Part shown: positions 1-47,262 of the stretch, piece by piece
Layout of the letters: each line of letters starts with the position of its first letter
How positions within the stretch are numbered: position 1 is the first letter of the stretch
Source of the DNA: Cryomorphaceae bacterium
GTDB taxonomy: Bacteria; Bacteroidota; Bacteroidia; Flavobacteriales; Schleiferiaceae
NCBI GenBank assembly: GCA_002682945.1
Contig: NYSL01000016.1
Location: 70,993-118,254 of the forward strand
Direction of reading: 5' to 3'
Length of the DNA: 47,262 nucleotides
Notes under the pieces: model-generated
What the model saw: the letters and a program-made list of their open reading frames with translations, nothing else
What the model was told of the DNA's origin: nothing
Databases searched by the model: none
Position numbers and translations under genes: made by a program

Positions 1-1371
1 CTGGATTATATCAAATCATTAGGCGCGACCGCTGTTTGGACAAATCCAATATTAATTAATGATATGCCTGTTTATTCTTATCATGGGTACGCAATTACAG
101 ATCACTATAAAGTTGATCCTCGTTTTGGTGGAATGGAGGCCTACAAGAAATATTCAAAAGAATTGCATAAGCGAAAAATGAAATTAGTGATGGACGTAAT
201 TCCTAACCATATGGGGACCTATAATAGATTATTTCAGAATCCCCCCGATTCAAATTGGATAAATTCTTGGCCGCTTAATTCTGACTTAGATGAAAGAGGT
301 GAGGTGGACAGTACAGCTTTAACGAATCATCGGTACACCTCAATTTTTGACCCATATGCCGCCCCCATTGATAAGAAGCAATTCACAGATGGTTGGTTTG
401 TTCATTCCATGGTTGATATCAATCAAAGAGATGAAAGGTGTTCAAGTTATTTAATTCAAAATAGCCTGTGGTGGATTGAAGAAGTTGGAGTTGATGCATT
501 TAGGGTTGATACATGGGTTTATCCAGATCAAAATTTCATGGATAATTGGTCAAAACAGATTCATAAAGTTTTTCCGAATTTTTTTATTTTCAGTGAGGCT
601 TGGGTGCATGATGGAAGCTCACAAAGATTTTATTTTAACGAACATAAAACTTTGGACGGGGCAGCTGACTTTATGATGTATTCCTCATGGAAAGATGCTT
701 TAGAAAATCCAACGACATGGAATAGTGGCTTGAACACATTTTATAAAAATTTAGGCCTAGATTATCAATATAAGTCTCCTTCTAAGTTTATTACATTTTT
801 AGATAATCATGATGAGGGAAGATTTTTTGGAAAGATTAAAGAGGATATGTCTCTTTATAAAATGGGTGTAGCCATGTTATACACAATGAGAGGAATACCA
901 TGCTTATTATACGGCACAGAAATACTACTGAAGGAGTTGGATGATCATGGAAGAATTCGAGAAGATATGCCTGGAGGCTGGGGAGAGAAAAATGGTAAAC
1001 GAAACGCGTTTAATAATTCTGGCTTGAGCAAAGACGAAAGAGATGCTCTGAGTTTTGTTCAAAATATGGGAAAAATTCGGCAATCTTATTCATTAATTAA
1101 TACAGGATCTTTTCGACATTGGGCTCCTTATGATAAGGTTTATGCATATTGTTGGTATGATGATGATGAGATAATATTGGTAATAGCAAACCGAAGCGAG
1201 AGACCTGAAGTCTTTAATATGGATCGGTTTACCGAGTTAACTTTTAAAGACATAGAGATTGTTCTTGATACTCAGTCTGAAATTGATCCCTATGAAAGGA
1301 GTATGATATTGCATTCGAAACAAGTAGAATTGAACTCAAACGGATTAAAAATTCTTCATTTAACACGATAA
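1..1371 (+). CDS. GH13 alpha-amylase family glycoside hydrolase (5' end outside window)
   Basis: The reading frame is open from base 1, so this is the C-terminal part of a longer protein; the first in-frame ATG at 64 is internal, because the 21 codons before it (including LGATAVWTNP) already match the family. Counting from base 1, the four conserved GH13 regions are visible: region I DVIPNH near residues 65-70, region II VDAFRVDT with the nucleophile Asp at about 170, region III FSEAW with the acid/base Glu at about 199, and region IV FLDNHD with the transition-state Asp at about 271. A C-terminal beta-sandwich-like stretch follows. GH13 enzymes hydrolyse or rearrange alpha-glucans; the layout resembles cyclomaltodextrinase/neopullulanase-type enzymes of Bacteroidota, but substrate and location cannot be fixed without the N-terminus. 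The next gene starts 60 bp downstream on the same strand. Confidence 0.9.
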   Translation: MDYIKSLGATAVWTNPILINDMPVYSYHGYAITDHYKVDPRFGGMEAYKKYSKELHKRKMKLVMDVIPNHMGTYNRLFQNPPDSNWINSWPLNSDLDERGEVDSTALTNHRYTSIFDPYAAPIDKKQFTDGWFVHSMVDINQRDERCSSYLIQNSLWWIEEVGVDAFRVDTWVYPDQNFMDNWSKQIHKVFPNFFIFSEAWVHDGSSQRFYFNEHKTLDGAADFMMYSSWKDALENPTTWNSGLNTFYKNLGLDYQYKSPSKFITFLDNHDEGRFFGKIKEDMSLYKMGVAMLYTMRGIPCLLYGTEILLKELDDHGRIREDMPGGWGEKNGKRNAFNNSGLSKDERDALSFVQNMGKIRQSYSLINTGSFRHWAPYDKVYAYCWYDDDEIILVIANRSERPEVFNMDRFTELTFKDIEIVLDTQSEIDPYERSMILHSKQVELNSNGLKILHLTR

Positions 1372-1400
1372 TATCAATACAGGTAAACCCTTTGGCTTCG

Positions 1401-1408
1401 TATATTTG
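1401..1408 (+). promoter_or_regulatory. Candidate -7 box (TATATTTG) for the suf operon
   Basis: TATATTTG fits the Bacteroidota -7 consensus TAnnTTTG and lies 23 nt before the GTG start of sufA, in the gap after the GH13 gene. No good -33 TTG was seen at the usual spacing, so this is a consensus match only. Confidence 0.4.
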
Positions 1409-1431
1409 AGAAAATATTCGTTAACTATACC

Positions 1432-1761
1432 GTGATAAATATTTCTTCCAAAGCCGCTCAAAAAGTGTCATCTCTTATGCAGGAGGATGGGAAAAGTGCA
1501 GATACCTCATACATTCGAGTTGGAGTTAAAAGTGGAGGTTGTTCAGGTTTAAGTTATGATATGGATTTCGTCGAAAAAGCAGAAGACGGTGACCAGCTAT
1601 TCCAGGAAAATGGAATCAAAATATTAGTTGAAAAGAAAAGTTTGCTTTATTTAATTGGAACGACACTAGAATACTCTGGTGGTTTAAATGGTAAAGGATT
1701 TTCTTTTAATAACCCCAACGCTTCAAAGACTTGTGGCTGCGGAGAAAGTTTTTCTCTATGA
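1432..1761 (+). CDS. sufA: A-type iron-sulfur carrier protein (HesB/IscA/SufA family)
   Basis: A 109-residue protein of the HesB/IscA/SufA family, which carries or hands over Fe-S clusters during assembly in the cytoplasm. The three conserved cysteines are present: C37 in GGCSGL and C101/C103 in TCGCGES near the C-terminus, the usual spacing for A-type carriers. The start codon is GTG; I see no better ATG upstream. Its stop overlaps the ATG of sufB by 4 bp (ATGA at 1758-1761), so it heads the sufA-sufB-sufC-sufD operon. I use the name sufA from context; sequence alone does not separate SufA from IscA or ErpA. Confidence 0.9.
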
Positions 1762-3197
1762 GCGATGAAGATAAAATTATTGATGAGGTCACGTCCAGTG
1801 ATTATAAATATGGTTTTTCCACGAATATAGATTCGGATACTTTAAGCCCGGGTCTTGACGAAGACGTAATTAAAAAAATATCTCACAAGAAAAAAGAACC
1901 TGAGTGGATGACAAATTGGAGGCTAGATGCCTTTAAAATTTGGAATGAAATGGATGAACCCGATTGGGGAAATGTGAATTACGAGAAGCCAGATTTTCAA
2001 AAGATATCCTATTACTCTGCAGTAAAAAAGAAGAAACTTGATAGCCTGGATGAGGTTGACCCTGAACTATTAAAGACATTTGAAAAGCTGGGTATAAGTA
2101 TTGATGAGCAAAAGAGACTCTCAGGTGTTGCATTAGATATTGTTGTGGACTCTGTGAGTGTGGCAACAACATTTAAAGAAACTTTAAATGAAAAAGGAAT
2201 TATATTTTGTTCCATGAGCGATGCAATTCAGAATCACCCTGAATTGGTTAAAAAACATATTGGCACCGTAATACCGAAAACTGATAATTATTATGCTGCT
2301 TTGAATAGTGCGGTATTTACTGATGGCTCTTTTTGTTATATACCTAAAGGAGTAAAGTGCCCTATGGAGCTCAGTACATATTTTAGGATTAATGAAGCAG
2401 GAACGGGACAATTTGAACGGACATTATTGATTGCAGATAAAGAAAGTTACGTGAGCTATCTGGAGGGCTGTACTGCTCCTCAAAGAGATGAAAATCAGCT
2501 GCATGCCGCAGTTGTAGAGTTAATTGCTCTTGATGATGCTGAAATAAAGTATTCTACGGTTCAAAATTGGTTTCCAGGAGATGCAAACGGAAAAGGAGGT
2601 GTCTACAATTTTGTGACAAAGAGGGGTATATGTGAAAATCGAGCAAAGATTTCTTGGACTCAAGTTGAAACAGGATCTGCTGTTACATGGAAATACCCAA
2701 GTTGTATTTTAAAGGGAGATAGCAGTATTGGTGAATTTTATTCTGTAGCACTGACAAACAATTTCCAACAAGCAGATACAGGAACAAAAATGATACATCT
2801 GGGAAGAAATACAAAAAGTACAATAATAAGTAAAGGAATAAGTGCAGGTAATAGTCATAACAGCTATCGAGGACTAGTAAGAATGGGCCCTCGTGCAAAA
2901 AACGCACGAAATTTTTCCCAATGTGATTCTCTTTTGATGGGTGATAGATGCGGAGCACATACGTTTCCGTATATCGAGGTAAAAAACCCAACCGCGAAGA
3001 TGGAACATGAGGCAACGACATCAAAGATTGGAGAAGATCAAATTTTTTATTGTCAGCAAAGAGGTTTAAATCCTGAAGCTGCAATAGCACTTATTGTAAA
3101 TGGCTACTGTAAAGATGTTTTAAATCAATTACCCATGGAATTTGCAGTTGAAGCTCAAAAACTTTTAGCCATTAGTCTAGAGGGCTCAGTAGGTTAA
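1758..3197 (+). CDS. sufB: Fe-S cluster assembly scaffold SufB
   Basis: A 479-residue SufB, close to the usual length. With SufC and SufD it forms the cytoplasmic SufBC2D scaffold on which Fe-S clusters are built. Family blocks seen are [20 protein letters not shown], the [20 protein letters not shown] region with the conserved cluster-related cysteine, and the C-terminal [16 protein letters not shown] longer frame beginning with TTG at 1731 exists, but the ATG at 1758 overlaps the sufA stop as ATGA and gives the normal N-terminus (MSDEDK), so I choose it. sufC follows after 11 bp. Confidence 0.95.
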
Positions 3198-3208
3198 GTA
3201 AAATAATT

Positions 3209-3958
3209 ATGTTAGAAATAATAGATCTGCACGCAAGCATTGATAACAAGGTAATTCTGAACGGAATTAATTTAAAAGTTAATCTAGGCGAAGTTCACGC
3301 AATAATGGGACCCAACGGTTCCGGTAAAAGCACCTTGTCCAATGTTATTGCCGGTCATGACGGTTATGATATTATTAGTGGAGATATACGTTTCGCAGGC
3401 GAAAGTGTTTTAGATCTTCCTCCGGAAAAAAGAGCTCATTTAGGTCTTTTTTTAAGTTTTCAATATCCTGTAGAAATTCCTGGCGTAACCGTGTCTAATT
3501 TTATTAGAACTGCATTGAATGAAATTAGATCGGCAAAAGGCCAAGAACCACTCGGCGCTCCTGAAATGTTGAAATCAATGAGGGAAAAAATGAAAATATT
3601 AGAGATGGACAAAGGGTTTCTTAGTCGATCATTAAACGATGGCTTTAGCGGTGGTGAGAAAAAACGAAATGAGATTTTTCAGATGGCGATGCTTGAGCCA
3701 AAAATGTCAATTCTTGATGAAACTGATTCGGGTCTAGATATTGATGCCCTTCGAATTGTTGCCAACGGCGTCAATTCTCTGAGAAGTAAGGATAATACTT
3801 TCATAGTTATCACTCATTATCAAAGGCTTCTTGATTACATTGTACCTGATTTTGTTCATGTGTTATTCAATGGAAAAATCGTAAAATCAGGAGATAAAGA
3901 GCTTGCGATCGAACTTGAAAATAGAGGATATGATTGGATTAAAAAAGAGCAGCAATAA
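3209..3958 (+). CDS. sufC: Fe-S cluster assembly ATPase SufC
   Basis: A 249-residue ABC-type ATPase of the SufC family. Seen motifs are Walker [10 protein letters not shown], the signature [10 protein letters not shown] and the SufC-type Walker B block [15 protein letters not shown], followed by the H-loop VITHYQRLL. SufC is soluble and drives conformational change in the SufBC2D complex; it is not a membrane transporter. Its TAA stop shares one base with the ATG of sufD (TAATG at 3956-3960), so translation is probably coupled. Confidence 0.96.
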
Positions 3959-5280
3959 TGAAGGATCGCCTTTCTGCTTTTTATTGGCTGAATGAAAATA
4001 AATTTGCTCAAGCCTCTAGTGAGGCAATAACCAATCAGCGAAGAATAGCAATAGAAAAATTTGAAGAAGAAGGGTTTCCCATCCAAAAGAATGAGGAATG
4101 GAAATATACCTCTTTGAAGAAGTTATTTATACCAGATTACTCTTTTCCGTCACCATTTGCTTCAATCAATCAAAAAGAGCATATAGATTTTCAAGACATT
4201 GAAGAATTTTTAGTTAATGATATTGATTGTTATAGAGTTGTATTTATAAATGGTCGCTACTCTTCATGGCTTTCAGAAACAACGCATAGTAATTATGATA
4301 TATGCACATTAGGTAGTGCTTGGAAAAAATATCCTGAGGTCCTTGAAAGCCATTTTAATAATTTGACAAAAAAAGATGGGCCAATGGTCCAGTTGAATAC
4401 TGCTCTTGCCTGGGATGGTTTATATGTAAATGTGCCAAAGAATATAATGGTAGACAAGCCTATTCAAGTCCTCTATTTTAGTACTGGAAGATCCCCAATA
4501 TTTAATCAAACTAGAAGCTTAATTTTATTAGATGATGGTGCTAGCGCTGAAATTATTGAAAGGCACCATTCTCTTTCTCAAACTGAGACATGGACAAATG
4601 CTGTGGATGAGGTAAAAATTGGTTGTAACGCTAAAATTCATTGGGTGAAACTGCAACACGATTCCGAGAAATCGGCGCTAACTCAGCACAGTAAAATTAA
4701 TCAAGAAAAAGACAGTAAAGCTATAGTTCACACGATATCAACGGGAGGAAAGTTCTTAAGAAATAATTTAGATTTTTTATTAAGAGGTTCAGGAGCAGAG
4801 GCTCGAATGTTTGGGTTGTCATTAGGAAGTGATAAGCAGCTTATAGACCACCATACTCGTGTGGACCATCTGGCACCAAATTGTATAAGTCATGAGGCAT
4901 ATAAAGGTATTTTTGATGATAATTCACATGGGGTTTTTAATGGCAAAATATTTGTTCATTTAGATGCTCAAAAAACTCAAGCATATCAGCAAAATAATAA
5001 TTTAGTACTTAGTGAGAAAGCTACTATTGACACAAAGCCTCAACTAGAAATATTCGCAGATGATGTAAAATGTTCTCATGGTTGTACAATAGGCCAGCTT
5101 GATGAGGATGCATTGTTTTATTTGAGAGCCCGTGGAATCCCGATTAAAGAAGCAAAGGCTTTACTCATGCTTGCTTTCGCAAATGATGCTATTGCAGACA
5201 TTCAACATCCGAGTTTAAGAGCTAAGCTAAGTGAGTTAATAGGCCTAAATTTAGGCGTTGATATGAGCAGTGCTTTTTGA
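3958..5280 (+). CDS. sufD: Fe-S cluster assembly protein SufD
   Basis: A 440-residue SufD, the partner of SufB and SufC in Fe-S scaffold formation and iron entry. The C-terminal half carries the family blocks HHTRVDHLAPNC, GVFNGKIFVH and DDVKCSHGCTIG, the last containing the conserved functional histidine. The N-terminus (EGFPIQKNEEWKYTSL) also fits the family. It is the last suf gene here: in many Bacteroidota the cysteine desulfurase gene sufS follows, but here a glycosyltransferase gene starts 69 bp later and neither sufS nor sufE is in the window. Confidence 0.95.
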   Translation: MKDRLSAFYWLNENKFAQASSEAITNQRRIAIEKFEEEGFPIQKNEEWKYTSLKKLFIPDYSFPSPFASINQKEHIDFQDIEEFLVNDIDCYRVVFINGRYSSWLSETTHSNYDICTLGSAWKKYPEVLESHFNNLTKKDGPMVQLNTALAWDGLYVNVPKNIMVDKPIQVLYFSTGRSPIFNQTRSLILLDDGASAEIIERHHSLSQTETWTNAVDEVKIGCNAKIHWVKLQHDSEKSALTQHSKINQEKDSKAIVHTISTGGKFLRNNLDFLLRGSGAEARMFGLSLGSDKQLIDHHTRVDHLAPNCISHEAYKGIFDDNSHGVFNGKIFVHLDAQKTQAYQQNNNLVLSEKATIDTKPQLEIFADDVKCSHGCTIGQLDEDALFYLRARGIPIKEAKALLMLAFANDAIADIQHPSLRAKLSELIGLNLGVDMSSAF

Positions 5281-5349
5281 ATGATTAACAATTCTTGGAT
5301 CTCTATCATAATAGTATCTTAGCACTCTATTTTTTAAATTTCATCACTT

Positions 5350-8300
5350 ATGAATCTCTCCTTTAAGCAAATAAATTCCTTCGCTGGCTGGTTAACTTTT
5401 TTTATTGCTTTATTTACTTATGTAAGTACACTTGAACCAACTGTTAGTTTTTGGGATTGTGGCGAATATATTGCCACCTCTGTTAAGCTTCAAGTGGGAC
5501 ACCCACCCGGCGCCCCTGTTTTTCAGTTATTTGCTAACGTCATGTCCCAATTAGCACTAGGTGATGTCACTCGTCAAGCATTTTATGTGAATATGGTTTC
5601 AGGATTATCAAGTGCCTTTACAATACCATTTCTGTTTTGGACCATAACTTTTCTTGGTAGAAAATTATTTGACAAAGGACAACTTTCTATAAGTCAAAAA
5701 ATAGCTCTAATAGGCTCAGGTTTAGTTGGGTCTTTAGCTTTTACATTCAGCGACTCATTTTGGTTTTCAGCTGTAGAGGGTGAGGTATATGCTATGTCAA
5801 GTTGCTTTACTGCAATTGCTTTTTGGGCAGTATTAAAATGGGAATCAGTTGCGGATACAGATGAATATGCAAACCGGTGGTTATTATTGATTGCCTACCT
5901 TACAGGTTTATCTGTTGGAATACATATACTGGTTTTTCTTACAATTCCATCCGTAGTAATGATCTATTTCTATAAGAAATTTCCAGAAGTCAATTGGAAA
6001 AAATGGATCTTGGCGAATGCAGCTTCAATTGGAATTTTAGGTTTGGTTTTCGCGGTTATAATTCCTTTTGTCTTATCTCTTTTTGGATGGTTAGAAATCA
6101 CGTCGGTTAACACTATTGGTCTACCTAAAAACTCGGGATCTTTGTTGGCATTTTTATTGATTTCAGGTGCAATTTTTTATGGCATTTATTGGGCTCGGAA
6201 AAATAATAAACCATTAATTTCTCAATGTATTCATGCATTAGTTTTTCTTTTGATTGGTTATTCAAGTTTTGTTGTTTTAGCCATTCGCTCTAATGCCAAT
6301 ACTCCCATTGATGAAAATAATCCTGAAGACGCAATGTCTTTGCTTTCATATTATAACAGAGATCAGTATGGTGATTGGCCTATCTTATTTGGTCAAAGTT
6401 TTAATAGTCAATTGGATAGTAAGAGACCATACACAGATGGCCCTCCAGCATATGCTTTCAGCTCAGAGACTGGAGAGTATGAGGTCACTAATGATGGCAA
6501 AGCCTCGAAGCCGAATTATTCAAAAAATGATATTGGTTTTTTCCCTAGAATGTGGTCAGATCAAAATAATCATGTTCAGAATTACCAAAAGTTAATGGGT
6601 GTAAAAACTGGAGATAAAATAGAATTCAAAGATCATTTCCGCTTTTTCATAGATTATCAAGTCGGACAAATGTGGTTTCGATATTTTATGTGGAACTTTT
6701 CTGGACGTCAAAATGATGATCAAAATCGATATGAATTATCAAAAGGGAATTGGATTACCGGGATCTCATTTATTGATGAAATGCGCTTGGGACCTCAGAC
6801 TAATTTACCTAATCATTTCTTAAGTAATCCGTCAAGAAACGTATACTTTGGACTCCCACTAATTCTAGGGATTTTGGGATTATACTTTCAGGCTAAACGA
6901 GATAAAAAAAATGCATGGGTAGTAACATTATTATTCCTTTTTACAGGATTAGCAATTGTGGTTTATACGAATCACAAACCATTTGAGCCTAGAGAAAGAG
7001 ATTATGCTTTTGTTGGATCGTTTTATGTTTTTGCAATATGGATTGGTATGGGAGTTATTGCTTTATTTGAGTTGCTTGGAAAGCAAAGAACGAGACTATC
7101 TGCCGCTGTAATAACTATTATATCTCTATCTATACCGGCTTTAATGGCTTCTCAAAACTGGGATGATCACGACAGAAGTGATCGATACACCGCAAGAGAG
7201 ATTGCAAAAATGTATTTAAATAGTTGTGAACCAAATGCTATTTTATTTACCAATGGCGACAATGACACTTTCCCTCTTTGGTATATTCAAGAAGTTGAAG
7301 GTTATAGAACAGATGTACGAATTGTCAATCTTTCGCTTTTAAATACGGACTGGTATATTGATATGATGAAAAGAAAATTTTATGAAGGCGAAGCAGTTCC
7401 TTTAACTTTTGTTAAAAAGGAATATGTCCAAGGGACTAGAGATGTTCTTTATTATCAGGATCTAAAAATTTCAGGTCGCTGGTATGCAAAGGACTTTTTA
7501 AAATATGCCCTTCGAAATGATGAAGGAGTATTTTTTACTGCTTTCCCCAATACTCAAAGTCCTAAAAAATTGCAATTTTTTCCAATGAAGAATTTGCGAA
7601 TTCCAGTCGACAAAAACAAAGTGATCGCTAATAAAGTAGTAGAGGTCTCAGATTCTTCAAAAATTGTTGACTATATCGATTGGAATTGGAATTCAAATGT
7701 CATTTCGAAAAGAGACCTTATGCTAATTGATTTGATTGCGAATAATGATTGGTCAAGACCCATATATTTCTCGACGACAGTTGGAAGCTCAGCAAGTTCA
7801 TTTTTTTGGTTACAAAAATACTTTAGACTTGAAGGTTTAGCATATCGCTTTGTCCCAGTATCCACAGAAGGTTCTGGGAATCAATTTGATTTCGGATCAG
7901 TTAACGCAGATAAAATGATGTCTATTATGTACAATCCCGATGGCGATGAAAGTAAATTCAATTTTGGGAATATGGAAAAACCAGATGTTTTTTTAGATGA
8001 AACTGTAAGACGATCAACTTTTAATTTGCGAATTAATTACGGGAGACTAGCTTCGGAATTATCAAATCGAGGTAGAAATGAAGAGGCTTTAAAGGTTCTA
8101 GACTTTGCAATGGAAAAAATGCCTGTTTCTAAGTTGGGCTATGATTATTTTTTCTTGAATTTAATCGAAGGTTATTATAAGGCTGGCGATAAAGAAAAGG
8201 CAAAAAATTATATTGATGAGTTTTCAAAAGTTATGGAAAATGAATTAAGATTTTATGCTCAGTTTAAGGGCGCAGATAAGAGAGCCGTGAAAAATGAAAT

Positions 8301-8442
8301 CCAAACAGATTTACAATTTATGCAGATGCTTGCTAGAATGTTAATGCAATATGAATATAATAATTCCCCTTTAACACAGGAGGAATATAATAATGTAGAA
8401 CTGATTCAGCTATACGAGGAATTGGCAGAGCTTTGTGGTTAA
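5350..8442 (+). CDS. DUF2723/TMEM260-type GT-C membrane glycosyltransferase (putative protein O-mannosyltransferase)
   Basis: A 1030-residue polytopic membrane protein. The N-terminal half has many hydrophobic segments; right after the first one come SFWDCGEYI and VGHPPGAP, the hallmark of DUF2723, whose Asp/Glu pair sits where GT-C enzymes carry catalytic acidic residues in the first external loop. A large soluble region follows, with TPR-like helices near the C-terminus (residues about 880-960). The human relative TMEM260 is a protein O-mannosyltransferase, and Bacteroidota members are thought to attach sugars from a polyprenyl-phosphate donor in the periplasm. The window also encodes a polyprenol-phosphate-mannose synthase at 20733-21458, which would make such a donor. 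Family membership is clear; the sugar and acceptor are inferred. Confidence 0.85.
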   Translation: MNLSFKQINSFAGWLTFFIALFTYVSTLEPTVSFWDCGEYIATSVKLQVGHPPGAPVFQLFANVMSQLALGDVTRQAFYVNMVSGLSSAFTIPFLFWTITFLGRKLFDKGQLSISQKIALIGSGLVGSLAFTFSDSFWFSAVEGEVYAMSSCFTAIAFWAVLKWESVADTDEYANRWLLLIAYLTGLSVGIHILVFLTIPSVVMIYFYKKFPEVNWKKWILANAASIGILGLVFAVIIPFVLSLFGWLEITSVNTIGLPKNSGSLLAFLLISGAIFYGIYWARKNNKPLISQCIHALVFLLIGYSSFVVLAIRSNANTPIDENNPEDAMSLLSYYNRDQYGDWPILFGQSFNSQLDSKRPYTDGPPAYAFSSETGEYEVTNDGKASKPNYSKNDIGFFPRMWSDQNNHVQNYQKLMGVKTGDKIEFKDHFRFFIDYQVGQMWFRYFMWNFSGRQNDDQNRYELSKGNWITGISFIDEMRLGPQTNLPNHFLSNPSRNVYFGLPLILGILGLYFQAKRDKKNAWVVTLLFLFTGLAIVVYTNHKPFEPRERDYAFVGSFYVFAIWIGMGVIALFELLGKQRTRLSAAVITIISLSIPALMASQNWDDHDRSDRYTAREIAKMYLNSCEPNAILFTNGDNDTFPLWYIQEVEGYRTDVRIVNLSLLNTDWYIDMMKRKFYEGEAVPLTFVKKEYVQGTRDVLYYQDLKISGRWYAKDFLKYALRNDEGVFFTAFPNTQSPKKLQFFPMKNLRIPVDKNKVIANKVVEVSDSSKIVDYIDWNWNSNVISKRDLMLIDLIANNDWSRPIYFSTTVGSSASSFFWLQKYFRLEGLAYRFVPVSTEGSGNQFDFGSVNADKMMSIMYNPDGDESKFNFGNMEKPDVFLDETVRRSTFNLRINYGRLASELSNRGRNEEALKVLDFAMEKMPVSKLGYDYFFLNLIEGYYKAGDKEKAKNYIDEFSKVMENELRFYAQFKGADKRAVKNEIQTDLQFMQMLARMLMQYEYNNSPLTQEEYNNVELIQLYEELAELCG

Positions 8443-8498
8443 AATTTGTTAAATATTTTTTAATTTTAGTGGTTAGTTTAATGTTATAAAAATTAAAA

Positions 8499-8963
8499 AT
8501 GATTTCAAAAGAACAAGTGATTCAGGCTCAAAATAAATGGGGTAATGGTGTGGTTAAGATAGGTTCATTAAAACACCAAAGAACTGAATGTGAAAATTAT
8601 ACTAGTGAATTTTTAGATGAGTTATACGGATTCGAATTCGGTTCGGTTCTATTTAAGCCAACAAAATGTGAAATTGAGCAATTTAGGCCTTCAAAGCAAG
8701 AGGCATTGTCTTATTTTATTGCTGGAGAAGATCGTGCTTGTAATGAAGATAATGGTTTTGCTATTCAACCATGGACGAAGGTGAGGTTTGAAAATTCAAA
8801 CTATATCCTTGAAGAGAATCGTGCAATCGCAATGGGAAACTATTTTTTCACAGATTTGGAGAATAATGAAGCGAAAGTAGAGTATACTTTTGGGTATAAA
8901 CTAACTAATGGTAAACTAAAAATAGATCTCCATCACTCTTCATTCCCATATAGTCATAGCTAG
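8499..8963 (+). CDS. COG4337/SnoaL-fold protein, candidate iota-class carbonic anhydrase
   Basis: A 154-residue cytoplasmic protein without signal peptide. The pattern KWGNGVVKIG near residues 14-22, VLFKPT (50-55), ALSYFIAG (69-76), GFAIQPWTKVRF (86-97), AMGNYFF (111-117), VEYTFGY (127-133) and the C-terminal LHHSSFP (144-150) matches my memory of the COG4337 family. Members of this family were shown to be iota-class carbonic anhydrases, some working without metal, with Thr, Tyr, His and Ser as key residues; T55, Y72, H145/H146 and S147/S148 are candidates here. Relatives are often mislabelled phosphoribosyl-AMP cyclohydrolase, but HisI motifs are absent. It starts 56 bp after the DUF2723 gene. 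If active it would interconvert CO2 and bicarbonate; that is inference. Confidence 0.7.
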   Translation: MISKEQVIQAQNKWGNGVVKIGSLKHQRTECENYTSEFLDELYGFEFGSVLFKPTKCEIEQFRPSKQEALSYFIAGEDRACNEDNGFAIQPWTKVRFENSNYILEENRAIAMGNYFFTDLENNEAKVEYTFGYKLTNGKLKIDLHHSSFPYSHS

Positions 8964-9076
8964 TAGCTCAAGAATAGGCCTTTATGAGCTTTCTATGTTA
9001 ATTAGATAATTTAAACTTCTAATAAATTTTTTCAGATGTTTTTTGTATTTGAAAATAGTTAGATATACTTTAAAAT

Positions 9077-9739
9077 ATGACTTTGGGATCTAGGCAATTT
9101 TTTCTGGGATTAGCTTGTTCATTAGCACTTTTTCCAAATGTCATTAATGCCCAGGACAGTGATCTTGGCAACTGGTTAATTTATATCGGAAGTAAAAAAA
9201 TAAATAAAACTTGGAATTGGCACCATGAGGTTCAGCATCGAAACTATAATGTAATTGGAGACCTAGAACAACTTTTGTTAAGAACGGGCTTGGGTTATAC
9301 CATAAAGGATAAAAATCAAAATTTTTTATTGGGTTATGGCTATATATTATCTGAAAATTATGATAGGTTAGGTGAAAAAATATCCGTAAATGAGCATAGA
9401 ATTTTTCAGCAAGTGATATCACAGCAGAGTATTACTAATTTAAAATTCTCTCATAGGTTTCGTTTTGAGCAGAGGTTTATCGAGTCGGCATTCAAAATGC
9501 GTTTTCGATACTTTTTAAGTAGCAGAGTCCCTTTGGGTAGTGATAATAAATTTTATTTATCCGGATATAATGAACTATTTATTGGGTTAGGGAAGGACTT
9601 TTTTGATAGGAATCGAATTTATGGAGGTATTGGCTACAAATTATTTGAAGGAGTTAATATTGAGTTAGGTTATATGAATCAGTTTTTAGGTTCTTTAAGT
9701 CGTGATCAAATAAATGTAATTATGCTTTTGAACCTTTAA
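9077..9739 (+). CDS. DUF2490 family outer-membrane beta-barrel protein
   Basis: A 220-residue exported protein. The first 26 residues form a signal peptide (hydrophobic LGLACSLALFPNV, cleavage probably after INAQ). The mature part has alternating amphipathic strands and family blocks such as WHHEVQHRNYN, FSHRFRFEQRF, RFRYFLSSRVPLG and IYGGIGYKLFEG, which fit DUF2490, a predicted outer-membrane barrel common in Bacteroidota. No function is established. It is a single-gene unit: 113 bp separate it from the upstream gene, and the downstream gene (hppD) converges with 18 bp between the stops. Confidence 0.75.
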   Translation: MTLGSRQFFLGLACSLALFPNVINAQDSDLGNWLIYIGSKKINKTWNWHHEVQHRNYNVIGDLEQLLLRTGLGYTIKDKNQNFLLGYGYILSENYDRLGEKISVNEHRIFQQVISQQSITNLKFSHRFRFEQRFIESAFKMRFRYFLSSRVPLGSDNKFYLSGYNELFIGLGKDFFDRNRIYGGIGYKLFEGVNIELGYMNQFLGSLSRDQINVIMLLNL

Positions 9740-9757
9740 CTCTTTACAACGATTTAA

Positions 9758-10897
9758 TTACAACGTACCTCTGTTTTCCTGTTCTCTTTCGATTGCCTCA
9801 AATAATGCTTTAAAATTACCCTTCCCAAAGGATTTGGCTCCTTTTCTTTGAATTATCTCAAAAAATACAGTTGGTCTATCCATCAAAGGTTTTGTGAATA
9901 TTTGTAATAAATAACCTTCTTCATCTCGATCTATTAGAATACCTAGTTCACTCAAGGGGCTGATGTCTTCATCAATTTCCCCCACCCGATCCATAACATC
10001 ATTATAATAGGATTTTGGAACTTGAAGGAACTCAACACCCCTACTGCGTAGTTTGCTTACAGTACCTATGATATCATCAGTTGCTAAGGCTAAGTGCTGA
10101 ACTCCAGCACCATTATAAAAATCAATATATTCCTCAATTTGAGATTTCTTTCGGCCTTTTGCGGGCTCATTTATAGGGAATTTGATTCTTCCATTTCCGT
10201 TAGTCATAACCTTTGACATTAATGCGGTATATTCTGTTGAAATATCTTTATCATCAAATGAAACTAGTTGCGCAAAACCCATAACATTCTTATAATAATT
10301 TACCCATGTGTCCATTTCATTCCAGCCTACATTACCTACCATATGATCAATAAATTTTAAGCCAGTATTCTCAGGTTGGTACTCAGAAGTATGAGAGATA
10401 AAACCAGGTAAAAAGATGCCTTTGTAATTGGATCTCTCAACAAATATGTGCACAGTGTCGCCATAAGTTTTAATTCCCGAGAGAACAACCTTTCCATTTT
10501 CGTCTTCTATAGTGTAAGGCTTGAATGCGGATTCAGCACCTCTTTCAGTAGTTTCTTTCCAGCTTTTTCTCGAGTCATCAACCCATATAGCTATATTTTT
10601 AACTCCGTCACCATGCTTTATTAAATGATCATTAATATGATTTTTAGAGATTAGTGATGAGGTTAAGACTAGAATTATTTTGTTCTGTTTTAGAACATAT
10701 GAAGTCTTTTCTTTGGATCCTGTCTCTAAACCAGAATAAGCATGATCTTGGAACCCAAAAGCAGTTTTGAAAAAGTGAGCAGCCTGCTTGGCATTACCAA
10801 CATAAAATTCTATATAATCTGTGCCATTTAACGGTAGGTAGTCCTTTGCTTCTAAATTCTCAATTGGCAGTTTTAGTGAAGTGCTATCGTATTTCAT
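9758..10897 (-). CDS. hppD: 4-hydroxyphenylpyruvate dioxygenase
   Basis: A 379-residue HPPD, the Fe(II) dioxygenase that turns 4-hydroxyphenylpyruvate into homogentisate in tyrosine breakdown. There are two vicinal-oxygen-chelate halves: an N-terminal one beginning LNGTDYIEFYVGNAKQAAHF and a catalytic C-terminal one. Probable iron ligands are the His in FIDHMVGNV, the His in GVQHLALATDD and the Glu in FFEIIQRKG, in the usual order. The C-terminal GAKSFGKGNFKALFEAIE is typical of the HPPD lid helix. It is last in the minus-strand operon trhO-hmgA-hppD, 27 bp after hmgA, and its product is the substrate of HmgA. Confidence 0.96.
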   Translation of the reverse strand: MKYDSTSLKLPIENLEAKDYLPLNGTDYIEFYVGNAKQAAHFFKTAFGFQDHAYSGLETGSKEKTSYVLKQNKIILVLTSSLISKNHINDHLIKHGDGVKNIAIWVDDSRKSWKETTERGAESAFKPYTIEDENGKVVLSGIKTYGDTVHIFVERSNYKGIFLPGFISHTSEYQPENTGLKFIDHMVGNVGWNEMDTWVNYYKNVMGFAQLVSFDDKDISTEYTALMSKVMTNGNGRIKFPINEPAKGRKKSQIEEYIDFYNGAGVQHLALATDDIIGTVSKLRSRGVEFLQVPKSYYNDVMDRVGEIDEDISPLSELGILIDRDEEGYLLQIFTKPLMDRPTVFFEIIQRKGAKSFGKGNFKALFEAIEREQENRGTL

Positions 10898-10924
10898 GAT
10901 TTTGTTAAGAAAGTTTTGTTGATT

Positions 10925-12079
10925 TCAATCGAGCCAAGATTTCCAATAATCTTTAAGCTCTATATTTAAAGCTGCTTGAGTTACTTTTAAAGGTTTAAAG
11001 GTATCAATCATGACCGCGAGTTCAGAGGTTTGTTTTTGACCGATAGATCTTTCATAAGCTCCTGGATGGGGTCCATGTGGAATGCCACCAGGATGTAAAC
11101 TCATAAATCCATGTTCGACATGATTCCTGGACATAAAATCACCATCTACATAATATAGAACTTCATCAGAATCTATGTTGCTATGATTGTAAGGTGCTGG
11201 TATTGACTTTGGATGATAATCATATAGCCGAGGAGCAAAAGTGCAGATCACAAAATTATTTCCCTCAAATGTTTGATGAACAGGGGGAGGTTGATGAATC
11301 CTTCCCGTGATGGGCTCAAAATTCAAAGCTGAGAATATGTAAGGATAACAATACCCATCCCAACCAACTACGTCAAAAGGATGACTTGCATAATATATTT
11401 CATGTAATTTTTTTTCTTTTTTCACCTTTATTAAGTAATCTCCAAGACTATCATGAGAGACTAAGTTTTCAGGTAACTTTATATCTCTTTCGCAAAATGG
11501 AGAATGCTCTAGTAGTTGTCCGAATTCGTTTCTGTAACGCTTTGGAGTTACAATTGGAGATTTACTCTCAATGATTAAAAGTTTATTATCTGAAGTTTCA
11601 AATTCAATTTTATAAATTGTACCTCTTGGTATTACTAAATAGTCTGCATAGTTAAATTTCAACTCTCCAAAAAGAGTTTTTAAAATTCCTGAGCCTTTTT
11701 GAATAAATAATATTTCATCACTATCAGAATTCTTATAAAAATAATTTATTGTTCCTTTTTTTGGCGAAGCAATATCTATTTGAATGTCATCATTGAATAG
11801 AACTGGGGTCCGTGCTTTTAAAAAATCATCCTTGGATTTAATATTAAAACCTTCCAACATTCTGCTCTTTATATTGTTTTCAATTGCTGCTTTTGGTTTA
11901 AGATCAATAGTCTCGCCATATGATGAAATCATAGTTGGACGATGAGTGTGGTATAATAAAGAACTTAGACCATGAAACCCTTCGGTCCCAAAAAGTTGTT
12001 CATAGTAAATGCCTCCCTCGGGTTTTTCATGAATTGTATGTCTTTTCGGAGGGACTGAACCCATTTTATGATATAACAT
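10925..12079 (-). CDS. hmgA: Homogentisate 1,2-dioxygenase
   Basis: A 384-residue homogentisate 1,2-dioxygenase, which opens the ring of homogentisate to maleylacetoacetate. The N-terminus (GSVPPKRHT, YYEQLFGTEGFHG, YHTHRPT) and the C-terminal iron-binding region (PPPVHQTFEGNNF, GGIPHGPHPGAYE) are characteristic. The length is at the short end for the family, as usual for Bacteroidota forms. The start lies 5 bp after the trhO stop, so the genes are co-transcribed. No fumarylacetoacetase or maleylacetoacetate isomerase gene is in the window, so the pathway must be finished elsewhere. Confidence 0.95.
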   Translation of the reverse strand: MLYHKMGSVPPKRHTIHEKPEGGIYYEQLFGTEGFHGLSSLLYHTHRPTMISSYGETIDLKPKAAIENNIKSRMLEGFNIKSKDDFLKARTPVLFNDDIQIDIASPKKGTINYFYKNSDSDEILFIQKGSGILKTLFGELKFNYADYLVIPRGTIYKIEFETSDNKLLIIESKSPIVTPKRYRNEFGQLLEHSPFCERDIKLPENLVSHDSLGDYLIKVKKEKKLHEIYYASHPFDVVGWDGYCYPYIFSALNFEPITGRIHQPPPVHQTFEGNNFVICTFAPRLYDYHPKSIPAPYNHSNIDSDEVLYYVDGDFMSRNHVEHGFMSLHPGGIPHGPHPGAYERSIGQKQTSELAVMIDTFKPLKVTQAALNIELKDYWKSWLD

Positions 12080-12084
12080 GGCTA

Positions 12085-13128
12085 TTATTTTTTATTTAAA
12101 TGTGATCGAAAGAATCTTTTAGCCTTTTTTTCTAACCCGCTCTTCCTCCTAAGAATAACTTGATCTTCCTCCGGTAAATTTATAATTTCCTTGCATTCAT
12201 CTGAGCAAGTTTTTTCCAGTAACTCTTGACATTTTTCACATTGAATAAAGAGTAGATTGCATGATTTATTCGCACAATTTACATGAGTATCATTTGATTT
12301 TCCGCATTGATGACAATTTGAAATTACATCTGCGGAAATCGATTCTCCCATACGTTCATCAAAGACAAAATTCTTTCCTTGGAATTTATTTTCAATACCA
12401 TTCACACTGACTTGTTGAGCATAATCAATAATGCCACCATGCAACTGATTTACATCGTTAAAACCATTATGTTTTAAAAAAGCAGAGGCTTTTTCGCAAC
12501 GTATACCCCCTGTGCAATATAACATTATTGGCTTTTCTTCTTTTCCTTTAAGTAGGTTCAGCACTTCTGGAAGCTCCTCTTTAAATGTCTCGGATCTTGG
12601 TAAAATAGATTCCTTAAAATGTCCGATTTCACTTTCATAATGATTGCGCATATCTACAACTATGCTTTCACTATTGTTCATTAATTCGTTCCAAGATTTT
12701 GCATCTAAGTGCTTTCCCACATTTGTAACATCATAGTCGTTCATGGAGAGACCGTCTGCAACAATTTGCTTCCTAATTTTTATACTTAATTTTAAGAAGG
12801 ATTTCCCATTGTCTTCAATTGCAATTTTTATTGAAATATTTTTTAGTTCTTTAAAGTTATTGAGTTGCTCTTCAAATGCTTCCCAATTATGATTAGGTAC
12901 ACTCATCTGAGCATTTATACCCTCTTTAGCTATATAAACTCTTCCAAGGCAGTCTAAATCAGACCATTTTTTATATAATAAATCACGAAACTCTTGGGGA
13001 TTTATAATTTCTGTATATCTATAAAATGATATTGTTTTTCTAATGAAAGGCTCTTGTTCAAGCTTTTTTTCTAGAGTCTGACGATCTAGTTTATTATGCA
13101 GAATTATTTTGGGTGATTTATAATCCAT
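12085..13128 (-). CDS. trhO: tRNA uridine(34) hydroxylase TrhO (rhodanese-like, YceA family)
   Basis: A 347-residue TrhO/YceA-type protein, which hydroxylates U34 in certain tRNAs using O2. Domains in order: an N-terminal ferredoxin-like part with GRVYIAKEGINAQMS, a rhodanese domain with the catalytic loop YCTGGIRCEKAS (active Cys about residue 206), and a C-terminal Cys-rich zinc-like region with several CxxC-type pairs (CHQCGK, CANKSC, CEKC, CSDEC). It is the first gene of the operon with hmgA and hppD. A TAnnTTTG box ends only 5 nt before its ATG, suggesting an mRNA with almost no leader. Confidence 0.93.
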   Translation of the reverse strand: MDYKSPKIILHNKLDRQTLEKKLEQEPFIRKTISFYRYTEIINPQEFRDLLYKKWSDLDCLGRVYIAKEGINAQMSVPNHNWEAFEEQLNNFKELKNISIKIAIEDNGKSFLKLSIKIRKQIVADGLSMNDYDVTNVGKHLDAKSWNELMNNSESIVVDMRNHYESEIGHFKESILPRSETFKEELPEVLNLLKGKEEKPIMLYCTGGIRCEKASAFLKHNGFNDVNQLHGGIIDYAQQVSVNGIENKFQGKNFVFDERMGESISADVISNCHQCGKSNDTHVNCANKSCNLLFIQCEKCQELLEKTCSDECKEIINLPEEDQVILRRKSGLEKKAKRFFRSHLNKK

Positions 13129-13133
13129 AACAA

Positions 13134-13141
13134 CAAAGGTA
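13134..13141 (-). promoter_or_regulatory. -7 box TACCTTTG of the trhO-hmgA-hppD operon
   Basis: On the minus strand TACCTTTG matches TAnnTTTG exactly, with 5 nt between it and the trhO ATG. Transcription normally begins about 5-7 nt after this box, so the mRNA would start at or next to the ATG. No clear -33 TTG was found. Confidence 0.5.
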
Positions 13142-13222
13142 TAAATTCAATCGAGTATAGGGATTCGATATCTAGTTCGGGCATTTTTCATAAAAGCTTT
13201 AATTGTAGCGGAAATTGATGTT

Positions 13223-13230
13223 TACATTTG
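13223..13230 (+). promoter_or_regulatory. -7 box TACATTTG of the threonine dehydrogenase gene
   Basis: TACATTTG matches TAnnTTTG and sits 4 nt before the ATG at 13235. A TTG at 13203-13205 is a possible -33 element, 17 nt upstream. The transcript is predicted to be leaderless. Confidence 0.55.
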
Positions 13231-13234
13231 ACAT

Positions 13235-14155
13235 ATGAATAAAACCCTTGTTATTGGTGCCGCTGGACAAATTGGCACAGAGTTAGTCGAAGAACTTCGT
13301 GCAAGAAGAGGAGTGGATCAGGTTATCGCTTCAGATATCCAGATAAAAAACCTATTAACGCCATGTTATGAATTAGACGCTACAGACCCGGACAAAGTGC
13401 GCAAAATAGTTCAAAAAGAAGGCATTTCTGAGGTTTACAATTTAGTTGCTATGCTAAGTGCAAAAGGTGAAAAAGAGCCTCAAAAAGCATGGGATTTAAA
13501 TATGAAAACTCTGTTTATCATTTTAGATTTAGCAAGAGAAGGGAAGATTAAGAAAATTTTTTGGCCGAGTTCTATTGCAGTTTTTGGTCCTAGTTCAAAT
13601 AGTGTTGGAGCTCCGCAATATGGATCGATGGAACCCACGACTTCTTATGGAATATCAAAACTTGCTGGTGAACTTTGGTGTCAATATTATTTTCAAAATT
13701 ATGGAGTTGATATTCGAAGTATACGTTATCCAGGATTAATCTCTTGGAGGACCATGCCTGGGGGCGGGACCACAGATTATGCAATCGAAATATTTCATTC
13801 CGCACGAAGGGGAAAAGAATTTATTTCGTTTTTGGGTCCTGAAACTCGTTTGCCAATGATGTATATGGAAGATGCGGTGAGGGCAGCTATTCAACTAATG
13901 GAAGCTGATTCTGAAATGATCAAAATTAGAACAAGCTATAATTTAGCAGCAGTAGATTTTACACCTGCAGAATTATTTGAAGAAATAAGAAAGTTTTATC
14001 CTGGATTGAAAATATCATATGATCCAGATTTAAGACAAAATATAGCGGATTCCTGGCCAGATAGTATAAATGATAGTCATGCGAGGCAAGATTGGGGATG
14101 GAATCATCAATTTGATCTTAAAATGATGGTTAAGGACATGGTGAATAACGTATAA
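13235..14155 (+). CDS. SDR-type L-threonine 3-dehydrogenase
   Basis: A 306-residue extended short-chain dehydrogenase. The NAD-binding glycine motif GAAGQIGTEL (residues 8-17), the catalytic SYGISK (Tyr-x-x-x-Lys), and the blocks PSSIAVFGP and RYPGLISW match the epimerase-like L-threonine 3-dehydrogenases known from Flavobacterium and from animals. The enzyme oxidises threonine to 2-amino-3-ketobutyrate, normally followed by Kbl; no kbl gene is in the window. The ATG is fixed by the TAnnTTTG box 4 nt upstream. The stop codon directly abuts the stop of the convergent epimerase gene. A related NDP-sugar epimerase is a less likely alternative. Confidence 0.85.
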   Translation: MNKTLVIGAAGQIGTELVEELRARRGVDQVIASDIQIKNLLTPCYELDATDPDKVRKIVQKEGISEVYNLVAMLSAKGEKEPQKAWDLNMKTLFIILDLAREGKIKKIFWPSSIAVFGPSSNSVGAPQYGSMEPTTSYGISKLAGELWCQYYFQNYGVDIRSIRYPGLISWRTMPGGGTTDYAIEIFHSARRGKEFISFLGPETRLPMMYMEDAVRAAIQLMEADSEMIKIRTSYNLAAVDFTPAELFEEIRKFYPGLKISYDPDLRQNIADSWPDSINDSHARQDWGWNHQFDLKMMVKDMVNNV

Positions 14156-15169
14156 TTAAATGGATTTTTTATTATAAATCGAAGAATATTGACTAGCTAA
14201 AAAAGCCATAGTTGATTCCCATGTTCGATATTTAAAACCAATTTTTAAAGATTCGCTAGCATTATATTTTTTCTGCGCAATTCCTGATTTAATTGAATCC
14301 TTGGACAATTTTTGTTTATACGGAGAGATTAAACTTAAAAACAGTTCAGCTTTGAGAGCTGCGCGTAAAATAAATTCTGAAGCTCTATACTTTATTGGTG
14401 AACATTTCAGGGCCATGGCAATATCATTAAATGCTTTTTGAAATGATAGGTTATGGCCATTAAGGATATATTTTTCAGCTGATGCCTTTTCTGAAATAAT
14501 TCTAAGAACAAAATCTGATACATCTCTAACATCAACCCAGCCAGTTGATCCGGGAGGGTAAAACAATAGACCCTTTTTGATTTGATGTATAATTTTTGCG
14601 CTACTATTATTCCATGCTGGGCTTCCCATAATTACGCTGGGATAAACAACTGAAAGTGATAAGCCTTCTGCTGAATAGCGCCATGCTATTAGGTCTGCAT
14701 AAATTTTACTTTTTCCATAGGAGCTAAGGTTTGAAGTTTTTGTTTCAGATTTTTCATTTATGAACCCCTTATCGTGATTATCTGAAAATATCGATATACT
14801 ACTTACATGTATTCCTCGACTAACTTTGTTTTTTTGGGCTCCGGCCCATACATTTTCTGAGATTCTGGAATTCATTTCCATCATTATCTTGGAATCTGAT
14901 CTTTCGAGTGAAACAAATGCAGCGCAATGAATAATATATTTTGCATCAACCATTACCTCTTCTGTTTCAATAGCATCTAATAGATCTACCCGAACCCAAT
15001 TGATAGATTTAAATTCTTTAGAGGCTCCTTGTGCCATAAAACTTGACTCAACTCTTTTCAAGGATTTTACATTACGATAAACCCCTGTTAAGGAGCTTTC
15101 TCCACTGCGAGCGGCATGCAACAATATCTGTGAGCCTAAAAGCCCAGAAGCTCCGGTTACTACGATCAT
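14156..15169 (-). CDS. NAD-dependent epimerase/dehydratase family protein
   Basis: A 337-residue extended SDR protein. The Rossmann motif VTGASGLLGSQ begins at residue 4, the catalytic SYGKSK is present, and VVYPSVIMG plus GWVDVRDVSDFV are typical of dihydroflavonol reductase/3-beta-hydroxysteroid dehydrogenase-like members. Substrate unknown. A frame extension adds 15 residues upstream, but the ATG at 15167-15169 puts the Rossmann motif at the N-terminus as normal and lies 4 nt after a TAnnTTTG box, so I choose it. It is divergent from tyrS across 59 bp and ends exactly where the threonine dehydrogenase gene ends. Confidence 0.85.
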   Translation of the reverse strand: MIVVTGASGLLGSQILLHAARSGESSLTGVYRNVKSLKRVESSFMAQGASKEFKSINWVRVDLLDAIETEEVMVDAKYIIHCAAFVSLERSDSKIMMEMNSRISENVWAGAQKNKVSRGIHVSSISIFSDNHDKGFINEKSETKTSNLSSYGKSKIYADLIAWRYSAEGLSLSVVYPSVIMGSPAWNNSSAKIIHQIKKGLLFYPPGSTGWVDVRDVSDFVLRIISEKASAEKYILNGHNLSFQKAFNDIAMALKCSPIKYRASEFILRAALKAELFLSLISPYKQKLSKDSIKSGIAQKKYNASESLKIGFKYRTWESTMAFLASQYSSIYNKKSI

Positions 15170-15173
15170 CTTA

Positions 15174-15181
15174 CAAAAGTA
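15174..15181 (-). promoter_or_regulatory. -7 box TACTTTTG of the epimerase gene
   Basis: On the minus strand TACTTTTG matches TAnnTTTG, 4 nt before the ATG at 15169. It lies 34 nt from the opposing tyrS box at 15216-15223. Confidence 0.5.
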
Positions 15182-15215
15182 ATTCGTATGTCGGTGATCT
15201 ATACTCTCACTCATG

Positions 15216-15223
15216 TAACTTTG
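15216..15223 (+). promoter_or_regulatory. -7 box TAACTTTG of tyrS
   Basis: TAACTTTG matches TAnnTTTG and lies 5 nt before the chosen tyrS ATG at 15229. It supports that start over the longer open frame and predicts a leaderless mRNA. Confidence 0.5.
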
Positions 15224-15228
15224 TAAGT

Positions 15229-16494
15229 ATGAAGACTTCGTTTATTGAAGAATTGCGATGGCGCAGAATGCTCCATGATATGACCCCTGGCGTTGAAGCG
15301 TTTTTGTCATCGGGTCAAAAAAAAGGTTATATAGGGTTTGATCCAACTGCTAATTCTCTGGGTGTTGGTAATCTTGTTCAAGTCATGATGCTGGTTCATT
15401 TTCAGCGCGCAGGACATGCTCCTGTAGCTTTACTTGGCGGGGCAACTGGTATGATAGGAGACCCCTCTTTTAAGTCGAAGGAGAGAAAGCTTCTAAGTAA
15501 GAATATTTTAAAAGAAAACCTAAAAGCACAAAAAAGTCAATTAAAAAAACTTTTAGGAGAATCGATAACAATATTAGATAATTACGAATGGTATAAAAAT
15601 TTCAATTTTTTGGACTTTATACGAGACGTTGGTAAGCACATTACTGTAAATTATATGTTGGCAAAAGACTCTGTTAAAAGCCGTCAAGATTCCGGAATAA
15701 GTTTTACAGAATTCAGTTATCAATTAATTCAAGCGTTTGACTTTCATTTTCTCTCAAAAAATAAAGATATATTTTTACAAATGGGTGGCAGTGATCAGTG
15801 GGGCAATATAACCACAGGAATTGATCTAAATAGAAAAATGGGAGGAAAAAATTCATTCGCTGTAACCTCTCCTTTAATTAAGAAAGCAGATGGATCAAAG
15901 TTTGGTAAAACGGAAGGACAAAATATTTGGTTAGATGCTAATAGAACAAGCCCGTATAAATTTTATCAATTTTGGTTAAACTCTTCTGATGAAGATGCCT
16001 CAAGCTACATACGAATTTTCACGGTAAAAACTAGGTCTGAAATTGAGAATATTGAAAGTTTACATTCTGAAAACCCTCACTTACGAATTCTGCAAAAGGA
16101 TTTAGCTTTTGATATCACAAAAAGAGTGCATTCAGATGAAGCTGCAAATAATGCCATCAAGGCTAGTGAAATTCTTTTTGGAAAAGGGACTAAGGAAATG
16201 TTGAAACAACTAAGTGCAGATGAATTACTAGATGTTTTCTCTGGTGTACCTATGATTAACATTCCCAGAGAAAAATTAAATTCAGGTATTACAGCTCTGG
16301 ATTTAATTACTCAAAGCAAAGGGTTTTTCAAATCTAGAGGTGAGGCTAAAAAGCTAATTTTAGCGGGGGCAGTTTCAATTAATAAAACAAAAATTTCAAT
16401 CGATACAATGATTTCTCTGGATGATTTTTTGAAGAATAAATATCTAGTTATTCAAAAAGGGAAAAAGAATTATGCTCTGGCAATTTTAGAATAA
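15229..16494 (+). CDS. tyrS: Tyrosyl-tRNA synthetase with an altered HIGH motif
   Basis: A 421-residue class I synthetase that charges tRNA-Tyr. The family blocks are clear: GFDPTANSL, GGATGMIGDPS, FTEFSYQLIQAFDF, LQMGGSDQWGNITTG, the KFGKT version of the KMSKS loop (residues 224-228) and a C-terminal S4 RNA-binding domain (GEAKKLILAGAVSINKTKI). The HIGH motif reads G45-V46-G47-N48, so the first His, usually present even where the second is Asn or Ser, is Gly. The frame is open to 15043, but that would overlap the divergent gene and adds non-family sequence. The 3' end overlaps the convergent DUF2461 gene by 9 bp. Confidence 0.93.
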   Translation: MKTSFIEELRWRRMLHDMTPGVEAFLSSGQKKGYIGFDPTANSLGVGNLVQVMMLVHFQRAGHAPVALLGGATGMIGDPSFKSKERKLLSKNILKENLKAQKSQLKKLLGESITILDNYEWYKNFNFLDFIRDVGKHITVNYMLAKDSVKSRQDSGISFTEFSYQLIQAFDFHFLSKNKDIFLQMGGSDQWGNITTGIDLNRKMGGKNSFAVTSPLIKKADGSKFGKTEGQNIWLDANRTSPYKFYQFWLNSSDEDASSYIRIFTVKTRSEIENIESLHSENPHLRILQKDLAFDITKRVHSDEAANNAIKASEILFGKGTKEMLKQLSADELLDVFSGVPMINIPREKLNSGITALDLITQSKGFFKSRGEAKKLILAGAVSINKTKISIDTMISLDDFLKNKYLVIQKGKKNYALAILE

Positions 16495-17154
16495 TGACTC
16501 TCCATTTTTATTTGTAGTTAAGATTTCACTCATATAATTTAAAAAAGGTTGAATCGCCTTAAAAGACGTTTCAATATCGTCAAGAAAATCATCACTACAA
16601 ACCTCCTTGTCAGTATATTTTTTGGAGAATATATATTGTTTTTTTCGGATTAAATCAATATTTAGATGGTTTTTATCTATACCCCTTGGACTGGTTTTTA
16701 ATTCATTTCCCTGTAAGTCGTTCCAAATTGAATTTATGGACTTAGATCGAATCAATTTTTTAAACTTATCCCCGTCGTGAATGAGCTCATAGCGTATTCG
16801 GTCCAAGTCATTTTTGCTGGGGTCCCAAAAACCACATGCTAAAAAACTTTCTCCTGGGCTTAGATGCAAATAATAACCTCCTCTTAATTCTGGACGTGTT
16901 CTTTTCCATGTTAGCCCAAAATGTTTTTTATAAGGAGTTTTATCCTTGGAAAATCTTACATCACGGTATATTCGAAATAACTTGAAGTTACTAATCGAAT
17001 CAAAAGTATTTAATCGTGTTTTTACTTGTTCTCCAAATATTTGAATATTTGATTGATGTGTTTTATAAAACTCTTTATTGGCTTGAAACCAATCTCTAGT
17101 ATTGTTATTTGCTAATTTTTTTAAAAACTTAAATATATCTTGTGATAGAATCAT
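16486..17154 (-). CDS. DUF2461 (TIGR02453) family protein
   Basis: A 222-residue soluble protein of the DUF2461 family, which has no established function. Typical blocks are LANNNTRDWFQANKEFY, FRIYRDVRFSKDKTPYKKHF and GGYYLHLSPGESFLACGFW. A longer frame adds 14 Lys-rich residues overlapping the upstream gene; the ATG at 17152-17154 (MILSQDIF) matches the usual N-terminus and leaves 16 bp after the upstream stop. It is the last gene of the minus-strand operon that starts with the mannose synthase. Confidence 0.85.
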   Translation of the reverse strand: MILSQDIFKFLKKLANNNTRDWFQANKEFYKTHQSNIQIFGEQVKTRLNTFDSISNFKLFRIYRDVRFSKDKTPYKKHFGLTWKRTRPELRGGYYLHLSPGESFLACGFWDPSKNDLDRIRYELIHDGDKFKKLIRSKSINSIWNDLQGNELKTSPRGIDKNHLNIDLIRKKQYIFSKKYTDKEVCSDDFLDDIETSFKAIQPFLNYMSEILTTNKNGESLF

Positions 17155-17170
17155 AAAGCTCTTTGCTTTT

Positions 17171-17989
17171 TTATTCTTCAAAAGGTAAAAGGTCATAGGC
17201 TACTAATTCAAAACCTTCAGATTGATATCTGTTGGGTTTACTGAAATGGTATAGGTCTCCAAAGGGTTCCCTCTCGAATAATTTGATTTTAGGAAACTCC
17301 AATGAATTTTGAATCAAATTATTATCCGATAATAAAACACATTGAATAAATGAATTTCCTCGTGTGAAAATAATCATCCTAAAGCCTTGTTTATTTTGAT
17401 TTAAATAGTTTTTAAAAGCCAATACATAAACATCTAAGCTTGAATTAATGATTTCTTCAGGCAATTTATTTTTATCAATTTTTTGAAATTGAAATTTTTT
17501 AAGGTATTTCTTAAAAACGACCCAAAATGCTCCAACTCTTTTTTTATTTAAAAGTTTCACTAATGCTTTTTCGGGCCAGGAGTCTCTTACAAATCCAGAG
17601 GAGGTTACATTCCCATGAATAATTATTGCAGAATACTTTTTTGACAATCTTCTTACCGGCGGAGCAGATTGATCTTTGAACGTCAAATCCATATGAGTTT
17701 TTCCAATTTTTTCTCCTTGTAAATTTCTCAGTATGCTTCCCCCGATTAATTTATTTCCACTTATTGAATTTTTTTCAACCAAAACTCTTTTCTGAATTTC
17801 ATATCCGCCATCAATAATTTTTGCACGAACTTCTGTACTATCATTAAGTTGGAAAGCTGTTAAGTCGTCAATAGTTATATTGGCCCAATCATGAACCCAC
17901 TGACCATTAAGAGGGCTGTATGAGAAAATGAAACTTACAAAAAGTAGTGAAGTTTTGATTTTTTGAATTGAAGTAAAAATATGATTCAT
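17171..17989 (-). CDS. Secreted protein of unknown function
   Basis: I do not recognise this 272-residue protein. An N-terminal signal peptide (hydrophobic TSLLFVSFIFSYSPLNGQ, likely cut around residue 30) is followed by WVHDWANITIDDLTAFQLN, a stretch that may be beta-rich, and a Lys-rich middle (KKYLKKFQFQKIDKNK). There are almost no cysteines and no lipobox, so it is probably periplasmic or outer-surface. A GTG at 18002-18004 would add 5 residues; I prefer the ATG at 17987-17989 because it leaves a normal signal peptide. It lies 49 bp after the LuxE-like gene and 16 bp before DUF2461, within the same operon. Confidence 0.7.
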   Translation of the reverse strand: MNHIFTSIQKIKTSLLFVSFIFSYSPLNGQWVHDWANITIDDLTAFQLNDSTEVRAKIIDGGYEIQKRVLVEKNSISGNKLIGGSILRNLQGEKIGKTHMDLTFKDQSAPPVRRLSKKYSAIIIHGNVTSSGFVRDSWPEKALVKLLNKKRVGAFWVVFKKYLKKFQFQKIDKNKLPEEIINSSLDVYVLAFKNYLNQNKQGFRMIIFTRGNSFIQCVLLSDNNLIQNSLEFPKIKLFEREPFGDLYHFSKPNRYQSEGFELVAYDLLPFEE

Positions 17990-18038
17990 ATTAAATTTGA
18001 CCACAGTATTATTTATCTATTTCAATGACAATTTTTGA

Positions 18039-19025
18039 TTAATTGGAATTTATTGAAAGTAATGAACATCCTCTTTGATCAGACCCATCAATTCTACCAA
18101 GAACTTCAAAATTACCATTTTCATGTACTCTACCCATATCGTCAGTAGCTAAAAATGCGCACGAGTCTGAGTTGGCAAGATCAATTATGTTCAACCCGCA
18201 AATTTCTCCAACATTCGAAAGTGACAATGGTGTTTCTATCGACCTCGGGAGAACTAACATTTGTGAAGGGGTTGAAAACAATCCTTCCTTAAAACTATAA
18301 GCTTGTGATAATAATTCCGTCATTCCATATTCGGAATGTATTTTTTTTGTGCCAAAAGAGGAATTCAACTTATGGTGAAGTTCTTCTCGAATAGGTTCTT
18401 CTCTTCGGCCTTTCATTCCGCCAGTTTCCATAATTATAGTATGATTTAAGTTCATCGGATTTTTGATAGACTCAGCTAAGTCTAAAAGAGCAAAAGTGAC
18501 TCCTAATAGAATTGTTGGAACTCGATTAAGATCAAGATTTTCAAGTCTGTATTTTAATTCATCTATTCCTTTAACGAAGAACCCACTTTCATTATGGTTG
18601 GAAATAGAGATAAAGTACTCTGCCATATCTATTAGAGAAGATCCAGATCTATCTAAATACCCGGGGAGAAGACACAGCCATGCATAATTCTTAACTGGTC
18701 CATAAAAACTTTCAAAACACATTTGCGCATTTCTCAGATATATATTTTTATTGGAGACAAAATGCTGAGAATTTATGGCCCCACTTGATGTATATACAGT
18801 ATCGGGAGTAAAAGAACCAGTAACGACTTTTTGAGATTTAAATGCTGTGATTGGCAAAAACGGAATGGATGTTAAAGTATCTATGGCATTTATTTTTTCA
18901 TCTCCCCAACCCAAAGATTCTAACCATGTCTTGTATATTTTATTCTCGCGAGCTTGGTGTTTGAACAGTTTGATGGCCAAATTTTCAAAACCCTTTTCAA
19001 TAAATGGGTAATGTCTATGACTCAT
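18039..19025 (-). CDS. LuxE/PaaK-like acyl-protein synthetase family protein
   Basis: A 328-residue protein of the adenylate-forming LuxE family. Seen are FLPITAFKSQKV near residue 55, a Ser-rich phosphate loop YTSSGAINSQH, the block METGGMKGRREE, SEYGMTELLSQAYS (the adenylate-binding Y-G-x-T-E core) and an ATDDMGRV-plus-LGRIDGSDQRGCS end resembling the A8-type hinge. LuxE itself activates fatty acids as acyl-AMP and transfers them to a cysteine; Bacteroidota single-gene versions have no known substrate. Its start overlaps the DUF4296 stop by 4 bp, so it belongs to the pyrC operon. Confidence 0.8.
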   Translation of the reverse strand: MSHRHYPFIEKGFENLAIKLFKHQARENKIYKTWLESLGWGDEKINAIDTLTSIPFLPITAFKSQKVVTGSFTPDTVYTSSGAINSQHFVSNKNIYLRNAQMCFESFYGPVKNYAWLCLLPGYLDRSGSSLIDMAEYFISISNHNESGFFVKGIDELKYRLENLDLNRVPTILLGVTFALLDLAESIKNPMNLNHTIIMETGGMKGRREEPIREELHHKLNSSFGTKKIHSEYGMTELLSQAYSFKEGLFSTPSQMLVLPRSIETPLSLSNVGEICGLNIIDLANSDSCAFLATDDMGRVHENGNFEVLGRIDGSDQRGCSLLSINSN

Positions 19026-19387
19026 TTATCTAAAGGCCCATTTAATTCGTATACTTTTTGACGCAGGCTATCAATAATCCATTGATAATATTGTGACATT
19101 TCTTTTGGATTGGAGTGATAATATTTAAAGCTATTTCTTACTTGATTCTTATTGACTTTAAACTTATCATATAAAACAGCATAAAATTTATTTAATTCGA
19201 TAGAATCTCCCAGGACTGTAGTTCCTGTTCTTGCGCCTTCTAGTAATTGAATTTGATACAATAGTTCCACAAATTCTTTTTCAGATATCAACTCATCAGG
19301 TTTTTCTAGTGGACGCTCATTATTCATGGAGTTAACGCAAGATGATAAGGAAATAATGATTAAAAGGGAATACTTCAAAATTTTCAT
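19022..19387 (-). CDS. DUF4296 lipoprotein
   Basis: A 121-residue protein with a lipoprotein signal peptide: LLIIISLSSC, acylated Cys at residue 17. The mature part begins KPDELISEKEFVELLYQIQL and contains VNKNQVRNSFKYYHSNP and YQWIIDSLRQKVYEL, which fit DUF4296, a small helical Bacteroidota lipoprotein family of unknown role. It overlaps the upstream pyrC stop and the downstream LuxE-like start by 4 bp each. The order mannose synthase, dihydroorotase, DUF4296 is, as I recall, common in Bacteroidota. Confidence 0.85.
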   Translation of the reverse strand: MKILKYSLLIIISLSSCVNSMNNERPLEKPDELISEKEFVELLYQIQLLEGARTGTTVLGDSIELNKFYAVLYDKFKVNKNQVRNSFKYYHSNPKEMSQYYQWIIDSLRQKVYELNGPLDK

Positions 19388-20736
19388 TTGCGCATAAATA
19401 CTAATCTTTGCCCACTATTGGGTCCAAGAATTTCACCATTATGATAGTTTAATATTCCATTTACAAAGGTGTGGCTAACCGAAGATTTAAATGTAATCTC
19501 CTCGAAAGGAGACCAGGCGCATTTACTAAGTATTTTTTCTTTTTTAACAATTGTAGGCTTTGACGGATTTACAATGGCTAAGTCTGCATAATACCCTTCT
19601 TTCAAATATCCTCGTTTGTCTATTCGAAATAGATCTGCGGGATTATGGCACATGAGTTGCACTATTCTGGTAATATTTAAACCATTTTCTTTTGCCAAAT
19701 CTAACATTGCTGGTAAAGAGAACTGAATTAGTGGACCTCCTGCAGGAGCATCAAGATAAGGTCTCAATTTTTCCTCTAATTTGTGAGGGGCGTGATCTGT
19801 GGAAATTACATCAATTCGGCCATCATGAAGGGCCTTTCTTAAAGATTCTCTATCAAATTTCGTTTTTACAGATGGATTCCATTTGATTTTATTCCCTAAC
19901 GACAAATAGTCTTCATCAGAGAACCATAAATGGTGCACGCAGGCTTCTGAGGTAATTTTTTTTTCTACCAACGGAGTCGTTCCATCAAACAAGTTTAATT
20001 CTTTAGAAGTGCTGATATGATAAACATGAAACCTTGCTCCGGTTGATTTTGCAAGACTTATCGCTTTTGATGAACTTAAATAACAACCTTCTGTATCTCG
20101 AATTACTGGATGATCCGATGGTAATATATTCTCTTTGCCTTTTTTAAAGATTAATCTTTCTAAATTATTTTTTATTGTCTCTTCATCTTCGCAATGTGCA
20201 ATTAATTGATGGTCAACTTCTGAAAATATTCGCTCAATAGATTTTTGGTTATCAACTAACATATTCCCGGTTGACGATCCCATAAAAATCTTAATTCCTG
20301 CAATATTCGCCTTAGATGCTTTTTTAAGCTCTTCAAGATTATCATTTGTCGCTCCAAGATTAAAGCTATAATTGGCCCAAGAAACTTCTTTAGCACGGCT
20401 ATATTTTTTCTCTAATTCAAAAAGTGAAGTTGCATTTGGAATAGTATTAGGTTGCTCTATGTAACTAGTTACACCACCAGCTATAGCTGCTTTTGATTCA
20501 CTATTAATATCTGCTTTTTGAGTCAGCCCTGGCTCTCTAAAATGCACTTGACTATCTATAACTCCGGGGATCAAATATGCCCCTGCTGCGTCAATTGTAT
20601 TTACATTAACTTTTGCAGATATAGAATTATCAATTCGATCGATACAACCGTTTTTGATCAGTATATCAGATTCTTTTATAATACCATCATTGATTAACAC
20701 CCCATTTTTTATCAAAAATTGAGAAGAGTTGTTCAT
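19384..20736 (-). CDS. pyrC: Dihydroorotase
   Basis: A 450-residue dihydroorotase of the amidohydrolase superfamily, catalysing ring closure of carbamoyl-aspartate to dihydroorotate in pyrimidine synthesis. The metal site appears complete: DSQVHFREPG (the D-x-H-x-R motif), a Lys in GIKIFMGSSTGNM that would be carboxylated, His in IAHCEDE, His in HVYHISTSKE and the catalytic Asp in ISTDHAPH. So this is an active-type enzyme and not a PyrC-like pseudo-subunit. Its start overlaps the mannose synthase stop by 4 bp and its stop overlaps the DUF4296 start by 4 bp. Confidence 0.95.
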   Translation of the reverse strand: MNNSSQFLIKNGVLINDGIIKESDILIKNGCIDRIDNSISAKVNVNTIDAAGAYLIPGVIDSQVHFREPGLTQKADINSESKAAIAGGVTSYIEQPNTIPNATSLFELEKKYSRAKEVSWANYSFNLGATNDNLEELKKASKANIAGIKIFMGSSTGNMLVDNQKSIERIFSEVDHQLIAHCEDEETIKNNLERLIFKKGKENILPSDHPVIRDTEGCYLSSSKAISLAKSTGARFHVYHISTSKELNLFDGTTPLVEKKITSEACVHHLWFSDEDYLSLGNKIKWNPSVKTKFDRESLRKALHDGRIDVISTDHAPHKLEEKLRPYLDAPAGGPLIQFSLPAMLDLAKENGLNITRIVQLMCHNPADLFRIDKRGYLKEGYYADLAIVNPSKPTIVKKEKILSKCAWSPFEEITFKSSVSHTFVNGILNYHNGEILGPNSGQRLVFMRK

Positions 20737-21458
20737 TTTTTAAAAAAACTGATGATTTTCAATAAAATTACCCCAAAAACGGCCTCTCGTATTATGCCGC
20801 TGGACATTTTACTTTCTCCTAATTTCCTATCTGTGAAAATTACAGGAACTTCTTTGAGTTTGAACCCTTGTTTCCATGAACGAAACTTCATTTCAATTTG
20901 AAAAGCATATCCTGTAAATCTGATTTTATGAAAATCAATTGCTTCAAGGACAGATCTTCGATAGCATTTAAACCCAGCAGTGGTGTCATGAATTGGCATC
21001 CTGGTAATTAATCTAACATACTTAGAAGCAAAATAACTAAGTAATACCCTGCTCATCGGCCAATTCACAACATTAACACCATTTGAGTAACGAGACCCAA
21101 TTGCTAAATCTACATTATCCTCAGAGCAAGCTTTTAGCAATTTAGGTAAGTCATTTGGGTCATGAGAAAAATCAGCATCCATTTCAAAAATGAAACTATA
21201 ATCTCTTTTTAGAGCCCATTTAAAACCGAAAATATACGCCGTACCTAAACCGAGTTTTCCTTTTCTTGACTCAAGATGTAGTCTCCCCTGGTAACGATTT
21301 TGTAACCCGCGAACAATATCTGCGGTTCCATCAGGAGAATTGTCATCAACAATTAATAGGTTGAAATTATCATCTAAATTTAAAATAGCATCAATGATTG
21401 CATTGACGTTATCACGTTCATTATATGTTGGAATAATAATTAAACTCTTGCTAGACAT
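20733..21458 (-). CDS. Polyprenol monophosphomannose synthase (GT2, DPM1-like)
   Basis: A 241-residue GT2 enzyme. IIPTYNERDNVNAIIDAIL at the N-terminus, the nucleotide-binding VDDNSPDGTADIV, the metal-binding MDADFSHDP, IGSRYSNGVNVVNWPM and the DTTAGFKCYRR block are characteristic of dolichol/polyprenol-phosphate mannose synthases without a C-terminal membrane anchor. It would transfer mannose from GDP-mannose to a polyprenyl phosphate at the inner face of the cytoplasmic membrane. It is the first gene of the pyrC operon and divergent from polA. The product would be a natural donor for the DUF2723 transferase at 5350-8442. Mannose specificity is inferred from family. Confidence 0.88.
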   Translation of the reverse strand: MSSKSLIIIPTYNERDNVNAIIDAILNLDDNFNLLIVDDNSPDGTADIVRGLQNRYQGRLHLESRKGKLGLGTAYIFGFKWALKRDYSFIFEMDADFSHDPNDLPKLLKACSEDNVDLAIGSRYSNGVNVVNWPMSRVLLSYFASKYVRLITRMPIHDTTAGFKCYRRSVLEAIDFHKIRFTGYAFQIEMKFRSWKQGFKLKEVPVIFTDRKLGESKMSSGIIREAVFGVILLKIISFFKK

Positions 21459-21468
21459 ATTTAATAAT

Positions 21469-21476
21469 CAAAAGTA
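21469..21476 (-). promoter_or_regulatory. -7 box TACTTTTG of the mannose synthase-pyrC operon
   Basis: On the minus strand TACTTTTG matches TAnnTTTG, 10 nt before the ATG at 21458. It is only 14 nt from the polA box on the other strand. Confidence 0.5.
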
Positions 21477-21490
21477 GAGGTTTAGGTCCG

Positions 21491-21498
21491 TATTTTTG
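21491..21498 (+). promoter_or_regulatory. -7 box TATTTTTG of polA
   Basis: TATTTTTG matches TAnnTTTG, 18 nt before the polA ATG at 21517; the expected leader is about 12 nt. Its -33 region would fall on the opposing -7 box. Confidence 0.5.
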
Positions 21499-21516
21499 AA
21501 TAAATCTGATAATTAA

Positions 21517-24339
21517 ATGAATCAACCAAGACTTTATCTTCTGGATGCTTATGCTCTTATTTTTAGAGCTTATTTTGCATTTGCCAAGAACCCTCGAATC
21601 ACAAGTAAAGGACTGGACACATCAGCTATTTACGGTTTTGTTTTGGCATTATTGGATGTTTTAGAAAAACAGGACCCAACTCATATAGCTGTTGTGTTTG
21701 ACATTGGCGGCAGCGCTTCCCGATTAGAAATATTCCCGGAATACAAGGCTAATCGGGATGAAACTCCAGATGGAATAAAGGTTGCTGTTCCGATAATTCA
21801 CAAATTTCTCAAGGCTATGAATATTTCAGCTTTGGGTGTAGAGGGTTTTGAGGCAGATGATGTTATTGGAACTCTCGCTAAAAAGGCGGAGAAGTCGGGT
21901 TATGATGTTTTTATGATGACTCCCGATAAAGATTTTGGTCAACTTGTAACTGATAAAATTAAAATGCTTCGGCCCAAAAGAGGTGGGGAGCCTGCCGAGA
22001 TCTTGGGACCAAAAGAAATTTGTGAGAAGTGGAATATATCGAGAGTTGAGCAAGTCGTAGATGTTCTTGGGCTTATGGGTGATTCTGCAGATAACATTCC
22101 AGGAATTCCAAGTGTTGGACAAAAAACTGCGGCGAAATTATTAACGGAATATGATTCTTTGGAAGGAATTCTTAAAAACTCAGACAAAATAAAAGGCAAA
22201 CTTGGTGAGAAAGTTAGAGAATTTGGGGATCAAGGAATAATGTCAAAATCCCTTGCAAAAATCATAATTGATGTCCCTATTGATTTTAATGAAAAGGATT
22301 TAGAGAAAAAAGAACCTGATGAAATTGCCTTGGAAAGTTTACTTCAAGAATTAGAATTCAAAAGTCTTTCACGAAGGTTACTAAAACGTGAAATAGAATT
22401 AAAAAAGCCAAAAGATTCGATTAAAGAGACTTCAAAGCCAATTCAAGCATCTCAAAAAATTGGACAGATGGACCTTTTTTCCGCGGAAAATTCTCCAGCA
22501 TTAAAACCGCAGGAGAAACCTGTACCTGTACAGAAGAATGATTATGTTATTATAGATTCATTGCAATCCGCCAAACTGCTAAGAAATAAATTGCTTCAAC
22601 AAGACTCTTTTTGTTTCAGTACTCAGATAGTGAAATCGGAGGTAGGTAGAAATTATCTTTCGGGTATTGCTTTTAGCTATGCGCCGAACAGAGCTTATTA
22701 TGTCCCACTGGGCAATGCTGCAGATGAGGATTATACAGATTTATTGGAATTCCTAAAAAGTCCGTTAGAAGAAAATTCCATAATCAAAATCGGGTATGAC
22801 TTGAAATACCAAAAGCAAGTTCTCCGTGATCAAGGGGTTACTATTGGCGGAGTATTTCACGACACTATGGTTATGCATTATCTCTTAGAGCCAGATAAAC
22901 GTCATACCATTCAATATTTGTTTGAGACATATGTTAAGGATTCTTTGGGCTCAAAATACTTAGCCCTAATTTCTGATGATAACAGAAAAAGAGATTTTTC
23001 ACTTGATAGTCTTCCAGTATCAGAATTGTTAATTATTAAGAGTGAAGAAGTTGATTTTCTATTTCAATTGTCACTTATTCTAAATAAACGAATCAAGGAT
23101 TTGAATCTTGAAAGACTCTATTATGATATTGAAGCTCCTTTAATTAATATTCTCTCCAAGATGGAGTCATCAGGAGTTACCGTTGATATCAAAGGTTTAT
23201 TTAATTACTCTAAGGAGCTTGGCGTTGATATGAATGGGCTTGAAAGTGATATACATAGTATCGCAGGAAAGAATTTTAATTTAGGTTCTCCGAAGCAATT
23301 AGGCCAAGTGCTATTCGATGAATTAAAAATTGGAAAAGGCAAAGTAAAAAAAACAAAAACAGGCCAGTATGCTACTGGAGAAGAAGTCCTGGAAAAGCTA
23401 TCTAAGGACTATGAGGTTGTCAAGAAACTTTTGGATTGGCGGCAGTTAGGAAAATTAAAAAGTACTTATGTCGATTCTTTACCCCTACTAGTAAATGAAA
23501 AAACAGGTAGGATACATACTACATTTAATCAAGCAGTTGCTTCAACAGGTAGATTATCAAGTACAGGCCCCAATCTTCAGAATATACCCATTCGCACAAC
23601 AAATGGGAAAAAAGTAAGAAAATCATTTATTCCAAGAGACCCTAATCACGTTTTATTTAGTGCGGACTATTCTCAAATTGAATTACGTGTAATAGCCTCC
23701 ATGAGTGGAGACGAAAATATGCAAGAAGCGTTTTTAGACGGGGATGATATTCATATAAAAACTGCGTCAAAAGTATTTAATGTTCCAATAAATGAAGTTA
23801 CAAGAGAGCAAAGGGGAAATGCAAAAACAATTAATTTTGGAATAATATATGGAGTTTCTGCTTTCGGTCTTAGTCAGCAATCTAACCTTTCACGAACCGA
23901 AGCAAAAGAAGTAATTGACAGTTATTTCATCTCATACCCAGGAATTAAAAAGTATATGGAAAACCAAGTCTCTTTTGCTAGAGAAAATGGTTTTGTGGAG
24001 ACATTAATAGGTAGAAGAAGGTATTTAAGAGATATAAATTCTCCGAACAGGGTAGTTCGTGGTCATGCGGAGCGAAATGCAGTTAATGCTCCTATACAGG
24101 GCACTGCTGCAGACATCATGAAATTAGCTATGGTTGGCGTTTACGATAGAATGAAGAAAGAGGGATTTAGATCAAAAATGATTATTCAAGTACATGATGA
24201 GTTAGTCATAGATACTTTGAAAAGTGAATTAGAGGAATTGAAGGTTTTAGTGATTGAAGAAATGGAGAATGCATATAGGCTTGATGTGCCCCTTGAGGTT
24301 GATACGGGATTTGGAACTAATTGGTTAGATGCTCATTAA
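21517..24339 (+). CDS. polA: DNA polymerase I with a degenerate 3'-5' exonuclease domain
   Basis: A 940-residue family A polymerase. The 5' nuclease domain (residues 1 to about 290) is intact: LLDAYALIFRAYFAF, GFEADDVIGTLA, TPDKDFGQLV, DSADNIPGIPSVGQKTA. The polymerase domain has motif A DYSQIELRVIASM, motif B RGNAKTINFGIIYG and motif C QVHDELVI. The middle 3'-5' exonuclease domain keeps its fold but not its metal ligands: Exo I D-x-E is S368-T-Q370, the Exo II Asp is Q432 (LKYQKQVL), and the Exo III region IIKSEEVD (506-513) lacks the usual Tyr and has Glu for Asp. So polymerase and flap-nuclease activity are expected, proofreading is not. It is a single-gene unit, divergent from the mannose synthase. 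Confidence 0.96.
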   Translation: MNQPRLYLLDAYALIFRAYFAFAKNPRITSKGLDTSAIYGFVLALLDVLEKQDPTHIAVVFDIGGSASRLEIFPEYKANRDETPDGIKVAVPIIHKFLKAMNISALGVEGFEADDVIGTLAKKAEKSGYDVFMMTPDKDFGQLVTDKIKMLRPKRGGEPAEILGPKEICEKWNISRVEQVVDVLGLMGDSADNIPGIPSVGQKTAAKLLTEYDSLEGILKNSDKIKGKLGEKVREFGDQGIMSKSLAKIIIDVPIDFNEKDLEKKEPDEIALESLLQELEFKSLSRRLLKREIELKKPKDSIKETSKPIQASQKIGQMDLFSAENSPALKPQEKPVPVQKNDYVIIDSLQSAKLLRNKLLQQDSFCFSTQIVKSEVGRNYLSGIAFSYAPNRAYYVPLGNAADEDYTDLLEFLKSPLEENSIIKIGYDLKYQKQVLRDQGVTIGGVFHDTMVMHYLLEPDKRHTIQYLFETYVKDSLGSKYLALISDDNRKRDFSLDSLPVSELLIIKSEEVDFLFQLSLILNKRIKDLNLERLYYDIEAPLINILSKMESSGVTVDIKGLFNYSKELGVDMNGLESDIHSIAGKNFNLGSPKQLGQVLFDELKIGKGKVKKTKTGQYATGEEVLEKLSKDYEVVKKLLDWRQLGKLKSTYVDSLPLLVNEKTGRIHTTFNQAVASTGRLSSTGPNLQNIPIRTTNGKKVRKSFIPRDPNHVLFSADYSQIELRVIASMSGDENMQEAFLDGDDIHIKTASKVFNVPINEVTREQRGNAKTINFGIIYGVSAFGLSQQSNLSRTEAKEVIDSYFISYPGIKKYMENQVSFARENGFVETLIGRRRYLRDINSPNRVVRGHAERNAVNAPIQGTAADIMKLAMVGVYDRMKKEGFRSKMIIQVHDELVIDTLKSELEELKVLVIEEMENAYRLDVPLEVDTGFGTNWLDAH

Positions 24340-24364
24340 TTTGAAAATGTATAAAAGTGATCAA

Positions 24365-25627
24365 TTAATCTTTATAAGGTTCCGGGTCAATGCTTCCAGT
24401 TTCACGTATTACCTCTCCTAAAGTTCTATGGTCGTCTTTTTCTTTATGTCTCACCATACCCCATGCCATTATACTGCTGCTAACCAGAATTATGTATAAT
24501 AGGATACCATTATCAAATTGATCAATGCTCATATTTGCTGGTATCGCATAAAATAATAGAATCGTTATTAGACCTCTTGGAGCGAGATAATTTAATAGAG
24601 TTGAGGGGGTTTTAACTGTCCACAATACCGAAACTTTTCTTATTTGGTATATGCCGATTAAAGAAAGGACTGCAAAGAATATCACTAATGGATTACCAAG
24701 AGAGCTAAGGTCTATGCTATAGCCAAAGACAACGAAAAAGAATGTTCTGACAATAAATGCTGTCTCACGGGTGATCAATTTAAAATCCTTGAGTAAAGAA
24801 CTCACAATATTTGCTTTTAATAATCTTCTTAATCTTCCTGGGAAAAATAATTGAGGATTATTCAGGATCATACCAAAAATTAATATCACTAAAAGAGAAC
24901 TAAGGTGAAGTAGTTTTCCAACGGCATAAAGAAGGATTAAAGCAGATATTAACAGAAATAATTTTAGTTGTGTTTTAATATTTTGAAGCATGATGACCAG
25001 CAAATATGAAAAGACTGCTGACACAATTACACTGATACCAAAAGACCAACCAAACTGTAAAAGCCATTCTGTGGCATTACCGCTTGGGTTTTCAAATCCT
25101 TCTACAAGAAAATAAAATAACATAATTCCCAAAATGTCGCTAAATGTCGACTGATATATCATGAACTCTTTTAGATCTTTTTTAAAGTATTCTATGCTAG
25201 GAATTACTATAGCTGAGCTCAAAATACTTAGAGGTACAGCATAGAGAATTGCATTTTCCCATGGCGCGTCCATTCCGACATGAAATAGTCCTGCAAGAAA
25301 AAAAACAGTAAATCCCATTTCCAACAGAGTTAAAATGAAACTCCGACCGACTAGACTTCTTCGGTCCTTTGAAAATTCAAGGTCTAATGCTGCTTCAAGT
25401 ACTATCATTATTAGACCAATACTACCTAATATTTCTAAAGATGGTTGAACATTTGGTTGGGGGAAGTCAAAGTATTTACCGAATGCCCCTAAAATTATAC
25501 CTGTTCCCAGAAGCATTAGAACACTTGGTATTCTTGTTTTTTTTGCTAATAGATTAAAAAGGTATGATACTATAACAATTGCTGCTAAAGCAATGAGAAC
25601 AGAAGGTGTATTTATTAGATTACTCAA
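24365..25627 (-). CDS. Cation/proton antiporter (CPA family)
   Basis: A 420-residue membrane protein with about 12 hydrophobic segments and short loops, resembling monovalent cation:proton antiporters (Na+/H+ exchanger family). Typical early blocks are KKTRIPSVLMLLGTGIILG and a long central set of helices; the C-terminus is a short charged tail (HKEKDDHRTLGEVIRE). No TrkA-N or other cytosolic regulatory domain is attached. The start must be the TTG at 25625-25627 or lie further in, because an in-frame TAA stands two codons upstream and the next Met is near residue 38. It follows typA on the same strand after 92 bp. The ion is not determined by sequence. Confidence 0.85.
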   Translation of the reverse strand: MSNLINTPSVLIALAAIVIVSYLFNLLAKKTRIPSVLMLLGTGIILGAFGKYFDFPQPNVQPSLEILGSIGLIMIVLEAALDLEFSKDRRSLVGRSFILTLLEMGFTVFFLAGLFHVGMDAPWENAILYAVPLSILSSAIVIPSIEYFKKDLKEFMIYQSTFSDILGIMLFYFLVEGFENPSGNATEWLLQFGWSFGISVIVSAVFSYLLVIMLQNIKTQLKLFLLISALILLYAVGKLLHLSSLLVILIFGMILNNPQLFFPGRLRRLLKANIVSSLLKDFKLITRETAFIVRTFFFVVFGYSIDLSSLGNPLVIFFAVLSLIGIYQIRKVSVLWTVKTPSTLLNYLAPRGLITILLFYAIPANMSIDQFDNGILLYIILVSSSIMAWGMVRHKEKDDHRTLGEVIRETGSIDPEPYKD

Positions 25628-25719
25628 AGTTTATTTTTAGAATCAGCTTAAGAGAATTAAATGACCTAATTCACAATAGGATGCTTTATAAATTTAAGCA
25701 TACTTTTAGAAAGATATTT

Positions 25720-27495
25720 CTAATTTTTTTTAAAATTAATCTTTCTCAACCGTAAGCTTTTTGGAGTTATCTCTACTAATTCGTCCGATTGAATATATTC
25801 CAAAGCTTCCTCCAAACTCAGTTTTATTGCAGGGGCAATTCGTACTTTATCATCTGTGCCTGCTGCGCGAACATTGGTTTGCTTTTTGGCTTTTGTAAGA
25901 TTCACGTCTAAATCACTTCCACGAGTATGTTCTCCACAAATTTGGCCCGCATATATTTGTTCTCCAGGTTCAATAAAAAATCGACCTCTATCCTGAAGTC
26001 GGTCGATTGAGTAAGCTATTGACATTCCCTGTTCCATTGAAACAAGAGAGCCATTAGTTCGGCGAGGAAGATTCGGCTTAAGAGGCTGAAATTCAATAAA
26101 TCTATGATTCATAATTGCTTCCCCAGATGTTGATGTTAAAAGAGAATTCCTAAGACCAATTAACCCTCTTGAGGGAATATTAAATGTTAAGATCATTCTA
26201 TCTCCTTTTGGTATCATATTTAATAATTCACCCTTTCTAAGAGTAGCCATTTCTACAGCAGTCCCACTCATTGTTTCGGGTAAGTCAATTATAAGTTCTT
26301 CTATTGGTTCGCATTGAACGCCATTGATTTCTTTAATTATCACTTCAGGGTTTCCAATTTGCAACTCATAACCTTCTCTTCTCATAGTTTCAATAAGTAC
26401 AGATAAATGGAGAACACCTCGTCCAAAAACTCTAAAAGTATCTGCAGAGTCAGTAAGTTCCATCTTAAGAGCAAGATTTTTTTCTAATTCTTTTTCTAAA
26501 CGATCTCTAAGATGTCTTGAGGTTACATACTTTCCCTCTTTACCAAAGAAGGGGGAGTCATTTATCGTGAAAATCATGCTCATGGTAGGTTCATCGATAT
26601 TTATCGGTGGTAATGCTTCTGGATTTTCAATATCCGCGATAGTGTCACCGATTTCAAATCCCTCGATACCATTGATGGCACATATTTCTCCAACGTTTAC
26701 TTGCTTAACTCTTATTTTTCCAAGCCCTTCAAAAACATATAATTCTTTAATTTTTGTTTTTATTTGTGAGTTATCACTTTTTATGAGGCACACTGGCATA
26801 TTTTCATGAATTATCCCTCGATGTACACGCCCAATAGCCATTCGGCCTGTGTAAGAGGAGTAGTCAAGAGAGGTAATTAGCATTTGAGGTGCCCCTGGAT
26901 TTTTCGAGGCCTCTGGGACATACTTAATAACCATATCTAATAGTGGTTCTATTGAGTCAGTTGGGACTTCCCAGTCATAACTCATCCAATTCTGTTTTGC
27001 TGAACCGTAAACACAGGGGAAGTCAAGTTGCTCCTCGGAAGCATCCAGATTAAACATTAAATCAAAAATAGCTTCGTGAGCTGATTCTGGGTCACAATTG
27101 GGTTTATCTACTTTATTTACAACAACTATCGGTTTTAAGCCAATTTCGAGTGCTTTTTGTAAAACAAAACGAGTTTGAGGCATTGGGCCTTCAAAAGCAT
27201 CGACAAGCAGTAAAACTCCGTCTGCCATATTTAAAACGCGCTCAACTTCACCCCCGAAGTCAGCATGTCCAGGGGTATCAATGATATTTATTTTTACTTC
27301 TTTGTAATTGACACTCACATTTTTTGATAGAATAGTTATGCCTCTCTCTCTTTCTAGGTCATTACTATCTAAAATCAATTCACCTGTTTCTTGATTAGAT
27401 CGGAATAATTGACAATAATGAAGAATCTTATCTACCAGGGTAGTTTTACCATGATCAACGTGAGCAATAATAGCAATGTTTTTAACTTTTGTCAT
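25720..27495 (-). CDS. typA: Ribosome-associated translational GTPase TypA/BipA
   Basis: A 591-residue TypA/BipA, a ribosome-binding GTPase related to EF-G that helps 50S assembly and stress growth. The G motifs are complete: [10 protein letters not shown] (G1), RERGITI (G2), [16 protein letters not shown] (G3) and VVNKVDKPN (G4). The C-terminal blocks [31 protein letters not shown] and the BipA-specific tail [16 protein letters not shown] are present. The ATG at 27493-27495 gives the normal N-terminus [16 protein letters not shown]; a TTG five codons upstream is possible but unlikely. A TAnnTTTG box precedes it at 27527-27534. Confidence 0.96.
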
Positions 27496-27526
27496 AATCA
27501 GAGCACACAAATATTCTGTGGCTGCG

Positions 27527-27534
27527 CAAAAGTA
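27527..27534 (-). promoter_or_regulatory. -7 box TACTTTTG of typA
   Basis: On the minus strand TACTTTTG matches TAnnTTTG, 31 nt before the typA ATG. The expected leader is about 25 nt, longer than for most genes here. Confidence 0.45.
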
Positions 27535-27668
27535 ATCTTTATATTAAACTAAAAGTCTTTTTATATAGTTTGTTAATTGTCTTTTTAATGCTTCTGTTTG
27601 ATCTAAAAGAAACTTCACTACAATTGATAAAGAGATTATTTACTTTTTAATCTTGACTTCAGCTACAG

Positions 27669-29249
27669 CTAGTTATTCAAAAAATATTGTCTAAAACTCT
27701 CTGGGTTGTCAATTATACCCTTACGGGTTTTTAATTTGATATCTATGTTTCTAATTTTCGCTTTTTCCCAAAAGTCATCTAATATTTCTAATACATCGTC
27801 ATCTAGATAAATGGTATTTTCAATATCTAAATGTAATAAGGTATCTTTTGGGATATTGTCTAATTCTTTTAGTATTGATCCTTTGTTAAAGAAAGTAACT
27901 TCTTCTGCAAAAGTCATTTTAATTTTACTCTTTCCATTGCTGTTATCTTCTTTATGTAAAAAATGGGAGTTTTGGAAACTCTTAATTATTACAACGAAAA
28001 CACCAACAGCTAAGCCTAGAGAAATTCCAAATAATAAGTTTGTAAATACTATGGCGATAACAGTGACTATAAAGGGTAAAAACTGTTTCCAACCTTTCCT
28101 TATCATTTCCCTAAATAATGATGGTTTTGCTAATTTATAGCCAACTATTAGTAAGATTGCTGCCAAAACAGACAATGGAATTTTATTTAAAATGGTTGGG
28201 ATTATTAGTATCGAAATCAACAACAAAAAACCATGAATTATGCTCGACATTTTTGTTTTTCCACCAGATTGAATATTTGCAGAACTACGAACAATAACTT
28301 GGGTAATGGGTAAACCTCCGATTAGTCCCGAAATGATATTCCCCGAACCTTGAGCTAATAGCTCCCTATTTGTTGGGGTCACTCGTTTTTCAGGATCCAG
28401 CTTGTCCGTGGCTTCAACACATAGTAAGGTTTCAAGGCTCGCCACTAAAGCGATTGTGAAACCAGTTATCCAAACTTGAATGTTTGATATTGCTTGGAAG
28501 TTAGGCAAACTAAATTGAGCAAAAAATGATGACGCATCATCAGGGACAGGAACACTAACTAAATGATTAGATGAGATGCCCCAAAGACTATTACCTGATG
28601 TAAGGACGAAATAGATTATTCCAACAACCACGGCGACTAAGGGACCTTGAATAATCTGAAATATTTTTCCTTTTTTTGAAAGTATTGAACCCCAAACTAG
28701 TAAAATAGTTAACGAAATCAATCCAATTAACGAAGCACCCGGATCTATGTGGTTAAATGCAGTAAAAATTTCAGAAAAGGTGTTTTCTCCATCAACTTGA
28801 AAGAATGCGAAGTCTCCTTCTGGATTAGAATCATAACCAAAAAAGTGCGGGATCTGCTTTAAAAATATAATAATTCCAATACCAGTGAGCATTCCTTTAA
28901 TAACTGATGAGGGAAAATAATATGCAATTATACCTAATCTTAATATGCCAAATAAGGTTTGAATGGCACCTCCAATAACTACAGCCACTAAGAAATTCTC
29001 ATAACCCAATTCAACGATGGCGCTGAATACTATTGCAGCTAGTCCAGCTGCAGGCCCACTAACTCCGAGGGAGGAATTACTGACTGACCCTACTACAATC
29101 CCGCCTATGATTCCTGCTATTAAGCCTGAAAAAAGTGGCGCTCCACTTGCTAGAGCAATTCCTAAGCAAAGAGGAAGCGCTACGAAGAAAACGACAATAC
29201 TTGCAGGTATGTCAGACTTTAAATTTGAAAAATTAATTGAATTTTTCAT
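27669..29249 (-). CDS. SulP family inorganic anion transporter
   Basis: A 526-residue SulP/SLC26-type transporter. Family blocks are the N-terminal DIPASIVVFFVALPLCLGIA, GSVSNSSLGVSGPAAGLAA, the helix TGFTIALVASLETLLCVEA and GLIGGLPITQVIVRSSAN. About 10-14 hydrophobic segments are followed by a short cytosolic STAS-like domain (from about residue 430: DTLLHLDIENTIYLDDDVLE). SulP proteins carry sulfate, bicarbonate or other anions; Bacteroidota members often sit beside carbonic anhydrase genes, but here no such neighbour is seen and the nearest candidate is 19 kb away. It stands alone, 173 bp upstream of typA. Confidence 0.9.
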   Translation of the reverse strand: MKNSINFSNLKSDIPASIVVFFVALPLCLGIALASGAPLFSGLIAGIIGGIVVGSVSNSSLGVSGPAAGLAAIVFSAIVELGYENFLVAVVIGGAIQTLFGILRLGIIAYYFPSSVIKGMLTGIGIIIFLKQIPHFFGYDSNPEGDFAFFQVDGENTFSEIFTAFNHIDPGASLIGLISLTILLVWGSILSKKGKIFQIIQGPLVAVVVGIIYFVLTSGNSLWGISSNHLVSVPVPDDASSFFAQFSLPNFQAISNIQVWITGFTIALVASLETLLCVEATDKLDPEKRVTPTNRELLAQGSGNIISGLIGGLPITQVIVRSSANIQSGGKTKMSSIIHGFLLLISILIIPTILNKIPLSVLAAILLIVGYKLAKPSLFREMIRKGWKQFLPFIVTVIAIVFTNLLFGISLGLAVGVFVVIIKSFQNSHFLHKEDNSNGKSKIKMTFAEEVTFFNKGSILKELDNIPKDTLLHLDIENTIYLDDDVLEILDDFWEKAKIRNIDIKLKTRKGIIDNPESFRQYFLNN

Positions 29250-29462
29250 TTTATCTAGTGTATCATTTTAACCTTTTTAACGTCAGAGTTGATTTTTTTG
29301 TTTAAAATGATGTTTTTCAAAATTAATTATATGTAACTTTTTTGTAATAAAAATAAAAACAGAAACAAAAATAATACCATAGAATTTTATTAATTAAATA
29401 ACCACGATATTAAGTGTATCTAGATTAATTGATTTAAAAATTTCTGAGAATAAAACTGATTT
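29250..29462. other. Very AT-rich divergent intergenic region between SulP and TonB receptor genes
   Basis: This 213 bp stretch separates two divergent genes. It contains several A- and T-tracts but no exact TAnnTTTG box close to either start, no convincing hairpin and no open frame of note. Regulation of the TonB receptor probably resides here, but I could not identify an operator. Confidence 0.4.
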
Positions 29463-31520
29463 ATGGGTTTATCAAGCTTGCTTTTTTTGCTACTTCCAAC
29501 TTTAAGTGATGCCGATTCGACAGTTAATCTTGAAACAACTGTTGTGTCTGCAAACCGAACAGAGCAAATGATCGAGAATACTACAGTATCAATTGATGTA
29601 TTGCCTCAAAGATTACTTGCATCAAAATCAAATTCAAGAATAGAACAAGTTATCCAAATGTCACCAGGAGTAACAATTCAAGATGGGCAAGCAAATATTC
29701 GTTCTGGCAGTGGCTGGAGTTTGGGGGCTGGCTCAAGGGTTTTGTTACTAGTAGATGACCTACCTGTGTTAAGTCCGGATGCTGGCGGAGCAATTTGGAA
29801 CGCGATGCCTATGGAGGCTATTGAACAAATTGAAATTGTCAAGGGTGCTGCATCTTCTCTTTATGGTAGCTCTGCTCTAAATGGTGTTATTCATTTAAGA
29901 ACCTGGGAGCCCTCAGATGAGATGAGAATACGTGTAAATACAATTACAGAAATTTATGACCAAGCGAAAATCAATAGCTTGAATTGGTCAAACCAAGTGA
30001 GAGGCCAAGGAGCGATTCGATTTGCATATTCGGATAGTAGAGGAGAAAATAATAAGCATGGATGGGTTTTCCATGGTCAAGCATTAAATGATCAAGGGTT
30101 TCAATATCTCGTGGGAGATGAGTCTATACGAGTTCATGGAAAATATAGATATAAGCCATCTAATAATTTTGAGATAGGCATTAATGCAAATGTGTGGTCA
30201 TCTGATCGAAGCTCATCATTGATTTGGGAGGATTTTAGGTTTGGTTATACGCCATTAGATTCCTCGGCAACCGTAACCCAAAGCAACTTAGGTTCCATTA
30301 ATGGGTATTTAAAGATTCGTAACGGCCGACTACTGCAAACAATCAGGTCAAGGTGGCTTGGGTTTCAAAATATTTCTGGATTGGATACCAACAATTATGA
30401 TAATTCGGCAAACACAGGACATTTAGAATATTTACTCCAGTTATTTCAAAATGAAAATTGGACTTATACTTCAGGCCTGCTAATTTCATCGAACTCGATG
30501 GAGAGTCCACTTTTTTCTGGAAGTCACCTATCAGGGAATCAGGCAATATTTTTTCAAATGAATGGTAATTTTAAAAAGTTTGACTTTACCGGAGGAGCAA
30601 GGTGGGAAAATTATGGAATTGATGGACTGCAATCTAATAAACCGGTATTTAGATTTGGTGGTCATTATCAAGCTTTAAAAGGAACTCACTTTAGAACCTC
30701 TTTTGCTCAAGGTTATAGATTCCCTTCGGTAGCAGAAATGTACTCATCTTCCTCTGCAGGAGAGTTAAAGGTTTTCCCAAACCCAAATATCAGACCAGAA
30801 AGTGGATGGACAGGAGAGGTTGGGTTCAAACAACTCTATAAGTTTAGAAATTTATTAAAAGGATATTTAGATGTAGCATTTTTCCAGACAAGATTTAACG
30901 AAATGATGGAGTTTACTTTTGGCAAATGGGACTCAGTTCCTAATGCCACGCTATCAAATTATGGCTTCACCTCACTTAATGTAGGTCCAACAAGAATTAT
31001 GGGGATTGAAACAATTTTGGCAAATGAAATAAATTTCATGGGTATTAAAATCCAAAGTTTTATAAGTCATACATATTCGAATCCAATTTCAATTAACCCT
31101 GATTTAGTTTATCAATATGATATTGATGGAGAGGAAATGTCATACACAAGTACTTCATTGGACCCTAGTAGAAAAATGCTAAAGTATCGTTATCGAAATA
31201 TCATTAAAGGCGATATGGAGATGATTTGGAAAAATTTTTCAGTGGGTCTTAGTCTTCGATACAATTCATTTATGGAAAATATTGATGCCATATTTACGGA
31301 TCCTTTAATATCAATTTACGTTCCTGGAGTCCAGGATTCGAGATATTACATGAATAATGGCGACTTATTCTTTGATATTCGGGCGCAATATCGTTTTAAT
31401 AAGGACTGGAAAGCTCAAATAGGTATTTTGAATTTAATGAACCGTTTATCTAGTCCGAGGCCTGCATTACTTTCGAAGCCAAGAAGTTTCATGTTCCAAA
31501 TAAGTTATGAGCTAAATTGA
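29463..31520 (+). CDS. TonB-dependent outer-membrane receptor
   Basis: A 685-residue TonB-dependent receptor. A short signal peptide (LSSLLFLLLPTLSDA) is followed directly by a TonB-box-like and plug region: TTVVSANRTEQMIENTTVSI, VIQMSPGVTIQDGQANIRSG, SRVLLLVDDLPVLSPDAGG and IEIVKGAASSLYGSSALNGV. A beta-barrel follows with FRTSFAQGYRFPSVAEMY and a C-terminal strand ending FMFQISYELN. There is no carboxypeptidase-like N-terminal domain and no SusD partner, so it resembles vitamin or metal-chelate receptors of the BtuB/FepA kind; the ligand is unknown. An in-frame TGA two codons before the ATG fixes the start. Confidence 0.92.
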   Translation: MGLSSLLFLLLPTLSDADSTVNLETTVVSANRTEQMIENTTVSIDVLPQRLLASKSNSRIEQVIQMSPGVTIQDGQANIRSGSGWSLGAGSRVLLLVDDLPVLSPDAGGAIWNAMPMEAIEQIEIVKGAASSLYGSSALNGVIHLRTWEPSDEMRIRVNTITEIYDQAKINSLNWSNQVRGQGAIRFAYSDSRGENNKHGWVFHGQALNDQGFQYLVGDESIRVHGKYRYKPSNNFEIGINANVWSSDRSSSLIWEDFRFGYTPLDSSATVTQSNLGSINGYLKIRNGRLLQTIRSRWLGFQNISGLDTNNYDNSANTGHLEYLLQLFQNENWTYTSGLLISSNSMESPLFSGSHLSGNQAIFFQMNGNFKKFDFTGGARWENYGIDGLQSNKPVFRFGGHYQALKGTHFRTSFAQGYRFPSVAEMYSSSSAGELKVFPNPNIRPESGWTGEVGFKQLYKFRNLLKGYLDVAFFQTRFNEMMEFTFGKWDSVPNATLSNYGFTSLNVGPTRIMGIETILANEINFMGIKIQSFISHTYSNPISINPDLVYQYDIDGEEMSYTSTSLDPSRKMLKYRYRNIIKGDMEMIWKNFSVGLSLRYNSFMENIDAIFTDPLISIYVPGVQDSRYYMNNGDLFFDIRAQYRFNKDWKAQIGILNLMNRLSSPRPALLSKPRSFMFQISYELN

Positions 31521-31547
31521 AAATGCTATTATATTTGCCAACCATTG

Positions 31548-31621
<74 letters not shown>

Positions 31622-31623
31622 CT

Positions 31624-31653
31624 AAAAAACCCACCTGTTTGAGTGGGTTTTTT
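31624..31653 (+). terminator. Rho-independent terminator after tRNA-Ala
   Basis: AAAAAACCCAC and GTGGGTTTTTT form an 11-bp stem around an 8-nt loop (CTGTTTGA), ending in a T run. It starts 2 nt after the tRNA discriminator base. Confidence 0.9.
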
Positions 31654-31697
31654 ATTCTTTGTTATTAGTGTAATAAGTTGATAATTAATGGCTAAAA

Positions 31698-33179
31698 TCA
31701 GGACTGATCTAATTTAGACAAGTATGATTTTGCGATTTTAAAATGGGATTCCCTTTTTTCAGGGGTCATTTTATCTAACATATTAACCATAAATTTCATT
31801 CGTATATTTTTTTTAAATAATTCTCTATTTAAATCTATAAATCTCCAATACAAGCCATCCCAAACCTGTCTCCAATCTCCATCGGGAAAATCACTCATTT
31901 TTTTTAAATAGTTGCTACTTGATATGTAAGGCTTTGAAGACATTAAACCTCCGTCGGCGAATTGACTCATCCCATAAACATTAGGTACCATAACCCAATC
32001 ATATGCATCGACATAATGCTCCATGAACCATTTATAAACTTCATCGGGATCAAATTCGCATAACATCATGAAGTTGCCAATTACCATAAGTCTTTCTATA
32101 TGGTGATTATAAGCTGTTTTTTGAACTTTTTTTATTGTGATATCCACAGGTAAAATTCCTGTGGTCCCATCATAAAAAGATGAAGGAATCTTCCTATTAA
32201 ATTTGAAAAAGTTAGTGGTTCGTTCAACACTTCCTTTTACATTGTAAATCCCTCTAATAAACTCTCTCCAGCCGATAATTTGTCTAATAAATCCTTCGAT
32301 TGAGTTTAAAGGATATTTGTCTTGAATTAGTAAAACTTTATTTATGATTTGTTCAGGTGTAATTAATCCACAATTAAGAAGTGGGGATAAAACACTATGA
32401 TTTAAAAAAAATTCATCTTGAACAATCGCATCCTCATAAGTACCGAAATCCGACAATCTATTTTTTAGGAATAGTTCTAGCCACTCATCTGCTAATTCAT
32501 GATTATGCGGATAAATGGGTTTATCGGTAAATATTCCAGGATTGGATTTAAAATTTTTTTGAACATAGCTCGATGCTTCCTGAAACAAGCGATCTGCAGC
32601 TAATTCAGCAACTTTTGGAGGGACTTTTTCTTTTGGATATTTTTTTCTATTCTCTGTATCAAAGCTCCATTTCCCGCCCACGGGACTTTCTCCAGAATCT
32701 ATTAAAATTTTTAATTTTTTTCTTTGACTGATATAAAAAGAGGTTTGATAGAATTTCTTCTTTTTTGAATCAAAAAATGTTTTTAAATCAAGAGATGAGT
32801 TTAAAAACATAGGACTTTCAGCTTTGTGTAATTGAATTTTTTGATTTTTCGCTGTCTGGCTGAGCCTTCTCTCTAGATAGTTATCATTTGTATCTATATA
32901 GTTTATTTTTTGACAGCCTTGTTTTTTTAAATAAGGAATTAATTCTCGTATGTCAGAATTCAAATCTGAGAAGTCCAAATAAATTACATTTTTGTTCTTT
33001 TTTAATAAAAAGTCATAATAGAACTTCATGGAAGATCTATGCAAGATTAATTTCTGAACATGAAACTTGAAGTATTGAAAATATAAAGGTTCTTCAACTA
33101 AGTAAAACTCGCCTTCTTCTTTTATGATTGGGTTTTCCTTGAATAGTTGATGAGGAAAAATAATATTTACGGTATTCAT
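31698..33179 (-). CDS. Photolyase/cryptochrome-related protein of the PhrB (FeS-BCP) group, lacking the Fe-S cysteines
   Basis: A 493-residue member of the deoxyribodipyrimidine photolyase-related family (COG3046), whose characterised member PhrB repairs (6-4) photoproducts with FAD. The N-terminal antenna-type domain begins NIIFPHQLF. The FAD region shows IRQIIGWREFIRGIY, the (6-4)-type AYNHHIERLMVIGNFMML, WFMEHYVDAYDWVMVPNVYG and GGLMSSKPYISSSNYLKKMS. Classical members then carry a Cys-rich segment that holds three of the four [4Fe-4S] ligands; here it is replaced by a short DFPDGDWRQVWDGLYWRF with no Cys. The ATG directly abuts the stop of the upstream symporter gene (TAAATG). Repair versus sensing cannot be decided. 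Confidence 0.87.
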   Translation of the reverse strand: MNTVNIIFPHQLFKENPIIKEEGEFYLVEEPLYFQYFKFHVQKLILHRSSMKFYYDFLLKKNKNVIYLDFSDLNSDIRELIPYLKKQGCQKINYIDTNDNYLERRLSQTAKNQKIQLHKAESPMFLNSSLDLKTFFDSKKKKFYQTSFYISQRKKLKILIDSGESPVGGKWSFDTENRKKYPKEKVPPKVAELAADRLFQEASSYVQKNFKSNPGIFTDKPIYPHNHELADEWLELFLKNRLSDFGTYEDAIVQDEFFLNHSVLSPLLNCGLITPEQIINKVLLIQDKYPLNSIEGFIRQIIGWREFIRGIYNVKGSVERTTNFFKFNRKIPSSFYDGTTGILPVDITIKKVQKTAYNHHIERLMVIGNFMMLCEFDPDEVYKWFMEHYVDAYDWVMVPNVYGMSQFADGGLMSSKPYISSSNYLKKMSDFPDGDWRQVWDGLYWRFIDLNRELFKKNIRMKFMVNMLDKMTPEKRESHFKIAKSYLSKLDQS

Positions 33180-35066
33180 TTAATCAAGAATAGGTTGTTT
33201 ATTATAGCTTTTAATTAATAGTAAAGCACTTATAATCGATGAAATAAAGTAAAGAATAGACTCCAGAGTTCCGTGTAGTAAAGATGCACCAATACCAAAT
33301 AGAAGTGAATAGGCTGAAATTACAGCAAGAACCCATCTAAACAATAGAACACTTATGGAGGTAGTTTCATTTTTAAGTACTTGTGATTTAAAGTTTCCCC
33401 ATTGTTTCGATTCTTTCGTGCAAAACAAAACGACTAACCATGAAAGGGTTGTCAAGCTTACAGTGAAAAAAAACGAATGAGGAAACTCAAGATGGAAAAA
33501 ATATCTGGAAATAGCGTATCCAATGAATGGTGTAAAAGTAGCTGTTATTTCTACCCAAGCATTTATTCTTCCCCAAAACCATCTTAAAATCAGCACTAAG
33601 CCCAGTCCAGCGCCACACTCCATGATAAATTTCCACACACCAGATATACTTTCTATTTGTGTAGAAACTAAAAGACTCAAAAGAGCTAAAATTAAGAGAA
33701 GCCATCTACTATTTTGAATGATGGCTTTATCGTTTGTAGGTTTCTTTTTTATTCGAAGCCAAACATCATTAATTAAATAAGACGCACCCCAATTTAATTG
33801 TGTCGAAATTGTGCTCATATAGGCGCTAAAGAAAGCTACTAACATTAAACCCATCCAACCTTTTGGGAGGTAGTGTTTCATAGCATATATATATCCAAAT
33901 CTAGGATTAATCTCGTAATTTATAGCTTCTGCAAGTCTTGGATTATTTCCCGCAAACTTTCTTAGCCCTTCTCGAACAATTAAAACTTTAGTTGCATCTG
34001 AGAATTTATTTGGACTAGCTTCGCCTGAAAGCCATTTTGGTGAATATCCATCCATGGCTCTTACCTCTTGTAATTCTTTTTTTAGCTCAATTGGGGTATG
34101 GGTTTCAACATTGAAAAGTGATAATGCTGCTAAACCGACTAAAATCCATGGCCATGGTCTCAAAGCATAATGTGCAAAATTGAAAAGTAACGTTGCTCCT
34201 ATTGCATGAGACTCATTTTTTGAGCTCATTATTCTTTGTGCAATATATCCCCCTCCACCAGGCTCTGCACCGGGATACCAGGTACTCCACCACATCATTC
34301 CAAAGTATGCGAAAAATGCACCGATTCCAATTGTAAAACCATATGAGTTTTCGCTTGTAAATCGGGGGAAGAAGTTTATTTGATTTTCTGAAAGAGAAGA
34401 CTTTAATCCTGAAAGTCCGCCGACTTCCTCTGATTGTATAACAAATACGGCGAGGGCGATACTTCCTATCATGGCTATTATAAATTGCAGCGCATCCGTT
34501 ACAACTACGCCCAGCAGTCCTGAAAGAGCAGCATAAATTGCTACTAACAAGGTTATCAGTGTTGTTATTCCCAAAGAGTATTCATATGAGATTCCAAATA
34601 AACCCTCAAGAACAGATATCATAGCAAGATGAACCCATCCCAGAATTAAAATATTGATAAAAAAACCAAGATAAATTGCACGAAATATTCGGAGAAAAAA
34701 CGCAGGTTTACCCGAATATCTTAATTCAATTAATTCAGCTTCGGTTACAACACCTGCTTTTCGCCACAGAGGAGAAAATACAATTGATGTAAGCATTCCT
34801 CCAGCAAGCAAATTCCACCATATCCAATTACCAGAAACTCCATTCATACCTATTATTTCAGTAACTGCCAATGGAGTATCAGCAGCGAAAGTAGTTGCAA
34901 CCATAGACAAACCTGCAAGAGCCCATGGAATATTTCTGCCTCCAAGAAAAAATCCTTCTAATGATTTTTTTGAACGCTGCCCAACCCAAATTCCTACGGA
35001 AACAATTGTTACGAGTATTGCAAAAATTATTACAACATCAATTTTCTCTAGTTCGATAGAATTCAT
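33180..35066 (-). CDS. Sodium:solute symporter (SSS) family transporter
   Basis: A 628-residue membrane protein with about 13-14 hydrophobic segments. The N-terminal FFLGGRNIPWALAGLSMVAT and FAADTPLAVTEIIG are the typical SSS region around the first Na+-site helices; GVVVTDALQFIIAMIGSIAL and YMSTISTQLNWGASYLINDV are also family blocks. SSS proteins move sugars, amino acids, carboxylates and others with Na+; this substrate is unknown. The stop codon is followed without a gap by the photolyase-like ATG. A near-consensus -7 box (TATCTTTT, 35071-35078) ends 4 nt before the ATG. Confidence 0.9.
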   Translation of the reverse strand: MNSIELEKIDVVIIFAILVTIVSVGIWVGQRSKKSLEGFFLGGRNIPWALAGLSMVATTFAADTPLAVTEIIGMNGVSGNWIWWNLLAGGMLTSIVFSPLWRKAGVVTEAELIELRYSGKPAFFLRIFRAIYLGFFINILILGWVHLAMISVLEGLFGISYEYSLGITTLITLLVAIYAALSGLLGVVVTDALQFIIAMIGSIALAVFVIQSEEVGGLSGLKSSLSENQINFFPRFTSENSYGFTIGIGAFFAYFGMMWWSTWYPGAEPGGGGYIAQRIMSSKNESHAIGATLLFNFAHYALRPWPWILVGLAALSLFNVETHTPIELKKELQEVRAMDGYSPKWLSGEASPNKFSDATKVLIVREGLRKFAGNNPRLAEAINYEINPRFGYIYAMKHYLPKGWMGLMLVAFFSAYMSTISTQLNWGASYLINDVWLRIKKKPTNDKAIIQNSRWLLLILALLSLLVSTQIESISGVWKFIMECGAGLGLVLILRWFWGRINAWVEITATFTPFIGYAISRYFFHLEFPHSFFFTVSLTTLSWLVVLFCTKESKQWGNFKSQVLKNETTSISVLLFRWVLAVISAYSLLFGIGASLLHGTLESILYFISSIISALLLIKSYNKQPILD

Positions 35067-35161
35067 ATTTAAAAGATACGTGAACTTGATAATCTTTAAT
35101 TAAATATTTTAAAACTATTTATTGAAAAAGATCAACTCCGAGATAAGAATTTTTAACGTCG

Positions 35162-35169
35162 TATTTTTG
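35162..35169 (+). promoter_or_regulatory. -7 box TATTTTTG of purD
   Basis: TATTTTTG matches TAnnTTTG, 16 nt before the purD ATG at 35186; leader about 10 nt. Confidence 0.45.
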
Positions 35170-35185
35170 ATATAAATAGAAAAAA

Positions 35186-36472
35186 ATGAATGTATTATTA
35201 TTTGGTTCTGGGGGACGTGAATCTGCATTAGCATGGAAAATTTCTCAGAGTCAGTTATTAAAAAAGCTATATGTAGCTCCAGGCAACCCAGGGGTTATGA
35301 AATATGGGGATCAAATAGATTTAAATTGGAAGGATTTTGACAAAGTAAGAGAGTTTTGCATAAAATTTTCTATTGACATGGTTATCGTTGGGCCTGAAGA
35401 CCCGTTAGTAAATGGCTTAGCAGATTATTTTTCAGATACAAAAGCTTTGTCAGAAATATACTTTATCGGCCCTAAGAAAAAAGGGGCAGACCTTGAAGGG
35501 AGTAAAGATTTTTCAAAAAAATTTATGCAGCGGCACGATATACCTACAGCAGATTATAAAACTTTCCGAAAAGATCAACTTTCAGAAGCTATTGAATATT
35601 TAAATGAGACTCATAAACCTTATGTTTTGAAGGCGGACGGCCTTGCGGGAGGTAAGGGAGTGGTAATTCATGATGATTTAAACCTTGCAAAAGAGGAAGT
35701 CAAGGAAATGCTTCTTGATGAGAAGTTTGGAGAGGCTTCTTCAAAAGTTGTTGTAGAAGAATTTCTAGAAGGGATCGAGTTTTCCATATTTGTTTTAACG
35801 GACGGTAATGGGTATTTACTTCTTCCAGAAGCAAAAGATTATAAGCGAATAGGAGAGGGAGATAAAGGTTTGAATACAGGCGGAATGGGGGCGGTATCTC
35901 CAGTGCCATTTATATCCGATTCAATTCTTACTGAAGTGAAGAATACAATAATTGATCCCACTATTTTGGGTTTATCGAAAGATAAAATAGAATATGTAGG
36001 TTTTATTTTCTTTGGTCTCATTTACACTCAAAAGGGTGTTAAAGTCATAGAATATAATTGTCGAATGGGTGACCCAGAGACAGAAGCTGTTCTACCCAGG
36101 ATTGATGAGGACCTTCTGGAGGTTTTAAAAGAGACAGCAGAAAAACGAATAATCACACGCTCATTAAAGGTTAAAGAAGAGACCGCAATAACTGTCATGA
36201 AGGTCAGTAAAGGCTATCCTGGGAAATACACGAAAGGGATTGTAATAAAAAAGATTGATAAACAGAAGCAGAAGGATACTATCGTATTTCAGGCAGGAAC
36301 AAAGTTGATGGAAAATAAAATCGTTACTGATGGAGGCCGCGTTTTCTGTGTTACTGGGCTTCATAAAGAGGCATCTGTTGCTAGAGATAAAGCATACGGT
36401 TCCTTGAGATCAATTGAATTTGAGGGAGAATACTACAGGGCAGATATTGGTAAAGATTTAGGGATTAAATAA
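35186..36472 (+). CDS. purD: Phosphoribosylamine-glycine ligase
   Basis: A 428-residue GAR synthetase, second step of purine synthesis. N-terminal LLFGSGGRESALAWKI, GPEDPLVNGLADYF, the ATP-grasp segment KADGLAGGKGVVIHDD, GDKGLNTGGMGAVSPVPF and the metal-binding IEYNCRMGDPETEAVLPR are all present and in order. Length is normal. It forms a single-gene unit bounded by a terminator starting at the stop codon. purQ, another purine gene, lies 8 kb away. Confidence 0.97.
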   Translation: MNVLLFGSGGRESALAWKISQSQLLKKLYVAPGNPGVMKYGDQIDLNWKDFDKVREFCIKFSIDMVIVGPEDPLVNGLADYFSDTKALSEIYFIGPKKKGADLEGSKDFSKKFMQRHDIPTADYKTFRKDQLSEAIEYLNETHKPYVLKADGLAGGKGVVIHDDLNLAKEEVKEMLLDEKFGEASSKVVVEEFLEGIEFSIFVLTDGNGYLLLPEAKDYKRIGEGDKGLNTGGMGAVSPVPFISDSILTEVKNTIIDPTILGLSKDKIEYVGFIFFGLIYTQKGVKVIEYNCRMGDPETEAVLPRIDEDLLEVLKETAEKRIITRSLKVKEETAITVMKVSKGYPGKYTKGIVIKKIDKQKQKDTIVFQAGTKLMENKIVTDGGRVFCVTGLHKEASVARDKAYGSLRSIEFEGEYYRADIGKDLGIK

Positions 36473-36505
36473 AAAAAGCCTTGCTGAAATTGAGCAAGGC
36501 TTTTT
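36473..36505. terminator. Rho-independent terminator, probably bidirectional
   Basis: GCCTTGCT (36478-36485) and AGCAAGGC (36493-36500) pair around a 7-nt loop, with an A run before and a T run after. It lies between the convergent purD and TPR lipoprotein genes and would work on both strands. Confidence 0.88.
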
Positions 36506-36527
36506 ATAATTTAAAGTAACTTGGAAA

Positions 36528-37661
36528 TTATTCTTCTGAGTTCACTCGATTCATTCGTTTCTCTATTCTTTCCGCTTTTTCTTTTGACACGGTCCAATTA
36601 CTATCTAAATCGTATGCCTTAAGAAACATTTCTTTTGCTTTTTCGTATTCACCTGCTTCAATATAATAATCGCCGTAAGAATCATAGCCATTTGGAACTT
36701 CAGCATTAGCTCTTGTGAAAATTTCAAAGTGCTTTTTTGCTTTTTCCATGTTTCCATCTGCCATGTACTTGTATCCAAGCATGTTATTCACACCACCATG
36801 CTCGGGGAGTCTCCACCAAGCACGTTTTATAATGTCAATTGCAAGTTTATTATCCTCTAACCCCCAGGCATACCATACTCGAATCATTGGGTCGTCTGGC
36901 GCATGTAACATTGCTAATTCCAGCTCATGTTGTCCTACCTCTCGATCTCTAGTGTAAGATTTTATAAAGTGCTCTTCTGCTCTACTCGCATTTTCACATT
37001 TTGACAATGCCAAATCCATAACCTCTTTGAGTTTTAGATCATCTTGTTTCGCCCAATAATATTGCATTTGGCCCAAATGAGCAGTAGCCCATTCTGGATC
37101 TTTTTCAACTAATGTATCAGAAATGAATTTCGCCAATTCAAATTCTAGATTCATCATTGCATTGCGCATTTCATTGTATGCCGATAATCCACCCTCAATT
37201 TCGGTAGATGGCCAAAGGAAACCTTGGGCTAAATTTTGGTTATCAACTCCAATCCAACGCTGCCATTTTAATTCTCCATTTTCTTGACCAACTATACCTG
37301 AAAAATTTCTATAGGTCGTAGTAACACCATCAATGTAAAATCGGATGGTCCCAAAGACATTTGCATGATTGCCCATTATGTAAATGTCATGAATGTTCAC
37401 TTTAATGGAATCTTCATAAAATGCGCTTCCATCCACACCTTCTGTACTGTATTCATACGGAGTGCTCCTCCATACAGGGTTTGTCCATGCTATAAGATCA
37501 TTAGAAAGTCCATTTACAAATCCTTCAACGGCATCTGCATAACCTACTTGATTTTCAATATGATTAATTGTAAATTCTCGGACATCATCCTCAGATAATT
37601 CTGTGCATGCGGTAAACGTAAAAACCAATAAACTTATTGGAATGATTTTCTTAATATTCAT
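36528..37661 (-). CDS. TPR-containing lipoprotein with NTF2-like N-terminal region
   Basis: A 377-residue lipoprotein: signal peptide ISLLVFTFTAC with the acylated Cys at residue 19. Residues about 25-150 look like a SnoaL/NTF2-type domain (FVNGLSNDLIAWTNPVWRST, YIMGNHANVFGTIRFYIDGV, a pattern of the ketosteroid-isomerase-like fold). The rest consists of TPR-like helical pairs (WATAHLGQMQYYWAKQDDLK, GDYYIEAGEYEKAKEMFLKA). It is probably anchored to a membrane facing the periplasm; function unknown. The 89 bp downstream of the DUF6341-like gene form its upstream region, where only an imperfect box (TATATTTA) was noted. Confidence 0.75.
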   Translation of the reverse strand: MNIKKIIPISLLVFTFTACTELSEDDVREFTINHIENQVGYADAVEGFVNGLSNDLIAWTNPVWRSTPYEYSTEGVDGSAFYEDSIKVNIHDIYIMGNHANVFGTIRFYIDGVTTTYRNFSGIVGQENGELKWQRWIGVDNQNLAQGFLWPSTEIEGGLSAYNEMRNAMMNLEFELAKFISDTLVEKDPEWATAHLGQMQYYWAKQDDLKLKEVMDLALSKCENASRAEEHFIKSYTRDREVGQHELELAMLHAPDDPMIRVWYAWGLEDNKLAIDIIKRAWWRLPEHGGVNNMLGYKYMADGNMEKAKKHFEIFTRANAEVPNGYDSYGDYYIEAGEYEKAKEMFLKAYDLDSNWTVSKEKAERIEKRMNRVNSEE

Positions 37662-37750
37662 GTGTTTAAGTATTTTAATTTAGATCAGGTCTAAATATAC
37701 TCAAATACTTGTTAGGTCAAACAGAAGAATTTATCTCTGTAGAATTCAAA

Positions 37751-37924
37751 TTACTTTTCTCCTGCTTTCTGATGCTTTAACATCTCTAATAACCAATATA
37801 CCCCGAGACCTGCAATGATGGCCATGAAAAAGTAATTCATATTATTTCCCAGAATGGGTAAAATTTTAAAGGTTAGCTCGAAAAGCCCTCCTAGTATATT
37901 TTCAAAAAAAAATCGCAATGGCAT
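37751..37924 (-). CDS. Small 57-residue membrane protein (DUF6341-like)
   Basis: A short frame of 58 codons on the minus strand reads MPLRFFFENILGG at the start, has a hydrophobic stretch YFFMAIIAGLGVYWLLEML at residues 31-49 and ends with the charged tail HQKAGEK. The layout (short amphipathic N-terminus, one membrane helix ending in YW, basic tail) resembles the small DUF6341 proteins of Bacteroidota, which as I recall occur beside DUF6427 and purD genes, both present here. A consensus box TAAATTTG on the minus strand (37945-37952) ends 20 nt before its ATG. Function unknown. Without this gene the 290-bp gap would appear empty. Confidence 0.72.
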   Translation of the reverse strand: MPLRFFFENILGGLFELTFKILPILGNNMNYFFMAIIAGLGVYWLLEMLKHQKAGEK

Positions 37925-37934
37925 GTTGTACTAT

Positions 37935-37942
37935 TATTTTTG
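37935..37942 (+). promoter_or_regulatory. -7 box TATTTTTG of the DUF6427 gene
   Basis: TATTTTTG matches TAnnTTTG, 10 nt before the ATG at 37953. The predicted start site falls inside the opposing box at 37945-37952. Confidence 0.45.
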
Positions 37943-37944
37943 AA

Positions 37945-37952
37945 CAAATTTA
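37945..37952 (-). promoter_or_regulatory. -7 box TAAATTTG of the DUF6341-like gene
   Basis: On the minus strand TAAATTTG matches TAnnTTTG, 20 nt before the ATG at 37924. It lies immediately next to the DUF6427 start codon, so the two promoter cores overlap face to face. Confidence 0.4.
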
Positions 37953-38870
37953 ATGCATAACGTGCTACCAACGAATCACATTTTTAGAAACTCTCACCCC
38001 GGAATTGCTGTTTTCCTCGTTTTTTGCACAGCAATTGGCACTGCTTTACTTAATTTTTTAAGACAAAAAAGTACTTTTGATTTTAGTTTTGAATTTTGGA
38101 TTGCACCCATATCAATTGGTATAGCTTCATGGTTAATCAATGTAATCCTTGTTTACCGTAGTCGCTATTTATCATCTAATTATCTCCTAGGTTGGTCGTG
38201 GTGGTGTTTATTAGTCGCACTTACAAATTCCCCCATTACTTGGAGAGAGGCTCTTTTAAGTGTTGGAGCGTCAGTATGGCTAGCAATTGCTTTTGAGCTT
38301 TTTGATGAGAGGAAGATCGGTTTGCGAACAAGATCGAATCTAGGCTTTTTTGCTGCATTTTTAGGGATATTAAATTTGAATCTTTTTTCTTTTGTTATTC
38401 CTTCATTATTGGCCCCGTCAATTGAATTTAAATTGAGGTTAAGGCCAATTCTACAAATATTTATTGCCTGGCTGCTACCCGTAAGCTTGTTCTTTGTTTT
38501 TGGATTAAGTTCATTAGACTTTCTCTTTTCTAGTATGATTAAATCCTATGAAAATATATTTTTTGACCTGCCATCAACAGGTGAATTAATTATTTTTTTC
38601 TGGGCGATATTTGCGTTCTTTCAAACAATTCGTGCTTTGATGAGTGCAAAAAAAGCAAAAAGAAGAGGCTTAATGTTAAGTTGGCTAGGGATAGCTTACA
38701 CTGTTTTATTATCGATTGTCATTCATGATCCTATTAGTTATGTTTCTTTGTTAGCTGTTTTTTTTGGCCCCCATCTAGTCAATTTGAAAGATTACATTTC
38801 TCCAAAAGGATTGAGATATTTGTTAACGCCCAGCTTATTATTGGGAGCGTTATTAGAAGTTATTTTTTGA
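37953..38870 (+). CDS. DUF6427-like polytopic membrane protein
   Basis: A 305-residue membrane protein with about eight to nine hydrophobic segments, including IAVFLVFCTAIGTALLNFL, FEFWIAPISIGIASWLINVI and a C-terminal YVSLLAVFFGPHLVNLKDY. Total layout and its neighbour (the DUF6341-like small protein, divergent across 28 bp) fit the Bacteroidota family DUF6427, whose function is unknown. The N-terminus THNHIFRN-like region before the first helix is cytosolic by charge. It ends 11 bp from the convergent thioesterase stop. Confidence 0.65.
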   Translation: MHNVLPTNHIFRNSHPGIAVFLVFCTAIGTALLNFLRQKSTFDFSFEFWIAPISIGIASWLINVILVYRSRYLSSNYLLGWSWWCLLVALTNSPITWREALLSVGASVWLAIAFELFDERKIGLRTRSNLGFFAAFLGILNLNLFSFVIPSLLAPSIEFKLRLRPILQIFIAWLLPVSLFFVFGLSSLDFLFSSMIKSYENIFFDLPSTGELIIFFWAIFAFFQTIRALMSAKKAKRRGLMLSWLGIAYTVLLSIVIHDPISYVSLLAVFFGPHLVNLKDYISPKGLRYLLTPSLLLGALLEVIF

Positions 38871-38881
38871 TAGAATATGAT

Positions 38882-39394
38882 TTAGTCAAATAGAGCTTTA
38901 AGCTCAGTTGCTTCGTCTGGAATCATTTTTCCCGAGAGAATGAGTGCAAGTTGACGCCGCCTAAGCGCTCCAGCAAATCGTTCTTTTTCAATTTTTGTCT
39001 CTGGAATAAGCTCTGGAACACGCAAGGGGCTACCATTACTGTCTACAGCAACAAAAGTATAAATTGCTTCATTACATTTAGTCTTTTCCCCATTTCCCTG
39101 CTTGTCTTCAGTATATACATCAATAAATATCTCCATCGATGATTTAAATGCTCTGGATACTTTTGCTTCAAGGGTGACTATCGACCCCTGCGGTATGGAT
39201 TCTTTGAAAGAAACATGGTTCACAGTTGCTGTAACTACAGTTTCTCGACAATGTCTATGTGCAGAAATCGCAGCACACCGATCCATCCAGCTAAGAAGCT
39301 GGCCACCGAATAAGTTGTTAAGATTATTAGTGTCGTTAGGTAATACAATCTCAGTCATTATTGATAGAGACGAGGCTGCTGTATTTTTTTTCAT
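38882..39394 (-). CDS. Acyl-CoA thioesterase (hotdog fold, YciA/BACH-like)
   Basis: A 170-residue single hotdog-domain thioesterase that hydrolyses acyl-CoA. TNNLNNLFGGQLLSWMDRCA carries the conserved Asn and Asp seen in YciA/BACH-type enzymes; VNHVSFKESIPQGSIVTLEA and EAIYTFVAVD complete the fold. Chain-length preference is unknown. A frame extension adds five residues, but the ATG at 39392-39394 (MKKNTAASS) overlaps the upstream HU/SPOR stop as ATGA, so I choose it. Confidence 0.88.
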   Translation of the reverse strand: MKKNTAASSLSIMTEIVLPNDTNNLNNLFGGQLLSWMDRCAAISAHRHCRETVVTATVNHVSFKESIPQGSIVTLEAKVSRAFKSSMEIFIDVYTEDKQGNGEKTKCNEAIYTFVAVDSNGSPLRVPELIPETKIEKERFAGALRRRQLALILSGKMIPDEATELKALFD

Positions 39395-40419
39395 TGAGAA
39401 TATATCCAAACGCCAGGAAATCTTTCAGCCAAACTTAGTTTTTTCGATTGCGCAGAGGCTTTATTTGTAAAGTTCAGAATGGAAACTTTAGTTAATTCAC
39501 CTTCTTTTTTTATTAAAGAAGCGGGAAATCCATCTAAATTTAAACTCTTTACAAGTCTCTCTGCATTATTAATATCTGCAAAAGCTCCTACGACAAGGGA
39601 AAAACTTTTAGTTTGCAATGAATTATCAGAATGGATTTTGTCTTCTAAAGAGTTATTTTTCGTTATCTTTTTTGAGTCTTCAATTTGAATATCTCGAGAA
39701 ATATCTTTTATGGTTTGAGCAGGAAAAATACTCGTATTTGAATTGCTGTTGGGGCTGAAATTCACCAATGAATTTATTTGATTTTGTATTGATTCCCAGT
39801 CAGGTTTGAAGGATGCATTTTGAATCATCTCTCTGTAATCATCCTTTGTTGTCCCCAGTGCTAGGAGGCTAACTATGCCAACCATTACTGCAGCGGTCCT
39901 TAATGGCTTAAGCCATCTTTCATTTCTTTTTCTATTTATTGCAGATTCTTTTTCGAAATTATATTTCGGTTCTTTCGAAATTGAATTCCCAATACTTAGC
40001 GGATTGACTCTAAAAATTGGAAGTCCAAAAGCTTCAGGTAAAAAATTTGCCTCAACAGATGCTTGAAATACCCATTGGAGGCCAGCTTTAGAGAATGACC
40101 CTATCCCCTCAAGCCTTAGTCGTTTTCCTTGATTTAATTCAGATTTCCAATTTCGTGTAGTCTCCTCTAATATTTTACTTGCAGAGTCATAAGTTAAGCC
40201 TTCGTATCGGACCAGGTGATTTAATAAAACTTGACTTTTTTTTGACATTGGAGAAAAAGTCAGTCTTCTTGATGGAGGGAGGCAAAGCCCAGATTGAGAT
40301 TGAATCTCTGCATCAAAACTTTGAACTTCAATTCTGCCAAAACCAGGAATATCTATTGCATCTTCTTGAAAAAGAAGATGAAACAAGTGACGCTCAATAT
40401 TGAAATTCAAGGAACCCAT
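39391..40419 (-). CDS. HU-CCDC81-like and SPOR domain membrane protein
   Basis: A 342-residue protein. Residues 1 to about 140 form the HU/IHF-like CCDC81-type region (DIPGFGRIEVQ, LPPSRRLTFSPMSKKSQVLL, SELNQGKRLRLEGIGSFSKA). One membrane helix follows near residues 170-190 (TAAVMVGIVSLLALG), then a Ser/Asn-rich linker, then a C-terminal SPOR domain (SFSLVVGAFADINNAERLVK) that would bind denuded peptidoglycan at division sites. This architecture is typical of Bacteroidota. It probably links a cytosolic N-terminal domain to the septal wall. The thioesterase gene overlaps its stop by 4 bp. Confidence 0.85.
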   Translation of the reverse strand: MGSLNFNIERHLFHLLFQEDAIDIPGFGRIEVQSFDAEIQSQSGLCLPPSRRLTFSPMSKKSQVLLNHLVRYEGLTYDSASKILEETTRNWKSELNQGKRLRLEGIGSFSKAGLQWVFQASVEANFLPEAFGLPIFRVNPLSIGNSISKEPKYNFEKESAINRKRNERWLKPLRTAAVMVGIVSLLALGTTKDDYREMIQNASFKPDWESIQNQINSLVNFSPNSNSNTSIFPAQTIKDISRDIQIEDSKKITKNNSLEDKIHSDNSLQTKSFSLVVGAFADINNAERLVKSLNLDGFPASLIKKEGELTKVSILNFTNKASAQSKKLSLAERFPGVWIYSQ

Positions 40420-40512
40420 ACACTCTTGAATGTACAGATTTCACAGACACTAGAATACTTGGATAGAAAGAGTTTTCAACAACAAGTTGTTTTAAAAATT
40501 TAATTTTTTTAG

Positions 40513-41091
40513 CTAAAAAAGTTTTCTGTAACCGTGGCAATAAGGAACTCCTCCTTTTCGGTCATAATAATCTTGGTGATATGATTCTGCAGAGTAAAAT
40601 ACTGCTGCAGGGAGGACTTCAGTGGCAATATTGAAACCTTTTGCTTCTAGGATTTGAATGAGGTCCTCTGCTGTCTTTTTTTGAGATTCATTAAGATAAA
40701 AAATTGCGCTTTTATATTGCGGCCCAATGTCTGGGCCTTGTCCATTTTTTTGAGTTGGATCATGGGTTTCAAAAAACACCCTTAATATTTTTTCAAAATT
40801 TGTTTTTTCAATATCAAAAATGATTTCCGAGGCCTCATAATGACCAGTTCGTTTAGAACAAACTTGTTCATAAGTCGGGTTTTCTACAAATCCCCCGGTA
40901 TACCCAACTTGTGTGGATAGGACACCGTCGACTCTTTTTAAAAAATATTCGGTCCCCCAGAAACATCCACTTGCTAATATTGCTTTACTCATATTTTGTT
41001 TTGTTTTTACTTCAGAATTGATTTCGCTGGTCTGTGCATTGCATGACATAATAAAAGCACAAAAAAGATATAAACTAAATACTCTTATCAT
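40513..41091 (-). CDS. msrA: Peptide methionine sulfoxide reductase A, predicted lipoprotein
   Basis: A 192-residue MsrA that reduces methionine-S-sulfoxide in proteins. The active-site ASGCFWGTEYFL, QVGYTGGF, YEQVCSKRTGHYEASEIIFD and HDPTQKNGQGPDIGPQYKSA blocks are present, with a possible resolving Cys in VPYCHGY near the end. Unlike most cytosolic MsrA it begins with a lipoprotein signal (FSLYLFCAFIMSCNAQ, acylated Cys at residue 17), so it probably works in the periplasm. An internal Met (MSKAILASG) could give a cytosolic form. It begins 2 bp after the TonB receptor stop, in the asd-receptor-msrA operon. Confidence 0.93.
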   Translation of the reverse strand: MIRVFSLYLFCAFIMSCNAQTSEINSEVKTKQNMSKAILASGCFWGTEYFLKRVDGVLSTQVGYTGGFVENPTYEQVCSKRTGHYEASEIIFDIEKTNFEKILRVFFETHDPTQKNGQGPDIGPQYKSAIFYLNESQKKTAEDLIQILEAKGFNIATEVLPAAVFYSAESYHQDYYDRKGGVPYCHGYRKLF

Positions 41092-41093
41092 AA

Positions 41094-43568
41094 TTACATA
41101 CCTATTTGGTTTCCGCTTTCTCTGCCGTAGGAGCCCGAATTAATTCGGCCCCGGCTTTTCTGGTCCATTTTTCCAAAATTATATTGTAATGTCAACCACG
41201 CGATTCTACTTTCCCTGAATCGCATAAAATCAATATCGATACGATCAGTATATTGAAGATATCGAAACTTTCTCGTGTTAAAAATATCAGAGATTCTTGC
41301 GGAAAGTGAAAAGCGTTTTTTCATGAAATTTAATTTGTAGGCAGCATTAAAAAAATGAATTCCTTTCCGTAAACCTTGACCTGAAGGACCCGCACCCCAT
41401 TGAGAGTAACTAACTTGAAGTTGTTGATCTCTGAATGTTTGAATCATTAGATTGCTCCGGCCTTGCCACCCGAATCCACCTTGATTTAGGTTTGAAACGA
41501 TATTTCTGCCGTTAATAATAGAGTAAAATGCATCGCCGGAAAGTTGGATTCTAATATTCTTATTTAGCTTAACATTCATATTCGTACTTAATCCATAATT
41601 GTCTCGTGAGTTAAAATTTTCCCATGATACCATGACGACTCCGTCTGGAAGCGGTTCTATGAAGCGAGACATCATATTTACCGTACGTTTATTGTAGAAT
41701 GATCCAGAAATTGATCCCCAGCGCCCATATTGGACAGCACTAAAATCGAACGAATGAGTGAATTCAGGATCTAATTCTGGATTTCCTTTTCTAAGACCCG
41801 AAGGATTGGAGTAATCAATATTTGGATTAAGGTTGCCTCCCCAGCGACCGTCAGGTCGATTGACTCTTAAGGAATAGCTAAACTGAAAATTAGTCCCTTT
41901 TTTTGGACTATATGTTAAGTAAGCACTTGGGAATAAACCTGGAATTACTCTATTAATATTGGAGGTGTCACTCGTTTTAATGTAGATAATAGCATGTTCA
42001 TATCTTAAACCTAACTGCCCTTTCCATTTTTCAGAAAATGCATGCCCTAAAGTCACATAGCCTGCATGGACTTGGTTTTTCAAATCAGTAATAAAACTTC
42101 GTAATGAATCATATTTTGAAGAACTGGAAATACTAGATTCGAATTGATAAGCCTCCTGATTTTCAAAAGTATTTCGCCAATTGCTTCTTAAGCCATAATC
42201 TATTTTTGTTTTATCACCTACAGGCCATTCTACATCAGTTTGAAAATTCGCTCTGAGGCCATTTCCTGTTACATTAAAATCTTCTTGGTATACTCCGTCA
42301 TAAGTGAATGCTATGGGATAATTGGGACTAAGTTCAAATATAGAATTATCAATGTTATTGTCTGTGCTATTTGAAACTCGCAAATCTGCAGTCCATTTTT
42401 TTGTTTTTTCTTTAAATTTTCGCTCAAAACGAAATGACATATTTTGATTATTATCCTGGGATTCGTTAATGGTATTTTGCAATGCCCAAGAAGAATCTGA
42501 GTTATCAATAGATTTATTTTTAAAATTGGTGGAATCCCATGAATTTCTGGATCCTTGATTAGTTCCAATCGAAAAACCCAATAAATATTTTTTTTGGATT
42601 TCCCAATCCAAGCCAAACTGTGCATTATAACTTAAATCTTCGCGGTTAGAATTACTTCTTTCCTCATAGGAATAGCTGGTATCTATCATTTTATAGGTTC
42701 GATCGGTAGCTCCCCCCCCAAGCATGTTGCGATAGCTTGCTCCTATGTTGGTATTGATTCTAATTTGTCCTACTGGAATCGAAATGCTGCCTCCTAAATC
42801 ATATTTATCTCTTGTCCCTACGCCAGCTTGTATGGATCCATTAAATGGCAACTCTCGGCCTTTTTTAGTGACCAGGTTAATTATTCCACCAGTCCCTTGT
42901 GCATCAAATTTTGCTCCAGGATTTACAATGACTTCAACTCTTTCAATTGTCCCAGATGGAAGTCGATCAAAGGCATTTTGTCCTCGGTAGCCCATCATGG
43001 CGGCAGGCCTTCCATCGATTAGAATAGTCACATTTTCATCTCCTCTTAGCGCAACATTCCCATCTATATCTAAAGAAACATTGGGAACTTGTCTTAGAAT
43101 ATCTGTACCAGTCCCACTGGAAACTTGCAAATCGTCAGAAACATTATATACTTTACGATCAAGACCATTTAACATTGCTCCTCTCGAGATAACTTGAGCT
43201 TCTTGGAGTTCAATATCACCTCTAGAAATCTTATAAATTAATAGTTTGTCTTCTGACGAATTCTCGCCTGGCTTTTCTTTGGTTTCAATAATTTTCGTGA
43301 ATGGAGAAAATCCAAATGCACGTATTGTTAGACGATACTTGCCTGCAGATGGGACCGAAATATTAAAAATTCCTTTGTCCGAAGTTATAGACTTTAAAAG
43401 TGAATTACCTTTTTTGTTGTTATCAACAAGCATTAATGAAATTGCTGCTTCTCTTACAGGTTCTTCCTTCAAGTCGTCTACTACTAAACCTTTGAAAGAG
43501 ATTTGAGAATATGTATTTGAGGTTAAAACAAAAGCCAAAAGGCAGAAATAAGATTTAAAATTTTTCAT
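41094..43568 (-). CDS. TonB-dependent receptor-like outer-membrane protein with CarboxypepD-like N-terminal domain
   Basis: An 824-residue outer-membrane protein. After a signal peptide (SYFCLLAFVLTSNTYSQ) comes a carboxypeptidase-regulatory-like domain (FKGLVVDDLKEEPVREAAIS), a plug region (VSSGTGTDILRQVPNVSLDI, NVTILIDGRPAAMMG, IERVEVIVNPGAKFDAQGTG) and a long barrel of the outer-membrane beta-barrel type common in Bacteroidota (YSLRVNRPDGRWGGNLNPNI). There is no SusD partner. Substrate unknown. It lies between asd (12 bp upstream) and msrA (2 bp downstream), so the three genes are probably one operon. Confidence 0.92.
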   Translation of the reverse strand: MKNFKSYFCLLAFVLTSNTYSQISFKGLVVDDLKEEPVREAAISLMLVDNNKKGNSLLKSITSDKGIFNISVPSAGKYRLTIRAFGFSPFTKIIETKEKPGENSSEDKLLIYKISRGDIELQEAQVISRGAMLNGLDRKVYNVSDDLQVSSGTGTDILRQVPNVSLDIDGNVALRGDENVTILIDGRPAAMMGYRGQNAFDRLPSGTIERVEVIVNPGAKFDAQGTGGIINLVTKKGRELPFNGSIQAGVGTRDKYDLGGSISIPVGQIRINTNIGASYRNMLGGGATDRTYKMIDTSYSYEERSNSNREDLSYNAQFGLDWEIQKKYLLGFSIGTNQGSRNSWDSTNFKNKSIDNSDSSWALQNTINESQDNNQNMSFRFERKFKEKTKKWTADLRVSNSTDNNIDNSIFELSPNYPIAFTYDGVYQEDFNVTGNGLRANFQTDVEWPVGDKTKIDYGLRSNWRNTFENQEAYQFESSISSSSKYDSLRSFITDLKNQVHAGYVTLGHAFSEKWKGQLGLRYEHAIIYIKTSDTSNINRVIPGLFPSAYLTYSPKKGTNFQFSYSLRVNRPDGRWGGNLNPNIDYSNPSGLRKGNPELDPEFTHSFDFSAVQYGRWGSISGSFYNKRTVNMMSRFIEPLPDGVVMVSWENFNSRDNYGLSTNMNVKLNKNIRIQLSGDAFYSIINGRNIVSNLNQGGFGWQGRSNLMIQTFRDQQLQVSYSQWGAGPSGQGLRKGIHFFNAAYKLNFMKKRFSLSARISDIFNTRKFRYLQYTDRIDIDFMRFRESRIAWLTLQYNFGKMDQKSRGRINSGSYGRESGNQIGM

Positions 43569-43579
43569 GAATGGTGAAT

Positions 43580-44593
43580 TTAATTTTCTGCCGTTTCTAA
43601 AATTAATTTTTTTTCAAATAGCTTCTCAGCTATTTGAATTGCATTTAATGCAGCGCCTTTTCTTAGATTATCCGTAACGATCCATAGATTAATTGCTTTT
43701 ACATGAGAATTATCTTTTCGAATCCGTCCAATAAACACATCATTTTTCCCTTGAGCGTAAATAGGCATAGGATAGGTATTTGTTTCAATAAAGTCTTGAA
43801 TTTTTATTCCCGGGAATGAGCTCAAGGCTTTTCGAACTAAATCAATAGGTGGACAGTTCTCCCTAAATTCTACATTGACACTTTCTGAATGACCCCCTTC
43901 AACAGGAACCCTGACAGCAGTTGCCGAAACCAAAATTTCATTATCATTCATGATCTTTTTCGTCTCTTGAGTGAGTTTCATTTCCTCTTTTGTGTAATCA
44001 TTTTCTAGGAAAATATCACAATGAGGAATACAATTTTTATCAATTTGATAAGGGTATGCTGTTGATCCTTCGATATCGCCAATTCTTTCTCTATTTAACT
44101 GATCTAAGGCAATTTTCCCAGACCCTGTGACACTTTGATATGTACTTACAATAACTCGAGAAACCGGATGCAAGTCATGCAGAGGTTTTAATGCCATTAC
44201 TAATTGAATGGTCGAGCAATTTGGATTTGCGATGATAAGTTTTTTTTCAGTGAGTTCATCTGAATTTATTTCCGGGACAATTAGAGGGGTGTTTGGGTTC
44301 ATACGCCAGAACGAAGAGTTATCAATTACAAAACAGCCTTGGTCTGCAAATTTTTGAGCAAAATTTTTTGAGACCTCGCTTCCCGCTGAAAATATTGCTA
44401 AATCGGGCTTTTTATTCAAAGCTTTTTCTATGGAAACAAGTTCGTAATCTTTATGGTTCCAATTAATTTTATTTCCTTGAGATTTTGATGATGCGACAAG
44501 GACTAAATCAGTAACTGGAAACATTCTCTCCAGAAGGATTTCTCTTATGACATTGCCCACCATGCCCGTGGCTCCGATAATTGCTAAACGCAT
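43580..44593 (-). CDS. asd: Aspartate-semialdehyde dehydrogenase
   Basis: A 337-residue ASADH, reducing aspartyl phosphate to aspartate semialdehyde for lysine, threonine, methionine and cell-wall precursor synthesis. IIGATGMVGNVIREIL is the NADP-binding motif, IANPNCSTIQL holds the catalytic Cys, QSVTGSGKIALDQL follows, and RVPVEGGHSESVNVEF holds the catalytic His. Length is normal. A TAnnTTTG box on the minus strand (44608-44615) ends 14 nt before the ATG. Confidence 0.96.
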   Translation of the reverse strand: MRLAIIGATGMVGNVIREILLERMFPVTDLVLVASSKSQGNKINWNHKDYELVSIEKALNKKPDLAIFSAGSEVSKNFAQKFADQGCFVIDNSSFWRMNPNTPLIVPEINSDELTEKKLIIANPNCSTIQLVMALKPLHDLHPVSRVIVSTYQSVTGSGKIALDQLNRERIGDIEGSTAYPYQIDKNCIPHCDIFLENDYTKEEMKLTQETKKIMNDNEILVSATAVRVPVEGGHSESVNVEFRENCPPIDLVRKALSSFPGIKIQDFIETNTYPMPIYAQGKNDVFIGRIRKDNSHVKAINLWIVTDNLRKGAALNAIQIAEKLFEKKLILETAEN

Positions 44594-44607
44594 AAAACAG
44601 ATTTTTA

Positions 44608-44615
44608 CAAAAGTA
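44608..44615 (-). promoter_or_regulatory. -7 box TACTTTTG of the asd operon
   Basis: On the minus strand TACTTTTG matches TAnnTTTG, 14 nt before the asd ATG at 44593; leader about 8 nt. Confidence 0.45.
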
Positions 44616-44687
44616 TCTAAAGAAATAGAGAATAAGACAAAACATAATTCGTGCCAAACATACCCGATTTATACCATTTCTCATGAT

Positions 44688-44695
44688 TACCTTTG
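44688..44695 (+). promoter_or_regulatory. -7 box TACCTTTG of purQ
   Basis: TACCTTTG matches TAnnTTTG with 4 nt before the purQ ATG at 44700, so the transcript is predicted to be leaderless. Confidence 0.5.
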
Positions 44696-44699
44696 ATTC

Positions 44700-45389
44700 A
44701 TGAAATTTGGAGTTGTGACTTTTCCTGGATCGAATTGCGACCAAGATATGATTGATACCCTTCGAAATGGTCTTGGGTGCAATACGATATCGTTATGGCA
44801 TAAAGATCGAGATCTGCAAGGTGTTGATATGGTAGTTCTACCCGGAGGATTTTCTTATGGAGATTATCTGAGGTCAGGTGCGATAGCAAGTTATTCTCCG
44901 ATAATGGAAGAAGTCAAAAGTCATGCGTCTAAAGGTGGATATGTTTTGGGCGTCTGTAATGGATTTCAAATCCTTACGGAGACTCAGCTCTTAAAAGGTG
45001 CGCTTTTACACAACTCATCCCATAAATTTATATGTAAAAATGTGCATTTAGGTGTTTCTTCAAAATCTTCTCCAATAACCCAAAGTCTCGAAGAGAAGCG
45101 CATATTCAAAATTCCTATTGCTCATGGAGAAGGAAGATTTTATACTGATGATGAAACATTGAAGTCTTTAAATGATAATGGACAGGTAATGTTTCGTTAC
45201 GTTGATAATTTTGGGAATTCATCTCATGAATCCAACCCTAATGGTTCCATTGATAATATTGCAGGAATTTCAAATTATGAAGGCAATGTAATGGGAATGA
45301 TGCCGCACCCAGAGAGAGCCTCTGATAAAAACTTATTGAATACGGACGGGCTTGCTCTCTTTCAAAGTGTCTTGAATTCAAGATCTTAA
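44700..45389 (+). CDS. purQ: Phosphoribosylformylglycinamidine synthase subunit PurQ
   Basis: A 229-residue class I glutamine amidotransferase, the ammonia-supplying subunit of FGAM synthase in purine synthesis. VVTFPGSNCDQDM at the N-terminus is PurQ-specific; the nucleophile Cys lies in LGVCNGFQIL and the His/Glu pair in GMMPHPERAS. A separate PurQ implies the multi-subunit enzyme with a small PurL and PurS, neither of which is in the window. It converges with the T9SS cargo gene, 4 bp between stops. Confidence 0.95.
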   Translation: MKFGVVTFPGSNCDQDMIDTLRNGLGCNTISLWHKDRDLQGVDMVVLPGGFSYGDYLRSGAIASYSPIMEEVKSHASKGGYVLGVCNGFQILTETQLLKGALLHNSSHKFICKNVHLGVSSKSSPITQSLEEKRIFKIPIAHGEGRFYTDDETLKSLNDNGQVMFRYVDNFGNSSHESNPNGSIDNIAGISNYEGNVMGMMPHPERASDKNLLNTDGLALFQSVLNSRS

Positions 45390-45393
45390 TTAA

Positions 45394-47262
45394 TCACAAT
45401 TTAATAAGCCGTTTGCTTAGGGTTTTATTAACGTCTTTTCGTTCCACGATATATACTCCCTTTGGAAATAAAGATATATCTACTTTTTCCCGGTCATACT
45501 CTGTAGTAGCAATTTTTGTCTTTGAGAATAATACTTGACCTGACAAATTGGTTATTTTTAGTTCGTATGATTTAGAAGAGTTACTCAAGGATATAATTTC
45601 TATAGTTCCATATGTTGGATTAGGAACAATTTTTAATCGATCTAAAACATATTCATTTATCGAGATAACATTAGCAGCTTGAGATGTTGGGAAACATGTA
45701 TTCCCGAGCTTTAAACGAGCAAAGTACTGGCCAGGAGCAGTAGCTATATACCATGATTTATTGGCTCCAGATATGGGTGCCTTATTATTGTCAAGCCATT
45801 GTATTTCCCATCCTGTGGCAGCTTCAGGACAAAAAAGTGAGTCACCATTAAATTTTTGGACAGTGGGAATGGGAGGTGGGTTTTTAATTTCAAATGTATC
45901 AGATCTGGAAGCTGTACATCCATCAAAGTTCGAATAAGTATACTTTAATTCGTGTTGTCCAACTCCTAGACTGGTTGGATTAATTTGAGTGGATAAAGTT
46001 CCATTTAAGTAGTAGTTTCCTCCGTATGGATAACCACCGTTAATATTGAAAGCTGGGTCATTCTTACATAATTTTTCAGCGGGTAAGGTGAGAAACACAT
46101 TCGGAGCAGCTAAAACCGTAATTTCTGAAGTTGCAGAGTTTGTACAGCCGTTATTATTAGTGTAAGTATATGTAACGGTGTAAATTCCTTGCCCAACAGA
46201 TGTTGGAAAAAACTCTCCATTAATCACTCCGGATCCAGAGAAAACTCCGCCAGATGGCGTTCCTTGAAGACTAAACTTAGGGCTTCCTACACAAACAGAA
46301 GAATATGATCCTGCCTGAACAGTGGGAAGAGAAAGGATGTTGATGATTATTGGATTCGAAACAACTTTTGTGGGGGTTGCACAAATTTCTGACGAGTATA
46401 CTTCACATCGAATGGTATCACCATTTTTAATATTGAATAGTTCAATGCTTGAGAAATTTATTCCATATGGCTGATTATTAATGGTCCATGTGTAGTTCGG
46501 ATTATTGCCGACATTAACAGAGGTTGAATAAAGCGTAACTGTATCACCAAGGCAAACACTATTCATATTTGAATTTATACTTATTGATGGTTGAGAGTTA
46601 TTTTGAATTATCAATTGATTTGAAGTCGAAATGGAATCACTACCTTGAGAATTAGTCACGATTAAGCTGAAAGATTTTGGCCCAGGCGAGCTGTAGGAAA
46701 CAGATGGATTCCTTAGACTGCTGCTACTTGGAGTGCCTCCTGGAAAACTCCAACTGTGTGTCGCATTTTTCACTTTACCCGTAGAATAAAATTTCACAGG
46801 TTTATTTATACAAGCTAATGAGTCATTAAAAATTCTAGCAGTGGGTTGCGAAATAAATCCTGGGAGGCATCGAATTCGGTCTAAGTAGAGATTATTTCCA
46901 TTGGCACTGATTCCTTCAAATTTGAATTTTAGGGCACCGCTATATCCAGAAAGTGAAATAGTATCTGTCCTCCAATCATTTATAGTTAGCGGGAAAAATG
47001 CGTTTAGCTGTTTAGGCCCGGTGGCGAAGGATCCGCTAGCGTCATTATAAAATTCCTGTAACAGAATCCATGTGGCCCCGCAATCATCACTAACAAAAAT
47101 ATTCAGTGTATCCGTGCTACTTCCAAGTTTTTGTCTGTAGGCAACGTCAAAGACCAAGAGGCTATTACTATCAAGAGAATAGCTCGGGGATATTAAAGCG
47201 TCTTTTTCTCCTAATTTATTATAATTGTATCCTTTATATACAACGCAGGTACTATCTGAAAA
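45394..47262 (-). CDS. Large T9SS-secreted multidomain protein (N-terminal part outside window)
   Basis: The frame stays open to base 47262, so the N-terminus lies beyond the right edge; the TTG at 47155-47157 is internal. The visible 622 residues begin with a MAM/choice-of-anchor-like domain (LNIFVSDDCGATWILLQEFY, GNNLYLDRIRCLPG), then a PKD domain (THSWSFPGGTPSSSSLRNPS), Ig-like repeats with paired cysteines (TPSGGVFSGSGVINGEFFPT, YPYGGNYYLNGTLSTQINPT), and a C-terminal type A sorting domain (LKIVPNPTYGTIEI, GVYIVERKD) ending in KRLIKL. Such proteins are exported by the type IX system and anchored or released at the surface. The N-terminal part often carries a peptidase or adhesin domain; this cannot be seen here. 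Confidence 0.9.
   Translation of the reverse strand, partial: FSDSTCVVYKGYNYNKLGEKDALISPSYSLDSNSLLVFDVAYRQKLGSSTDTLNIFVSDDCGATWILLQEFYNDASGSFATGPKQLNAFFPLTINDWRTDTISLSGYSGALKFKFEGISANGNNLYLDRIRCLPGFISQPTARIFNDSLACINKPVKFYSTGKVKNATHSWSFPGGTPSSSSLRNPSVSYSSPGPKSFSLIVTNSQGSDSISTSNQLIIQNNSQPSISINSNMNSVCLGDTVTLYSTSVNVGNNPNYTWTINNQPYGINFSSIELFNIKNGDTIRCEVYSSEICATPTKVVSNPIIINILSLPTVQAGSYSSVCVGSPKFSLQGTPSGGVFSGSGVINGEFFPTSVGQGIYTVTYTYTNNNGCTNSATSEITVLAAPNVFLTLPAEKLCKNDPAFNINGGYPYGGNYYLNGTLSTQINPTSLGVGQHELKYTYSNFDGCTASRSDTFEIKNPPPIPTVQKFNGDSLFCPEAATGWEIQWLDNNKAPISGANKSWYIATAPGQYFARLKLGNTCFPTSQAANVISINEYVLDRLKIVPNPTYGTIEIISLSNSSKSYELKITNLSGQVLFSKTKIATTEYDREKVDISLFPKGVYIVERKDVNKTLSKRLIKL

Follow-up and report, generated by a model that had tools for sequence, protein, structure and literature searches.

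Bst, the large fragment of a Bacillus Pol I, is a natural exonuclease-deficient enzyme in which some ligands are missing and the activity is absent, and M. smegmatis Pol1 likewise is not known to have exonuclease activity. Previous work on 3070 complete genomes reported that about half of Pol I orthologues carry DEDDy substitutions, and described inactivation of the exonuclease as 'largely phylum-specific' and 'unrelated to genome size' (PMC12926913). The Pol I of H. pylori (HP1470) keeps the domain while D355, D424, and D501 are missing, and the purified enzyme is without mismatch editing; the same source cites E. coli work in which loss of the Pol I exonuclease gave a lagging-strand-biased mutator (PMC3121766). 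Passages of PMC11253446 on this lagging-strand-biased effect give no figure for it. For the genus studied here, or for Flavobacteriales, we found no report of Pol I exonuclease loss in a listing-level search of mainly open-access literature.

The window, by which we mean the whole 47,262-nucleotide stretch of Cryomorphaceae DNA analyzed here (GC 0.349), lies on contig C23 of a small 1.65 Mb genome (a 44-contig draft, 95.3% complete). It carries a polA gene, to which no second Pol I match exists elsewhere in the assembly. The product runs from a 5'-nuclease through an exonuclease-like to a family A polymerase domain (Pfam, NCBIfam) and thus belongs to Pol I. The nearest named relative among the genome contigs, the MAG 'Owenweeksia sp. 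TMED14', has a PolA that is 93% identical. Two adjoining ORFs of 277 and 328 aa (17174-19025, minus strand) had no Pfam match at E 1e-5. The features of polA are as follows.

21517..24339, plus strand: polA, full-length DNA polymerase I, 940 aa (ORF; NCBIfam PRK05755.1 and TIGR00593 above cut-offs; Pfam domains)
21529..22323, plus strand: 5'-nuclease (FEN-like) domain, catalytic positions kept (PF02739, residues 5-172; PF01367, residues 177-269)
22543..23100, plus strand: 3'-5' exonuclease domain, predicted fold kept, catalytic site degenerate (residues 343-528; PF01612 at residues 344-497, 27.8 bits against a cut-off of 23.6; structure model)
22618..22626, plus strand: Exo I, S368 and Q370 replacing D355 and E357 (alignments, phmmer; beta strand in the model, model residues 40-49)
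22798..22812, plus strand: Exo II, D428-x-K430-x-Q432 replacing N420-x-K422-x-D424 (alignments; helix in the model, 105-114)
23035..23049, plus strand: Exo III, I507 and E511 replacing Y497 and D501 (alignments; helix in the model, model residues 177-204)
23197..24327, plus strand: family A polymerase domain, catalytic positions kept (PF00476, residues 561-937, E 2.8e-160)

In two separate MAFFT alignments with E. coli K-12 PolA (L149), the five DEDDy positions D355, E357, D424, Y497, and D501 were paired with S368, Q370, Q432, I507, and E511 of the window enzyme, so that none of the residues of a proofreading Pol I is present. D355 and E357 are ligands of the main metal. A phmmer search against PDB chains placed S368 and Q370 opposite the D-T-E of Klenow (or the A-T-E of a mutant) and Q432 opposite D424. 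An earlier note on this DNA had proposed exactly these five pairs, within coordinates 22612-23080, which span residues 366-522 and do hold all five positions; its further statement that the domain length is kept while the proofreading residues are gone from an otherwise intact gene is borne out by the alignment. The residues at the site were identical in an independent MAG (L069, a G100-type sequence, 93% identical).

The rest of the enzyme looks intact, as had also been claimed. Nine 5'-nuclease positions (D10, D62, E112, D114, D115, D137, D139, D189, and D192) and twelve polymerase positions (R679, D717, E722, R766, K770, F774, Y778, N857, Q861, H893, D894, and E895), which we take to be catalytic, are identical to those of E. 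coli. An AlphaFold2 model of residues 325-940, built from an input of 54 window and locus sequences, had a mean pLDDT of 92.5 and a pTM of 0.91; blocks of the exonuclease domain mostly reached pLDDT 81-98, except around model residues 151-170. S368 and Q370 were modeled on a strand, and Q432 as well as I507 and E511 in helices. TM-scores were 0.79-0.92 across the 50 Foldseek matches listed, which consist of Pol I enzymes (Bst, Klenow, M. smegmatis, and Taq-type). The exonuclease fold of the window PolA is therefore predicted to be intact, and the residues together with this predicted fold point to a Pol I with a probably inactive exonuclease domain.

Compared with described enzymes, the window PolA shares its domain order and its 5'-nuclease and polymerase catalytic residues with E. 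coli Pol I but has all five exonuclease positions replaced. Its architecture, including a folded exonuclease domain, is that of the Bacillus large fragment, the top Foldseek match; unlike that case, the loss in the window falls inside one genus. M. smegmatis Pol1 (PDB 6vde), from another phylum, has E at the place of D428, K and D at K430 and D449, and A at Q432 (phmmer). Mismatch repair and translesion polymerases are both missing from H. pylori (PMC3121766), whereas MutS and a single Y-family gene are present in the window genome. Because inactive Pol I exonucleases are common (PMC12926913), the window polA adds to a known kind and is not a new kind of system. The change is well supported and of an ordinary type, but its history is unusually recent and repeated.

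Close relatives keep the exonuclease center, which makes it possible to say when the loss occurred. A search of the genus covered 22 genomes, 19 of which had a PolA match; the exonuclease positions were readable in 18. Alignment of these relatives placed the loss of the motif within the genus: DEDYD was present in 12 of the 18 readable genomes, and absent from the window genome (G000), G100, G102, G117, G118, and G119. In a PolA tree made from the 5'-nuclease and polymerase domains, with the exonuclease domain removed, the window genome and the four related genomes that share its loss (G100, G117, G118, and G119) form a clade whose sister group consists of six intact genomes; G102 branches elsewhere. 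The MutS and concatenated trees grouped the intact G099, G103, and G113 with these five, to the exclusion of G102, with 100% support, and PolA and MutS concur on the placing of the window clade. Forcing the degenerate enzymes of the genus into one clade was rejected (delta lnL 25.4, AU p = 0.012; IQ-TREE, with MutS, PolA, and concatenated trees), which rules out a single loss, with the caveat that G102 is on a long branch and that nodes near it have 40-46% support with PolA alone. The two-loss reading assumes that regain of five exact residues is implausible, as we consider it to be. We conclude that the loss is young and repeated, having occurred in two lineages within the genus. Descriptions of inactive Pol I editing domains usually treat them as traits of whole lineages; here there are at least two losses inside one genus of uncultured bacteria.

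Beyond the genus, the final alignment held 141 Bacteroidota rows and E. coli, drawn from 239 loci (numbered to L239). It left out 80 genome_contigs loci (L069-L148), many of which duplicate other genomes in the set and which were read separately (L069-L071 degenerate, the other 77 DEDYD), as well as partial pieces and duplicates (including L047-L049, L189, L203-L205, L207, L208, L230, L231, and L236-L239), a gene with stops (L221), and a broken one (L209); L202 was dropped from the tree. DEDYD was incomplete in 42 of the 141 rows. In one of these, G309, only E357 had changed (to K), and this row is not among the 41 used for residue counts below. That Bacteroidota Pol I mostly keeps D-x-E, as the earlier note had held, is correct, but loss recurs: 41 of the 141 rows are clearly degenerate, a count that is not a frequency since the sample was partly picked for low scores. 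The degenerate enzymes form 13 maximal clades, or 11 without G127 and G066, two MAGs that may be chimeric (several PolA pieces, contamination 5). L214, L216, and L218 (family f22, in the same class as the window; G377, G498, and G462) have lost the site in genomes of 4.2-4.3 Mb.

A profile of 25 intact exonuclease domains was also run over 296 Flavobacteriales genomes, with 49 further genomes without a match standing outside the listing; of the 93 genomes of the order with a PolA match, 80 were read as sequence. The E-values left a gap: complete domains that the sequence shows to be intact reached 7.6e-65 or better, and degenerate domains did no better than 6.8e-48. Of the listed genomes larger than 2.0 Mb, just two, G013 and G144, in which PolA is broken at contig edges, scored weaker than 1e-60. 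The profile derives from relatives of the window, so in a 392-genome phylum set its scores do not separate intact from degenerate domains outside the window's class.

The degenerate domain has not been left free to drift. Where dN/dS was computable for degenerate pairs (n = 13), it was 0.12-0.30 in the exonuclease domain versus 0.03-0.10 in the polymerase domain. For the ratio of exonuclease dN to polymerase dN, the 13 degenerate pairs had a median of 3.29 and the intact pairs, of which there were 23, one of 1.61 (p = 3.2e-6, Mann-Whitney), the pairs being hand-chosen, with some sharing genomes, and the ranges overlapping (2.3-10.5 and 0.25-3.2). Thus, the degenerate domain is relaxed yet still under purifying selection. 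The loss had been described as 'targeted'; a site has indeed been lost from an intact gene, but the dN/dS values are better described by a catalytic site that decayed within a retained scaffold. Among the degenerate rows, D355, E357, and D501 were kept in 0 of 41 and D424 in 4 of 40, and K422 and D441 were kept in all 41 and Y447 in 38. The position of E. coli N420 was N in 99/99 intact rows and D in 26/41 degenerate rows across separate clades, a contrast whose Fisher value ignores ancestry. From these residues, N-to-D at position 420 appears to be a convergent mark of inactivity, and it may reflect a structural adjustment in a domain that has ceased to bind metal.

Our preferred reading, to which we give a probability of about 0.86, is that the window encodes a Pol I with a working 5'-nuclease and polymerase whose exonuclease site was lost, most likely by relaxed selection, the domain now being structural. 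Without its two-metal catalytic site, the domain would persist in the Klenow fragment as a structural element, and the enzyme would still carry out primer removal and gap filling but leave its own errors unedited. Judging from the replaced residues, 3'-5' exonuclease activity is probably absent. The site would have been lost once on the stem of the five-member clade, with separate losses in G102 and several further Bacteroidota lineages. Relaxation, not adaptation, is the most likely cause, since the retained fused DnaQ proofreader and MutS would make Pol I editing dispensable. DnaE of the genus (about 1450-1500 aa; L240, on contig C32 of G000, and L272-L287) carries an N-terminal DnaQ-type proofreading domain, and all three motifs of this domain were found in 15 of the 16 members looked at, the exception being G100, where a pattern search missed the first one. 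A MutS-family match was present in 80/80 genomes (76 over the curated cut-off) and a MutY-family match in 37/37 (24 over the cut-off), the window genome being over the cut-off in both. UDG was present in 36 of 37 genomes and was not found in G119, a 79% complete MAG. For the window clade, which keeps MutS, MutY, and UDG, we rejected the idea that mismatch repair, MutY, or UDG had been lost alongside the exonuclease.

Alternatively, the loss could have been adaptive: a non-editing Pol I would extend mismatches and bypass lesions better, and might be selected for damage tolerance where translesion polymerases are few. H. pylori Pol I offers a precedent (PMC3121766), and a Y-family gene was not found in 6/24 degenerate versus 3/55 intact genomes (Fisher p = 0.020), a comparison in which a small number of genomes, G036 and G084 included, were classed by profile score and not by sequence, and which leaves out G028. 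These counts ignore ancestry, several of the assemblies are 84-89% complete, and within genomes of 2.0 Mb or less the difference shrinks to 6/22 versus 3/26 (p = 0.27). Furthermore, a Y-family gene was detected in 70 of 80 genomes overall, though not in G102, and 18 of the 24 degenerate genomes, the window's included, keep it. Replacement of Y-family polymerases is a weak candidate. We regard adaptive loss as unlikely.

Base composition changed along with the site. In the window clade, GC3 of polA is 0.24-0.27, compared with 0.54-0.81 in the 12 intact congeners and 0.58 in G102; in MutS, DnaE, and DinB it is 0.24-0.29 versus 0.41-0.86 in the intact congeners read. Within the genus set L031-L046 and L206, the AT-rich window clade and the GC-richer members have similar assembly sizes, 1.4-1.8 Mb. 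The exonuclease loss and the GC3 shift fall on the same stem of the window clade. Because G102 lost the site at a GC3 of 0.58, loss does not need an AT shift, and AT-rich families can keep the site (mean GC3 of 0.29 in the intact rows of f15 and f3). Branches with GC3 below 0.30 hold a share of only 0.17 but received 5/6 losses (p = 0.0008); with cut-offs of 0.35 and 0.40, the p values were 0.014 and 0.029. None of these values is adjusted for the several thresholds tried. In sister contrasts, GC3 was lower in the lost member in 10/13 (p = 0.033), in 8/11 without G127 and G066 (p = 0.083), and in 5/6 in the unselected sample (p = 0.063).

For genome size, 5/6 losses in the unselected sample without G127 and G066 fell on branches of 2.0 Mb or less, which make up 0.38 of the at-risk length (p = 0.032); the value was 0.057 at 2.3 Mb, and with the two MAGs the count was 6/8 (p = 0.039). 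We see in this a weak trend toward association of small genomes with exonuclease loss. Genome size as the cause was rejected, as sister contrasts revealed no difference in size (lower in 7/13, p = 0.31) and losses also occur in the f22 genomes of 4.2-4.3 Mb. As a conjecture to which we give only small odds, erasure of the Pol I proofreading site could be a recurrent step in AT-rich Flavobacteriales reduction that feeds back on base composition, with the dead domain re-stabilized convergently by N-to-D at position 420. If so, this step would be invisible to gene-presence surveys, and in the window genus it would share its branch with a genome-scale AT shift despite retention of MutS, MutY, UDG, and the replicative DnaQ.

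A related proposal is that exonuclease loss raised the mutation rate and so helped to drive the AT shift and faster protein change in the window clade. On the shared stem, GC3 of polA fell from a sister-clade mean of 0.64 to 0.26, with the low values in MutS, DnaE, and DinB as given above, and for four proteins, with in-genus outgroups, more changes were unique to the lost members than to their intact sisters (for example G000 versus G113: MutS 104 and 46, PolA 108 and 31, DnaE 120 and 64, DinB 52 and 11). With G042 as outgroup, however, the difference was gone for MutS (63 and 63) and weak for PolA (70 and 47, p = 0.042), and outgroup GC can itself produce such an asymmetry; we therefore claim no mutator. 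Given also the GC3 of G102, and that a coincidence on one branch is one event, we consider a driving role improbable.

It is very unlikely that the domain remains active through relocated acids (D428, E510, E511, and D513). Position 428 carries an acid in each of the five lost members, where 12/12 intact congeners have N; along with E419, it is the only exonuclease-domain column that is acidic in all five and in fewer than 30% of intact congeners. The carboxylate of E511 at the place of D501, the retained E510 and D513, and the new D428 four residues before Q432 may allow weak residual metal binding. Nevertheless, the places of D355 and E357 are S and Q, and the same N-to-D change occurs in degenerate enzymes whose other ligands differ, which looks more like structural repair. 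Assembly error or acquisition of a foreign exonuclease-less polA can practically be dismissed: the window genome is a draft, but the loss is common to four other MAGs, the PolA and MutS trees agree on the clade, and the intact congener G113 has polA and the two genes upstream of it in the same order and at near-equal lengths.

The change is of interest for its matched sister clades and because it coincides with a strong AT shift. The intact sisters have genomes of about the same size and provide matched pairs in which the worth of Pol I editing could be gauged through mutation spectrum, lesion bypass, and base composition. Scoring polA simply as present overstates the fidelity functions kept in small genomes.

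Two observations concern family f16. L212 (G309), with its single change at E357 and the four other residues kept, may represent an early stage of loss. In nine genomes of about 0.6 Mb (G028, G038, G047, G055, G063, G071, G078, G086, and G094), the PolA match covers just the 5'-nuclease part, in ORFs of about 300 aa.
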